A stretch of DNA of 40,501 nt. Origin: an uncultured Rhodospirillales bacterium (lineage in GTDB: Bacteria; Pseudomonadota; Alphaproteobacteria; CACIAM-22H2). This document shows positions 1-40,501 of the stretch, one piece after another. The stretch covers positions 1-40,501 of the forward strand of contig CAIOSQ010000030.1 of the NCBI GenBank assembly GCA_903860935.1, in the 5' to 3' direction. Within the stretch, counting starts at the first letter, position 1; each line of letters opens with the position of its first letter. The notes beneath the pieces were generated by a model, which made no database searches, was not told where the DNA came from, and saw only the letters and a list, made by a program, of their open reading frames with translations. The position numbers and the translations under genes were made by a program.

Positions 1-100
1 CTGCCGCGGGTCAGGCTTCGCTTCAGGACGGCGCAGGATCCAAGACGGCTCCGGATCGAAGACGATTGGGCGTCCGTGTGCGATATCGACGCGCGTCTTC

Positions 101-148
101 ACGCCCGCGCGTCTTAACGCCCCCGCTTCTTCACGCCCCCGCTTCTTC
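101..148. repeat. Short 16-bp tandem repeat at the 3' end of grpE
   Basis: Two identical 16-base units (acgcccccgcttcttc) sit at 117-132 and 133-148, preceded by a diverged 16-base copy at 101-116 and followed by the start of another unit. The last unit runs into the grpE stop codon. Function is unknown; slippage during replication is a likely origin. The rest of 1-146 shows no convincing gene; dnaK is often downstream of grpE but does not begin here. Confidence 0.6.
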
Positions 149-773
149 ACGCCGTCGTGTCGACCGCGGCGCCGGGGCCGCCCGTGCCAGAGCCTGATCC
201 GGCTTTCGCGACGACCACGAGCGCGGGCCGCAGGATCCGGCCGTGCAGGGTGTAGCCGGCCTGGACCACCTGCGTCACCAAGCCGGGCGCATGCTCGGCG
301 CTTTCGGCCTGGGCGATGGCCTGGTGCAGGTTATGGTCGAAGGGCTGGCCCTGGGGATGGATGCGCTTGATGCCGTTGCGATCCAGGATCGCCATGAATT
401 CGCGCTCGGTGAGTTCGACGCCCTGGGCGAACTGGTCGAGCTTGCCGTCCGCGGCGCGGGCATCGGCGGGCAAGGTCTCCAGCGCGCGCCGCAGATTGTC
501 GACGACGCTGGTCAGCTCGCGTGCGAAGCCGGACAGCGCGAACTTCTCCCGTTCCTCGGCGTCGCGCTGGATGCGGCGCCGCGTATTTTCCGCCTCGGCC
601 ATCGCGCGCAAGGCCTGATCGCGCGCCTTGCCGGCCTCATCCTCCAGCGCCGCCAGCCGGGTTTCGAGCTCGGCGATGCGCGCGGCGGCGTCCGTCGCGT
701 GCTGCGGATGGGAGGTGTCGGCGGTCGTGCCGGCGCCCTGGGGCGCCCCGGCGGTGGCGGGATCGTGGGACAT
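147..773 (-). CDS. grpE: Nucleotide exchange factor GrpE
   Basis: GrpE is the cytoplasmic co-chaperone that releases ADP from DnaK. The 208-residue product has the family layout: a low-complexity acidic N-terminus, a long charged coiled coil (about residues 30-75), the helix with DNLRRAL near residue 92, and the C-terminal beta domain with FDHNLHQAI and GYTLHGRILRPALVVVAK. The start at 773 is chosen because an AGGAG ribosome site lies about 10 bases upstream; the reading frame is open further but the extra residues are arginine-rich shadow of hrcA's 3' end. It follows hrcA (32-base gap) on the same strand, the usual alphaproteobacterial hrcA-grpE heat-shock pair. The C-terminal tail is Gly/Ala-rich. 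Confidence 0.96.
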   Translation of the reverse strand: MSHDPATAGAPQGAGTTADTSHPQHATDAAARIAELETRLAALEDEAGKARDQALRAMAEAENTRRRIQRDAEEREKFALSGFARELTSVVDNLRRALETLPADARAADGKLDQFAQGVELTEREFMAILDRNGIKRIHPQGQPFDHNLHQAIAQAESAEHAPGLVTQVVQAGYTLHGRILRPALVVVAKAGSGSGTGGPGAAVDTTA

Positions 774-805
774 GTCGAAGAAACTCCTGTCTTGGCCGGG
801 CGTCG

Positions 806-1891
806 TCAGCCGAGCATGCGACCGATGACGCGCGCCGTATAATCCACCATGGGGATGACCCGCGCGTAGTTCAATCGTTGCGGGCCGATCACGCCGATCG
901 CGCCGACGATCTGCGACCTGCCGTTGCGGTAGGGCGCGATCACCATCGAGCATCCGGCGAGGTCGAAGAGGGCATTGTCGGCGCCGATGAAGATGCGGAC
1001 GCCATCGGCGCCCTGAGCGGCCTCGAGCAACCGCACCATGGTCTCGCGCGTCTCCAGCGCCTCGAAGAGCATGCGGATGCGTTCGAGATCCTCGAGCGCG
1101 TTGACGTCTTCCAGCAACCGCGCCTGACCGCGCACGATCAGTGAGCCGCCGCGCGCATCGCCGGCCCAGGTCGCGAGGCCGGCTTCGACGACCTTCCGCG
1201 TCAGTTCGTCGAGGACCGCGCGATGTTCCGCGAGCTCGGTGAGCACGTCGCTGCGGGCCTCGCCGAGGGTCCGACCGGCGAGGCGGGCGTTGAGGAAGTT
1301 GCTCGCCTGAACGAGCTGCGACGGTGTCAGCCCGGCCGGAACCTCGATGACGCGGTTCTCGACCAGACCGCTACTCGTCACCAGCACGACGAGCGCGCGG
1401 CCCGGGCCGAGATTGATGAATTCGACATGCTTGAGCGCGTCGTCGCCCTTGGGCGCGATCACGAGGCTGGCGCAGCGGGACAGTCCCGCAATCGCCGCCG
1501 AGGCTTCCTGGAGGGCCTGGGGAAGCGAGCGACCGGCGGCGGCGCATTGCGCGTCGATCGCCGCGCGCTCCTCCTCGCCGAGGGCGCCGAGTTCGAGCAG
1601 ACCATCGACGAACAGGCGCAGCCCGATCGCCGTGGGCAGGCGCCCGGCCGAGGTGTGCGGCGCGTAGAGCAGGCCGAGATCCTGCAGATCGGCCATGACG
1701 CTGCGGATGGTCGCCGGCGACAGCGAGGCGCCGAGCCGCCGTGCGAGGGTGCGCGATCCCACCGGCTCGCCGGTGGCGACATAGGTCTCCACGATTTCCC
1801 GGAAGACCTCGCGGCTGCGTTCGTTGAGGGCCGAGATCGTCGCCGAGGCCCGTTCGGTCTGCAGGGATGCGCCGGGCTTGACCATGTTCAT
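806..1891 (-). CDS. hrcA: Heat-inducible transcription repressor HrcA
   Basis: HrcA represses groE/dnaK-type heat-shock operons by binding CIRCE elements. The 361-residue product begins with a winged helix ([20 protein letters not shown], then [18 protein letters not shown] and HTSAGRLPT), followed by the long inserted dimerisation/GAF-like region and the conserved C-terminal part with [20 protein letters not shown]. The start at 1891 is one of three nearby in-frame ATGs (1927, 1891, 1885); none has a strong ribosome site. It is divergent from rph, an arrangement common in Alphaproteobacteria. I saw no CIRCE inverted repeat (TTAGCACTC-N9-GAGTGCTAA) between hrcA and rph, so autoregulation through CIRCE is not supported here. 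Confidence 0.95.
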
Positions 1892-2026
1892 GGACGGCAA
1901 TCTAGGAACGTCGTCCGGAGGCGTCAACGCGCGCCCGCGCGTGGCGCCGGCTATGGACTTTGCGCGCCGTGGCGACTAAGCGTGGCGGGCGCGAGTGTGC
2001 GCCTTCCTCTTGATCCCGGAACCGCG

Positions 2027-2740
2027 ATGCGACCTTCAGGCCGAGCCGTCGACCAGCTTCGAACCGTTTCTCTCGAGCCTGGCTATTCCCGCCATGCCGA
2101 GGGCTCGTGCCTCGTGCGTTTCGGCGATACGCATGTCCTGTGCACGGCCAGCGTGGAGGAGAAGGTCCCGCCTTTCATGCGCAACAGCGGGCGCGGCTGG
2201 ATCACCGCCGAATACGGCATGCTGCCGCGCTCGACCCATACGCGCACCGATCGCGAGGCGGCGCGTGGCAAGCAGTCGGGACGCACGCTCGAGATCCAGC
2301 GCCTGATCGGCCGCAGCCTGCGCGCCTGCGTCGATCTCCAGGCCCTCGGCGAACGGCAGATCAAGCTCGATTGCGACGTCATCCAGGCCGATGGCGGCAC
2401 GCGCACCGCGGCGATCACCGGGTCCTGGGTCGCGCTGCACGGCGCGATCGCGCGTCTGCGCAAGGCCGGGCAGATCACGTCCATGCCCCTGACCGGGCAG
2501 GTCGCGGCCGTGTCCTGCGGCATCTTTGGGGGCGTTCCCGTCCTCGATCTCGACTACGCCGAGGATTCCAAGGCGGAGGCCGACGCCAATTTCGTGCTCA
2601 CCGGCGACGGACGCATCATCGAGGTGCAGGGCACCGCGGAAGGCGCGCCGTTCTCCGAGTCCGAGTTCCTCGCCCTCATGGCGCTTGCCCGGCGCGGCAT
2701 CACCGCGCTGATGGAGTTGCAGCGTCAGGCCACGGCCTGA
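2027..2740 (+). CDS. rph: Ribonuclease PH
   Basis: RNase PH is a phosphate-dependent 3'-5' exoribonuclease that trims tRNA 3' ends and forms a hexamer. The 237-residue product starts [12 protein letters not shown], and shows [18 protein letters not shown], the [14 protein letters not shown] segment, the arginine-rich [15 protein letters not shown], the [18 protein letters not shown] motif and the C-terminal [15 protein letters not shown]. Length matches the family (about 238). The ATG at 2027 gives the canonical N-terminus; the ribosome site is weak. It is the first gene of a plus-strand set, with rdgB 14 bases downstream. Confidence 0.97.
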
Positions 2741-2754
2741 GCGGAGCGCAGGCG

Positions 2755-3369
2755 ATGGGCACGGAGCCGGGCGGATACCGCCACTTCTCGGGGTCTCGGC
2801 TGGTCATCGCCAGCCACAACGCGGGCAAGGTGCGCGAGATCGGCGCGCTGCTCGCGCCGTTCGGCGTCGAGACCGTGAGCGCCGGCGCGCTCGGGCTACC
2901 GGAGCCGGAGGAGACCGGCGACAGCTTCGAGGCGAACGCCGAGCTCAAGGCGCGCGCCTCCGCCCTCGCGAGCGGCCTGCCTGCGCTCGCCGACGATTCC
3001 GGTCTCGTGGTGGCCGCGCTCGGCGGTGAGCCCGGCATCTACTCCGCGCGCTGGGCGGGGCCCGAGAAGGATTTCTCCGCCGCGATGCGCCGGGTCGAGG
3101 AGGGGATCGCCGCCGCCGCCGATCGCAGCGCCTATTTCGTGGCCGTGCTGTCCCTCGCCTGGCCCGACGGCCATGTCGAGAGCTTCCGCGGCGAGGCGCA
3201 TGGACGCCTCGTATGGCCGCCGCGCGGGACACGCGGGTTCGGCTACGACCCGATGTTCCTGCATGCGGGCCGCGACTTGACCTATGGCGAGATGGATCCC
3301 GACGAAAAGCATCGGATCAGCCATCGCGCCGAGGCCTTCGCGAAGCTGGTCGCCGCCTGTTTCGCATGA
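2755..3369 (+). CDS. rdgB: RdgB/HAM1 family XTP/dITP pyrophosphatase
   Basis: This enzyme hydrolyses non-canonical purine nucleotides (dITP, XTP, ITP) to monophosphates, cleaning the nucleotide pool. The 204-residue product has the family signatures: [15 protein letters not shown] near the N-terminus, [41 protein letters not shown], and [12 protein letters not shown] followed by [12 protein letters not shown]. The start at 2755 follows a GGAG sequence at the end of rph. The stop codon overlaps the hemW start (ATGA), so the two are probably translationally coupled. Confidence 0.96.
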
Positions 3370-4529
3370 CCGCGGACGCGCCGGGCTTCGGCGTCTATGT
3401 CCATTGGCCGTTCTGCGTCTCGAAATGTCCCTATTGCGATTTCAACAGCCATGTACGGTCGACGATCGACGAGACAGGCTGGCGTGACGCCCTGCTGCGC
3501 GACCTCGAGACGCAGGCGCGGCCGTTCGCCGACCGGCGCGTCACCAGCGTCTTCTTCGGCGGCGGTACGCCCTCGCTGATGGCGCCGGCGACGGTCGCGG
3601 CGGTGATCGATCGCATCGCCGCGCTCTGGCCGCTCGCCCCGGATGTCGAGATCACGCTGGAGGCGAACCCGAACTCGGCCGAGGTCGCGCGGTTTCGCGA
3701 CCTGCGCGCGGCCGGGATCGGCCGCGTCTCGATCGGCGTGCAGGCGCTGGATGACGACGCGCTGCGGCTGCTTGGCCGCGCTCATGGCGGCGACGAGGCC
3801 CGCCGCGCGATCGCCGCCGCCGCGGCGATCTTCGACCGGTTCAGCTTCGATCTCATCTACGCGCGGCCCGGCCAGGGCCTGGATGCGTGGACGCGCGAGC
3901 TCGGCGCGGCACTCGCGCTGGCGGGGGAGCATCTGTCGGTCTATCAGCTGACCTTCGAGCCCGGCACCCGCTTCGAGCAGTTGCGCCGCCGCGGCGACAT
4001 CGTGCCGCTCGACGACGAGACGGCGGACGCGATGTTCGATGCCACGCGCGCCATCCTCGATGCGCATGGCCTGCCGGCCTACGAGATCTCGAACCATGCG
4101 CGGCCGGGCGCCGCGTCCCGACACAATCTCGGGTACTGGCGCTACGAGGATTATCTCGGCGTCGGCCCGGGCGCCCATGGGCGGCTGACGCTCGGCGGCG
4201 TCAAATACGCGACACGCGCCGAGCGGGCGCCGGAAACCTGGATGGCGCAGGTCGCGGCCGCGGGCGAGGGCATGGCCGCGCGCGACGTCGTGGCGCCGGC
4301 GGATGCCGCGCGCGAGGCGTTGCTGATGGGGTTGCGCCTCACGGCTGGCATTTCACCGCCGCGGTTCCAGCGCGTCTGCGGCACGCCGCTCGACGCGGCG
4401 CTCGATCCGCGCGGTCTTGCCCGGATGATCGAGGGCGGGTTCCTGCGCCGCGATGCGGATGGCACGCTCGTGGCGACGCCGGCGGGATTGCGCGTGCTCG
4501 ACGCCGTGCTTGTCGAGATCGCGCGCTGA
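3366..4529 (+). CDS. hemW: Radical SAM protein HemW (heme chaperone, HemN-like)
   Basis: HemW is a radical SAM protein related to oxygen-independent coproporphyrinogen III oxidase; characterised members act as heme chaperones rather than as the oxidase. The 387-residue product begins [20 protein letters not shown], with the 4Fe-4S cysteines in CX3CX2C spacing at residues 17, 21 and 24. [20 protein letters not shown] and [17 protein letters not shown] follow. The HemN-type extra fourth cysteine after this motif is absent (CDF rather than CXC), which fits HemW. The ATG overlaps the rdgB stop. The rdgB-hemW order is conserved in many Proteobacteria. Confidence 0.95.
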
Positions 4530-4546
4530 GCGCGTCGCGTGCTCAG
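4526..4546. terminator. Candidate bidirectional terminator between convergent hemW and the MAPEG gene
   Basis: A perfect 6-bp inverted repeat (CTGAGC at 4526-4531, GCTCAG at 4541-4546, 9-base loop) spans the 13-base gap between the ends of two convergent genes. No T-run follows on either strand, so this is position-based support only. Confidence 0.35.
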
Positions 4547-4935
4547 ATCCGCGCGAGCAGCGCGATGCAGAGCGCGGCCCCGAAGACATAGGTGCCGAGC
4601 GCGCCGAGAAAGCGGCAGGGATTGAGCGCATTCATCGTCGGCCACGCCACGATGCCCACGACGATGGACACGCGCGCCAGCGTCACGCCGACGATCAGCG
4701 ACAGTTCGAGTCCGCCCGGCGCATGCGCGCCCAGATACAGGAACAGGGCGGCGAGGAACGGCGCGAACTCGGCGGTGTTGGCATGGGCACGCCCGAGCTT
4801 GGCGAGCGGGCTTGTCGGATCGTCGGGCAGGCCGAGGCCGCGGCGCTCGCGCATCCGCCGCAGCGACACCGCGAAGCCGAGGCCGAACAGCAGCAGGCCC
4901 AGCGTGGCGGTGCAGGCGAGGGCGACGGGATGCAT
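4543..4935 (-). CDS. MAPEG family membrane protein
   Basis: The 130-residue product is an integral membrane protein with about four hydrophobic segments (near residues 4-24, 60-72, 79-98 and 109-128). Between the first two lies RAHANTAEFAPF, matching the MAPEG-family RAxxNxxE pattern seen in membrane-associated eicosanoid/glutathione metabolism proteins and their bacterial relatives. Bacterial members of this subgroup have no assigned substrate. It is convergent with hemW and lies 17 bases downstream of mscL on the same strand, so it may be co-transcribed with mscL. Confidence 0.85.
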   Translation of the reverse strand: MHPVALACTATLGLLLFGLGFAVSLRRMRERRGLGLPDDPTSPLAKLGRAHANTAEFAPFLAALFLYLGAHAPGGLELSLIVGVTLARVSIVVGIVAWPTMNALNPCRFLGALGTYVFGAALCIALLARI

Positions 4936-4952
4936 CGCGCCGCCCTGCCCGG

Positions 4953-5369
4953 TCAGCCGCGGCTCTTGAGGACGTCGCGGATCTCTTCGAGCAGCTTCGC
5001 CTCGGCCGACGGCCCCTTCGGCGCCGCGGACTCCTTCGGGAAGAGCTTGTTGGCGGCCTTGACGATCAGGAAGACTGCCCAGGCGATCAGCACGAATTTG
5101 ATCACCGCGTTGATGAACAGGCCGATATTGAGCGTCGCGACGCCCATCTCCTGCGCGGCCTTCAGGGTCGGTGCGATCTTGTCGCGGCCGGTCAGCTGGA
5201 CGAACCAGCTCGAAAAATCGATGCCGCCGAGGACCGGTCCGAGCAGCGCCATGATGATGTCCTTCACCAGCGAGTCGACGATGCCCGTGAAGGCCGCGCC
5301 CATGATGAAGCCAACGGCGAGGTCGAGCACGTTGCCGCGCGCGATGAAGGATTTGAATTCGTTGAGCAT
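4953..5369 (-). CDS. mscL: Large-conductance mechanosensitive channel MscL
   Basis: MscL forms a homopentameric inner-membrane channel that opens under membrane tension to release solutes during hypo-osmotic shock. The 138-residue product has the amphipathic N-terminal helix FKSFIARGNVLDLAVG, TM1 (FIMGAAFTGIVDSLVKDIIM), a periplasmic loop, TM2 (LFINAVIKFVLIAWAVFLIV) and the cytoplasmic helix ending EEIRDVLKSRG. The start at 5369 gives the canonical MLNEFKSF N-terminus and is preceded by AAGGGG; an in-frame ATG at 5429 would add 20 atypical residues. Confidence 0.97.
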   Translation of the reverse strand: MLNEFKSFIARGNVLDLAVGFIMGAAFTGIVDSLVKDIIMALLGPVLGGIDFSSWFVQLTGRDKIAPTLKAAQEMGVATLNIGLFINAVIKFVLIAWAVFLIVKAANKLFPKESAAPKGPSAEAKLLEEIRDVLKSRG

Positions 5370-5660
5370 GGTCGGCCCCTTCAGGTCCTGAATTTCATTC
5401 CCCATCCGATCGACGGCCGGGCCCGCCACACCGGCGGATTTTCGTGGATTTTGTCGCGTTTGCGTGGCGCCCCGTCAAGCGGCTTGCATGGCGACACGGG
5501 CTTTTGTGTCGCGACGGAACGGGTACGCCACCGGGCGGGTTTACGCCGCATTGGATGCGATCCCTGTGCTCCCGAACGCGGTGGCGGCGATTCTCCCGGA
5601 CGGGCAACCTGTGCTCCGCATCACGGCGGGGGCGCACGCAGGGCCGACGGAGTGGCGCGA

Positions 5661-6083
5661 ATGTTCGCTTTCAGTCAGATCCATGTGTCGAGGGCGCGTT
5701 TGCGGCGAATCCTCGATGGTTATGGCCAGACCAACTGGCGCGTCGTGACGTTCTACGAGCCCATCGGACTGATCCATGACCGCAGCGACTACTTCCTCGA
5801 CGTCGTCGGCAGGGACGGTGCGATACTGGGATCCATCGCCGCCGGCCCGGATTGGGATGGCGCGATGGTCTGGACCAGCCTCCACGTGCTGCGTCGGGCG
5901 CTGCGTCGTCGTCAGGATGCGTTCGTGTCGTTGCAATTCGGCTGCGCGCGTTTCCTCGTCGACGGAGTAGACGTCGAGTGGTCCGATCCGCTGAGCGGTT
6001 TGGATATCTCCCGTCCGCCAGCCACGCCAGTCGCGACGCCAGCCGGCGACGCGCAGCGCGTCGCCGACCGCGACGGACGGTAG
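5661..6083 (+). CDS. Hypothetical protein of unknown function
   Basis: I do not recognise this 140-residue protein. It has no evident signal peptide or membrane segment. The middle contains a compact alternating hydrophobic pattern (WRVVTFYEPIGLIHDRSDYF, then LDVVGRDGAILGSI) suggesting a small folded domain; the C-terminus is rich in Pro, Ala and Asp and may be disordered. The ATG at 5661 is preceded by GGAG 9 bases upstream. The 291 bases between it and mscL hold no clear gene, although a weak ORF (5464-5748) in another frame overlaps the start. Confidence 0.55.
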   Translation: MFAFSQIHVSRARLRRILDGYGQTNWRVVTFYEPIGLIHDRSDYFLDVVGRDGAILGSIAAGPDWDGAMVWTSLHVLRRALRRRQDAFVSLQFGCARFLVDGVDVEWSDPLSGLDISRPPATPVATPAGDAQRVADRDGR

Positions 6084-6174
6084 AGGCGCGCGCCGAGGCT
6101 GGTCCAGACCCGATACGTCCCGCGCCAGTGAAACCGGCCCGCAGCCCCGCTTTGCGCTTGTCGGGGGAGACAGG

Positions 6175-6432
6175 ATGTCGCTGCGCTTACGCGTTTTCCG
6201 CCCGGGAGAAATCGTGTTCTTCCAGGACATGCAGGCGGACGACGCCTTCCTCCTGAAGGAGGGACGAATCGAGATCTTCCGCACGACCGATGCGGGCGAA
6301 ACCGTGTTGGCGACCCTTGGACCAGGCGCCATCTTCGGCGAGATGGCGCTGGTCGATTCCCGGCCGCACTCCGCCGGCGCGCGCGCCATCGACATCGCCG
6401 TCGCAACCGTCATTCCCAGGCGCGATCTTTGA
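6175..6432 (+). CDS. Truncated cyclic nucleotide-binding domain protein
   Basis: The 85-residue product is most of a Crp/Fnr-type cyclic-nucleotide-binding beta roll: RVFRPGEIVFFQDMQADDAF, LLKEGRIEIFRT, and GAIFGEMALVDSRPHSAGA, which corresponds to the phosphate-binding cassette (FGEMAL, R, SA). It stops after VIPRRDL, where the C-terminal helix should begin. In the next frame the DNA continues FDLVTAQVRGQASIA from 6428, which looks like that missing helix, so a frameshift near 6428-6432 is possible. There is no DNA-binding domain. The gene is convergent with the ferredoxin gene, ending 24 bases from it. It may be a degenerate gene or a single-domain sensor. Confidence 0.6.
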   Translation: MSLRLRVFRPGEIVFFQDMQADDAFLLKEGRIEIFRTTDAGETVLATLGPGAIFGEMALVDSRPHSAGARAIDIAVATVIPRRDL

Positions 6433-6456
6433 TCTGGTAACCGCGCAGGTGCGCGG

Positions 6457-6729
6457 TCAGGCGTCGATCGCGAGTTCCGCGCGCGGCGTGCCGACGCACG
6501 CGAGGCAGGAACGACGTGCAACATCGGCACCCGGCGGGCTGACATGGGCGACTTCGCCGCGGCGAAGCGCCGTGGCACACGCTCCGCAATTTCCCACCCG
6601 ACAGCCGAATTCCATGACGATGCCGGCGCTCCCGGCCATTTCCAGGATGGTAGCCGCACCATTCCTGGTCACCCGCTTGCCGGTGCGTGCGAATGTGGCG
6701 CCGATATCGCTGCCTGCCGCGGCCGCCAT
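6457..6729 (-). CDS. 2Fe-2S ferredoxin domain protein
   Basis: The 90-residue product is a plant-type 2Fe-2S ferredoxin: ATFARTGKRVTRNG, then GCRVGNCGACATALRRGEV and SCLACVGTPRAELAIDA. The expected cluster ligands are C43, C48 and C51 (CX4CX2C) plus C78. The sequence resembles the ferredoxin domains at the C-terminus of multidomain oxidoreductases, but here it stands alone. The frame is open far upstream, so the start is uncertain; 6729 is the first ATG that leaves a normal-length domain. About 190 bases separate it from the DUF4347-like gene upstream on the same strand. Its redox partner is not evident nearby. Confidence 0.75.
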   Translation of the reverse strand: MAAAAGSDIGATFARTGKRVTRNGAATILEMAGSAGIVMEFGCRVGNCGACATALRRGEVAHVSPPGADVARRSCLACVGTPRAELAIDA

Positions 6730-6920
6730 CGCCGGGGCGGGGGCAACCACGACCTCGGTCAGGTCAACTGAAGAAATCCAGAGCCGACCAGGAACTTGAA
6801 TCACCTCGGTCGTGTTGCACCGGAAGGGGTCTACGTCACCGGAGGAACCCGTTCCAACGCATGGATGACCACAGGCAGGCGTTTGCTGGCGGCGGGCCCA
6901 TTCCTCCGAGCGTCGAAATC

Positions 6921-7583
6921 CTAGCCGTTTGTGTGCGCGCGGCTCCCGAGCCATCGGGTGAGTTCCGGCTCCCATTCGCCGGATACGTTGACAACGCCAG
7001 TCAACCGCACCGCGTCGCGCCCGGGACGGACGAATGGTGCGAGCCCGCGCGGCCGGGCGGCGATCGGGAGATCCCAGCTCGCGCCGCGCTCGGGTCCGCC
7101 CACCAGCCCATCGCTCGCAAGCACGCGGACCTGCGCGCTCTCGGCGAAGGTCTGCACGAAATGCCGTCCACGCCGTCCCGCACCGGTGAAGCTGGACCAC
7201 AGATTCACCTCCACCCGCGGCGAGGCCGCCGGGCAAAGCCGCCGCACCGCCATCGCGTCGATCGCCGTTCCTGGCACGATCGCGATCGTCCCAGGCGCGC
7301 CGAACCCGACAAGGTGGAGCGCGCCGAGATCGCGTTCCGCCAGCGCTGCGCCGATCGCCGTCTGCGAATCCGCGTCCGGTTCGAGGATGCGTGCGTCGAC
7401 GCGCGCGCTCAGGCATGAGAGCAACGCATCGAGCCCGGGCAGGCTCCGCGTGGCGATCAGGATCTCGTGGCCGCCCGGCATCGGCGAGAAAACCGGCTGC
7501 GTCCCGGACGCACTGGGAACGAACGTCATTTGTCCGGTATCGGTCACCCTCGGCCCCGCTGCAGGTAACGATTGGTCCGCCAC
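6921..7583 (-). CDS. DUF4347-like domain protein
   Basis: The 220-residue protein resembles the DUF4347 domain, known mainly as the N-terminal part of very large repeat-rich surface proteins. Matching features are EILIATRSLPGLDALLSCL, a region equivalent to the isAIHIvsHGapG strand (LGALHLVGFGAPGTIAIVPG), the VNLWSSFTGAGRRGRHFVQ segment and VLASDGLVGG with a nearby WDL. The usual HG is FG and the usual cysteine before tGxg is replaced, so this copy is diverged. No signal peptide and no repeats follow. It sits 15 bases downstream of the zinc-ribbon gene on the same strand. Confidence 0.6.
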   Translation of the reverse strand: MADQSLPAAGPRVTDTGQMTFVPSASGTQPVFSPMPGGHEILIATRSLPGLDALLSCLSARVDARILEPDADSQTAIGAALAERDLGALHLVGFGAPGTIAIVPGTAIDAMAVRRLCPAASPRVEVNLWSSFTGAGRRGRHFVQTFAESAQVRVLASDGLVGGPERGASWDLPIAARPRGLAPFVRPGRDAVRLTGVVNVSGEWEPELTRWLGSRAHTNG

Positions 7584-7598
7584 GGATCGACGCGTCGG

Positions 7599-8246
7599 TC
7601 AGCGCGACGGTGGCGCCGTGCGCAGCTCAACGACCCGCACCGCGCCATGGATGTCCAGGACGAGGAACTCCGCATTGCGTGCCGTATCCGGTGGCAGCTT
7701 GTCGATATCGGGCGCGAAGCATCGCCGGAACGACGTCTCGCCGTCTTCGCCGCGCCCCTCGACGCAGATCTCAGGCATGGGCTGGGACATGGCCGTTGGA
7801 TTGGCCACCCGGTATCCGATCAGAAGCGATCCGTCGCCGCCCGGTCGCCAGCCGACGATGCCGGCTTCGATGCCCGAAGGTTTCACGGATGCACCGGCGG
7901 CCAGGAAGATGGCGCGGCTCGCGGGCATCCAGACGGCGAGATGGTGGCGGGCGAGGAACGCCAGGCCAGCGAGCGAGCCGGTCACGCCGATACCCAGGAT
8001 CACAGCCAGCGCGAGCTTGCGCCCACGGCCACGCCTGCGTGTCGCCGCGGTCTTCGACGTCGCCGCGCCGGTGGGTTCGGTGGCCGGCGTTGGCCTCGGC
8101 GGCGGTTCGGCCGGCGCCTCGTGCGGAAGGACACGCCAGATCGTGCTGCAGCGTCCGCACGACACCAGGCGTCCCGCGGCCGGAATCCCGAGCCCCGACG
8201 GAAGCGGCACCGCGGCGGCGCATTCGGGGCAGACCAGGCTGCGCAT
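7599..8246 (-). CDS. MJ0042-type zinc-ribbon, single-pass membrane protein
   Basis: The 215-residue product begins with an MJ0042-family zinc finger: CPEC at residues 6-9 and CGRCSTIW from residue 30. A Pro/Thr-rich linker leads to one membrane helix (about residues 77-98, LALAVILGIGVTGSLAGLAF), then an extracytoplasmic domain containing GYRVANPTAMSQPMPEICV, which resembles the DUF3426-type domain usually fused to this finger in Proteobacteria. Function is unknown. The ATG at 8246 places the first cysteine pair in the normal position. It lies 14 bases downstream of the next secreted protein gene. Confidence 0.7.
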   Translation of the reverse strand: MRSLVCPECAAAVPLPSGLGIPAAGRLVSCGRCSTIWRVLPHEAPAEPPPRPTPATEPTGAATSKTAATRRRGRGRKLALAVILGIGVTGSLAGLAFLARHHLAVWMPASRAIFLAAGASVKPSGIEAGIVGWRPGGDGSLLIGYRVANPTAMSQPMPEICVEGRGEDGETSFRRCFAPDIDKLPPDTARNAEFLVLDIHGAVRVVELRTAPPSR

Positions 8247-8260
8247 GCAGATCGGCTCCG

Positions 8261-8785
8261 CTACCGCAGCGACCGCAGGCCGTCGACGAAGGCATCCGCC
8301 TGCTGCCGCGCGGCGCGGGAATCGCGCTTGTGGCTGACGATCGCGCCCAGGGTACGATCGCGGAGCAGGTGAAACTCGAACCGCACTTCGTAGACGTTGC
8401 CGTTGATCGTCCGTTCGCCGCTGACCCGCACGAAAAGTCGGTCCGCAGCGGGAAGATAGACGTAGCTCTGGTTGAACACGCCGAGCGCGCGCGTATGGCG
8501 AAACAGGCGTTCGATGGTCGGCCGCTCGTCCGGAAACGCGGTGCGCGGGGTGGCGAGACGCCAGCAATTGAAGCGCAGAAGAAGTTTGTCGCTGTCCTGC
8601 TGCAACGCGCCGGTCACGACGCCGCCGGCGCCGAACGGATCCGACTCGTCGAGGCGAAAATGGCGGATCGGCCCGGGGAATTCGACCTGGTTCCCGCAGA
8701 TCCGCGCGGTCTCGGCGCGCGCCTGCGCGCCGCTCCAGGGCAGGGCAACCATGGCCAGGGCGAGCGCAAGAGCGCGGCCGCTCAC
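8261..8785 (-). CDS. Hypothetical secreted protein
   Basis: The 174-residue product has a clear Sec signal peptide (MSGRALALALAMVALPWSG, likely cleaved at AQARA-ET). The mature part has a mixed alpha/beta composition with a conserved-looking stretch NGNVYEVRFEFHLLRDRTLG and a C-terminal helix (RAARQQADAFVDGLRSL). It contains two cysteines that could form a disulfide in the periplasm. I cannot assign a family. It lies between two genes on the same strand with gaps of 4 and 14 bases, suggesting one transcript. Confidence 0.65.
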   Translation of the reverse strand: MSGRALALALAMVALPWSGAQARAETARICGNQVEFPGPIRHFRLDESDPFGAGGVVTGALQQDSDKLLLRFNCWRLATPRTAFPDERPTIERLFRHTRALGVFNQSYVYLPAADRLFVRVSGERTINGNVYEVRFEFHLLRDRTLGAIVSHKRDSRAARQQADAFVDGLRSLR

Positions 8786-8789
8786 GGCG

Positions 8790-9083
8790 TCACTTCGCCG
8801 CCATCGAGCGACGGAGAGCGTCGATCTCGGCCGCCGTCAAGTCACGGCGCTCGCCAAGATATTCCCAAGCGTCCGCGGTCGGAAAACGCCGTCGTGCGGC
8901 CGCGACCGCTTCGTCGGGATGGGCAGCCGGGAACCAGGTGTCGATATGCGTCGATGTCCGCCGCCGAAAAATCGCGCGGACGCGATATTCACTGAACTGG
9001 ACCGCCGAGGCGCCGTCGTCCAGCCGCGGCGCGGCCGTGACCTTGGCGTCCATGCCTAGCGTGGAGCGCAGCCATCCCAGCAT
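8790..9083 (-). CDS. Hypothetical small protein
   Basis: The 97-residue product is unassigned. It begins MLGWLRSTLGMDAK, has a central strand pattern (SEYRVRAIFRRRTSTHIDTW) and a helical, charged C-terminus (DLTAAEIDALRRSMAAK). No signal peptide or membrane helix is seen. It is 3 bases downstream of the CBS-pair gene and 4 bases upstream of the secreted protein gene, all on the minus strand, so it is probably part of that operon. Confidence 0.6.
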   Translation of the reverse strand: MLGWLRSTLGMDAKVTAAPRLDDGASAVQFSEYRVRAIFRRRTSTHIDTWFPAAHPDEAVAAARRRFPTADAWEYLGERRDLTAAEIDALRRSMAAK

Positions 9084-9086
9084 GCG

Positions 9087-9479
9087 TCATTCCTCCAGGA
9101 GCATCGCGAGCAGGTCGCGCATCGACACGATGCCGACAGGCGCGCGGTCCTCGTCGAAGACGACCGCATGCCTGAAACCCCGCGCGAGCATCTGGCGCGA
9201 AACGAACCGCGCACTCTCGTCGCGCGATACGCCCCAGGGATCCGGGGTCATGTACCCGCCGACCTCGCCGTCCATGTCGATACCCCCGTCAGAGCCGATG
9301 CGGCGGAGCAGATCGCGCTCCGTGAAGATACCGGCGAGCATTCCGTCATTGCGCAGAACGAGAACCGCGCCGATATTCGACCGCGCCATGATCTCCGCCA
9401 CGTCCCCGACCCTGTCTTGCTCGAGGACGCAGACAAGCCCGGATCTGCGCACCAACCCGGGCCAGGAGCAGATCCGCAT
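9087..9479 (-). CDS. CBS domain pair protein
   Basis: The roughly 130-residue product is a tandem CBS (Bateman) module: first repeat VAEIMARSNIGAVLVLRNDG with GIFTERDLLRRI, then the linker VGGYMTPDPWGVSRDE, and the second repeat FRHAVVFDEDRAPVGIVSMRDLLAML. Such modules bind adenosine nucleotides and act as energy sensors, usually controlling a partner protein. The start is uncertain: the ATG at 9479 gives a compact protein but its start codon overlaps that of the divergent gene at 9478; the frame remains open to 9593. Confidence 0.85.
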   Translation of the reverse strand: MRICSWPGLVRRSGLVCVLEQDRVGDVAEIMARSNIGAVLVLRNDGMLAGIFTERDLLRRIGSDGGIDMDGEVGGYMTPDPWGVSRDESARFVSRQMLARGFRHAVVFDEDRAPVGIVSMRDLLAMLLEE

Positions 9480-9912
9480 GTCGGTTTTCGGTCCCATCTC
9501 ACGCGTCGCGGTCATTGCCGTCCTGTCCTTCCTCGCCTTGGGCGTCGCCGAGGCCGCGGAACCGGCCGTGATTCCACCTGCTTCGACCGCCATCGAACTG
9601 GGCCGTTTCGCCGTGACCTGTCCGGGCGTCTCGCCCGCGGAAGACCAGAAGCCGCTCGCCTACAGCTTCCGCGTGACGATGCTGGCCGGCGCCGAAGATG
9701 CCGACGAGGTCAGGGTAAACCTGCCGGCGTATCGCGATGCCGTGATCGTCGTGGCGCATGGATATTGCGGTTTCGTCGCGCGCAATGCGCGGCGCGCCGA
9801 TCCCCAGGAGCTCTCCAACCTCATCGGCGCGCGCGCCGTGGCCGATCGTGCCGCACCGCGTGTCGTGTTCACCCTGCCGGACTTCATCGAGAAGCATCTG
9901 GACCCTCGCTGA
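9478..9912 (+). CDS. Secreted FliL-like hypothetical protein
   Basis: The 144-residue product has a Sec signal peptide (VAVIAVLSFLALGVAEA-AE) and an AGGAG ribosome site at 9464-9468. The mature part loosely resembles the periplasmic domain of FliL: a strand with YSFRVTMLA, a helix LPAYRDAVIVVAHGYCGF, a second helix QELSNLIGARAV and the terminal strand-turn RVVFTLPDFIEKHL, analogous to the V.f.dFviQ ending of FliL. FliL supports the MotAB stator. This is pattern similarity only. It overlaps the end of the fliF-operon gene on the opposite strand by 29 bases. Confidence 0.7.
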   Translation: MSVFGPISRVAVIAVLSFLALGVAEAAEPAVIPPASTAIELGRFAVTCPGVSPAEDQKPLAYSFRVTMLAGAEDADEVRVNLPAYRDAVIVVAHGYCGFVARNARRADPQELSNLIGARAVADRAAPRVVFTLPDFIEKHLDPR

Positions 9913-10204
9913 GGTCGTCGCGCGCGTCCTCGATCGCCTGGACGATCGCTGCGATCATGCCGTCGTGCGAGGTTCGTGCTGCGGCCGCGCGCCGGATCTC
10001 GGCGACGAGACGCCAGAAGATCTGCCTCGCCGCGGCGTCAGCCTTGGCCGCCGGGCGCGGCGCGAAACCACCGCCGCCGGATCGACGCTCGGCGTCTTCC
10101 GCGGCGGCGACCGCACGCGCGACCCGTACGCCCGCAGGCCGATCAAGGCGCAGTGCGGTCTCGAGTTCGGCGATCAGTCGCCTCGTATCCTCTGCGGGCA
10201 TCAT
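9884..10204 (-). CDS. Hypothetical protein at the end of the fliF operon
   Basis: The 106-residue product is helical and charged, with a Gly/Pro-rich spacer near the middle (GGGGFAPRPAAK). No family is recognised. Its ATG overlaps the fliF stop codon (ATGA), so translation is probably coupled to fliF. Its 3' end overlaps the convergent secreted FliL-like gene. Position suggests a flagellar role, such as an export or MS-ring accessory, but there is no direct evidence. Confidence 0.6.
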   Translation of the reverse strand: MMPAEDTRRLIAELETALRLDRPAGVRVARAVAAAEDAERRSGGGGFAPRPAAKADAAARQIFWRLVAEIRRAAAARTSHDGMIAAIVQAIEDARDDLSEGPDASR

Positions 10205-11934
10205 GCGCGCTGCGTAAGCCAGCCGCGGATGACGGATGCCGCCTCCTCGGGATGCTTATCGACGATCTCGGTGATGCGCTTGAGGGCCGAGGACTGGACC
10301 TGCCCCTCGATCTTGTCGATGTCGATCATCTCGGCCATGGCCTGCGCGCGCTGCGCTTGGAGTGCCTGCATCTCCTGCTCGATTTCCGCTTTCATCCGCG
10401 CCACCTCGTCGACCTGTTCGGTCGGCACGAGCGCGCCGGCACCACCGCCCTCGATCGCGAGCGCGTCCGATTCGGGCGTCCGCTCCTCGAACATCTTCGC
10501 GACGATAGGCCTTACGACGAAGAGCACGACGAGCGCCACGGCGATGCCGAGAACCGCGACCTGCGCGATCAGTTTGATGTCGTCCTTGGTGAAGTCGAAC
10601 ATGCCCGGCGCCTTGATCTCGGGAAGTTCGACGGGGCTGAACGGCAGGTTCACGATCTCGACGCTGTCGCCACGCTCCGAATTGAAGCCGACCGCAGAGC
10701 GAACCAGCCGTTCGATTGCCTTGAGTTCGTCGTCGCCGCGCGGACGCCAGGTCTGGGCTCCGGACGCATCGGTCTGGCGCACGCCGTCGACGAGGACGGC
10801 GACCGAAACGCGCCGGATCGAGCCGGGGTCGATGCTCTCCTTCACCTGCGTGCGCGACACCTCGAAATTCGTCGTTTCCTCGGTTCGCCTCTGTGTCTCG
10901 CTGCCGCGCGTCCCCTGTTGGCCCGCGGTTTGCTGCTCCGGCGGGACGTTGCGCTGAACTGAAAGATCCTGATCGGAGCGCTGTTCCGATTTGTTGGATG
11001 CTTCCTCGACGGTCTGCACCGAGCGCTCAACCCGCCCCTTGGGGTCGAATGCCTCGGTGGTCCGGACCACTGCTGCGTAGGTGACGTCGACATTGACGTC
11101 TGCGCGCACACGACCAAACCCGACATGCTGCTCGACCAACCGCTCCACGGCCGCGCGCAGCCGCCGTTCATGCTCCAGCTTGTGCTCTAGCACGGCGGTC
11201 GCCTGCCCGGCCGCCGTCTCGCCGTCGCCGCGCGCAAGAAGATTGCCTTGAGTGTCGACGATCGAAACCCGCGCCGGCGACAGGTTCTTGACCGCCGACG
11301 CAACGAGATGCCGGATCGATTCGACCCGTTGGCGGGCGGATTCCATGTTTGGCCGGAACTGCACCACCACCGAGGCCCGTGTATCCGGCGTCTGCTGCGA
11401 GAATAGCTCGCGCGTCGGAATGACCAGGTGCACGCGCGCGCTCTCGACCCCTGCGATCGACGCGATGGTTCGTGCGAGCTCTCCTTCGAGGGCACGGATC
11501 TGGTTGATCTGGAACAGGTTGGTCGTCGTGGCCAGTGGATCGACCTTGTCGAAGACCTCGTAGCCCAAAGACCCTTTGCTCGGAAGACGCCGCTCAGCGG
11601 CGAGGATGCGCAACTGCGCGACGCGCGAGCGCTCGACGAGTACGGTCTGCCCACCATCGGCAACCTGATAACGCTCGCGCCCCTGCTCGAGTTGACGCAC
11701 GAGGGCCGCGCTGTCTTCTGGCGCCAATTTTGAGAACAGCGGCACGAAATCGGGCGCCATCAGGTGAACGGCCGAGGCCGCCACGGCGACAACGATTGCC
11801 GCCAGCGAGGCGATAAGACCGACGAGGCGCAACGGCCCCAAACTGCGCAGCGCGTCCAGCAGGCGCCCAGCGGGTCCGCCCTCATCGCGCCCGACCGCCT
11901 CGTCCGAGGCGGCGACAACCGCCGTGTCAGCCAC
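10201..11934 (-). CDS. fliF: Flagellar MS-ring protein FliF
   Basis: FliF builds the MS ring in the inner membrane and the socket for the rod and export gate. The 577-residue product has an N-terminal membrane helix (about residues 36-57), the YscJ/FliF ring-building modules (APEDSAALVRQLEQ, GYEVFDK, RALEGELARTIASI, RVHLVIPTRELF), a long low-complexity linker with Gln/Arg/Thr (about 330-380), a second membrane helix (about 455-480) and the C-terminal FliG-binding tail KHPEEAASVIRGWL. It starts with GTG at 11934 preceded by GAGGG. It lies 122 bases downstream of fliG, unusual as fliF commonly precedes fliG. Confidence 0.97.
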   Translation of the reverse strand: MADTAVVAASDEAVGRDEGGPAGRLLDALRSLGPLRLVGLIASLAAIVVAVAASAVHLMAPDFVPLFSKLAPEDSAALVRQLEQGRERYQVADGGQTVLVERSRVAQLRILAAERRLPSKGSLGYEVFDKVDPLATTTNLFQINQIRALEGELARTIASIAGVESARVHLVIPTRELFSQQTPDTRASVVVQFRPNMESARQRVESIRHLVASAVKNLSPARVSIVDTQGNLLARGDGETAAGQATAVLEHKLEHERRLRAAVERLVEQHVGFGRVRADVNVDVTYAAVVRTTEAFDPKGRVERSVQTVEEASNKSEQRSDQDLSVQRNVPPEQQTAGQQGTRGSETQRRTEETTNFEVSRTQVKESIDPGSIRRVSVAVLVDGVRQTDASGAQTWRPRGDDELKAIERLVRSAVGFNSERGDSVEIVNLPFSPVELPEIKAPGMFDFTKDDIKLIAQVAVLGIAVALVVLFVVRPIVAKMFEERTPESDALAIEGGGAGALVPTEQVDEVARMKAEIEQEMQALQAQRAQAMAEMIDIDKIEGQVQSSALKRITEIVDKHPEEAASVIRGWLTQRA

Positions 11935-12056
11935 TTTTCAACCCTCGAAATGCGGGGCGCCGCATCGGCGGCACCTTCCATAAGCGCCGCGACTCATGCG
12001 CGGCGTGGATCGTGGCGGGAGAATGTTTTGGTCCGAAACCGAGCGAACCACGGATC

Positions 12057-13073
12057 CTATTCGATCAATTCGTTGGCCTCGCCTTCCTCGGGCACCTCGA
12101 TCACGCCGCGCGCGATGAGGTCCTTGGTCGTCGAGATGATCCGCTGCTGTGCCTCGTCGACATCCTTGACGCGAACCGGTCCCATCGATGCCATCTCGTC
12201 CTGAAGCAGCTTCGACGCGCGTTCCGACATGTTGCCGAAGAACAGCTTGCGCAGATCCTCCGAGGCGCCCTTGAGCGCGATCGCCAGGGCGTCCTTGTCG
12301 ACTTCGCGCAGGATGGCCTGGATGTCGGTGCCGTTGAGCTTCGACAGGTCGTCGAAGGTGAACATGAAGCTGCGGATCTTTTCCGCGTCGCCCGGCGCCT
12401 GATCGTCGAGGAACCCCATGAGGCGGTTGAGATTGGCGCGGTCCAGGGCGTTGAATATCTCGGCGAGGTTCTCGGAGGGGTTGCGCTTCTGCGAGCGTCC
12501 GAGATTGGCCATGAACTCTGTCCGCAGGGTTCGCTCGACGTCCTCGAGAACCTCCTTCTGGACATGTTCCATCTTGAGCATGCGGAGGACCACGTCGCGC
12601 GACATCTGGTCGGGCAGGAGGGCGATCACGCGGGCGGCCTGCTCCGCCTTGATCCGCGACATCACCACGGCGACCGTCTGCGGGTATTCGTTGCGGAGAT
12701 AGTTCGCCAGGACCGTGTCGTTGACGTTGCCGAGCTTGTCCCACATCGTGCGCCCGGCAGGGCCGGTGATGTCGTCCATGATCGCCTGGACGCGGTCGGG
12801 ATCCATGATGCTCGCCAGGAGACGCTGCGTCGCCTCGACGTTTCCGATGACCGAGCCGCCGGACGACATCTGATTCGCGAACTCGACGAATAGCCGCTCG
12901 ACCACCTTCGCGTTGACGCTGCCGAGCGACGACATCGCCTGCGACAATTCGCGGATCTCGTCGTCGTCGAGGAACGTGAAGACCTTGGCGGCGTAGTCCT
13001 GGCCCAGCGCGAGCAGCATGATCGCCGCTTTGGAGGGGCCGCTCAACGAACGGAAATCATCCTTCACCGCCAT
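12057..13073 (-). CDS. fliG: Flagellar motor switch protein FliG
   Basis: FliG is the rotor protein that couples stator movement to rotation and binds FliF and FliM. The 338-residue product has the N-terminal FliF-binding domain (LSGPSKAAIMLLALGQDYAA), the middle domain with the EHPQ-like segment YPQTVAVVMSRIKAEQAARV and LPDQMSRDVVLRM, and the C-terminal torque domain with FTFDDLSKLNGTDIQAILREVD, where charged residues face the stator. The start at 13073 gives MAVKDDFRSL; it overlaps the end of fliJ by 10 bases. Confidence 0.97.
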   Translation of the reverse strand: MAVKDDFRSLSGPSKAAIMLLALGQDYAAKVFTFLDDDEIRELSQAMSSLGSVNAKVVERLFVEFANQMSSGGSVIGNVEATQRLLASIMDPDRVQAIMDDITGPAGRTMWDKLGNVNDTVLANYLRNEYPQTVAVVMSRIKAEQAARVIALLPDQMSRDVVLRMLKMEHVQKEVLEDVERTLRTEFMANLGRSQKRNPSENLAEIFNALDRANLNRLMGFLDDQAPGDAEKIRSFMFTFDDLSKLNGTDIQAILREVDKDALAIALKGASEDLRKLFFGNMSERASKLLQDEMASMGPVRVKDVDEAQQRIISTTKDLIARGVIEVPEEGEANELIE

Positions 13074-13435
13074 TTCGATGTCCTCCGTCGTTCGTCGGCA
13101 CTGCGTTGGAGGAACGTCTCCAGCGATTCGCACTCCGCCGCGATGGCCCGCAACTCGTCTTGGGCGGCATCGCGTTCGGATGCCGCGCGCGCGGTCTCCT
13201 CCGCGAGCCGCGCATCCTCGTCGGAGATCTCTCCGAGCCGCGCGAACAGCAGCGTTGGGGCCATGCACGGGCCCTGGCTTGGAAGCGCATCCGTCTCCTC
13301 TGCGAGGCGTTTGCGTGCTTCACGCGCCTCGGCATCGCGCGCCTCGGCCGCGCCGATCCGCCCGCGTGCCCGCCGGAGATCGAGGCGGCGGAGCTTCAGA
13401 ACGCGTTGAAGCGTTCGATCACGGGCGTCGTTCAT
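13064..13435 (-). CDS. fliJ: FliJ-like coiled-coil protein
   Basis: FliJ is the central stalk of the export ATPase, analogous to the F1 gamma subunit. The 123-residue product is nearly all charged helix, starting RTLQRVLKLRRLDLRRARG and ending LETFLQRSADERRRT, with a short break around residues 52-65. Sequence identity in this family is low, so the call rests on size, coiled-coil nature and position: it starts 14 bases after fliI and overlaps the start of fliG. FliH, the usual third partner, is not present in this operon. Confidence 0.75.
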   Translation of the reverse strand: MNDARDRTLQRVLKLRRLDLRRARGRIGAAEARDAEAREARKRLAEETDALPSQGPCMAPTLLFARLGEISDEDARLAEETARAASERDAAQDELRAIAAECESLETFLQRSADERRRTSKWR

Positions 13436-13449
13436 TCATGGGCCCTGTC

Positions 13450-14817
13450 TCAGTCCTGAGTTGCCCCGATTTCATCCAGGATCGCAATCAGCGTCCGGAC
13501 ATCCCCCTCCAAATCGGACCGATCGGCCTCGTCCTGATCCAGGAAGGCCTCGAGCCGCCTGTGGAATTCGATCGCGCGGTCGGTTTCCGGATCGGTGCCG
13601 GTCTTGTAGAGACCAAGACGCAACAGGTCGGCGACCTCCCGATACGCGGTTTCGAGCGCTACCGCGCGCCGCAGGGCGTCGCGATGCGCACGCGTCTGCA
13701 GACGCGGCGCGGCTCGGGAAACGGAGCGGACGACGTCGATGGCCGGATAGCGCCCCGCGTCGGCGATCCGCCGGTCGAGCAGCACATGCCCGTCGAGGAA
13801 CCCGCGCACGGCGTCGCTGACCGGCTCGTTCATGTCGTCGCCCTCCACCAGCACGGTGATGAAAGCGGTGATGCCGCTGGTGCCTTCGAGCGGCCCCAGC
13901 CGCTCGAGCAGGCGCGGCATCTGCGCGAAGACGCTCGGCGGATAGCCGCCTAGTCCCACCGGCTCCCCGGCCGCGATCCCGATCTCGCGCAACGCCGCCG
14001 CAAAGCGCGTGACGCTGTCCATGAGGAAAAGGACGCGCCGTCCAGAATCGCGCAGGTATTCCGCGGCCGCTACCGCGAGGAACGAAGCACGCCGCCGCAG
14101 AACCGCCGGCTCGTCGGAGGTCGACACGAAGACGGCGGCGCGGGCGCGCTGTTCCGGCGACAGGTAACGCAGCACGAAATCTGCCAGTTCCTTGCCGCGT
14201 TCGCCGATCAGCGCGATCACGACGGCGTCGAAGCGCGCGTGTGCGGCAAGCATCCCGAGCAGCGTCGTCTTGCCGACCCCCGAACCGGCGAAGATCCCGA
14301 GCCGTTGGCCAAGGCCGCAGGTCAGGAAGGCGTTCATCGCGATGACGCCCGCATCGACCGGGTCGGTCGTGAGGCCACGCGCGGCTGGCGGCGGCGGCTG
14401 CCGACGCAGCGGATATTCGGTCGCTCCGGTCGACGGCGTGGGTCCCATCAGGCAGCGGCCGAGCCCGTCGAAAACGCAGCCCAGCCAGGAGTCATGCGGT
14501 CGCGCCACGGCGCTTGCCGGTGAGAGCACTGCCTCGCATCCCGGTCCGAGCGCCGCGATCTCGCCGAAGGGCAACGCAACGGCGTCGTCGCCGTCGAACG
14601 CCACGATCTCCGCCGGGATGTCGCGTCCGTCGCGCGCCCGCAGATGGAGAACGTCGCCGATAGCCGCGTGCGCGGAGATTCCGCGCACGGCGATGCGCTG
14701 GTCGCTGATCGCGCTGACCCGCCCGATGATCTCGCCCATGCGCACCGAGGAGAGCGCATCGAGCAGCCGCCGGTGCCCCGGCAGCGGCGGGGGGGTAAAA
14801 ATCTTGGCATTCGCCAT
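13450..14817 (-). CDS. fliI: Flagellum-specific export ATPase FliI
   Basis: FliI is the F1-beta-like ATPase that assists type III export. The product has an N-terminal beta domain (GRVSAISDQRIAVRG), the Walker A loop GSGVGKTTLL, ALIGERGKELADF, Walker B in RRVLFLMDSVTRFA and the LERLGPLEGTSGITAF segment typical of FliI. The start at 14817 (455 residues) is preferred because a sigma-54 promoter for the divergent flgF lies at 14818-14833; in-frame alternatives at 14853 (ATG) and 14862 (GTG) would put that promoter inside the gene. None of the starts has a strong ribosome site. Confidence 0.95.
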   Translation of the reverse strand: MANAKIFTPPPLPGHRRLLDALSSVRMGEIIGRVSAISDQRIAVRGISAHAAIGDVLHLRARDGRDIPAEIVAFDGDDAVALPFGEIAALGPGCEAVLSPASAVARPHDSWLGCVFDGLGRCLMGPTPSTGATEYPLRRQPPPPAARGLTTDPVDAGVIAMNAFLTCGLGQRLGIFAGSGVGKTTLLGMLAAHARFDAVVIALIGERGKELADFVLRYLSPEQRARAAVFVSTSDEPAVLRRRASFLAVAAAEYLRDSGRRVLFLMDSVTRFAAALREIGIAAGEPVGLGGYPPSVFAQMPRLLERLGPLEGTSGITAFITVLVEGDDMNEPVSDAVRGFLDGHVLLDRRIADAGRYPAIDVVRSVSRAAPRLQTRAHRDALRRAVALETAYREVADLLRLGLYKTGTDPETDRAIEFHRRLEAFLDQDEADRSDLEGDVRTLIAILDEIGATQD

Positions 14818-14833
14818 TGGCACGGTTGTTGCG
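14818..14833 (+). promoter_or_regulatory. Sigma-54 (-24/-12) promoter for flgF-flgG-flgA-flgH
   Basis: TGGCAC-GGTTG-TTGCG matches the sigma-54 consensus TGGCAC-N5-TTGCA at nearly every position, with the invariant GG and GC correctly spaced. It points toward flgF, 46 bases before its ATG. Sigma-54 control of rod and ring genes is established for alphaproteobacterial flagellar hierarchies of the Caulobacter type. Confidence 0.85.
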
Positions 14834-14879
14834 TTGGTGGGAGGCGTCTTCATCCGCTGCACAGGAACCGCACCCCGCC

Positions 14880-15599
14880 ATGGAGTCCACCGCTTTCCTC
14901 GCCTTATCGAAGCAAGTTGCTATCGAGATGCGGCTCGCGAACGTGGCGAACAACCTCGCGAATGTCAGCACACCGGGATATCGCCGCATGGAGATGTCCT
15001 TCGGCGGCTTCATGAGTCGGCAGCACGCCTCTGCGCCGATCGTCTATCCGGTCGAGCGCCCGATGCGCGTCGATCTGACCGCCGGGCAAGCGCTCGGCAC
15101 GGGGAACCAACTCGACCTTTCGATCAGCGGCAACGACCGCGCGTTCTTCGTCGTCGCCCGCGGCAACGAAACCTTTTTGACCCGCGCGGGCGCACTGCAG
15201 CTCGACCAGAGCGGCCAAATCGTCACGGCGTCTGGGAATCCCATACTCGGAACCAACGGGGAGCCAATCGTACTGCCCGAGCGCATTGGAACGATCACCG
15301 TCACCGCGGGCGGTGCGATCTACGGGGGAGATGACCTCGTGGGCGAACTCGACGTGGTGGAGGTCCCTCCTGGCGCGACACTCGATGCCCGCGGCGACAG
15401 CCTGATGAAGGCGTCCGCGACTCGACCGGCCGAAGGGTTCGAGATCAAGCAGGGCGTCGTCGAGCAGTCGAATGTCCAGGCGATCATGGAGATGACGCGC
15501 CTGATCCAGTTGACCCGCGATTTCGAAGCGCTCCAGCAGATCCAGACCTCGGAGCATGCGCGGCTGACCGACGTCATCGAACGCGTCCCGACACTCTGA
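14880..15599 (+). CDS. flgF: Flagellar basal-body rod protein FlgF
   Basis: FlgF is a proximal-rod protein. The 239-residue product starts MESTAFLALSKQVAIEMRLA and contains the rod-family ANNLANVSTPGYRR motif, an internal FFVVARGNETFLTRAGALQL segment typical of FlgF/FlgG, and the C-terminal helix with QSNVQAIMEMTRLIQLTRDF. The ATG at 14880 is the first giving a normal rod-protein N-terminus. It is the first gene of flgF-flgG-flgA-flgH; flgG follows after 10 bases. Confidence 0.96.
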   Translation: MESTAFLALSKQVAIEMRLANVANNLANVSTPGYRRMEMSFGGFMSRQHASAPIVYPVERPMRVDLTAGQALGTGNQLDLSISGNDRAFFVVARGNETFLTRAGALQLDQSGQIVTASGNPILGTNGEPIVLPERIGTITVTAGGAIYGGDDLVGELDVVEVPPGATLDARGDSLMKASATRPAEGFEIKQGVVEQSNVQAIMEMTRLIQLTRDFEALQQIQTSEHARLTDVIERVPTL

Positions 15600-15609
15600 G
15601 GCCGCAGAC

Positions 15610-16401
15610 ATGTCTCGCTCCTTGTCCATCGCCTCGACCGGAATGTCCGCGCAGCAGGTCAATGTCGAGGTGATCGCGAACAACATCGCCAACCTCAACA
15701 CCACGGGGTTCAAGCGCCAGCGCGCCGAATTCCAGGATCTCCTCTATCAGGTGCGCGGAATGGCGGCCGGAAGCCAGAGTTCGCAGGAGGGCACGATCGT
15801 TCCGACCGGAATCCTGCTGGGCTCCGGCGTGCGTCCCGCCGGTGTCTACCGCGTCCATTCCCAGGGCTCGTTGATCGGGACGGAGAACGCGCTCGATCTG
15901 GCGGTGCAGGGACGCGGCTATCTCGTCGTCGCGCTGCCGAACGGCGAGACCGGTTACACGCGATCGGGCTCGCTGCAGCTCTCTCCAGCCGGCGAGATCG
16001 TGACCGCGACCGGATATCGCGTACTTCCTGGCTTCAACGTCCCCGGAAACGCGCGCCAGATCAACGTCAACGCCCAGGGCCTCGTTCAGGTTGCGGTCGA
16101 TGGGCAGGTCGCGCCCGTCGATCTCGGCCGGCTCCAGCTCGCGACCTTTCCAAACGATGCCGGCCTTCAGTCGCTTGGCGGGAACATCTACCGCGAGACG
16201 GCGGCATCGGGCGCCGCGGTCGCCGGTCTCGCCGGCGAGCCGGGTTTCGGCACCATCCAGCAAGGATTTCTCGAGGCATCCAACGTCGACATCGTCAGCG
16301 AACTCACAACGCTGATCACCGCTCAGCGCGCCTACGAGATGAACTCGAAGGTCATCCAGGCCTCCGACGAGATGCTCAAGACGATGAACCAGATCCGATG
16401 A
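15610..16401 (+). CDS. flgG: Flagellar distal-rod protein FlgG
   Basis: FlgG forms the distal rod that crosses the peptidoglycan and outer membrane. The 263-residue product has LSIASTGMSAQQVNVEVIAN and NLNTTGFKRQRAEFQDLLYQ at the N-terminus, the GRGYLVVALPNGETGYTRSG segment, and the C-terminal EASNVDIVSELTTLITAQRA with YEMNSKVIQASDEML. Length matches the family (about 262). The stop overlaps the flgA start (ATGA). Confidence 0.97.
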   Translation: MSRSLSIASTGMSAQQVNVEVIANNIANLNTTGFKRQRAEFQDLLYQVRGMAAGSQSSQEGTIVPTGILLGSGVRPAGVYRVHSQGSLIGTENALDLAVQGRGYLVVALPNGETGYTRSGSLQLSPAGEIVTATGYRVLPGFNVPGNARQINVNAQGLVQVAVDGQVAPVDLGRLQLATFPNDAGLQSLGGNIYRETAASGAAVAGLAGEPGFGTIQQGFLEASNVDIVSELTTLITAQRAYEMNSKVIQASDEMLKTMNQIR

Positions 16402-17108
16402 TCGCGCGCATTCTCCTGCGGGCCCTCGCGGCGACGCTGTTCCTGGCCGCGCCCGCGTCGGCGAGCGGCCTGCCACCCCAGCGATGCGAATCCGCGCCTG
16501 GCCTCGAGGAGGAACTGGTGCGGCGGATCGCCGAGAGGATCGGCGCCTGTCCCCTCGTGACCCTCGGATCGGCGGACTCGCGAGCCCTCGCGGAGGCGCG
16601 ACAGGGCCTCGCCATCGTCAATCTCAAGCTCGACATGCGCGTGGGCACGTTCTCCGCCGCGCTCGCCGACATGAGAGATCCCGGAAACGTCCGGATGCTG
16701 CGACAGCTCCGGGGTTCGCTTTCGATGTCGCGCGAGGTTCCGGTGGTGACGCGCCGGATACTTCCGGGCGAGGTGATCGACGCAGCGGATGTGCGGATCG
16801 TCGCCGTCGATGCGCGTCATGTCCCGCCCAATGCGGTTCTCGACGTGCATCAACTGGTCGGTCTCGAGCCGCGTTGGCCAATTGCGCCGCTGGTGCCCGT
16901 CGCGCGCGCGCAGGTGAAGAACGCGCTGGCCGTCGAACGCGGCGCGGGTGTTCGTGCGGTATTCCGCCGTTCCGGACTTGAACTGACCACGCATCTCGTC
17001 GCCGTGGACGGCGGCGCGATCGGTCAGACCATCACGCTGCGCAATCCGTCTTCAAACAAGCTGGTTCGCGGCCGGGTCGCCGATACCGGCGTCGTGGAGC
17101 TCGAATGA
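16398..17108 (+). CDS. flgA: P-ring assembly chaperone FlgA
   Basis: FlgA is a periplasmic chaperone for P-ring (FlgI) assembly. The 236-residue product has a signal peptide (LLRALAATLFLAAPASA), then a SAF-type domain with VVTRRILPGEVIDAADVRIV and the C-terminal beta domain ending GGAIGQTITLRNPSSNKLVR with GRV, the family signature. Overlaps flgG at the start and flgH at the end, giving tight translational coupling. Confidence 0.95.
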   Translation: MIARILLRALAATLFLAAPASASGLPPQRCESAPGLEEELVRRIAERIGACPLVTLGSADSRALAEARQGLAIVNLKLDMRVGTFSAALADMRDPGNVRMLRQLRGSLSMSREVPVVTRRILPGEVIDAADVRIVAVDARHVPPNAVLDVHQLVGLEPRWPIAPLVPVARAQVKNALAVERGAGVRAVFRRSGLELTTHLVAVDGGAIGQTITLRNPSSNKLVRGRVADTGVVELE

Positions 17109-17869
17109 TGTCCAGGATCGCGTCGCCGCTTCTCATGGCCCTCTGCGCCGCACAATTGGCGGGTTGCGCCGGATTGGACCGTTTGGCCGAGGTCGGCAGC
17201 CCGCCGCGCATGTCGCAGATCGCGGATGTCCGCCGCCCGTCCGAGATCGCCGCCATCCGCTATCCGGTTCCCGACGCGCCGGTGCATGCCGCGACGGCAA
17301 ACTCGATCTGGCGTCAAGGCTCGAAGAGCTTCTTCAAAGACCAGCGTGCCTCGCGTGTCGGAGACATCGTCACGGTGGCCATCAACCTCTCGGACAGCGC
17401 CGATTTCAACGCCGAGAGCAAGCGGACAAGAAACGATTCCAGCAATCTCGATGTCGGGGCCCTGTTCGGCTTCCGCAACCAGTTGTTCAAGCGCCTGCCT
17501 TCGGATGGACCGACCGGATTGCTCAATTCGTCGGAGGTCTTCGGCTTGTCGGGAAGCGGCAGCTTCGCCGGCGCAGGCGGCGCGAAGCGCAGCGAGAACG
17601 TCAAGATCAACCTCGCCGCGGTGATCGTCGAGGCGCTTCCCAACGGCAATCTCGTGATCGCAGGAAAGCAGGAGCTTCGGGTCAACCAGGAACTGCGCGA
17701 CATCCAGTTGACGGGGATCATCCGATCGCAGGACATCGAGCCCAACAATACCGTGAGTTCGGACAAGATCGCCGAGGGTCGCATTTCCTATGGCGGGCGC
17801 GGGCTGATCACCGACTATCAGGCGCCGAGCTATGGCCAGCAGATGATCGAGATCCTGCGGCCGTTCTGA
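17105..17869 (+). CDS. flgH: Flagellar L-ring lipoprotein FlgH
   Basis: FlgH forms the L ring in the outer membrane. The 254-residue product has a lipoprotein signal with lipobox LAGC (Cys about residue 20), then SIWRQGSKSFFKDQRASRVG, DIVTVAINLSDSA, and the C-terminal LVIAGKQELRVNQELRDIQL with GIIRSQDIEPNNTVSSDKIA, all typical of FlgH. The start is ATGATG at 17105/17108; the first overlaps the flgA stop. It is the last gene of this operon and is convergent with the small gene at 17890. Confidence 0.97.
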   Translation: MMSRIASPLLMALCAAQLAGCAGLDRLAEVGSPPRMSQIADVRRPSEIAAIRYPVPDAPVHAATANSIWRQGSKSFFKDQRASRVGDIVTVAINLSDSADFNAESKRTRNDSSNLDVGALFGFRNQLFKRLPSDGPTGLLNSSEVFGLSGSGSFAGAGGAKRSENVKINLAAVIVEALPNGNLVIAGKQELRVNQELRDIQLTGIIRSQDIEPNNTVSSDKIAEGRISYGGRGLITDYQAPSYGQQMIEILRPF

Positions 17870-17889
17870 TCGACACGGCGCATGCCGCC

Positions 17890-18138
17890 TCAAGCGGACA
17901 GCGACAGCTTGCCCCCGCGCGGCTGCCGAACCCGACCACCGGCATCATAGCCTTGCGGCGGTGGGGTCGGCGGTGGCGCGGCATTCGCGTTCTCGGCGGC
18001 GTCCGCGCGCCGGCGTTCCTGTCGTTGCGCGAGGCGCTGTGCCTCGGCCGCGCGGCGGGCTTCGGCTTCTTCCGGCCCTGGACGGGTCGGACCAAGCATG
18101 CGATCGCGCAGCGGATGGGAGGCGACGGCCTGGCTCAT
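17890..18138 (-). CDS. Small hypothetical protein coupled to a J-domain gene
   Basis: The 82-residue product is unassigned. Its first half is a charged helix (PEEAEARRAAEAQRLAQRQE) and the second half is Pro/Gly-rich, ending GGRVRQPRGGKLSLSA. The start ATG overlaps the stop codon of the J-domain gene (ATGA), supporting that it is a real, co-translated gene. No membrane segment. It may be a partner of the upstream J-domain protein, but this is inference from position only. Confidence 0.55.
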   Translation of the reverse strand: MSQAVASHPLRDRMLGPTRPGPEEAEARRAAEAQRLAQRQERRRADAAENANAAPPPTPPPQGYDAGGRVRQPRGGKLSLSA

Positions 18139-18758
18139 GGACGATGGCGCTTCCTGCGCTCCTGGAGAACGTCGAAGATTCGCATGAAATAGCGGAATTC
18201 GGTCGACGACGCATCGGGGTCGTCGCGCGCCGCGGCCGAATCGGGGTGAAAGCGTCGCGCGAAGGCGCGACGAGCCGCTTCGAGGACGAAATCCGGTGCG
18301 TCGGGCGACAGGCCCACGCGCGCGTAGAGGGCGGCGGTCGAGTCCTGCCCATCCGCGTCGGCAGCCGTCTTCGCCGGGGCTGGGCCCGGCGCGGGTCCCG
18401 ACGCGATCTGCGACTTGAGCTGCAGGTAGGATCGTTCGAAATGGCGCGACCTTTGGCCGACAACCTGGAGCGTCTCCTCCAGTCGTGACATCTGCTGACG
18501 CAGAGCGTCCACGGTCTCCTCCAGGCTTCGTGCACGTTGCTCGCTTGCCGCGCGGCGCGGATCGACCGGATCGGGCATCGCAGGCGGCTCGTTGGTCTGC
18601 CTGCGTAGCGCTTCCTCGAGCGTGACCACGTGGTCCGCATCGCGTCTGCGCCAACGATAGGGCGTGCGGCGCTCCGCGGTACGAGGCTCCGGTCCGGGCG
18701 GGCGTCCGCGTCCGCCGAGCCTTTCGCGCAGACGCGCCAGCAAATCGAATCCAATCAC
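18135..18758 (-). CDS. Coiled-coil protein with C-terminal J-like domain
   Basis: The 207-residue product starts (GTG) GFDLLARLRERLGGRGRP, has a coiled coil around residues 70-115 (EQRARSLEETVDALRQQMSR), a Pro/Ala linker and a C-terminal domain with LYARVGLSPDAPDFVLEAAR followed by AFARRFHPD. The HPD tripeptide and its helix context match a DnaJ J-domain, which stimulates DnaK ATPase. There is no zinc finger or substrate domain of DnaJ. It lies between flgH and flgB, so it may help assemble a flagellar part; that is inference. GTG at 18758 is the first plausible start; the ribosome site is weak. Confidence 0.65.
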   Translation of the reverse strand: MIGFDLLARLRERLGGRGRPPGPEPRTAERRTPYRWRRRDADHVVTLEEALRRQTNEPPAMPDPVDPRRAASEQRARSLEETVDALRQQMSRLEETLQVVGQRSRHFERSYLQLKSQIASGPAPGPAPAKTAADADGQDSTAALYARVGLSPDAPDFVLEAARRAFARRFHPDSAAARDDPDASSTEFRYFMRIFDVLQERRKRHRP

Positions 18759-18881
18759 AGCGCGACAGCGTATCGGCCCGATCCAGCGCCCTGAAGCCGA
18801 AGACAGGTCCGAATCGGACACGGTGCGACTCGGCTGACGCGCTGGTGCCCGTATCGTCGGTATCGAAGCGAGGGTGACTTC

Positions 18882-19274
18882 ATGTCGAACACGGCGAAGC
18901 TTCTGGAAGGGGCGATGCGCTGGTGGTCCGCGAGGGGCGGGATCATCGCGTCCAATGTCGCACGCGCGGACATCCCTGGTGAGAGGTCGCGCGATTTCGC
19001 TCAGACGCTGGCCGAGCATGTACGAAACCCCGCGCCCGCGAAGCTTGGCCTTGCCGCTACCGATGCGGGTCACCGTATCGGGCGACTTGCGGAGGCCGAC
19101 CGGCTGGCGAAGGTGGCCGAGGAGCGCAACGGCTCCGTGATCAGCGGCAACGAGATTTCGGTGGAGGACGAGATGATGAAACTGGCGGAAGTCGCTTCGC
19201 AGCATCAGCTCGCCGCCGCGACGTACCGCAAGAACGTCTCGCTGCTGCGGCTCGCGCTGCGCGGAGGACGTTGA
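18882..19274 (+). CDS. flgB: Flagellar basal-body rod protein FlgB
   Basis: FlgB is the most proximal rod protein. The 130-residue product has MRWWSARGGIIASNVARADI with the PGE(R)SRDF continuation, in place of the usual AxNiANadTPgyka, and the C-terminal helix SVEDEMMKLAEVASQHQLAA followed by TYRKNVSLLRLAL, typical of FlgB. The start codon of flgC overlaps the stop (TGATG). It heads flgB-flgC-fliE-fliQ-fliM. The 123 bases upstream hold no recognisable sigma-54 site; a 13-base palindrome with 6-bp arms lies at 18807-18819. Confidence 0.93.
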   Translation: MSNTAKLLEGAMRWWSARGGIIASNVARADIPGERSRDFAQTLAEHVRNPAPAKLGLAATDAGHRIGRLAEADRLAKVAEERNGSVISGNEISVEDEMMKLAEVASQHQLAAATYRKNVSLLRLALRGGR

Positions 19275-19681
19275 TGCGGATCCGGGACATCTTCAATCTC
19301 TCGGGTTCCGCGATGCGCGCCCAGTCGACGCGCATGCGCGTGATCGCGGAAAACGTCGCAAACGCAGAGACCGTCGACGACGGCAAGGGCATCCCTTATC
19401 AGCGCAAGCTCACGATCCTCCAGACGAAGACGGCGGGTCGCAGCGCATCGCCCGTCGTCGGGGTCAACCAGATCACGATCGACCGGACAGCGGGTCAAAA
19501 GCGCCACGAACCCGGCCATCCGCGCGCCGACGAGCTCGGCTACGTCACCTATTCCAACGTCAATCCGATCATCGAGATGAACGATCTGCGCGACGCGGAC
19601 CGCAGCTACCGCGCGAACATGCAGGTCGTGGATACCGCCAAGCGACTCTTCCGCAACGCGATCGAACTGATGAAAGGCTGA
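19274..19681 (+). CDS. flgC: Flagellar basal-body rod protein FlgC
   Basis: FlgC is a proximal-rod protein. The 135-residue product has FNLSGSAMRAQSTRMRVIAE with NVANAETVD, a central segment with HPRADELGYVTYSNVNPIIE and the C-terminal MNDLRDADRSYRANMQVVDT, ending FRNAIELMKG. ATG at 19274 overlaps the flgB stop; a TTG three bases earlier is less likely. fliE starts 5 bases after the stop. Confidence 0.97.
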   Translation: MRIRDIFNLSGSAMRAQSTRMRVIAENVANAETVDDGKGIPYQRKLTILQTKTAGRSASPVVGVNQITIDRTAGQKRHEPGHPRADELGYVTYSNVNPIIEMNDLRDADRSYRANMQVVDTAKRLFRNAIELMKG

Positions 19682-19686
19682 GGACG

Positions 19687-19965
19687 ATGAAGATCGACTC
19701 CCTCCATGCCGGGACGGCCCAGGGCCTCCAGGCGAAGCCCGCCGCGGGCAAGGCCTTCGACGATGTCCTCAAGGCAACCTACCGCGAGGCCGCACGCGCC
19801 GTCTCGGGCGTCGAGGAGGCCAATCGGCAGGTTGCACTCGGGGTCGCGGACGTCGACGCCGTTGCCACGACAGTGGCCGATGCGGAAATCATGCTGGAAA
19901 CGCTCGTGACCATCCGGGACAAGCTGGTTACCGCCTACAACGACCTCGTGCGCACGCCGGTTTGA
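19687..19965 (+). CDS. fliE: Hook-basal body complex protein FliE
   Basis: FliE joins the MS ring to the rod. The 92-residue product has the family end: FDDVLKATYREAARAVSGVE, NRQVALGVADVDAVATTVAD and AEIMLETLVTIRDKLVTAYN, then DLVRTPV. Typical FliE length is about 100 residues. It lies between flgC and fliQ, a conserved order. Confidence 0.94.
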   Translation: MKIDSLHAGTAQGLQAKPAAGKAFDDVLKATYREAARAVSGVEEANRQVALGVADVDAVATTVADAEIMLETLVTIRDKLVTAYNDLVRTPV

Positions 19966-19976
19966 GCCGCCGCGCC

Positions 19977-20265
19977 ATGGATGCGATCGCGTTCCTGACC
20001 TTGTGCGGAGAAGCCATGCGCGTGACGGCGCTCGTGGCCGGTCCGCCGATCGCGGCGGCGTTCTTCGTCGGCGGCGCGATCGCGATGCTTCAGGCGGTGA
20101 CGCAGATACAGGAAATGACGATCACCTTCGTCCCAAAGGTCGTGGCGATCGCCGCGATCATGTTCCTGGCGGGAACCGCGTCGCTCGACGCGCTGCAAGG
20201 TTTTGGGTGCCAGGACCACCGATCTCATCAAGGAGTACAGGCATGTCGCCGGCAGACCTGGTTGA
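19977..20265 (+). CDS. fliQ: Flagellar export-gate protein FliQ, apparent frameshift
   Basis: FliQ is a two-helix membrane component of the export gate. Residues 1-76 are clearly FliQ: FLTLCGEAMRVTALVAGPPI, FVGGAIAMLQAVTQIQEMTI and TFVPKVVAIAAIMFLAG. After LDALQGF (near 20204) the frame runs on as unrelated sequence to 20456, overlapping fliM by over 200 bases. Shifting by +1 at the TTTTGGG run (20201-20207) restores ARTTDLIKEYRHVAGRPG and a stop at 20265, giving a protein of about 95 residues, close to the family size. One extra base is therefore likely. This may be an assembly error, a real mutation or a programmed shift. Confidence 0.85.
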
Positions 20266-21226
20266 GGGCGCCTCCGACTCTCAGCCATCGCGGGCCGAAC
20301 TGTCGTCCGAGGAGATCTCGGCCCTGCTCGCCGGCCGCCCAGCCGAACCGCTGGGTGGGATCAAGGCGTACATCGACCGTGTCGCCCAGGATGCGCAGGC
20401 CAGCAACCGGATGCCGATGCTGGAAATCATCCTCGACCGCTTCGTGCGTTCCGTGAACACCACGATGCGGAACTTCACGTCCGAGAATGTCGACATCTCG
20501 ATGGATAACGTCACCACTCAACGTTACGACGAGTTCCTCAACGCGCTGTCGGTGCCGACGATGATCGCGATGCTCCGGTCGCAGAAATGGAGCAACTACG
20601 CATTGGTCGTGGTCGAGGCGCCGTTGACGTACGCGGTCGTCGACGTCCTGCTCGGCGGTCGTCATGGCGGCGACCTGCGCGGCCTGGAAGGACGCAGCTT
20701 CACGACGATCGAGCGACGGATGATCGAACGGGTGATCCGTACGCTCGTCGGTGACCTGACGGCGTCCTTTTCGGCGATAGGCGATCCCGGCTTCGCATTC
20801 GACCGGCTCGAGACCAATCCGAAATTCGTCATGCTGGCGCGGCCGGAGACGCCGACGACTGTCGCGACATTCCGCTTCTACATGGAAGACCGCGGCGGCA
20901 AGTTCATGGTCGCGCTGCCTGCCAACCTGCTCTACCCGGTCAAGGACCAACTCGCCCAGCCGTTTCTTGGCGAGTCCTCCGACAACGACGCGACCTGGAA
21001 AGAAACGCTCGGTGGTCAGGTCGGTGCCGCGCCGGTCCGTGTCGATGCAGTGATCGACAAGCTGACGCTGTCGCTCGACGAGGTCTTGTCCTGGCGGCCG
21101 GGATCGCGACTGGTCCTCAATGCCACCCCCGCGTCGCAGGTTGAACTGCGGGCCGACAGCCTGACCATCGCGCGTGGCGAGATGGGGCGGGTGGGGTCGC
21201 GGATCGCGGTCCGGATCCAATCGTGA
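20243..21226 (+). CDS. fliM: Flagellar motor switch protein FliM
   Basis: FliM forms part of the C ring and receives CheY-P. The 327-residue product has an acidic N-terminus with RAELSSEEISALLAGRPA, then the CheC-like middle domain (RFVRSVNTTMRNFTSENVDI, RSQKWSNYALVVVEAPLTYA, VVDVLLGGRHGGD) and the C-terminal SpoA domain (LGGQVGAAPVRVDAVIDKLT, LSLDEVLSWRPGSRLVLN). The N-terminal CheY-binding LSQxEIDALL is altered to LSSEEISALL. ATG at 20243 lies inside the corrected fliQ tail. Confidence 0.95.
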   Translation: MSPADLVEGASDSQPSRAELSSEEISALLAGRPAEPLGGIKAYIDRVAQDAQASNRMPMLEIILDRFVRSVNTTMRNFTSENVDISMDNVTTQRYDEFLNALSVPTMIAMLRSQKWSNYALVVVEAPLTYAVVDVLLGGRHGGDLRGLEGRSFTTIERRMIERVIRTLVGDLTASFSAIGDPGFAFDRLETNPKFVMLARPETPTTVATFRFYMEDRGGKFMVALPANLLYPVKDQLAQPFLGESSDNDATWKETLGGQVGAAPVRVDAVIDKLTLSLDEVLSWRPGSRLVLNATPASQVELRADSLTIARGEMGRVGSRIAVRIQS

Positions 21227-21612
21227 CCGACGGCATCGATCTTCACGTCGCATGGCAGGCGGCGCAGACGCTCCTCGTGCTCGCGATGCTGGGCGTCATG
21301 TGGCGGCTTCACAGGCGGCTTGATTCCCTTCGCGCGGCGCGGGACGAGGCCAGCGAGTGGCTGGAACAGTTCTCCAAGCTGATCGCGCGGACAGAAGCCG
21401 CCCTGCGGCAGGCCAGGCAGCCGGCCCCTGCGCCGGTGACGAATATCAACGAGGCGAAACGCGATGCGAGCGAAAGAACCCCGGACGGTGCGGCAAGGCA
21501 GCCCGACCCTCTCCGCCCGCCCCCTTCAGACCCCGCGCGCCGCGGAGCGCCTGACGCCGCAACCGGAGCCAAAATCGCCAAGCTCGAGGACATCCTTGGA
21601 CGTCTCCGCTAA
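21223..21612 (+). CDS. FliM-adjacent membrane protein, DUF6468-like
   Basis: The 129-residue product has an N-terminal membrane helix (about residues 9-27), a charged coiled coil (RLHRRLDSLRAARDEASEWL, then EQFSKLIARTEAALRQARQ) and a disordered Pro/Ala/Arg tail ending KIAKLEDILGRLR. This layout and position after fliM match the DUF6468 proteins of alphaproteobacterial flagellar operons, which have no assigned function. It starts with GTG overlapping the fliM stop. Confidence 0.65.
   Translation: MTDGIDLHVAWQAAQTLLVLAMLGVMWRLHRRLDSLRAARDEASEWLEQFSKLIARTEAALRQARQPAPAPVTNINEAKRDASERTPDGAARQPDPLRPPPSDPARRGAPDAATGAKIAKLEDILGRLR
21586..21590 (+). promoter_or_regulatory. Ribosome binding site supporting a TTG start for the MotE-like gene
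   Basis: GAGGA sits 5 bases before an in-frame TTG at 21596. This favours the TTG start over the earlier ATG at 21464, which would make the gene overlap its neighbour by 149 bases. Confidence 0.5.
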
Positions 21613-22345
21613 GCGCGGCGGCGCGGGACGCGCCCTGCTTACCGCGTTCACGGCCCTGTCGATCGCAGGTGTCCTGAGCCTATGGGTCGGGGCGCCACGC
21701 GCCGGCACGCCTGAGACCGGAGCGGCGGCTCGTGTCGCCGCGCCATCGCAGACCGCGGCGTCCGTGCCCACGGCTTCGTGGCCGCGGCCAGTGACGGATC
21801 CGTTGGACCTGACGCCTGAGCGCATGCGTCTGCTGGAACAGGCCGGCGACCTGCTGCGCGCGGTCCAGGAGCGCGAGGAGAAGATCGCGCTGCGCGAACG
21901 TCTTCTCGACGCCGGTCGAGCCGAACTCGAACGCAAGCTGGCGCTCTTCGAACGCGACTCCGCGGGTAGCCGCGACCGGATCCGCCAGGCCCTGGAGCGC
22001 GACCTTGCCGAGCGCGAAGTGCGCCTGGCCGAGAAGGAGAAGGAACTGGCGGGGCGAGAGGCCGCGGTCGCGAGCGTCCAGGACGACATGAAGCGCCAGG
22101 TGGGACAGCAATTTGACCAGATCGTCGGCTCGTATCTCGGGCTGAAGCCCAAGCGCGCGGCGCGCATCCTCGAGGAGCGCGGCGCGGCCGAGGCTGCGGT
22201 CATTCTCTTCCTCATGCCCGACGACGCGCGCAACCGGATCCTCGGCGAGATGGACCCCGCCGTCGTCGCGTCGATCCTCAAGACCCCCTTTGCTGATCGG
22301 ATATTGCCGGCGCGGAGCGCGGCGAACGCCCGTACCCAGCCGTGA
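21596..22345 (+). CDS. motE: MotE-like protein with MgtE N-terminal-type domain
   Basis: MotE in Sinorhizobium is a periplasmic chaperone specific for MotC. The 249-residue product has an N-terminal membrane anchor or signal (ALLTAFTALSIAGVLSLWVG), a low-complexity linker, a long coiled coil (about residues 70-180, REEKIALRERLLDAGRAELE onward) and a C-terminal MgtE_N-like helical domain (SYLGLKPKRAARILEERGAA, EAAVILFLMPDDARNRILGE and MDPAVVASILK). These features and the position in the fliM-motB region fit the MotE/MgtE_N flagellar family. The start is TTG with a GAGGA ribosome site; ATG at 21464 is an alternative. Confidence 0.75.
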   Translation: MDVSAKRGGAGRALLTAFTALSIAGVLSLWVGAPRAGTPETGAAARVAAPSQTAASVPTASWPRPVTDPLDLTPERMRLLEQAGDLLRAVQEREEKIALRERLLDAGRAELERKLALFERDSAGSRDRIRQALERDLAEREVRLAEKEKELAGREAAVASVQDDMKRQVGQQFDQIVGSYLGLKPKRAARILEERGAAEAAVILFLMPDDARNRILGEMDPAVVASILKTPFADRILPARSAANARTQP

Positions 22346-22707
22346 GGATGACGTTGGGTGCCCTACTCGCGGTCGCGGCAACCGGCGCAGTGGCCGCCCA
22401 GGACGTCCGCGTCGACTATCCCAAGATGATCATTCGGGTGCCGGCTGCAGGGGGATTGCCGCCGGCGCTCTCGATCGCGCCGACCGCCTATCTGCCGGCC
22501 GACGCGCTGGACACCGCCCAGCGTCGGGAAGGCCAGATCCGCGGTCGGATCTTCGACGCCGTGGCGAAGGCCTATCAGGCCCTTCCAGCGGGTGGCGCGG
22601 CAGGGCTCGACATCAAGCTGCTCGAGGAGCGTATCGCGGCGGAGGTCGCCGACATCGCCGGCGGTGGCCCCGTGAGGATCGTCTTCCGCGAATTCTCCCT
22701 GCGCTAG
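22342..22707 (+). CDS. Secreted FliL-like hypothetical protein
   Basis: The roughly 121-residue product has a signal peptide (MTLGALLAVAATGAVAA-QD) and a mature domain with IRGRIFDAVAKAYQALPAGG, LDIKLLEERIAAEVADIA and the terminal GPVRIVFREFSLR. The helix-helix-strand ending resembles the FliL C-terminus (V.f.eFviq). It is not clearly FliL, which lies at 30420. GTG at 22342 overlaps the stop of the MotE-like gene; an ATG at 22348 is an alternative start. Confidence 0.65.
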   Translation: MRMTLGALLAVAATGAVAAQDVRVDYPKMIIRVPAAGGLPPALSIAPTAYLPADALDTAQRREGQIRGRIFDAVAKAYQALPAGGAAGLDIKLLEERIAAEVADIAGGGPVRIVFREFSLR

Positions 22708-22726
22708 CCCGCGAGCGACCCGCGTA

Positions 22727-22993
22727 ATGGATCTCCTGTTTTTTCTGGTCGCTGTCGTGCTGGGTTCGGTCATCGCCGTCGTCCTCGCGATCAACATGCG
22801 CATGTCGAGCGAAGTGGCGCGGTTGCGGGCCGAGGTCGCCGAGCTTGATCGCGCCCGGGCCGAGATTTCGGGGATGCTCTCGGAGGCACGCGACGCGATC
22901 GGCGTTGCGGATCGCGACATGAAGAACCTCCGGACGGAATTCCGTTCCGAACTGGACCAGCGGATCAAGGGCGCTGCCGGCCCGCCGGGCTGA
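22727..22993 (+). CDS. Small membrane-anchored coiled-coil protein
   Basis: The 88-residue product has an N-terminal membrane helix (LLFFLVAVVLGSVIAVVLAI) and a cytoplasmic or periplasmic coiled coil (SEVARLRAEVAELDRARAEI, then RDMKNLRTEFRSELDQRIKG). It has no recognised family. The layout (one helix plus coiled coil) is repeated in the gene at 24353, on the other side of motB. It starts 19 bases after the FliL-like gene. Confidence 0.55.
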   Translation: MDLLFFLVAVVLGSVIAVVLAINMRMSSEVARLRAEVAELDRARAEISGMLSEARDAIGVADRDMKNLRTEFRSELDQRIKGAAGPPG

Positions 22994-23063
22994 GCGCCGG
23001 GGATCGGGCCGTTACGGATCCATCTTCGGTCGCGGGGGCAGCGACAGACCCTAGCTTGTCGTC

Positions 23064-23285
23064 ATGAGCACCTTGGCTCCCGCACGGTCCGGCGCACCGC
23101 CCCGGGCCGATCTCGAAAGCGCAGCGCGCGGTCGCCAGGACCGGTCCGCGGGGCTCGCCCAACGGCGTGGCGCTTCAGCGGCGGCAGTCGCGCAGACATC
23201 CCCCCAGGTGCTCGCGTCGCGCCTCGAACAGACGCAGCGACAGCCGACCATGCCTCGGGGATCGTATATCGATATTCTTGCCTAA
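23064..23285 (+). CDS. Small disordered protein with a conserved-looking C-terminal tail
   Basis: The 73-residue product is rich in Ala, Arg, Gln and Ser and likely unfolded. It ends PTMPRGSYIDILA, a pattern I have seen in short alphaproteobacterial proteins in flagellar clusters (RGS-hydrophobic-D-hydrophobic); I cannot verify it here. The ATG lies 12 bases before the end of a plausible intergenic spacer and the stop is 12 bases before motB. Coding status is moderate. Confidence 0.4.
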   Translation: MSTLAPARSGAPPRADLESAARGRQDRSAGLAQRRGASAAAVAQTSPQVLASRLEQTQRQPTMPRGSYIDILA

Positions 23286-23297
23286 GATGTCTGCGCC

Positions 23298-24356
23298 ATG
23301 AGCGAGGACAAAGCGAAGGGCGGCGACGCGATCTTCAAGAAGGTCAAGAAGGTCGACGGGCATGGTCACCATGGCGGTGTCTGGAAACTCGCCTACGCCG
23401 ATTTCGTCACGGCCATGATGGCGTTCTTCCTTCTGATGTGGCTGCTCAACGTCACCTCCGAAGAAATGAAGTCCGGGCTCGCCCAGTATTTCTCGCCAGA
23501 CGCGGTCTCCGCCTCGTCCAGCGGCGGCGGCGACGTGTTCTTCGGTCTGACCGTCACGGTCGAATCCCCGATGCAGGCGCAAAGCGGCGGTGTCGCGACG
23601 ATCATCCCGATTCCCGAAGCGATCCGGCAGGGCGATGGCGGATCGAGCGGAACGGGCCGTGGCGAGGCGGCGCAGACGACTGCGGAGGCGACCCGCCAGG
23701 GCGGGCAATCCGATGATACGAGGACGGGCGCAGATGCGGCGCCCCAACGTCCCGACACCGCCGCTCCGGCCCCCGAAGCCCAGCCGCCGCGAGACGCCGC
23801 CGCTGCGGCGGCCGTCCCTGCGCCCGAGCCTCAGGGGCCTTCGGCAGCGGGTCAGGCGGCGGGCAGCGCACGCGAGCAATTCGAAGCTCGCGACGTGGCG
23901 GCCCTCCAGCAGCGTCTGCTGCAAGGTATGCGCGAGGCCGGTATCCGCGACATCACGCCTGCCAACCTCAGCGTCGCCGCGCGCCCCGAGGGCGTGCTCA
24001 TCGAGATCATGGACGCGCCGGGTATCGCGATGTTCGAAATCGGCAGCGCGCGCCCGCAGGAAGAGGCGCGCAGGTTCATTGCCGCGGTCGCGCGCGTCTT
24101 GCGCGAGCGCCGGGAACAGATCGCGATCTTCGGGCATACCGACGCCCGCCCTTTCCCGACCGCTGCCTATACCAATTGGGAACTCGCTGCGGATCGCGCG
24201 AACGCGGCGCGCAGGGTGCTCCTCGACGCAGGCCTTCGAGCCGACCGGATCGTCGAGGTCAACGCCCGCGCCGACGCCGCTCCCCGCAACCCGGCGGACC
24301 GTTTCGCTCCCGAGAACCGACGTATCGAGATCCTTCTGGTCAGGCCGTCGCAATGA
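23298..24356 (+). CDS. motB: Flagellar motor stator protein MotB
   Basis: MotB anchors the stator to peptidoglycan and carries the proton-binding aspartate. The 352-residue product has the single membrane helix WKLAYADFVTAMMAFFLLMW with Asp35, the plug region KSGLAQYFSPDAV, a long Ala/Pro/Gln-rich linker (about residues 110-195) and a C-terminal OmpA-like domain with IAIFGHTDARPF and the arginine/leucine helix RANAARRVLLDAGLRADRI. The linker is longer than in enteric MotB. The stop overlaps the next start (ATGA). motA lies 5.2 kb downstream, not adjacent. Confidence 0.97.
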   Translation: MSEDKAKGGDAIFKKVKKVDGHGHHGGVWKLAYADFVTAMMAFFLLMWLLNVTSEEMKSGLAQYFSPDAVSASSSGGGDVFFGLTVTVESPMQAQSGGVATIIPIPEAIRQGDGGSSGTGRGEAAQTTAEATRQGGQSDDTRTGADAAPQRPDTAAPAPEAQPPRDAAAAAAVPAPEPQGPSAAGQAAGSAREQFEARDVAALQQRLLQGMREAGIRDITPANLSVAARPEGVLIEIMDAPGIAMFEIGSARPQEEARRFIAAVARVLRERREQIAIFGHTDARPFPTAAYTNWELAADRANAARRVLLDAGLRADRIVEVNARADAAPRNPADRFAPENRRIEILLVRPSQ

Positions 24357-24652
24357 ACGTCCTGCTGTCCCCGGGGGCCGGGTTCCTCGTTCTTGCGCTC
24401 GGCGGCGCTGGCGCCCTGATCGTGCTGCTGCTTCATGCACGGCTGCAGGCGGATCTTGAAGGATTGCTCATGCGGCAGCGCCAGGCGAGCGCCGATCTTC
24501 GCCGGATCCGTGTCGACGCGGCGGCCGTTCGCAGCGAGGCGGAGAAGGTGGCGTCGAAACTCACGGTTACGCGCGACTATCTCGGCGCCGAACTCACCAA
24601 GGCGCTCGAGCCGCCGAAGCCGGCCCGCAGACCAGCGCGGCGCGGCGGATGA
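24353..24652 (+). CDS. Small membrane coiled-coil protein after motB
   Basis: The 99-residue product has a membrane helix (about residues 10-28, FLVLALGGAGALIVLLLHAR) followed by a coiled coil (ADLEGLLMRQRQASADLRRI, then VRSEAEKVASKLTVTRDYLG) and a basic, Pro-rich tail. It overlaps motB at the start and the MotC-like gene at the end, so all three are probably co-translated. Unknown function; possible stator accessory. Confidence 0.6.
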   Translation: MNVLLSPGAGFLVLALGGAGALIVLLLHARLQADLEGLLMRQRQASADLRRIRVDAAAVRSEAEKVASKLTVTRDYLGAELTKALEPPKPARRPARRGG

Positions 24653-25872
24653 CCGCAATGAGGATCGCTACCCTCCTGCTGGTCGCGCTGCTGTCCGCCG
24701 GTGCGCCAAGTTCCGCCGCCGCGCAGACACAGTCCGGCGTGTCGATGGAGGCAGCGGCGGCGTCGGCACGCGCGCTTGCGGCGCGCAAGGATATGGATGC
24801 CGCGCGCGCCATCGTACGGGCGGCCAACGCTTATGCCAGCGGGGCCTCCGGCGGGCGCACGATTCCCGAGACCCAGCGTTTGGCCTTCGAGGCGCTGCTC
24901 GCGGTGCACGCTGGCGCATCGGTAGACTGGCTGGCGCGTGACGAGGCCATGCGCGCGCGGATCCGGGACGCCCGCACGTTGATCGGTGCGATCCGGCGTC
25001 CGGCCAAAGCAAAGCCGGAGACGGTCGCCGCGGCGATCGGGGACGAGACCTGCCCGATCCTGCTCGACATCTCGACGATCCGGCCGGGCGAGGCGCGCCT
25101 CGTCGTCTCCGACGTGCTTGAGGCGGGGCTCGAATTCTCCGATGCCCAGAAGCGCTGCCTGGTTCGCGCTGTCGCCGCGAATCCCGAATTCGCGCATGGT
25201 GACCTGCCGCCGCTCGGCCAACTGGCGGCGGAGAAGGACGACGCGGCCCTCGCGCTGCTCATCCAGATGGCGGCCGCGCAGGGTAGCTTCGCTCAAGCCC
25301 TCGCCTTTGCGGCCGAGACGACCGATCCGGCGCAGCGCGCGCGCATGCAGACGGCGGTCGTCGCGATGCGCCAATTCGATTCGATAGCCCTCCCCGAACC
25401 CGACCTGCTGCGCGCGCTGTGGACGAATACGCGCCAGCGTGGTGGTTCCGAGCGCCTGCTCTTCGGGTCGTTGCTCGCGGCGCGCGCCCCGCCCGGATTC
25501 TGGACGGCGGAGGCAGCCGCGGTCGCCGAGTTCGCGGCCAGCGACGCGGCTGCCCAGGCGGTGATCGCGCTTGCCGCCCGCCGTGCACTTGTGAGCGCGC
25601 CAGCGGATGCGCGTGGCGCCCTGTGGGCAACTGTGCCGCGCATGCGCCCGCCGAGTGAGTTCCTCGTCCTTCATGCCGCCCTGTCGGATCCGGCGACCGA
25701 GCTGGCGATATCTCCGGGCAATGATCCGGCGGTCATCCGTGCGCTCCGCGTGGCGCGTTCGCCGGCAGCCTCGTTCGGGCGCGTCCTCGGCGAATTCCCG
25801 CCCGGCACGGCGGGAGCCCTTGATGTCGCGGTGCTCGTGATCTCCGCCATCGGCGCGCCGCGCGCGGACTGA
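24649..25872 (+). CDS. Periplasmic helical protein, MotC-like candidate
   Basis: The 407-residue product has a signal peptide (RIATLLLVALLSAGAPSSAA-AQ) and is otherwise Ala-rich helical, with repeated helix pairs such as QKRCLVRAVAANPEFAHGDL, KDDAALALLIQMAAAQGSFA and DAAAQAVIALAARRALV. In Sinorhizobium motB is followed by motC (a periplasmic motility protein) and motE; here a MotE-like gene, motB and this protein lie close together, so MotC is a reasonable guess. Sequence similarity to MotC could not be tested. Two cysteines (in ETCPILLDIS and QKRCL) could form a disulfide. Confidence 0.6.
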   Translation: MTAMRIATLLLVALLSAGAPSSAAAQTQSGVSMEAAAASARALAARKDMDAARAIVRAANAYASGASGGRTIPETQRLAFEALLAVHAGASVDWLARDEAMRARIRDARTLIGAIRRPAKAKPETVAAAIGDETCPILLDISTIRPGEARLVVSDVLEAGLEFSDAQKRCLVRAVAANPEFAHGDLPPLGQLAAEKDDAALALLIQMAAAQGSFAQALAFAAETTDPAQRARMQTAVVAMRQFDSIALPEPDLLRALWTNTRQRGGSERLLFGSLLAARAPPGFWTAEAAAVAEFAASDAAAQAVIALAARRALVSAPADARGALWATVPRMRPPSEFLVLHAALSDPATELAISPGNDPAVIRALRVARSPAASFGRVLGEFPPGTAGALDVAVLVISAIGAPRAD

Positions 25873-25873
25873 C

Positions 25874-26918
25874 ATGCGCCGCCCGTTCGCCGCGCTCCTC
25901 CTCGCCACATTCCTTTCCTGCATGGCCCCTGAAGCCGCGCCTGGGCAGGAGCGCATCGTTCCACGCATCGGCGCGCATGACGGCTATGATCGCGTGGTGA
26001 TCGACTGGCCATTCAGCGTCGACTACGACGTCGATGTCGACGGGCGCGAGATCACGGTCCGTTTTGCGCGAATGGCGGAGATCGATGTCGCGCCGGTCGT
26101 GCGGCGCCTGGGCGCGCGCGTATCGGGGGGTGCGCGCATCGGCCTTTCCCGGTGGGACGGCGCTGAGCTTCGTGCTCGCGGCCGGCGTACAGCTTCGCCA
26201 TTTCCGCAACGGTCGCTCGGTCGTTCTGGATCTCGCGCGCAAGACGGCCGGCGAGCCGGTCGATCCGGCGAGCACGCAGCGTCTTGCGCAGGAGCGTGCC
26301 AAGCGTTCAGCCGCCGTCCCTTTGCCACCGCCACAGGCACCTTCTGCGCCCTCCGCGGTCAAGCCGCCTCCAGCCGCTCCCGTCCCCGTCGGTCCGCCCC
26401 CGGTGCAGCGAGCCGCGCCAGCACCCGCGTTGGTCTCGCCGCAACCCGTTCCACCCGTTGTACCTGCGCCCGCGCCGCCTCCCCCGACAACTGCGGAGCC
26501 GACGCGGCCGGTTCCGGTGCGCGAACCTCCCGGCGTCGCGCGCGTCGAGGACGCCGCCTCCGCGCCGTTGAATGCCGCCTGTGCGGGGGATTTCGAGATG
26601 GCGCTCGCTTGGTTTTCCGCGAGGCCTCCCGAGGCGCTTGCGCCCGCGGATACCTACAACGCGGGCTGGCTGCGCCGGATGCTCGGTGATCCCGCCGGAC
26701 TTACGGGGACGCCGCCACAGGTCGATGGCGAGGTCGTAGGCGCGTGCTCCGGGCGGCGCGTGGCGACCCAACTCGCGGAACTGTGGCGCGCCTTCCCGGG
26801 AGGCCGGTTGCCATCCGAGCCGATCCGGATCCGGTACGTCGTGCCCGCTAGCCCATCAGCCGCTCCCGGCCGCGCGCCCCTCACGGCGCCTCCGCCGGCC
26901 CCCGGGTCGCTCAGGTGA
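25874..26918 (+). CDS. Secreted AMIN-like protein, apparent frameshift
   Basis: The N-terminal part (25874 to about 26150) reads a signal peptide (FAALLLATFLSCMAPEAAPG) then DGYDRVVIDWPFSVDYDVDV and REITVRFARMAEIDV, an AMIN-like or related beta domain. It then loses sense. In the +1 frame the DNA continues GGTALSFVLAAGVQLRHFRN with GRSVVLDLARKTAG, a long Pro/Ala linker and a C-terminal domain to 26918. Removing one C from the CCC at 26148-26150 joins them as GLSGGTALSFVL into a 347-residue protein. So it is a frameshifted gene or a sequence error. Function unknown; it lies between the MotC-like gene and a tiny membrane ORF. Confidence 0.65.
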
Positions 26919-27067
26919 GCCGTACGCACCCAGCCGTCCATGGCGTGATCGCGCCTGGACGCCGCCCCACGCCAGCTTACGCGTTCCTCTTGCTGCGCCG
27001 CATGGGTGTCCCAATCCTGATCGTCTCCGGTATCCTGGAACTGGTGGCCGCGCTGCTGCGCGTTTGA
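26915..27067 (+). CDS. Tiny membrane ORF (50 residues)
   Basis: A GTG-started ORF overlaps the stop codon of the preceding gene (GTGA). It encodes a 50-residue peptide with a hydrophobic C-terminal helix (MGVPILIVSGILELVAALLR) after a basic N-terminal half. Third codon positions are mostly G or C, as in neighbouring genes. Its start overlap suggests translational coupling. No homologue is recognised and coding status is not certain. Confidence 0.35.
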   Translation: MSRTHPAVHGVIAPGRRPTPAYAFLLLRRMGVPILIVSGILELVAALLRV

Positions 27068-27082
27068 GCTTGCGCACGGCGT

Positions 27083-27583
27083 TCAGGGCAGTTTGGGAAT
27101 GACGACCGCGTAGAGCGCCGCGAGCCAAACCAGGGCAAGCGCGAAACGGTATGCCGGTTTCGCCTGTCGCGGATCGGCGCCCAGCAGGGCAAGCGGCCCC
27201 ATGCAGAAGCGCCACACCAGCGCATCGAGCGACTTGGCGTCCTCGAACGCGGCGCGCTCCGCGCCATAGACCCGATAGAGCGCGATCCGCAGCCGCCCCT
27301 GCACCGCTGGGTCGGCGATCGCCGCACCTTCCGACAGAAGCGTATCTCCGCCCAGCTGCGGGAACATCGCCTCGCTGAAGCGCGGATCCGACAGCCCGTG
27401 TCGGCGTAGCAGGCGCCGAATGTCCTCGCGCAGCGCACCGTCGGACGCTACGCCCCACAGGGAGCGTCTCAGCTGCGCTTCCGCGCGCATCAGGACCTGC
27501 CGTGCCTCCCGGAAGCGCCGGCGCGCGCGCAGCAGGGCGACGAGATGCGCGATCAGCGTGGCTGCGATCCAGAGCAGGCTCAT
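27083..27583 (-). CDS. Hypothetical membrane protein
   Basis: The 166-residue product has an N-terminal membrane helix (MSLLWIAATLIAHLVALLRA), a cytoplasmic helical middle with RLRIALYRVYGAERAAFED, and a C-terminal membrane helix (YRFALALVWLAALYAVVIPK). No family is recognised. Its ATG overlaps the stop of the gene at 27580, so the two are translationally coupled and may form a complex. This pair is the only minus-strand transcript in the motB-motA interval. Confidence 0.6.
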   Translation of the reverse strand: MSLLWIAATLIAHLVALLRARRRFREARQVLMRAEAQLRRSLWGVASDGALREDIRRLLRRHGLSDPRFSEAMFPQLGGDTLLSEGAAIADPAVQGRLRIALYRVYGAERAAFEDAKSLDALVWRFCMGPLALLGADPRQAKPAYRFALALVWLAALYAVVIPKLP

Positions 27584-28131
27584 GGCGTGGGCAATCCGGC
27601 GGCAAGCAGCCATGCGATAGCCGCCAGCAGGCTCCAGCACGCCCCGTCGAAACAGTATTCGAGCCAGGGCGGTGGAGAGACGCCCAGGAAACGGATCAGC
27701 GACGACGGTCCATTCAAGGGGTTGAGCGGCGACCTGTAGGAGCGGAGGTCGGCCGCGATCGCGCGTGTGCAGGCGGCCTCGATGTCGAGGAGCCAGAGCT
27801 CGATCTCGATGGCCACGCGCGGATTGCGCAGGAAGAAATTGTCGACGAGGTCGAGCCGTCCCGTCCGTCCCTTGAGCCGCACCGTGAGCCGCCGCCGGCC
27901 ATCCCGCATGATCTCTGCCGCACCGCGCTCGATCCGGTGCAGCTGGGCCGCGATCTCGGCAATGGCGCGCATGTCGCCGCCCTCCGACTGCCAGGCGCGG
28001 GACGCGCGGCGTAACGCCCGGATGCTGCGCCGCAGGGCCTGACGGTCGCGGATCCCGGAAAACCGAGCCCACAGGAGAAGCGCAAGTGCGAGCGCGACGA
28101 AGACATCGTCGGCCGCCGTCATGAAATGCAT
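27580..28131 (-). CDS. Hypothetical membrane protein
   Basis: The 183-residue product has an N-terminal membrane helix (DDVFVALALALLLWARFSG), a long charged region (LRRSIRALRRASRAWQSEGG, then AAQLHRIERGAAEIM), a beta-like stretch LTVRLKGRTGRLDLVDNFFL and a C-terminal membrane helix (ACWSLLAAIAWLLAAGLP). Same two-helix layout as its downstream partner, though sequences differ. In-frame ATGs at 28131 and 28122 are both possible. Divergent from the EAL-like gene; the 101-base gap shows no sigma-54 motif. Confidence 0.6.
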   Translation of the reverse strand: MHFMTAADDVFVALALALLLWARFSGIRDRQALRRSIRALRRASRAWQSEGGDMRAIAEIAAQLHRIERGAAEIMRDGRRRLTVRLKGRTGRLDLVDNFFLRNPRVAIEIELWLLDIEAACTRAIAADLRSYRSPLNPLNGPSSLIRFLGVSPPPWLEYCFDGACWSLLAAIAWLLAAGLPTP

Positions 28132-28232
28132 GGAGGTTCCGTCCGTAGCACGCCCGGCCCGGCGCATTGGTCCGTTCCGGATTAGATGCCGAACCGGTGC
28201 ATATCCCGTCTGGCTACGTTTTCATCGAAGCG

Positions 28233-29531
28233 ATGGGTTCAATGTGGAATTTCCTTTCAGGAATCTTTGGTGGGCGCAGGTCCGGCTCCGCCCCCGCGCG
28301 TGCGGCATCCGCCGATGCGCCCGCGCCCGAGCTGGTGCGTCTCGACGAGCTCGAGAAGCTCGAGGTTGCGAGCCGCCATATGTTCGACCTCGATGCCGGG
28401 CGCTACGAAGGTCGTCTTTTCGTCATCAGCCTCGACACGATCCGCCAGCGCTACGGCAATACCTGGCGCTACATTGCCGAGAAGGCGCAGCGTACCGCAC
28501 GCAACCACATCACCCAGGCGCTCGGCCCGGGAGACGAGTGCGTTCCGGTCGGCGACGTCGATTTCCTGGTCGCGATACTCTCAGGCTCCAGGCGCGAGGC
28601 TCCGGCGCGCGCGCTCCGCATAGACCAGGGTGTCAGCTACGCGGTGACCGGAGAGGATCTTGGGATCCTCGGCGTATCGGCTAAGCAGGTGCAGATCGCC
28701 GAGGGTGGCCCCTTGTCCTTCCGCCCGCTGTCGCACGCCGATCTCGAGCGCGCGGAAGCTCCACAGAGCCCGACCATCGACCTTGAGTCGGAACTCCTCG
28801 ACGACGAGGAAGAGGACGATTCCTTCCCGACGATCGATGCCGTTCTGGACGCGCTCGTATTCCGTGTCGAGCCCATCGCGCGCCTTACGGACCAGACAGT
28901 CGTCTTCGAGCGGCTGGCTGCGTTTTCGCCGCCACTCGGCGAAACCTCCGACGAGTGGACGATCGTCGAGAACTTTCCCGATCCGAAGGTGCGGGCGAAG
29001 ATGGACCTCAAGTGCCTGAAGGCCTGCCGGGCACATCTGCGGCGGGTCGCCGCCGAGCGCAGCGGGCGTCGGGTGGTCGTCCCGGTGTTCTTCGAGACGC
29101 TGGCGAACAACTACACCCGCGGACTGTTCCTCAAGATGGCCCAGAAGATCCCCCAGCCCGCGCGCAAGTCGCTCGTCTTCCATGTCGGCGGCGTCCCCGC
29201 GGGCGTCGCGCAGTCGCGCCTTGCCGAACTCGGCGCCGTCATCAAGCCGTTCTCGAGCGGAGCCCTCATCGGTTTGCCGCCCGAGTTCACCGGCCTCGAT
29301 GGCCTTCGAGATCTCGTCCTGGTCGGCCTCACCGTCGACGCGCCGCGGCCCGAGGACGCCGGGACGCTGTTGTCGGCGGCGCACGGCGCTGGGTTGCCGA
29401 CCTGGGTGTCCGGTCTGAGGGACGAGGACGACCGTCAGCGTGCGCTCATTCTTGGCGCCGCATATGGCTCGGGTCCGCTCTATCCCTCCCGAGTGCCGTC
29501 GACTGCCGACGACGCGGAACCGGAGAGTTGA
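28233..29531 (+). CDS. Degenerate EAL-type (c-di-GMP phosphodiesterase-like) protein
   Basis: The 432-residue product starts MGSMWNFLSGIFGGRRSG. Its N-terminal half (GRLFVISLDTIRQRYGNTWR, then DECVPVGDVDFLVAILSGS) could be a degenerate GGDEF-like domain. An acidic stretch (DLESELLDDEEEDD) links to a C-terminal half with EAL order: VFRVEPIARLTDQTVVFERL, RRVVVPVFFETLANNYTRG, HVGGVPAGVAQSRLAELGAV, and LLSAAHGAGLPTWVSGLRDE. The EAL, DDFGTG and glutamate motifs needed for catalysis are not seen, so it is probably a non-catalytic c-di-GMP effector or scaffold. It is 9 bases upstream of motA, suggesting a stator link. Confidence 0.6.
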   Translation: MGSMWNFLSGIFGGRRSGSAPARAASADAPAPELVRLDELEKLEVASRHMFDLDAGRYEGRLFVISLDTIRQRYGNTWRYIAEKAQRTARNHITQALGPGDECVPVGDVDFLVAILSGSRREAPARALRIDQGVSYAVTGEDLGILGVSAKQVQIAEGGPLSFRPLSHADLERAEAPQSPTIDLESELLDDEEEDDSFPTIDAVLDALVFRVEPIARLTDQTVVFERLAAFSPPLGETSDEWTIVENFPDPKVRAKMDLKCLKACRAHLRRVAAERSGRRVVVPVFFETLANNYTRGLFLKMAQKIPQPARKSLVFHVGGVPAGVAQSRLAELGAVIKPFSSGALIGLPPEFTGLDGLRDLVLVGLTVDAPRPEDAGTLLSAAHGAGLPTWVSGLRDEDDRQRALILGAAYGSGPLYPSRVPSTADDAEPES

Positions 29532-29540
29532 GGACAGGCG

Positions 29541-30389
29541 ATGTTCGTCATCATCGGAATCGTCGTCGTGCTCGTCTGCTGTCTGGGCAGCTACGTCGCC
29601 ATGGGCGGAAAATTGGCCGTTCTCAACCAGCCGCTTGAGTTCGTCATCATCCTCGGTTCAGGCATCGGCGCCTTCGTCGCCGGCAACCCGATGAGCATCA
29701 TCAAGGGGTCGATCGCCGCCGTGGTCGCCGGGTTGAAGGGCCCCAAGATCAAGAAGACCCACTACATCGAACTGCTGTCGATGATGTTCGACCTGTTCAA
29801 GCTCGCGAAGCAGAAGGGGATGATGGCGCTGGAGCCGCATGTCGAGAAGCCGGAGTCGAGCGATATATTCTCAAAATATCCGCTCGTGATGAGCGACCAT
29901 CATGTCGAGGAGTTCATCCGCGACTATCTGCGCATGCTGACGCTTGGGACGGAAAAGGCGCACGAACTGGAATCGGTCATCGATGCGGAGATCGATTCGC
30001 ACCACAAGACCGATCACCTGCACGTGGCTGCGCTGCAGACCTTCGCGGACGCTCTCCCTGCACTCGGAATCGTGGCGGCGGTGATGGGCGTCATCAAGAC
30101 CATGGGCGCGATGGATCAACCGCCCGCCGTCCTCGGAGGTCTGATCGGTGCCGCGCTGGTCGGCACCTTTGCCGGCGTGTTGCTGGCCTATGGAATTTTT
30201 GGCCCGATAGCTGCCGCAGCGAAGAATTCTCTGGAGGCCGATTCGCGGATCTACGACGTCATCAAGTCGGGTATCCTCGCTTACATGCAGGGCTACGCGC
30301 CGGCCGTGGCGATCGAGATGGCTCGCAAGACCATCCCGTCGAGCGAGAGGCCGTCCTTCTACGACCTGGAGGCCGCCCTTGGAAAATGA
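29541..30389 (+). CDS. motA: Flagellar motor stator protein MotA
   Basis: MotA is the four-helix stator subunit that with MotB makes the proton channel. The 282-residue product has N-terminal helices (IIGIVVVLVCCLGSYVAMGG and FVIILGSGIGAFVAGNPMSI), a large cytoplasmic loop with charged residues that contact FliG, and two C-terminal helices with the conserved prolines in GVIKTMGAMDQPPAVLGGLI and GVLLAYGIFGPIA. Length matches the family. Located after the EAL-like gene and followed by fliL. Confidence 0.97.
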   Translation: MFVIIGIVVVLVCCLGSYVAMGGKLAVLNQPLEFVIILGSGIGAFVAGNPMSIIKGSIAAVVAGLKGPKIKKTHYIELLSMMFDLFKLAKQKGMMALEPHVEKPESSDIFSKYPLVMSDHHVEEFIRDYLRMLTLGTEKAHELESVIDAEIDSHHKTDHLHVAALQTFADALPALGIVAAVMGVIKTMGAMDQPPAVLGGLIGAALVGTFAGVLLAYGIFGPIAAAAKNSLEADSRIYDVIKSGILAYMQGYAPAVAIEMARKTIPSSERPSFYDLEAALGK

Positions 30390-30419
30390 CCGCCGTGAGA
30401 CAACTACGGGAGACGCGTG

Positions 30420-31013
30420 ATGGCGGCGGCCGAGAAGGCGGCGTCCACCCCGGATGCGTCCGCGGAAGGCGAACCGAAGAAGGGCTCGAAACTCAAGCTT
30501 ATCCTGGTGATCCTGGTCGCGCTCCTGTTCATGGTGGGCGGAGGCGGTGCCGTGGGCGTGTTCCTTCTGGGCATGAAGCTCCCTTTCATGAAGCAGCCTC
30601 CCGCCGAGGAACAGGTCGACGAGGCGCAGAAGATCGATCCGAAGGAAGCCGAACGGCGCGAGCAGGAGAAGCGCGACGCCGAGAAGGCCAAGCAGAAGGC
30701 GGCTGCGACCAGGAGCCTTTTCGTCCCTGTTCCGCCCATCGTCGTCAACCTCGCGGATCGCGATGTCCGGCGCTACGCGCGCATCGTCCTCATGGTCGAA
30801 GTTGTGCTTCCGGAATCCGAGGCGGCGGTGCGCGAGAATATGCCCAAGGTCATCGACGCGTTTCAGATCTACGTGCGGTCGCTGACAGCGGAAAGCTTCG
30901 GATCGGTCGCGAGCATACTCCAGGTCCGGCGCGAATTGTTGATCCGTCTCAACCGCATCGATCCGCGCGTCGACGCGCGGGCGGTGCTTTTCCAGGATCT
31001 CGTGATCCAATAG
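30420..31013 (+). CDS. fliL: Flagellar basal body-associated protein FliL
   Basis: FliL is a single-pass membrane protein that surrounds and supports the stator. The 197-residue product has a cytoplasmic N-terminus, a membrane helix (LILVILVALLFMVGGGGAVG), a charged spacer (EAERREQEKRDAEKAKQKAA) and a periplasmic domain with PPIVVNLADRDVRRYARIVL, MVEVVLPESEAAVRENMPKV and the terminal RAVLFQDLVIQ. GGGAG precedes it; a GTG at 30417 is directly adjacent. It follows motA by 30 bases, a common arrangement. Confidence 0.93.
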   Translation: MAAAEKAASTPDASAEGEPKKGSKLKLILVILVALLFMVGGGGAVGVFLLGMKLPFMKQPPAEEQVDEAQKIDPKEAERREQEKRDAEKAKQKAAATRSLFVPVPPIVVNLADRDVRRYARIVLMVEVVLPESEAAVRENMPKVIDAFQIYVRSLTAESFGSVASILQVRRELLIRLNRIDPRVDARAVLFQDLVIQ

Positions 31014-31023
31014 GGGACCGGGC

Positions 31024-32046
31024 GTGAGCGATCCGATCCGCGCAGTGCAGCAATCCGCGGGGACACCGACGGTCCGGCCGGTGGTCCTTGTCGTCGATGA
31101 CGATGCCGATACGATCGAGGAGTTGGCGGATCTCGTCGGCGCGATGGGCTACCCCGTCCGCAAGGCCCGCGATCCCGGGATCGCGCTCAACCTCGTCGCC
31201 GAGGCAGCGGATATCGGCGTCGTGTTGATGGATCTGCGCATGCCCCGCCTGGATGGGCTGTCGCTCGCGGCGCGCATGGCGAAGCAATGCGCCGGCGGTC
31301 TGCCGCCCCATCTCATCTTCATGTCCGGTCACGCGACCATCGAGGACACGATCTCCGCTGTGCGGCTCGACGCCGTCGATTTCCTGATGAAGCCCATCGG
31401 TCAGCGCGAATTGGCGCGGGCCCTGTCCCGCGCGAACGACCTGATCGCCGGCAAACGGCGCGACCTGCTCCGCCGTGTGGAGATCATGCGCTCGGTGGAG
31501 GCCGTGGCCAGCCATGCGATCAAGCTCGCCAACGAATTGTCGACAGGACCCGCGGTTCCCGTGCGGCAGGAGGCGATGGGCCCCGTCTTCACGCCGAAGG
31601 CAGACCGCGGCAAACCGCGGCCGTCGAACCTCCCGGCACTTGCGGGCGAGATCGCGCCCACGGATTCCAGCGACGCCCCGTCCGACGCCGGAGACATTCG
31701 CGCCAGGAACGAGTTCCTCCGCAATCGGATCTCCGCGCTCATCGCCGCGCGCCGCGCCCGCGCGAACTATTTCGACGCGGCGCTGTTTTCCGACCCATGC
31801 TGGGACATGTTGCTCGATCTGATGAACGAGCGTCTGGCCGGCAAGGAGGTCGCGGTATCGAGCCTCTGCATCGCCGCCGGCGTACCGCAGACGACTGGAC
31901 TTCGCCGTATCGATGACTTGATACGTGCGGGTCTACTTGTACGCCGTGAGGATCCGAAGGACCGCAGGCGTGTATTCGTGGATCTAGCAGATGCCGCGAT
32001 CGAGCGTCTGAACCGCTACATCGACGAGATGAGCATTCTCGGCTGA
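31024..32046 (+). CDS. Response regulator with MarR-like winged helix (copy 1)
   Basis: The 340-residue product has an N-terminal receiver domain: acidic pair VVLVVDDDADT, phospho-acceptor in GVVLMDLRMPRLDGL, HLIFMSGHAT and the FLMKPIG lysine. A linker and a MarR/winged-helix domain follow (WDMLLDLMNERLAGKEVAVS, SSLCIAAGVPQTTGLRRIDD, LIRAGLLVRREDPKDRRRVF). The C-terminal half is closely similar to the next gene. GTG start at 31024 preceded by AGGGG. It follows fliL by 10 bases. No histidine kinase lies nearby. Confidence 0.85.
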   Translation: MSDPIRAVQQSAGTPTVRPVVLVVDDDADTIEELADLVGAMGYPVRKARDPGIALNLVAEAADIGVVLMDLRMPRLDGLSLAARMAKQCAGGLPPHLIFMSGHATIEDTISAVRLDAVDFLMKPIGQRELARALSRANDLIAGKRRDLLRRVEIMRSVEAVASHAIKLANELSTGPAVPVRQEAMGPVFTPKADRGKPRPSNLPALAGEIAPTDSSDAPSDAGDIRARNEFLRNRISALIAARRARANYFDAALFSDPCWDMLLDLMNERLAGKEVAVSSLCIAAGVPQTTGLRRIDDLIRAGLLVRREDPKDRRRVFVDLADAAIERLNRYIDEMSILG

Positions 32047-32185
32047 CGTCCCTGGGCCACTTGGAATGGACCGATACGGATCATAAGTCCACGCCAATCC
32101 GGGCGTATGATGCAACAAGGGAGGCGAGACCAGCGCCCGTCCCGTTTCGGCCTCGGCAACGTCTGGTCCTTGTGGGTCGTGTGCG

Positions 32186-33070
32186 ATGAAAACCGAAGGC
32201 ACGCGCGAAAACATCGGTGTCCTGGTCGTCGAGGACGATAGCGACCTGCGCGCGGAACTGGTCGACGGTCTGCGGGCCGCCGGGTTCCGGTGTCTGGGCG
32301 CGCCGGATGGCTCGGCCGCGCTGGAGGCGCTGCGGCTCTGCGACCACAGCGTCGACGTCGTCCTCGCGGATGTCTACATGCCGCGCCTGGGCGGCATCGG
32401 TCTGGTTGGCGCGATCGCGCGCTGCGACGCCGTTGATCCCTGGGTCCGGACCGTCCTGATGTCGGGCAGGGGCAGCGACGAGATCGTACGCGAGGGGCTG
32501 CGCACGAACGCCATCGAAATTCTGCCGAAGCCGATCGCGATGCCCGCGCTCGTCGCATCGATCGCGCGCGCCGGTGAGATCGCCGTCGCGGCGCGTCGCC
32601 GCTTCACGGCTACCAATACCGCTCCCGGCGGTGCTCCCGCTGTCACCATGCCGGCATCCGTCGAGCCTCAGGTCACCGGCTCGCTCGGCGGCGATTTCCC
32701 CCAGTTGCTGGCGGAGCGGATCCGGCGCTTCATGGCGTTCGAAAGGGAGCGAGCCGAGGCGTTCGGCCGGGATCTCGTCGCGGCTCCCGTGTGGGACATG
32801 TTGCTGGAACTGCTCGACGCGCGGTTGCGCGGCAATGGCGTGTCGGTGTCGAGCCTCTGCATCGCGGCCAATGCCCCGGCGACGACCGCGCTGCGCCGCA
32901 TCGACGATCTCGTCGCGGCTGGCCTCGTGCGCCGCCGCCCCGATCCGCACGACAAGCGCCGCGTTTTTGTCGAACTCACCGACGACGCCGTGTGTCGTCT
33001 CGACCGCTTCCTGTCCAGCCGCACCATCGAGACGACCGAATCGGATCCACCGGTCAGGCGACGCGCATGA
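32186..33070 (+). CDS. Response regulator with MarR-like winged helix (copy 2)
   Basis: The 294-residue product has a receiver domain (VLVVEDDSDLRAELVDGLRA, DVVLADVYMPRLGGIGL, TVLMSGRGSD, ILPKPIA) and a C-terminal winged helix (VWDMLLELLDARLRGNGVSV, SSLCIAANAPATTALRRIDD, GLVRRRPDPHDKRRVFVELT). It is a paralogue of the upstream gene; the shared WDMLL and SSLCIAA segments show a tandem duplication, now diverged in the linker. The 139-base gap before it may hold its own promoter, but I see no sigma-54 site. It overlaps the next gene (ATGA). Confidence 0.85.
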   Translation: MKTEGTRENIGVLVVEDDSDLRAELVDGLRAAGFRCLGAPDGSAALEALRLCDHSVDVVLADVYMPRLGGIGLVGAIARCDAVDPWVRTVLMSGRGSDEIVREGLRTNAIEILPKPIAMPALVASIARAGEIAVAARRRFTATNTAPGGAPAVTMPASVEPQVTGSLGGDFPQLLAERIRRFMAFERERAEAFGRDLVAAPVWDMLLELLDARLRGNGVSVSSLCIAANAPATTALRRIDDLVAAGLVRRRPDPHDKRRVFVELTDDAVCRLDRFLSSRTIETTESDPPVRRRA

Positions 33071-33471
33071 CCGGACAGGAGGACAAGCCACCCAGTCCGG
33101 ATTCCGGACTTGGCCAGCGCGGCATACTGATCGTCGACGACGATCCGGAGCAGGCCTTGGAATTGGTCGATTTGTTCCGGGACGCAGGTTTCCTGGCGGG
33201 GGCAGCGACGGGCGCGAGCGAGGCCATGGAGATGCTGGGAACAGAGCGTCCGCGCCTGATGCTCGTCGATCTCCGTATGCCTGGTATGGATGGGTGGCGC
33301 CTCGCACGGCTGGTCCAGTCGCTAGATCGACGCGTCGCGGTGATCCTCATGTCGGGTGACTGGGATGCCGTGGAGGAGGTCCGCGATCGCGACGATGCCA
33401 TCCTGGCGGTCGTTCCCAAGCCCCTCGATACCACCTGGCTGATCGAGACGGCCCGCGCACTGATCCATTGA
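33067..33471 (+). CDS. Single-domain receiver protein
   Basis: The 134-residue product is a lone CheY-like receiver: GILIVDDDPEQALELVDLFR, phospho-acceptor in RLMLVDLRMPGMDGWRL, VILMSGDW and VVPKPLD. It lacks an output domain. It is translated from an ATG overlapping the upstream response regulator, so it may act in the same pathway, for example as a phosphate sink or a motor-binding CheY. Convergent with flhB. Confidence 0.88.
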   Translation: MTGQEDKPPSPDSGLGQRGILIVDDDPEQALELVDLFRDAGFLAGAATGASEAMEMLGTERPRLMLVDLRMPGMDGWRLARLVQSLDRRVAVILMSGDWDAVEEVRDRDDAILAVVPKPLDTTWLIETARALIH

Positions 33472-33494
33472 GCGCGCGCCGGACCGCGTCGGCA

Positions 33495-34565
33495 TCAGCG
33501 CGGCGCTCCGTCACGGCGACGCAATTTGTAGACTTGGACCAGGATCTGCGCGACCTCCGCGAAGCTGTCGTCGGGGATCGGTTCGTCGACCGCGACCTGG
33601 CTGTAGAGCCGGCGCGCGACGGGGGGAACGCGCATGATCGGTACCGATTCGCGCCATGCGAGCCAGCGCAGACGCCGCGCCACGAGCCCAGCGCCCTTGG
33701 CGATCACGATCGGGGCGCTCATCCGACCAGGCTCGTAGAGCAGGGCGACGGCGTAATGGGTCGGGTTGACGATCATGACGTCGGCAGATTTGAGCGGGTG
33801 CTTGCGGCTGGTTGTCCGCCGTTTCCGGCGCAGTTCCGCGAGCTTGCTCTTGAGCTCCGGTCGCCCTTCGCTCTCCTTCAGCTCTTCCTTGAGTTCCTGG
33901 CGCGACATGCGCAACTGGGCGCGGTTCGACAGTCGCTTCACGAGCAGATCGGTGAGCGCAAAGGCCGCGAGCATCAAGAAGGCGAGCGGCGCGAGCAGGA
34001 GCACGGCATCGAGGGCGATCTGACCCGCCTCGCGCGCCGATCCCCCGACACCCAGCGCTCTGTAACGCACGAGCATCGATTGCAGCGCAGCGGACAGGAC
34101 CAGCCCCGCGATCGCGAGCTTGGCTGCATTGAACGTAGTCTGGGTCAGTGCCTTGCCGCCGAAGATGCGCCCGAAGCCGCGCGCGGGAGATAGATTCTCC
34201 AGCGACGCCCGGAGCGGCCGGAACTGGATGCGGAAGCGCTGCTGAGCGAGCCCGATCGCGATCGCCACGATCAGAAAGGTGGCGAGGATCGCGGCGAACG
34301 GGACCAAGATCTCGCGGAGCAGCGCGGCCGCCAGCGCCGGGGAATCGACGGACCGGTTCGCGATCGCGGCGGCGACATCGCGCGCGCGCGCGGTCATGCC
34401 GGAGAACGCGACCCACCAGAGCGGGAACGTCGCGATCAGCGCGACCATACCGCCCAGGGCATAGGTGTCCTGCGGCAGCATGAGCGAGCCTTCCTCGAAG
34501 GCGCGCTCCAGCCGTCGCTCGGTCGGCTCTTCGGTCTTTTCCTGGCTGTCGTCCTTCTCCGCCAC
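33495..34565 (-). CDS. flhB: Flagellar export switch protein FlhB
   Basis: FlhB is the export-gate protein whose self-cleavage switches substrate specificity. The 356-residue product starts DSQEKTEEPTERRLERAFEE, has four membrane helices, and a C-terminal cytoplasmic domain with the autocleavage motif NPTH in ADVMIVNPTHYAVALLYEPG. Length matches the family. It lies downstream of the FlgN-like gene (61-base gap) with an AAGG ribosome site. Confidence 0.96.
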   Translation of the reverse strand: MAEKDDSQEKTEEPTERRLERAFEEGSLMLPQDTYALGGMVALIATFPLWWVAFSGMTARARDVAAAIANRSVDSPALAAALLREILVPFAAILATFLIVAIAIGLAQQRFRIQFRPLRASLENLSPARGFGRIFGGKALTQTTFNAAKLAIAGLVLSAALQSMLVRYRALGVGGSAREAGQIALDAVLLLAPLAFLMLAAFALTDLLVKRLSNRAQLRMSRQELKEELKESEGRPELKSKLAELRRKRRTTSRKHPLKSADVMIVNPTHYAVALLYEPGRMSAPIVIAKGAGLVARRLRWLAWRESVPIMRVPPVARRLYSQVAVDEPIPDDSFAEVAQILVQVYKLRRRDGAPR

Positions 34566-34626
34566 AGCGCCTTGCTAGGAGGGGCAGCGGCGCGGGCGTG
34601 GACGACCCGGTCCGCCGCGGATCGAA

Positions 34627-34923
34627 TCAGACCCGGCTTTGGCGTCCGGTGGCGTCGTAGAGGCGCACCGACCCGGCCCGTGCGCGATCAGCGGCGCGCA
34701 TCGCGTCGCGCAGGACGGTCAAAGTCGCGACCCGGGCGGCGATCCTGGCCTTGAGCCTGGCAGCGGCGATGTGCAGCGCCCGCAGTTCCGCGACATCCGC
34801 GCCCGCCGCATCGTCCGTGATGCCATGGGCCATCCGTTCCACTTCGCGCAGAAGCTCGGCTGCGGGAGAACTGCCGTCGGCAAGCGCGATCAGCGCCTCG
34901 GTCGTCCTTGAGAGTGGCGTCAT
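34627..34923 (-). CDS. FlgN-like helical protein (tentative)
   Basis: The 98-residue product is helical with the end VLRDAMRAADRARAGSVRLY followed by DATGRQSRV, resembling the C-terminal helix and YxxxG tail of FlgN, the export chaperone for hook-associated proteins FlgK and FlgL. It also follows flgI and a FlgJ-like gene, where flgN is often found. The ATG overlaps the stop of the FlgJ-like gene. Family assignment is weak and rests on size, helix content and position. Confidence 0.45.
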   Translation of the reverse strand: MTPLSRTTEALIALADGSSPAAELLREVERMAHGITDDAAGADVAELRALHIAAARLKARIAARVATLTVLRDAMRAADRARAGSVRLYDATGRQSRV

Positions 34924-35261
34924 GGCGCGACCTCGCTCGCGCCGACGGATCGTGCCATCGGCGCTTGCCGCGTCGCCCTGGCCTCGATCTCCGCCTTGAC
35001 GGCTGGCACGAGGCCGAACGGGTCGCGCCGTGCGATCTGCTGCGCCAGGGCATCCGAGAAGACCTGCGACACGAATTGCTCCATCGTTTCCGATGCGCCG
35101 CCGGTGCGCCCACCGAAGGCGGCGACGAATCTTGGCAGGGCGGGCTTGAGCAACTGTGCCGTCATCGCGGACTGGAAGGCGGCAGCGGCCCGCTCTCCGC
35201 GCTTGGGATCTGGACCAGGGCCGAGTTCGGCCCGCGGCAAGGCACCCGACATCATGATCAT
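34920..35261 (-). CDS. flgJ: FlgJ-like rod-binding protein
   Basis: The 113-residue product matches the N-terminal rod-binding domain of FlgJ, without the muramidase domain found in enteric bacteria: ERAAAAFQSAMTAQLLKPAL, GASETMEQFVSQVFSDALAQ, then QIARRDPFGLVP. Alphaproteobacteria usually carry this short form. The start at 35261 overlaps the flgI stop (TGATG), giving coupling. It probably caps the rod during assembly; any peptidoglycan hydrolase must be encoded elsewhere. Confidence 0.85.
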   Translation of the reverse strand: MIMMSGALPRAELGPGPDPKRGERAAAAFQSAMTAQLLKPALPRFVAAFGGRTGGASETMEQFVSQVFSDALAQQIARRDPFGLVPAVKAEIEARATRQAPMARSVGASEVAP

Positions 35262-36397
35262 CAGCGGATCTCCAGGTCGGCGCGCAGAGCGCCGGCGGAT
35301 TTGAGGGTCTGCAGGATGCCGATCAGGTCGCGCGGACCGACGCCAAGCGCGTTGAGGCCATTGACGAGATCGCGCAGCGAGGCGCCGCGTTGGAGCATCG
35401 CGATCCGTCCGGTTCCACTCTCGCTGACCTGAATGTCGGTCCGATTGACGGTCTGGGTCGTACCCGTCGAGCTGAAGGGCGAGGGCTGCGAGACCTGCGG
35501 GGTTTCGGTGATGCGTACCGTCAGGCTGCCCTGCGCGATCGCGACCGGCGCAATCTTGACGTCCTGATTGATCACGATGACCCCGTTCTCCTCGTTGATT
35601 ACCACCCGCGCATGCTGGTCGGGTACGACGGTAAGCTTCTCGATCTCGGTCATCAGCGCGACCACTCCGCCGGGATAGCCCGCAGGCACCTCGACGCGGA
35701 TGGTGCCGGAATCGAGGGTCTCGGCGACCGCCCCGCCGAGGAAGGAATTGATCGTCGCCGAGACGCGCGAGGCGGTCGTGAAATCGGGCGAGCGCAGCGC
35801 GACCGTGACCGCCCGGAGGTCGCGCAGCGAGAAACCGACGGAGCGCTCCACGATAGCCCCGTTCGGAATGCGCGCGGAGGTCGGAACGCCGCGCGTCACC
35901 GAGGCTGCGGCGCCCTCTGCCGAGAAGCCCCCGACCGCGAGCGGCCCCTGCGCGACGGCATAGACCTCGCCATCGGCACCAAGCAGCGCGGTCACAAGAA
36001 GCGTGCCACCGAGAAGGCTTTTCGCGTCGCCGAGCGCCGACACCACGATGTCGACGCGACTGCCGGGCCGCGCGAAGGGCGGCAGGGTCGCCGTGACGAT
36101 CACCGCCGCGGTATTTTGAGTCTTGAGCGCCGCGTCTTTCGCGTTGACGCCAAGGCGATCGAGCATGCCGAGCAGCGACTGGCGGGTGAATACCGAGTTC
36201 GAAATGGTGTCGCCGGTACGGTTGAGGCCGACGACCAAGCCATATCCGACCAAGACATTGTCGCGGACCCCCTCGAAGTCGGCGATATCCTTGAGCCGCG
36301 CGGAATAGTCCTGCTGCTGCGCCGACGCCGGCGCGAATGGCGCCAGGATCATGGCCGCGTAGGCGAGGGCGACGAGGAAGAGGGACCGGTGATGCAT
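35261..36397 (-). CDS. flgI: Flagellar P-ring protein FlgI
   Basis: FlgI forms the P ring in the peptidoglycan layer. The 378-residue product has a signal peptide (LFLVALAYAAMILAPFAPAS-AQ), RLKDIADFEGVRDNVLVGYG with LVVGLNRTGD, the KTQNTAAVIVTATLPPFARP segment, GGTLLVTALLGADGEVYAVA and the C-terminal LQRGASLRDLVNGLNALGVG with PRDLIGILQTLKSAGAL. The start at 36397 gives the signal peptide. It is the first gene of flgI-flgJ-orf-flhB and has a sigma-54 promoter 45-60 bases upstream. Confidence 0.97.
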   Translation of the reverse strand: MHHRSLFLVALAYAAMILAPFAPASAQQQDYSARLKDIADFEGVRDNVLVGYGLVVGLNRTGDTISNSVFTRQSLLGMLDRLGVNAKDAALKTQNTAAVIVTATLPPFARPGSRVDIVVSALGDAKSLLGGTLLVTALLGADGEVYAVAQGPLAVGGFSAEGAAASVTRGVPTSARIPNGAIVERSVGFSLRDLRAVTVALRSPDFTTASRVSATINSFLGGAVAETLDSGTIRVEVPAGYPGGVVALMTEIEKLTVVPDQHARVVINEENGVIVINQDVKIAPVAIAQGSLTVRITETPQVSQPSPFSSTGTTQTVNRTDIQVSESGTGRIAMLQRGASLRDLVNGLNALGVGPRDLIGILQTLKSAGALRADLEIR

Positions 36398-36441
36398 CGG
36401 GACTGCCAAAATTTTTGCTGCTGCGATCTCGGCCCGTTTGT

Positions 36442-36457
36442 TGCAACCGCCATGCCA
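36442..36457 (-). promoter_or_regulatory. Sigma-54 (-24/-12) promoter for flgI-flgJ-orf-flhB
   Basis: On the minus strand TGGCAT-GGCGG-TTGCA matches TGGCAC-N5-TTGCA with one mismatch and correct GG/GC spacing. It ends 44 bases before the flgI ATG, about the same distance as for the flgF promoter. A palindrome lies just upstream at 36470-36489. Confidence 0.85.
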
Positions 36458-36469
36458 CGCGGGGCGATG

Positions 36470-36489
36470 CCGATGTTTTCCAACATCGG
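36470..36489. promoter_or_regulatory. Perfect palindrome between flgI and fliX, possible operator
   Basis: CCGATGTT at 36470-36477 and AACATCGG at 36482-36489 form a perfect 8-bp inverted repeat with a 4-base centre. It lies 13 bases upstream of the flgI sigma-54 site and 46 bases before the fliX ATG. Candidate binding site for a dimeric regulator of either gene; alternatively a hairpin in the fliX leader. Confidence 0.4.
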
Positions 36490-36535
36490 GTCAGCTGCCG
36501 CCGGTCGAACCCATAGGAAACTGGAGCGATAGGCG

Positions 36536-36952
36536 ATGCGTGTCGGCAAAACGGGTGGCGCGCGCGGCGCCAGCAGCCGCGGACCGATCCGGCGCGGCGG
36601 CGAATTTCCTGGCGCGTCGGAGACCGGGCGCGCGGAGGCGACCATGGCGCCGACGGACGTCGCACCTACCGGAGGCGTCGGCCTTGCGGACTCGTTGCTC
36701 GCAATCGAGGACCGGCGGCGCGCGATCGAGCGTGGCAAGGCTTCGTTAGACTGCCTGGATCAGCTCAGGCTGGACATTCTCGATGGCGAGTTGCGTCAGG
36801 CGACGGCCGCGCGTCTTGCGCGTCTCGTGAACGAAGGCGGCGACGAAATGCTGGATCCAGAACTGCGTGAGACGGTCGAAGAGATCCGCACGCAATTGCG
36901 CTTCGAGGCGGCACGTCTGGCGCGTGGCGCGCGTCGGGAAGCCGGGGGCTGA
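36536..36952 (+). CDS. fliX: Flagellar assembly regulator FliX
   Basis: FliX in Caulobacter links assembly of early flagellar structures to activity of FlbD, the activator of sigma-54 flagellar promoters. The 138-residue product has a disordered basic N-terminus (MRVGKTGGARGAS), then VGLADSLLAIEDRRRAIERG and the helical C-terminus with ASLDCLDQLRLDILDGELRQ and DPELRETVEEIRTQLRFEAA. This fits the family. Divergent from flgI, the classic FliX-P-ring arrangement. The sigma-54 promoters found in the window give it an obvious role; flbD itself is not present. Confidence 0.88.
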   Translation: MRVGKTGGARGASSRGPIRRGGEFPGASETGRAEATMAPTDVAPTGGVGLADSLLAIEDRRRAIERGKASLDCLDQLRLDILDGELRQATAARLARLVNEGGDEMLDPELRETVEEIRTQLRFEAARLARGARREAGG

Positions 36953-36980
36953 CCGCGTGGACCCGCTCGTCGCGAAACCC

Positions 36981-37205
36981 TCACCTTTGGTCGTCGCTGT
37001 CCGGATGGTCGAGCAGTTCCATACTCGCGACGGCCTCGATGTTCTCGGCCCGGATCTTCTCCCACAACTCGCGTCGCAGGACTTGCACGGAGGCAGGATG
37101 ACGGACGGACAGCTTCACCGTGCGGCCACGCACCTCCTCGACGACGATCTCGATCTCGTCTCCGAGCATAAGGGACTGGCCGACACGTCGCGTGATGAAG
37201 AGCAT
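36981..37205 (-). CDS. csrA: Carbon storage regulator CsrA
   Basis: CsrA is an RNA-binding dimer that controls translation, including flagellin mRNA in some bacteria. The 74-residue product has LFITRRVGQSLMLGDEIEIV with VRGRTVKLSVRHPASVQVLR, the RNA-binding strands, followed by the helix RRELWEKIRAEN. The C-terminal tail is somewhat long. ATG at 37205 has an AGGCGAGG ribosome site. It is convergent with fliX and divergent from the FecR-domain gene. Confidence 0.93.
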   Translation of the reverse strand: MLFITRRVGQSLMLGDEIEIVVEEVRGRTVKLSVRHPASVQVLRRELWEKIRAENIEAVASMELLDHPDSDDQR

Positions 37206-37283
37206 GTTCCGGGCGCCTCGCCTCTTCTGGCCATCGCCAAGACTAACGCAAGATCGGCCGCCGGTGACAGGGCGATACCGCGG

Positions 37284-38123
37284 ATGCGGCTGTCGTCCAT
37301 ACAGGCTGCCGCGGCTGGCATGATCCTGGCCTTCTGTCTCGCGATGCCCGGCGCCGCGCGCGCGAACGACGTCGCGACCGCGCAAAAAGTGGTCAAGGAT
37401 GTCTTCGGTGGTGGCAACATGTATCGCGTCTCGGAGCGCCGGACGCTGCCGTTCCGCGAGACGATCAACACCGGCAAGGAAAGCGGCGCGACATTCCGCT
37501 TCCTAGACGAGACGGTGCTGTCCGTCGGCGAGAACGCGGAGCTGAAGATCGACGAATTCGTCTACGATCCCGGCGGCAAGGGCCTCAAGGGCTCGGCATC
37601 GCTTGCACGCGGCGCGATGCGGTTCGTCGGCAGCACCGCACAGAAAGATGTCACGGTCCGCACTTTTGCTGGAACGATCGGCATCCGCGGTACCGCGTTC
37701 ACGTTGCGTGTCGACGGGCAATTGCTCGAACTCGAAGTGCAGTCGGGGCAGGTCTCGCTGTCGGCGGGCGGTGCGCCGATCGTCGTGCGCGAGGGAGAGT
37801 TCGTGTCCTCGCGTGGCGGCTCTGTCCAGCGCGGTCCCACCACGCCGGCCTTTCGCGCCGCGGTCGCGCAGATCGTCCGCACGCTTGGCGCGGCGCCGGC
37901 GCGCGCGGCGACGGCCGGATCGGGGCCGCGGGATGTCCGCGATGCCTCCGGCCGTCCGCTCGGCATCCTCGTGACGCAGCCAAACGGCCGCATCGACGCT
38001 CAAGACGCCCAGCGCCGCCTGGTCGCCTATTACGATCCTGCGCGTCGCGCCACCTTCCGTGCCGACGGACAGCGCATCGGCGACGGCGACCTGCTGGAAC
38101 AGGTCCTGCGCGGCGGCCGCTGA
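37284..38123 (+). CDS. FecR-domain periplasmic protein
   Basis: The 279-residue product has a signal peptide (AAAAGMILAFCLAMPGAARA-ND) and a FecR domain: RETINTGKESGATFRFLDET, VLSVGENAELKIDEFVYDPG, GAMRFVGSTAQKDVTVRTFA and GTIGIRGTAFTLRVDGQLLE. The C-terminal part includes GRIDAQDAQRRLVAYYDPAR. No sigma factor or TonB receptor lies nearby, so it is not the usual iron-signalling FecR; this type occurs in other periplasmic proteins. Located between csrA and flagellin. The start at 37284 has no clear ribosome site. Confidence 0.8.
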   Translation: MRLSSIQAAAAGMILAFCLAMPGAARANDVATAQKVVKDVFGGGNMYRVSERRTLPFRETINTGKESGATFRFLDETVLSVGENAELKIDEFVYDPGGKGLKGSASLARGAMRFVGSTAQKDVTVRTFAGTIGIRGTAFTLRVDGQLLELEVQSGQVSLSAGGAPIVVREGEFVSSRGGSVQRGPTTPAFRAAVAQIVRTLGAAPARAATAGSGPRDVRDASGRPLGILVTQPNGRIDAQDAQRRLVAYYDPARRATFRADGQRIGDGDLLEQVLRGGR

Positions 38124-38287
38124 CGACCCGGCGCACGCGGCGATCGCACCGGAGCGGATTTATCTCCCTGTGTGCCGCGTTGCGCCGCGATTGACTCCCG
38201 GCAGGCACGATGGATTCATGACGGCGTCCGCGATGTGCGGGCTCCACGCGATGGGCGTGGCTCAACTCCAGGATGGAGTTCTTACCG

Positions 38288-39118
38288 ATGTCTCTCAACG
38301 TCGTGTCCAATTACGCTGCCAATGTCGCGCAGCGCTATCTTCAGAAGGCGGATGCCGAAGCAACCAGGTCGGTTGCCAAGCTCGCGGCCGGCACGCGCGT
38401 GCTCTCGGCCCGCGACGACGCGGCGTCGATGGCGATCGGCATGAAGCTGCGCTCGGATGTCGTCAGCCTCAAGCAGGCTGCGGTCAATGTCAGCCAGGCC
38501 GCGTCGATGATCCAGATCGCAGACGGCGCCATGTCCACCGTGGGCGACATCCTCCTGCGGATGAAGTCGCTCGCCACCCAGGGCGCCTCGGATCAGCTCG
38601 ACACCACGCAGCGCGCGATGCTGGATACCGAGTTCACCGCCCTGATCGACGAAGTCGACCGTATCGCGAATGTCACGAACTTCGATGGCAAGGTGCTGAC
38701 GGACGGTACCTATGCGTCGACCGGCCTCAGTTTCCAGGTCGGCCACGACACTACCGCGAACGATTCGATCGAGGTCGACATCGCGGATATCAGCAAGACC
38801 GCCCTGTCGATCGGCTCCAATTCGGTCAGCGCGCTTTCGGCCGCGACGACGGCGATCACCGCCATCAACACGGCGATCGACACCATCGCGACCGCGCGTG
38901 CCAGTCTGGGCGCCAGCCAGAACCGGCTCGAATTCGCCGGCGCCAACGTCGCCACGCAGATGGAGAATGCGGAGGCCGCGCGTAGCACCCTCATGGATCT
39001 CGACGTGGCCGCTGAAATGAGCGCGTTCACCTCGAACCAGATCCTCCAGCAAGCCGGGGTGAGCATGCTCGCCCAGGCCAATCAGATGCCGCAGAACCTG
39101 CTGCGTCTGTTCCGCTGA
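38288..39118 (+). CDS. fliC: Flagellin
   Basis: Flagellin is the filament subunit. The 276-residue product has the conserved N-terminal D0/D1 (QRYLQKADAEATRSVAKLAA, LSARDDAASMAIGMKLRSDV, SMIQIADGAMSTVGDILLRM, MLDTEFTALIDEVDRIANVT) and C-terminal D1/D0 (SLGASQNRLEFAGANVATQM, RSTLMDLDVAAEMSAFTSNQ, MPQNLLRLFR). The variable middle is very short, as in many alphaproteobacterial flagellins. ATG at 38288 is supported by GGAG at 38275-38278; an in-frame ATG at 38273 would include that site. A strong hairpin follows. Confidence 0.97.
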   Translation: MSLNVVSNYAANVAQRYLQKADAEATRSVAKLAAGTRVLSARDDAASMAIGMKLRSDVVSLKQAAVNVSQAASMIQIADGAMSTVGDILLRMKSLATQGASDQLDTTQRAMLDTEFTALIDEVDRIANVTNFDGKVLTDGTYASTGLSFQVGHDTTANDSIEVDIADISKTALSIGSNSVSALSAATTAITAINTAIDTIATARASLGASQNRLEFAGANVATQMENAEAARSTLMDLDVAAEMSAFTSNQILQQAGVSMLAQANQMPQNLLRLFR

Positions 39119-39127
39119 CGATGGCCG

Positions 39128-39146
39128 CCTCGCCCGTCGGGCGAGG
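39128..39146 (+). terminator. Stem-loop downstream of flagellin
   Basis: CCTCGCCC at 39128-39135 and GGGCGAGG at 39139-39146 form a perfect 8-bp GC-rich stem with a 3-base loop, 10 bases after the flagellin stop. No T-run follows, so it may terminate partially or stabilise the flagellin mRNA. Confidence 0.6.
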
Positions 39147-39200
39147 TAGCCGGCGCCGGGGACGCCTCGCGTTCCCGGCGCATCGAACTGGAGTGCGGAC

Positions 39201-39521
39201 ATGGAAACTTCACGGGTCCCCGCGGCACGATCGGTTGCGCCCGCCGTCGCGCCGCGCAAGCCAGGCGCCTCCGACGCCGACGCGCCGCATGCCGCTCCCG
39301 CGTCCCCGCCCGAGCCGGCCCAGGCCCGCGCGGCGCGCGGACCCGCGCCTGCGGCCACCGACGTCCAGACCCATTTCGACGCGATGACCAAGACCCTTGT
39401 GGCCAGCGTCGTCGACAAGGAGACAGGGTCCGTCGTCTCCGAGGTGCCGCCAGAAGCCCTGCGCATCCTCGCCCAGCGTACGGCAGAATTCCGCGGCAAG
39501 ATCTTCGACGCCAAGATCTGA
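39201..39521 (+). CDS. flaG: FlaG-like protein
   Basis: FlaG proteins affect filament length. The 106-residue product has a disordered Ala/Pro-rich N-terminal half and the typical FlaG end TLVASVVDKETGSVVSEVPP followed by EALRILAQRTAEF. It lies 82 bases after flagellin and may depend on read-through or its own promoter. Confidence 0.8.
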   Translation: METSRVPAARSVAPAVAPRKPGASDADAPHAAPASPPEPAQARAARGPAPAATDVQTHFDAMTKTLVASVVDKETGSVVSEVPPEALRILAQRTAEFRGKIFDAKI

Positions 39522-39534
39522 ACAGGGCGGCGTC

Positions 39535-39741
39535 ATGATCTCTGTGGCCTCCTCGCTCTCTGCCTCCCTGCAGACGACGCGCGGCGATGTCCAGCCCGAG
39601 CACCGCGCACCAGTCGCACCGGCCGCGGCGGCGGCGGTCATGCCAGCGCTCCATCCTCCGCTTCGGATGCGCGTGGTCCCCGCCGTCAGCCGCTTGGACG
39701 ACCCACGACCAGCCCCCCCGCAGACGGACATCGTCGCATGA
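39535..39741 (+). CDS. Small hypothetical protein
   Basis: The 68-residue product is Ala/Pro/Ser-rich and probably unfolded (MISVASSLSASLQTTRGDVQ). Its stop overlaps the start of the next gene (ATGA), the main reason to believe it is translated. An AGGG lies upstream of the ATG. No family recognised. Confidence 0.4.
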   Translation: MISVASSLSASLQTTRGDVQPEHRAPVAPAAAAAVMPALHPPLRMRVVPAVSRLDDPRPAPPQTDIVA

Positions 39742-40061
39742 TCGGGGCAGCGCGCGTCCTCCGCCGCGCCGGCCTGCTGGCGCTCGCAATGGCCGCTGGC
39801 TGTGGTCCGGTAGAGCCGGTGAGCATTGCGTGGAACGCGGCCTTTATCGCCGCCAGCCCGGTCGGAACCGCCCTGCTGGACGACTGCGATGAGTTCGCGC
39901 CGACACGTACGACCCAGCGCTGGTGCCACCTCCGCCAGCGCCTGTTCGGGTCGGACGAGCAGCGCCTGCTGGAGGCGAATCTGCGTCAGCCGCAGCGTTA
40001 CGTCTGTCGCCGCAGCCTCGCCGATACCGACTGCACGCCGTTGCCGACACCTGTGCCCTGA
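39738..40061 (+). CDS. Small putative lipoprotein
   Basis: The 107-residue product has a lipoprotein signal peptide with a lipobox-like AAGC (Cys about residue 22), followed by VEPVSIAWNAAFIAASPVGT and a cysteine-containing C-terminal part (DDCDEF, RWCHLRQRLF, VCRRSLADTDCTP). Four later cysteines could form two disulfides in the periplasm or outer membrane. No family recognised. Overlaps the preceding small ORF. Confidence 0.6.
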   Translation: MIGAARVLRRAGLLALAMAAGCGPVEPVSIAWNAAFIAASPVGTALLDDCDEFAPTRTTQRWCHLRQRLFGSDEQRLLEANLRQPQRYVCRRSLADTDCTPLPTPVP

Positions 40062-40071
40062 GCGCGGGGCA

Positions 40072-40501
40072 TCACCCGTCAGCCGACAAATGCGCCCTGC
40101 GGGCGGCGAGGCGCCAGCGACGCTCCAGATCAGGGACCTCGCGGCCCAGCTCTCGCAGACGCGCCGCCCGCCCCTCGCTCAGCGCGCTTTCCGGCGTGAA
40201 CATGTCGCTGAAAGCAGACCAGCGCCATGTCGCCTCGAGCGCCATCGCGTCGAGCCAGTCCCGCACGCCGCCCGGAGCGGTCCATGTCTCATAGGACGGC
40301 AGCATGGCGAGAAGCGGCATATCCGCTGCGACGTCGACGCCAGCGCGCAGCGCATCGTGGACGGCGCGCGCGGCCAGCGCCGCATTTGCGCGGGCACCCG
40401 CCGCGCGCGCGATACGGGCGGCGGCGCAAAGGCGCGGGATGTCGGGCTGTGCGGCGACGGCGGTCTGAGCCGCGGCGTGCGCGAGCCGCAGCGCGCCGGC
40501 A
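40072..40501 (-). CDS. Unrecognised protein, 5' end beyond the window
   Basis: A minus-strand frame is open from the stop at 40072 to the right edge (at least 142 residues). The visible part is Ala-rich helical (ARANAALAARAVHDALRAGV), then contains MPLLAMLPSYETWTAPGGVR, DWLDAMALEATWRWSAFSDM and ERRWRLAARRAHLSADG. An internal ATG at 40320 is possible but the frame reads smoothly through it. No family recognised. Convergent with the lipoprotein gene. Confidence 0.55.
   Translation of the reverse strand, partial: AGALRLAHAAAQTAVAAQPDIPRLCAAARIARAAGARANAALAARAVHDALRAGVDVAADMPLLAMLPSYETWTAPGGVRDWLDAMALEATWRWSAFSDMFTPESALSEGRAARLRELGREVPDLERRWRLAARRAHLSADG

Follow-up and report, generated by a model that had tools for sequence, protein, structure and literature searches.

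We found a pair of overlapping genes, here called A and B, inside a flagellar gene cluster, and we read A, with slightly more belief than doubt for the chain as a whole, as a class C J-domain protein that would direct DnaK to a client belonging to a distinct second flagellum; B is its likely partner. The pair combines a computed J fold with an intact HPD motif, purifying selection, a conserved ATGA overlap and flagellar linkage in two families. The window, meaning the whole 40,501-nucleotide stretch of DNA analysed, is one entire contig (C30) of a draft genome in 468 contigs (G000). The genomes compared with it are G001 and G002, which share its genus, G370 and G405, which belong to another family and order of the Alphaproteobacteria, and one further alphaproteobacterial genome (G144). 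The features discussed are collected in Table 1.

Table 1. Positions of the A-B pair, its parts and the neighbouring flagellar features in the window
Feature	Position	Strand	Description and basis
flgH	17105..17869	+	Pfam FlgH, 180.7 bits
Gene B	17890..18138	-	82 aa; Pro/Arg-rich partner
Gene A	18135..18758	-	207 aa; GTG start at 18758; long helix and C-terminal J domain; homologues, dN/dS
ATGA overlap, stop of A and start of B	18135..18138	-	Seen at 5/5 loci
J domain of A	18144..18338	-	Residues 141-205; helices 141-148, 156-170, 186-205; Pfam (below cut-off), AlphaFold2, Foldseek, VIA-align, hhalign
HPD motif of A	18240..18248	-	Residues 171-173; in 5/5 homologues
Long single helix of A	18402..18560	-	Residues 67-119; presumed coiled coil; AlphaFold2
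N-terminal motif YRWRRRD of A	18639..18659	-	Residues 34-40; R35, W36, R38 and R39 invariant in five
13-bp palindrome GTCCGAATCGGAC	18807..18819	.	Divergent gap between A and flgB; candidate operator
flgB	18882..19274	+	Named by position (a rod gene and fliE come next); unmatched in Pfam at E 1
flhB	33495..34565	-	Pfam Bac_export_2; used for typing the flagellar system

The two genes are antisense to both neighbours, flgH and the gene taken as flgB, a point that the sequence-only reading did not mention. That reading had placed here an HPD-containing coiled-coil protein overlapped by a small partner, and its coordinates and sizes for the pair agree with ours, as does the overlap, which consists of ATGA; the J domain and the long helix that it implied were both found. 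The pair recurs at the same position in G001 and G002 (the contig of the latter stops within flgH), where A is 76% and 71% identical to the window copy, and B 60% and 61%. A has dN/dS values of 0.159, 0.158 and 0.137 in the three comparisons within the genus, indicating purifying selection, with dS ranging from 0.18 to 1.26 and the larger distances near saturation. Constraint is strongest in the J segment (0.063-0.068) and the long helix (0.054-0.114), followed by the N-terminus (0.228-0.304) and the linker (0.347-0.524). The corresponding values of B (0.325, 0.295 and 0.613) show that it is constrained only mildly. B is poorly conserved and matches no Pfam family at E 10; P9, L10, R13, G16, P20 and P22 in its N-terminal stretch are invariant in the five aligned rows. 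A chance open reading frame in GC-rich DNA is ruled out by dN/dS and conservation, and A-B is genuine coding sequence.

The Pfam DnaJ profile (PF00226), which is 63 positions long, aligns through positions 2-60 to residues 144-205 of A. It scores 18.6 bits for the window copy, 25.3 for G001, 21.5 for G002, 13.5 for G370 and 14.2 for G405. All five copies score below the curated cut-off of 27.8 bits, so that the J-domain claim needs other lines of evidence. Among PDB sequences searched with phmmer, the best match of A is the J domain 2och (E 3.3e-4), and the NCBIfam DnaJ models match A at residues 144-206 only. Aligned by hhalign with three DnaJ/CbpA-type proteins that carry an N-terminal J domain and that themselves came from searches with A, the five-member A family gave a probability of 92.95 and an E value of 3.6e-7 over 61 columns. 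In the genomes of the class, a model of the three genus proteins found nine more weak matches after G370, and the five-row model of the family found five weak matches resembling DnaJ, DjlA and CbpA types.

Structure prediction of the C-terminal part had been proposed in the sequence-only reading, whose claim depended on the HPD segment lying in a helix-loop-helix J fold. Run on three sequences, AlphaFold2 predicts helices at residues 67-119, 141-148, 156-170 and 186-205 and a short one at 175-179, with the HPD motif placed directly after helix II (156-170) and before helix III (186-205), as in a J fold; the last helix ends at residue 205 of 207. Mean pLDDT is 67.8, with 81-82 over residues 141-170, 56 over 171-180 and 71-86 beyond, while block means over residues 71-120 of the long helix reach 83-94. 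The J part predicted alone and without an alignment shows the same helices at a mean pLDDT of 83.1, the HPD motif and the residues after it being the weak part. Foldseek against the PDB returned J-domain or Hsp40 titles in 18 of the first 20 rows for whole A and in 19 of the first 20 for the J part, with no row reaching E 0.001 for either. Against the DnaK-bound J domain 5NRO, VIA-align gave Z 5.5 over 61 residues (4.2 A) and Z 6.2 over 60 residues (4.3 A). For the J part, its highest score went to chain B of the Tim14-Tim16 complex (Z 6.8 over 62 residues, 3.0 A, 6% identity), which shares first place with the following rows, since rows within Z 1 count as equal. Z values of this size are middling; ribosomal chains reach 4.3-4.9. 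Taken together, A almost certainly carries a J domain.

Neither the G/F region, nor the zinc finger, nor the C-terminal domain of DnaJ was matched in A (Pfam at E 10, NCBIfam). The assignment of A to class C (type III) is supported by its J homology, the placement of the HPD motif and the absence of these other DnaJ domains. Like A, the class C proteins DjlA, HscB and AtcJ share only the J domain and HPD with DnaJ; A differs from them in its linkage to a flagellar cluster. In DjlA, an N-terminal membrane/TerB part precedes the J domain, and no TerB match was seen in A at Pfam E 10. HscB, encoded in the isc cluster, starts with its J domain and ends in a helical domain, an order that A does not share, as its J domain comes last, after a long helix, at the extreme C-terminus. 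The flagellar export chaperones FlgN, FliS and FliT are small helpers coded in flagellar clusters that are not known to act with Hsp70, and neither A nor B matches them at Pfam E 10. According to a review of bacterial Hsp70 machines, the J domain of class C proteins may sit anywhere in the chain (PMC8215388). The review holds no match for ‘flagell’, and our literature search of open-licence full texts found neither a J protein of a bacterial flagellar cluster nor a J-protein family tied to a flagellar type. Class C J proteins are an already known kind; what would be new is a family tied to one flagellar type.

The contact surface for Hsp70 is partly kept in the A family and partly altered. The residues H, P and D are invariant in all five copies, those of G370 and G405 being 32-37% identical to the window protein, and R163, R164 and R168 of helix II are likewise invariant. 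DnaJ is described in the same review as positioned on DnaK by R22, K26, R27, K48 and K51 (PMC8215388). At the corresponding positions, the A family has E, E, E, H and D for R22, alanine in 5/5 copies for R27, arginine in 5/5 for K26, arginine in 3/5 for K48, and methionine or serine for K51. Two of the five positions are thus arginine in the window protein, one is arginine throughout the family, and the R22, R27 and K51 positions are basic in 0/5 copies each. Ten rows from nine proteins served for comparison (CbpA_L077 and J_L058 are one protein, and J_L066, a wrong open reading frame, was left out); a basic residue stands at R22 in 10 of them, at R27 in 9, at K48 in 7 and at K51 in 0, which makes K51 a poor guide; the lack of any basic residue at the R22 and R27 positions of A indicates that the Hsp70-contact patch is altered.

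This alteration, together with the Pfam scores under the DnaJ cut-off, speaks for the alternative that the J fold of A is a structural or docking module only, with the HPD loop kept for folding or for a non-Hsp70 partner and with no stimulation of ATPase activity. The best VIA-align row of the J part points the same way, as chain B of the Tim14-Tim16 complex is presumably Tim16, the degenerate partner with a J-like domain that lacks HPD. However, the HPD motif is usually lost once contact with Hsp70 is lost, whereas in A the three residues are invariant at 32-37% identity between two families, as are the three arginines of helix II. We therefore consider a purely structural role unlikely. Engagement of DnaK by A is likely. 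An HscB-like protein of G001 also has Glu and Ala at the R22 and R27 positions (read by eye), which makes HscA a possible partner of A; its gene adjoins an HscA-like gene in that genome (named by eye).

Hsp70 genes are present in all five carriers of A. In G000, G001, G002 and G405, one match per genome scores 925-931 bits and is presumed to be DnaK, while another scores 554-596 bits; the second Hsp70 resembles HscA in G000 and G001. In G370, the best match (599 bits) is of the second, HscA-like kind, and other contigs hold two partial matches (567 and 399 bits) that are consistent with a DnaK gene in two pieces. A dedicated extra Hsp70 was looked for and not found: the second full-length gene of G000 and the best match of G370 look like HscA from their neighbours, read by eye (a ferredoxin-like gene and, in G370, iscU).

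The anatomy of A, with a J domain at one end, a long helix, a basic N-terminal motif and an overlapping small gene, suggests a targeting factor that holds a client or site at one end and Hsp70 at the other. We propose that the C-terminal J domain would engage the Hsp70 of the cell, most likely DnaK rather than HscA, and trigger ATP hydrolysis, and that the long helix may make A a dimer or a docking rod. The basic N-terminal motif and B would then bind a flagellar client or a site at the export apparatus or basal body; A and B are presumed to bind each other. In this way A might hold or deliver DnaK to a protein that is kept unfolded, assembled or recycled during the building of the second flagellum.

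The clearest published parallel to A is probably AtcJ of Shewanella oneidensis, a short J protein with a dedicated task whose operon also codes for AtcC, the protein it binds; A and B are alike in gene pairing, with binding between them putative. AtcJ has been proposed to link DnaK with a single client or site, and its tail binds AtcC with a Kd of 7 nM (PMC6715715). By contrast with A, AtcJ is a 94-residue protein with a 21-residue C-terminal extension; its role is in growth in the cold, and no flagellar function is described for it there (PMC6715715). A second comparison is offered by CP1-4 of Phaeobacter inhibens, uncharacterised alphaproteobacterial flagellar genes that are needed for motility and for two of which, CP1 and CP3, a chaperone role was considered; the text on them has no mention of a J domain or DnaJ (PMC12363192). 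In E. coli, flagella need DnaK, DnaJ and GrpE (Shi et al. 1992, as cited in PMC10055731 and PMC11816700), and dnaJ mutants are cited as being without flagella (PMC10055731, citing Shi et al. 1992). The anatomy of A, the precedent of AtcJ, the known Hsp70 need of flagella and the essential role of CP1-4 lead us to favour a DnaK-targeting role in assembly. The case of Pseudomonas counts both ways: that DnaK binds flagellin there is a precedent, but it is described as doing so in a holdase mode that is independent of ATP and needs neither DnaJ nor GrpE (PMC11816700).

A regulatory role was also weighed, in which A directs DnaK onto a transcription or checkpoint factor and thereby sets flagellar expression, rather than chaperoning a structural part. 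The pair is divergent from flgB, and the short gap between them holds a conserved 13-bp palindrome, GTCCGAATCGGAC, a possible operator. With the centre base left free, it is exact in all three genus genomes and has its sole exact copy of the window here; with up to two mismatches, five occurrences were found in the window against 5.12 expected, i.e., not above chance. The E. coli precedent (title of Shi et al. 1992) would also suit this reading, as would two response regulators fused to MarR-like winged helices in the flagellar cluster (31024-32046 and 32186-33070). However, no DNA-binding family scores above cut-off in A or B (Pfam, NCBIfam), and the palindrome is absent from the G405 contig with up to two mismatches and lies upstream of A in G370 only with two mismatches. 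We regard the regulatory role as improbable, somewhat more so than the structural one. A scan of positions 17800-18900 showed no promoter or terminator consensus.

Assembly under a DnaK-targeting pair remains our preferred reading, and the distribution of A-B ties the pair to flagella. A full-length A is present in 3 of the 23 genomes of the window's order (G000, G001 and G002), while G003 of the same order has a partial match of 21.5 bits only. When the class was searched with the model of these three copies, G370 proved to have a full-length homologue as well (E 1.1e-24), and 2 of the 7 genomes of its order, G370 and G405, carry A; G405 has an extra partial copy near a contig end. Full-length matches in the class sample of 385 genomes are G000 and G370, with up to eight candidates scored per genome, so that misses are possible. 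A gene of the whole family is ruled out by the counts of 3 of 23 and 2 of 7. All carriers are draft genomes. A tblastn search with A against 72,556 plasmid records gave no match at E 0.01.

A small gene follows A with the ATGA overlap at all five loci, with 82 codons in G405 and in a frame of 127 codons in G370. These two genes are taken as homologues of B from where they lie, the overlap and their N-terminal stretch; by sequence alone, the B model of the genus lists the G405 copy at E 0.067, behind an unrelated open reading frame (0.031), and the G370 copy is missing from its matches at E 1. The location of the pair changes between the families, from the gap between flgH and flgB in G000, G001 and G002 to a place beside flhB in G370 and G405, where A-B is convergent to flhB with the two gene ends overlapping. 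The G370 contig also holds flgI, fliL and the C-terminus of a flagellin. All five full-length copies of A adjoin flagellar genes, and the flagellar link has been kept despite the change of position. With high confidence, then, A-B is linked to flagella, and the conservation of linkage that the sequence-only reading had suggested checking extends to a second family with another gene arrangement.

G000 has two flagellar gene sets. That of the window spans positions 10201-39118, with Pfam support in the contig for fliF, fliG, fliI, flgA, fliE, fliQ, fliM, motB, motA, flhB, flgI and flagellin, and with three rod-type genes (Pfam) taken as flgF, flgG and flgC. The second FlgH, on C449, is about 42% identical to that of the window, and the second FlhB, on C461, about 30%. 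A second full-size FlhB is present in 4/5 carriers, G002 showing one only. In a tree of 16 FlhB proteins, a branch supported at 100/100 separates the five linked to A-B from the others, among them the further FlhBs of the same genomes. The branch again has 100/100 in a tree of 36 rows, now including the FlhB of G144 (contig C51), which groups with those of G370 and G405 (99/95), and with the other 30 FlhBs apart. The tree carries a warning of long branches meeting. It includes 20 of 27 new FlhB loci from the class; those left out were one already present (L136), one sharing its genus with another row (L151) and five with an internal stop (L139, L141, L153, L157 and L159), and L135, also with a stop noted, was kept. 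The FlhB clade of the window spans three alphaproteobacterial families, and the five carriers alone need two changes on the larger tree, such as a single gain followed by loss in G144.

Searched with FlhB, the 385 genomes of the class gave G370 at 694.5 bits, G000 at 575.4 and G144 at 394.8, the next score being 231.8; as the query included the G370 and window sequences, only the score of G144 is news. With FlgH, G144 came first after the window (251.5 bits), but G370 ranked no higher than row 14 and is not set apart by this protein; typing of the system thus rests on FlhB. Twelve genomes, chosen as carriers or their relatives, were typed in this way: full-length A is present in exactly the five that have this FlhB type, and the other seven are without A. 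That A-B is a general J-protein pair and a mere passenger in the cluster, as its strand opposite to the neighbours and its two positions in two families could suggest, is very improbable given that every full-length copy adjoins flagellar genes and that presence tracks the FlhB type in these 12 genomes.

In the G144 genome, no A was found among 113 of 113 scored candidates with a query that does match elsewhere, an empty result that shows nothing by itself; there is no convincing A or B near flhB or flgH, the best match of the B model being at E 0.1. Its flgH is followed by a transposase-like gene (L162:5213-6442, by eye) near a contig end, where A-B would be, which makes a loss of the pair and a missed stretch indistinguishable.

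E. coli flagella use the general DnaJ; by contrast, A is coded inside a flagellar cluster, which suggests that a second flagellum can bring its own helper for the Hsp70 machine. Found with one flagellar type, A would offer a direct handle, as its partners would name the client. If our reading is true, a secretion organelle can own an Hsp70-targeting factor. A broader version, less likely than not, is that a clade of second alphaproteobacterial flagella has its own Hsp70-targeting pair, which would dock DnaK at the export apparatus or basal body and make ATP-driven Hsp70 action a built-in step of assembly.

Several further features of the contigs were observed. The window has a FecR-domain protein (36867-38123) between flgI and flagellin, and a FecR-like gene also follows flhB in G144 (L161, about 10344-11237; by eye), on a contig that bears the same flhB type and a regulator/winged-helix protein (L161:136-1176) similar to the two of the window. 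A scan of named genome contigs with A gave three records. One contig titled Gemmatimonadetes, VHBO01000063.1, holds the same A-B and flagellar genes as an alphaproteobacterial MAG (the G002 sequence, by eye), and its title is likely a binning or naming error. A 423-aa open reading frame at L067:10452-11723, considered as a fliM candidate, matched no Pfam family and was left out of account. At the edge of the window's contig, grpE (147-953) is accompanied by genes for RNase PH and a HemN/radical-SAM protein, probably a chance neighbourhood. The fliQ frame (19962-20456) has 164 residues, with the Pfam match at 12-81, and extends into the start region of fliM; fliQ is usually shorter, and the long frame may be a frameshift or a real extension.

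Follow-up and report, generated by a model that had tools for sequence, protein, structure and literature searches.

The window analysed here, a stretch of 40,501 nucleotides read on its forward strand, belongs to a draft genome of 4.59 Mb in 468 contigs. It carries fliQ, with the ATG at 19977, between two intact genes on the same strand. The upstream neighbour, fliE (19687..19965), belongs to Pfam PF02049 and matches its congeneric counterparts over the full length. Downstream, fliM (20243..21226) encodes 327 residues, matches Pfam PF02154 (E = 4.4e-43) and is 92% identical to congeneric FliM, again over the full length. The gene order fliE, fliQ, fliM is the same in two congeneric metagenome genomes (G001 and G002). 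A putative Shine-Dalgarno sequence of fliM, AAGGAG, was seen at 20230..20235 within the tail of fliQ. The start of fliM overlaps the original end of fliQ by 23 bases, as it does in the congeners.

Reading frames of fliQ

Translation from 19977 gave FliQ over residues 1–77 (19977..20207). The initial annotation had assigned the first 76 residues to FliQ; the assignment stands, with the last such residue being number 77, at 20205–20207. Nearly all of the conserved Pfam domain lies in this in-frame part. Frame 0 matched PF01313 (Bac_export_3) over profile positions 3–72 of 74 with an E-value of 1.4e-18, and the match, covering residues 7–76, scored 67 bits against a curated cut-off of 25, which places the product in the family. 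For the NCBIfam equivalog TIGR01402, which requires more than 88.9 bits, the window FliQ scored 63.0. The intact FliQ of a congener, at 68.6 bits, was likewise below that value; the window type of FliQ is therefore divergent apart from the lesion described below.

Past residue 77, frame 0 showed no similarity to FliQ. It remains open for 82 further codons (20208..20456, forward strand), up to a stop at 20454–20456 inside fliM, and this run-on overlaps fliM in the wrong frame and is unlike any FliQ C-terminus. Read from 19977, frame 0 encodes 159 residues, whereas a FliQ that carries its proper C-terminal tail in the same frame usually has roughly 85–95.

The missing C-terminus was found in the +1 frame. 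Translation of 20209..20265 on the same strand gave ARTTDLIKEYRHVAGRPG, followed by a stop at 20263–20265. Compared with the genuine C-termini of FliQ in the two congeners, this tail had 14/18 and 12/18 residues in common. Tblastn also picked it up as a match apart from the rest of the gene, in a different frame (E = 2e-6 and 2e-5), and chance therefore does not account for this open frame. Both results bear out the initial proposal of a +1 frameshift in fliQ, with the C-terminus restored and a stop at 20265. It may be noted that the overlap with the fliM start (20243) and with the putative ribosome-binding site (20230–20235) partly explains the conservation of the tail at the nucleotide level, so that tail conservation alone is no proof of translation here.

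FliQ in relatives and in the second flagellar set

In both congeners FliQ is intact and has 95 residues, 88% and 87% of which are identical to the window sequence over residues 1–77. Their C-termini read LRTTELVKEYRNVAGRPG or LRSTELVKEYKNVAGRPG, and their stop lies in the same place as the +1-frame stop of the window. We surveyed 27 further FliQ genes. Other genomes of the class supplied 26 of them and the second flagellar set of this genome the remaining one; another locus, which gave no readable match, was left out. All 27 close in a single frame, and the shift was found neither in these nor in the two congeners. FliQ thus does not naturally end in the long frame-0 tail. Homologues with such a tail, which would have spoken against a frameshift, were not among these 29 other FliQs, two of which are about 88% identical to the window protein. 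The initial annotation had also suggested looking for the same run in relatives; TTTT is missing from both congeners.

Searches with the window FliQ gave no match in the viral collection and nothing beyond the same two congeners in the named genome collection. Within the same genome, a search for a second allele or a duplicate of the locus returned only the window itself. A structure model of a congener FliQ (three sequences; mean pLDDT 58.8, a low confidence) has a single helix over residues 51–91. The shift would break this modelled helix, in a model of too low confidence to be used.

The genome holds two flagellar export gene sets. One comprises window positions 10201–39118 together with contigs C174 and C242, and the other lies on C461 (fliQ, fliR, and fliP) and C82 (flhA). 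The second-set fliQ is intact and encodes 88 residues. The window FliQ is 35% identical to it, and the window set is the divergent one: among 23 genomes of the order compared, none but this genome and the two congeners yielded a FliQ of the window type. Since a second export set is present, motility need not be lost through a broken window fliQ alone. This weakens the initial reasoning, which took fliQ to be indispensable for export.

The extra base and the surrounding genes

From start to stop, fliQ has 289 bases in the window and 288 in the congeners. Alignment to the two congeners placed the net gain of one base within 20196..20211 of the forward strand, a substitution-rich stretch in which 7 of 15 positions are mismatched, compared with 18% in the remaining fliQ (binomial P about 0.01, a weak result as the stretch was picked post hoc). 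All 16 possible gap positions in 20196–20211 scored within one mismatch of the best, and the extra base is consequently not assignable to the T run or to the G run. The motif TTTTGGG, to which the shift had initially been pinned, is indeed present at 20201–20207, but the placement is ambiguous over about 16 bases. The motif itself is unremarkable, occurring once in the window against 1.04 expected by chance.

The integrity of the neighbourhood was assessed on 25 frames of the window. Compared with the congeners, 22 of these match in one frame over the full or nearly the full length, and fliQ is the exception. The remaining two were uncounted: fliL, which has no match, at the point where the contig of the relative ends, and a minus-strand frame at 18135–19205. 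In roughly 60 kb of homologous DNA (a rough sum of alignments over five contigs, namely the window, C461, C174, C242, and C82), fliQ was the only sense-strand gene split between frames. Apparent extra frameshifts in the other contigs proved to be antisense or shadow reading frames. Identity to the congeners is 88% for the FliQ body, between 80% for FliE and 92% for FliM. As the FliQ body is conserved like its neighbours and without decay, the change is not old.

The long minus-strand frame at 18135–19205 has no Pfam match and overlaps flgB (18882–19274). Its single-frame match to congeners covers only a conserved part, about 18138–18878, and the gene there is accordingly probably shorter than the longest open frame. 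Four frames in the flagellar cluster (24649–25872, 28167–29531, 21464–22345, and 22342–22707) are conserved in congeners at about 65–82% identity and matched no Pfam or NCBIfam family.

Origin of the frameshift

With an undecayed fliQ body, an intact operon and no other split gene in roughly 60 kb, the change is an isolated, recent, and accidental frameshift in fliQ. We lean toward a local consensus error in the fragmented draft assembly as its cause. Apart from a net gain of one base close to its 3′ end, within 20196–20211, the fliQ of the window is normal. We infer that this gain, which is accidental and has no designed role, arose during sequencing or assembly rather than in the cell. The organism itself would then hold an intact fliQ of about 95 residues, ending at 20265 and overlapping the start of fliM. 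Such an error is expected to show as a lone event within a gene and operon that are otherwise intact and conserved, as found here. The mismatch cluster around the indel would fit a locally poor consensus, but the fit is a weak one, as the substitutions could equally be natural. Two points count against a consensus error. One event in about 60 kb means that the assembly is not visibly error-rich, and isolated frameshifts near a 3′ end are likelier than others to be real indels tolerated by the protein (Antonov et al. 2013, PMC3711429).

The same points lend weight to the view that the sequenced population really did gain a base recently, a quite possible cause that we rate somewhat below an error. 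The product would keep residues 1–77, and with them nearly the whole conserved domain, lose its last 18 residues and gain 82 unrelated ones; the window flagellar set would probably be impaired while the second export set could still work. The break lies at the 3′ end, just past the conserved Pfam domain, in a position believed to be richer in tolerated indels (PMC3711429), and the second set, with its own fliP, fliR, flhA, and intact fliQ, could relax selection. Indel frameshifts are moreover a common route of gene loss, accounting for 81/137 putative pseudogenizations in one Xanthomonas genome (PMC3826837). However, no other compared gene of the flagellar cluster is broken, any such lesion must be very recent, given the full conservation of the fliQ body, and the extra base has no second isolate to show it.

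Error and lesion thus both survive from the three causes offered initially; the third, a programmed +1 ribosomal frameshift, is very improbable. Such a shift, around GGT-TTT-GGG, would make full-length FliQ, and it would account for the C-terminus and stop restored in the +1 frame. The site is also surrounded by codons that this genome seldom uses (TTT 3.0 and TGC 2.8 per 1000). Yet neither congener has the site or needs a shift, nor do the 27 further FliQ genes need one; the heptamer occurs about as often as chance predicts; and the RNA that follows does not exceed its shuffles in stability (z = −0.37), so that a stimulatory structure is absent. With prfB-type programmed frameshifting the site shares the +1 direction, but it has no in-frame stop codon, no conservation in relatives and no stimulator that we could find. 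That a lineage-specific programmed +1 shift tunes the dose of the full-length export-gate subunit in one of the two flagellar systems is an equally far-fetched idea. Hardly credible at all is the idea that FliQ of this species naturally ends in the long frame-0 tail. No stop interrupts frame 0 along the 82 codons of the run-on, but in this G+C-rich DNA wrong frames often stay open over long distances; the tail lies in the wrong frame of fliM, the conserved C-terminus can still be read in the +1 frame, and the congeners contradict such an ending, which no other surveyed FliQ has.

Flagellar genes can phase-vary by slippage in a homopolymer, as in fliP of Helicobacter pylori. The window fliQ is likewise a flagellar export gene that is off by one base, but its run of TTTT followed by GGG is too short for high-frequency slippage and is absent in relatives. 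The closest likeness is with the singleton indel frameshifts that were classified with GeneTack as sequencing errors or recent pseudogenes (Antonov et al. 2013, PMC3711429). Like these, the fliQ shift occurs in one genome only, is validated by homology, has no conserved motif at its site and lies near the 3′ end, and nothing notable sets it apart from them.

The frameshift is real in the assembled sequence but most likely not in the organism, and it is ordinary either way. Its first consequence is for annotation: automatic calling would make fliQ too long or label it a pseudogene, a slip that could lead to a false claim that the organism is non-motile. The locus holds no new biology unless the extra base is real. 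In that case, ribosomes translating fliQ would run past the fliM start out of frame and terminate within fliM, about 210 bases from its start, a passage that could also disturb the coupling to fliM.
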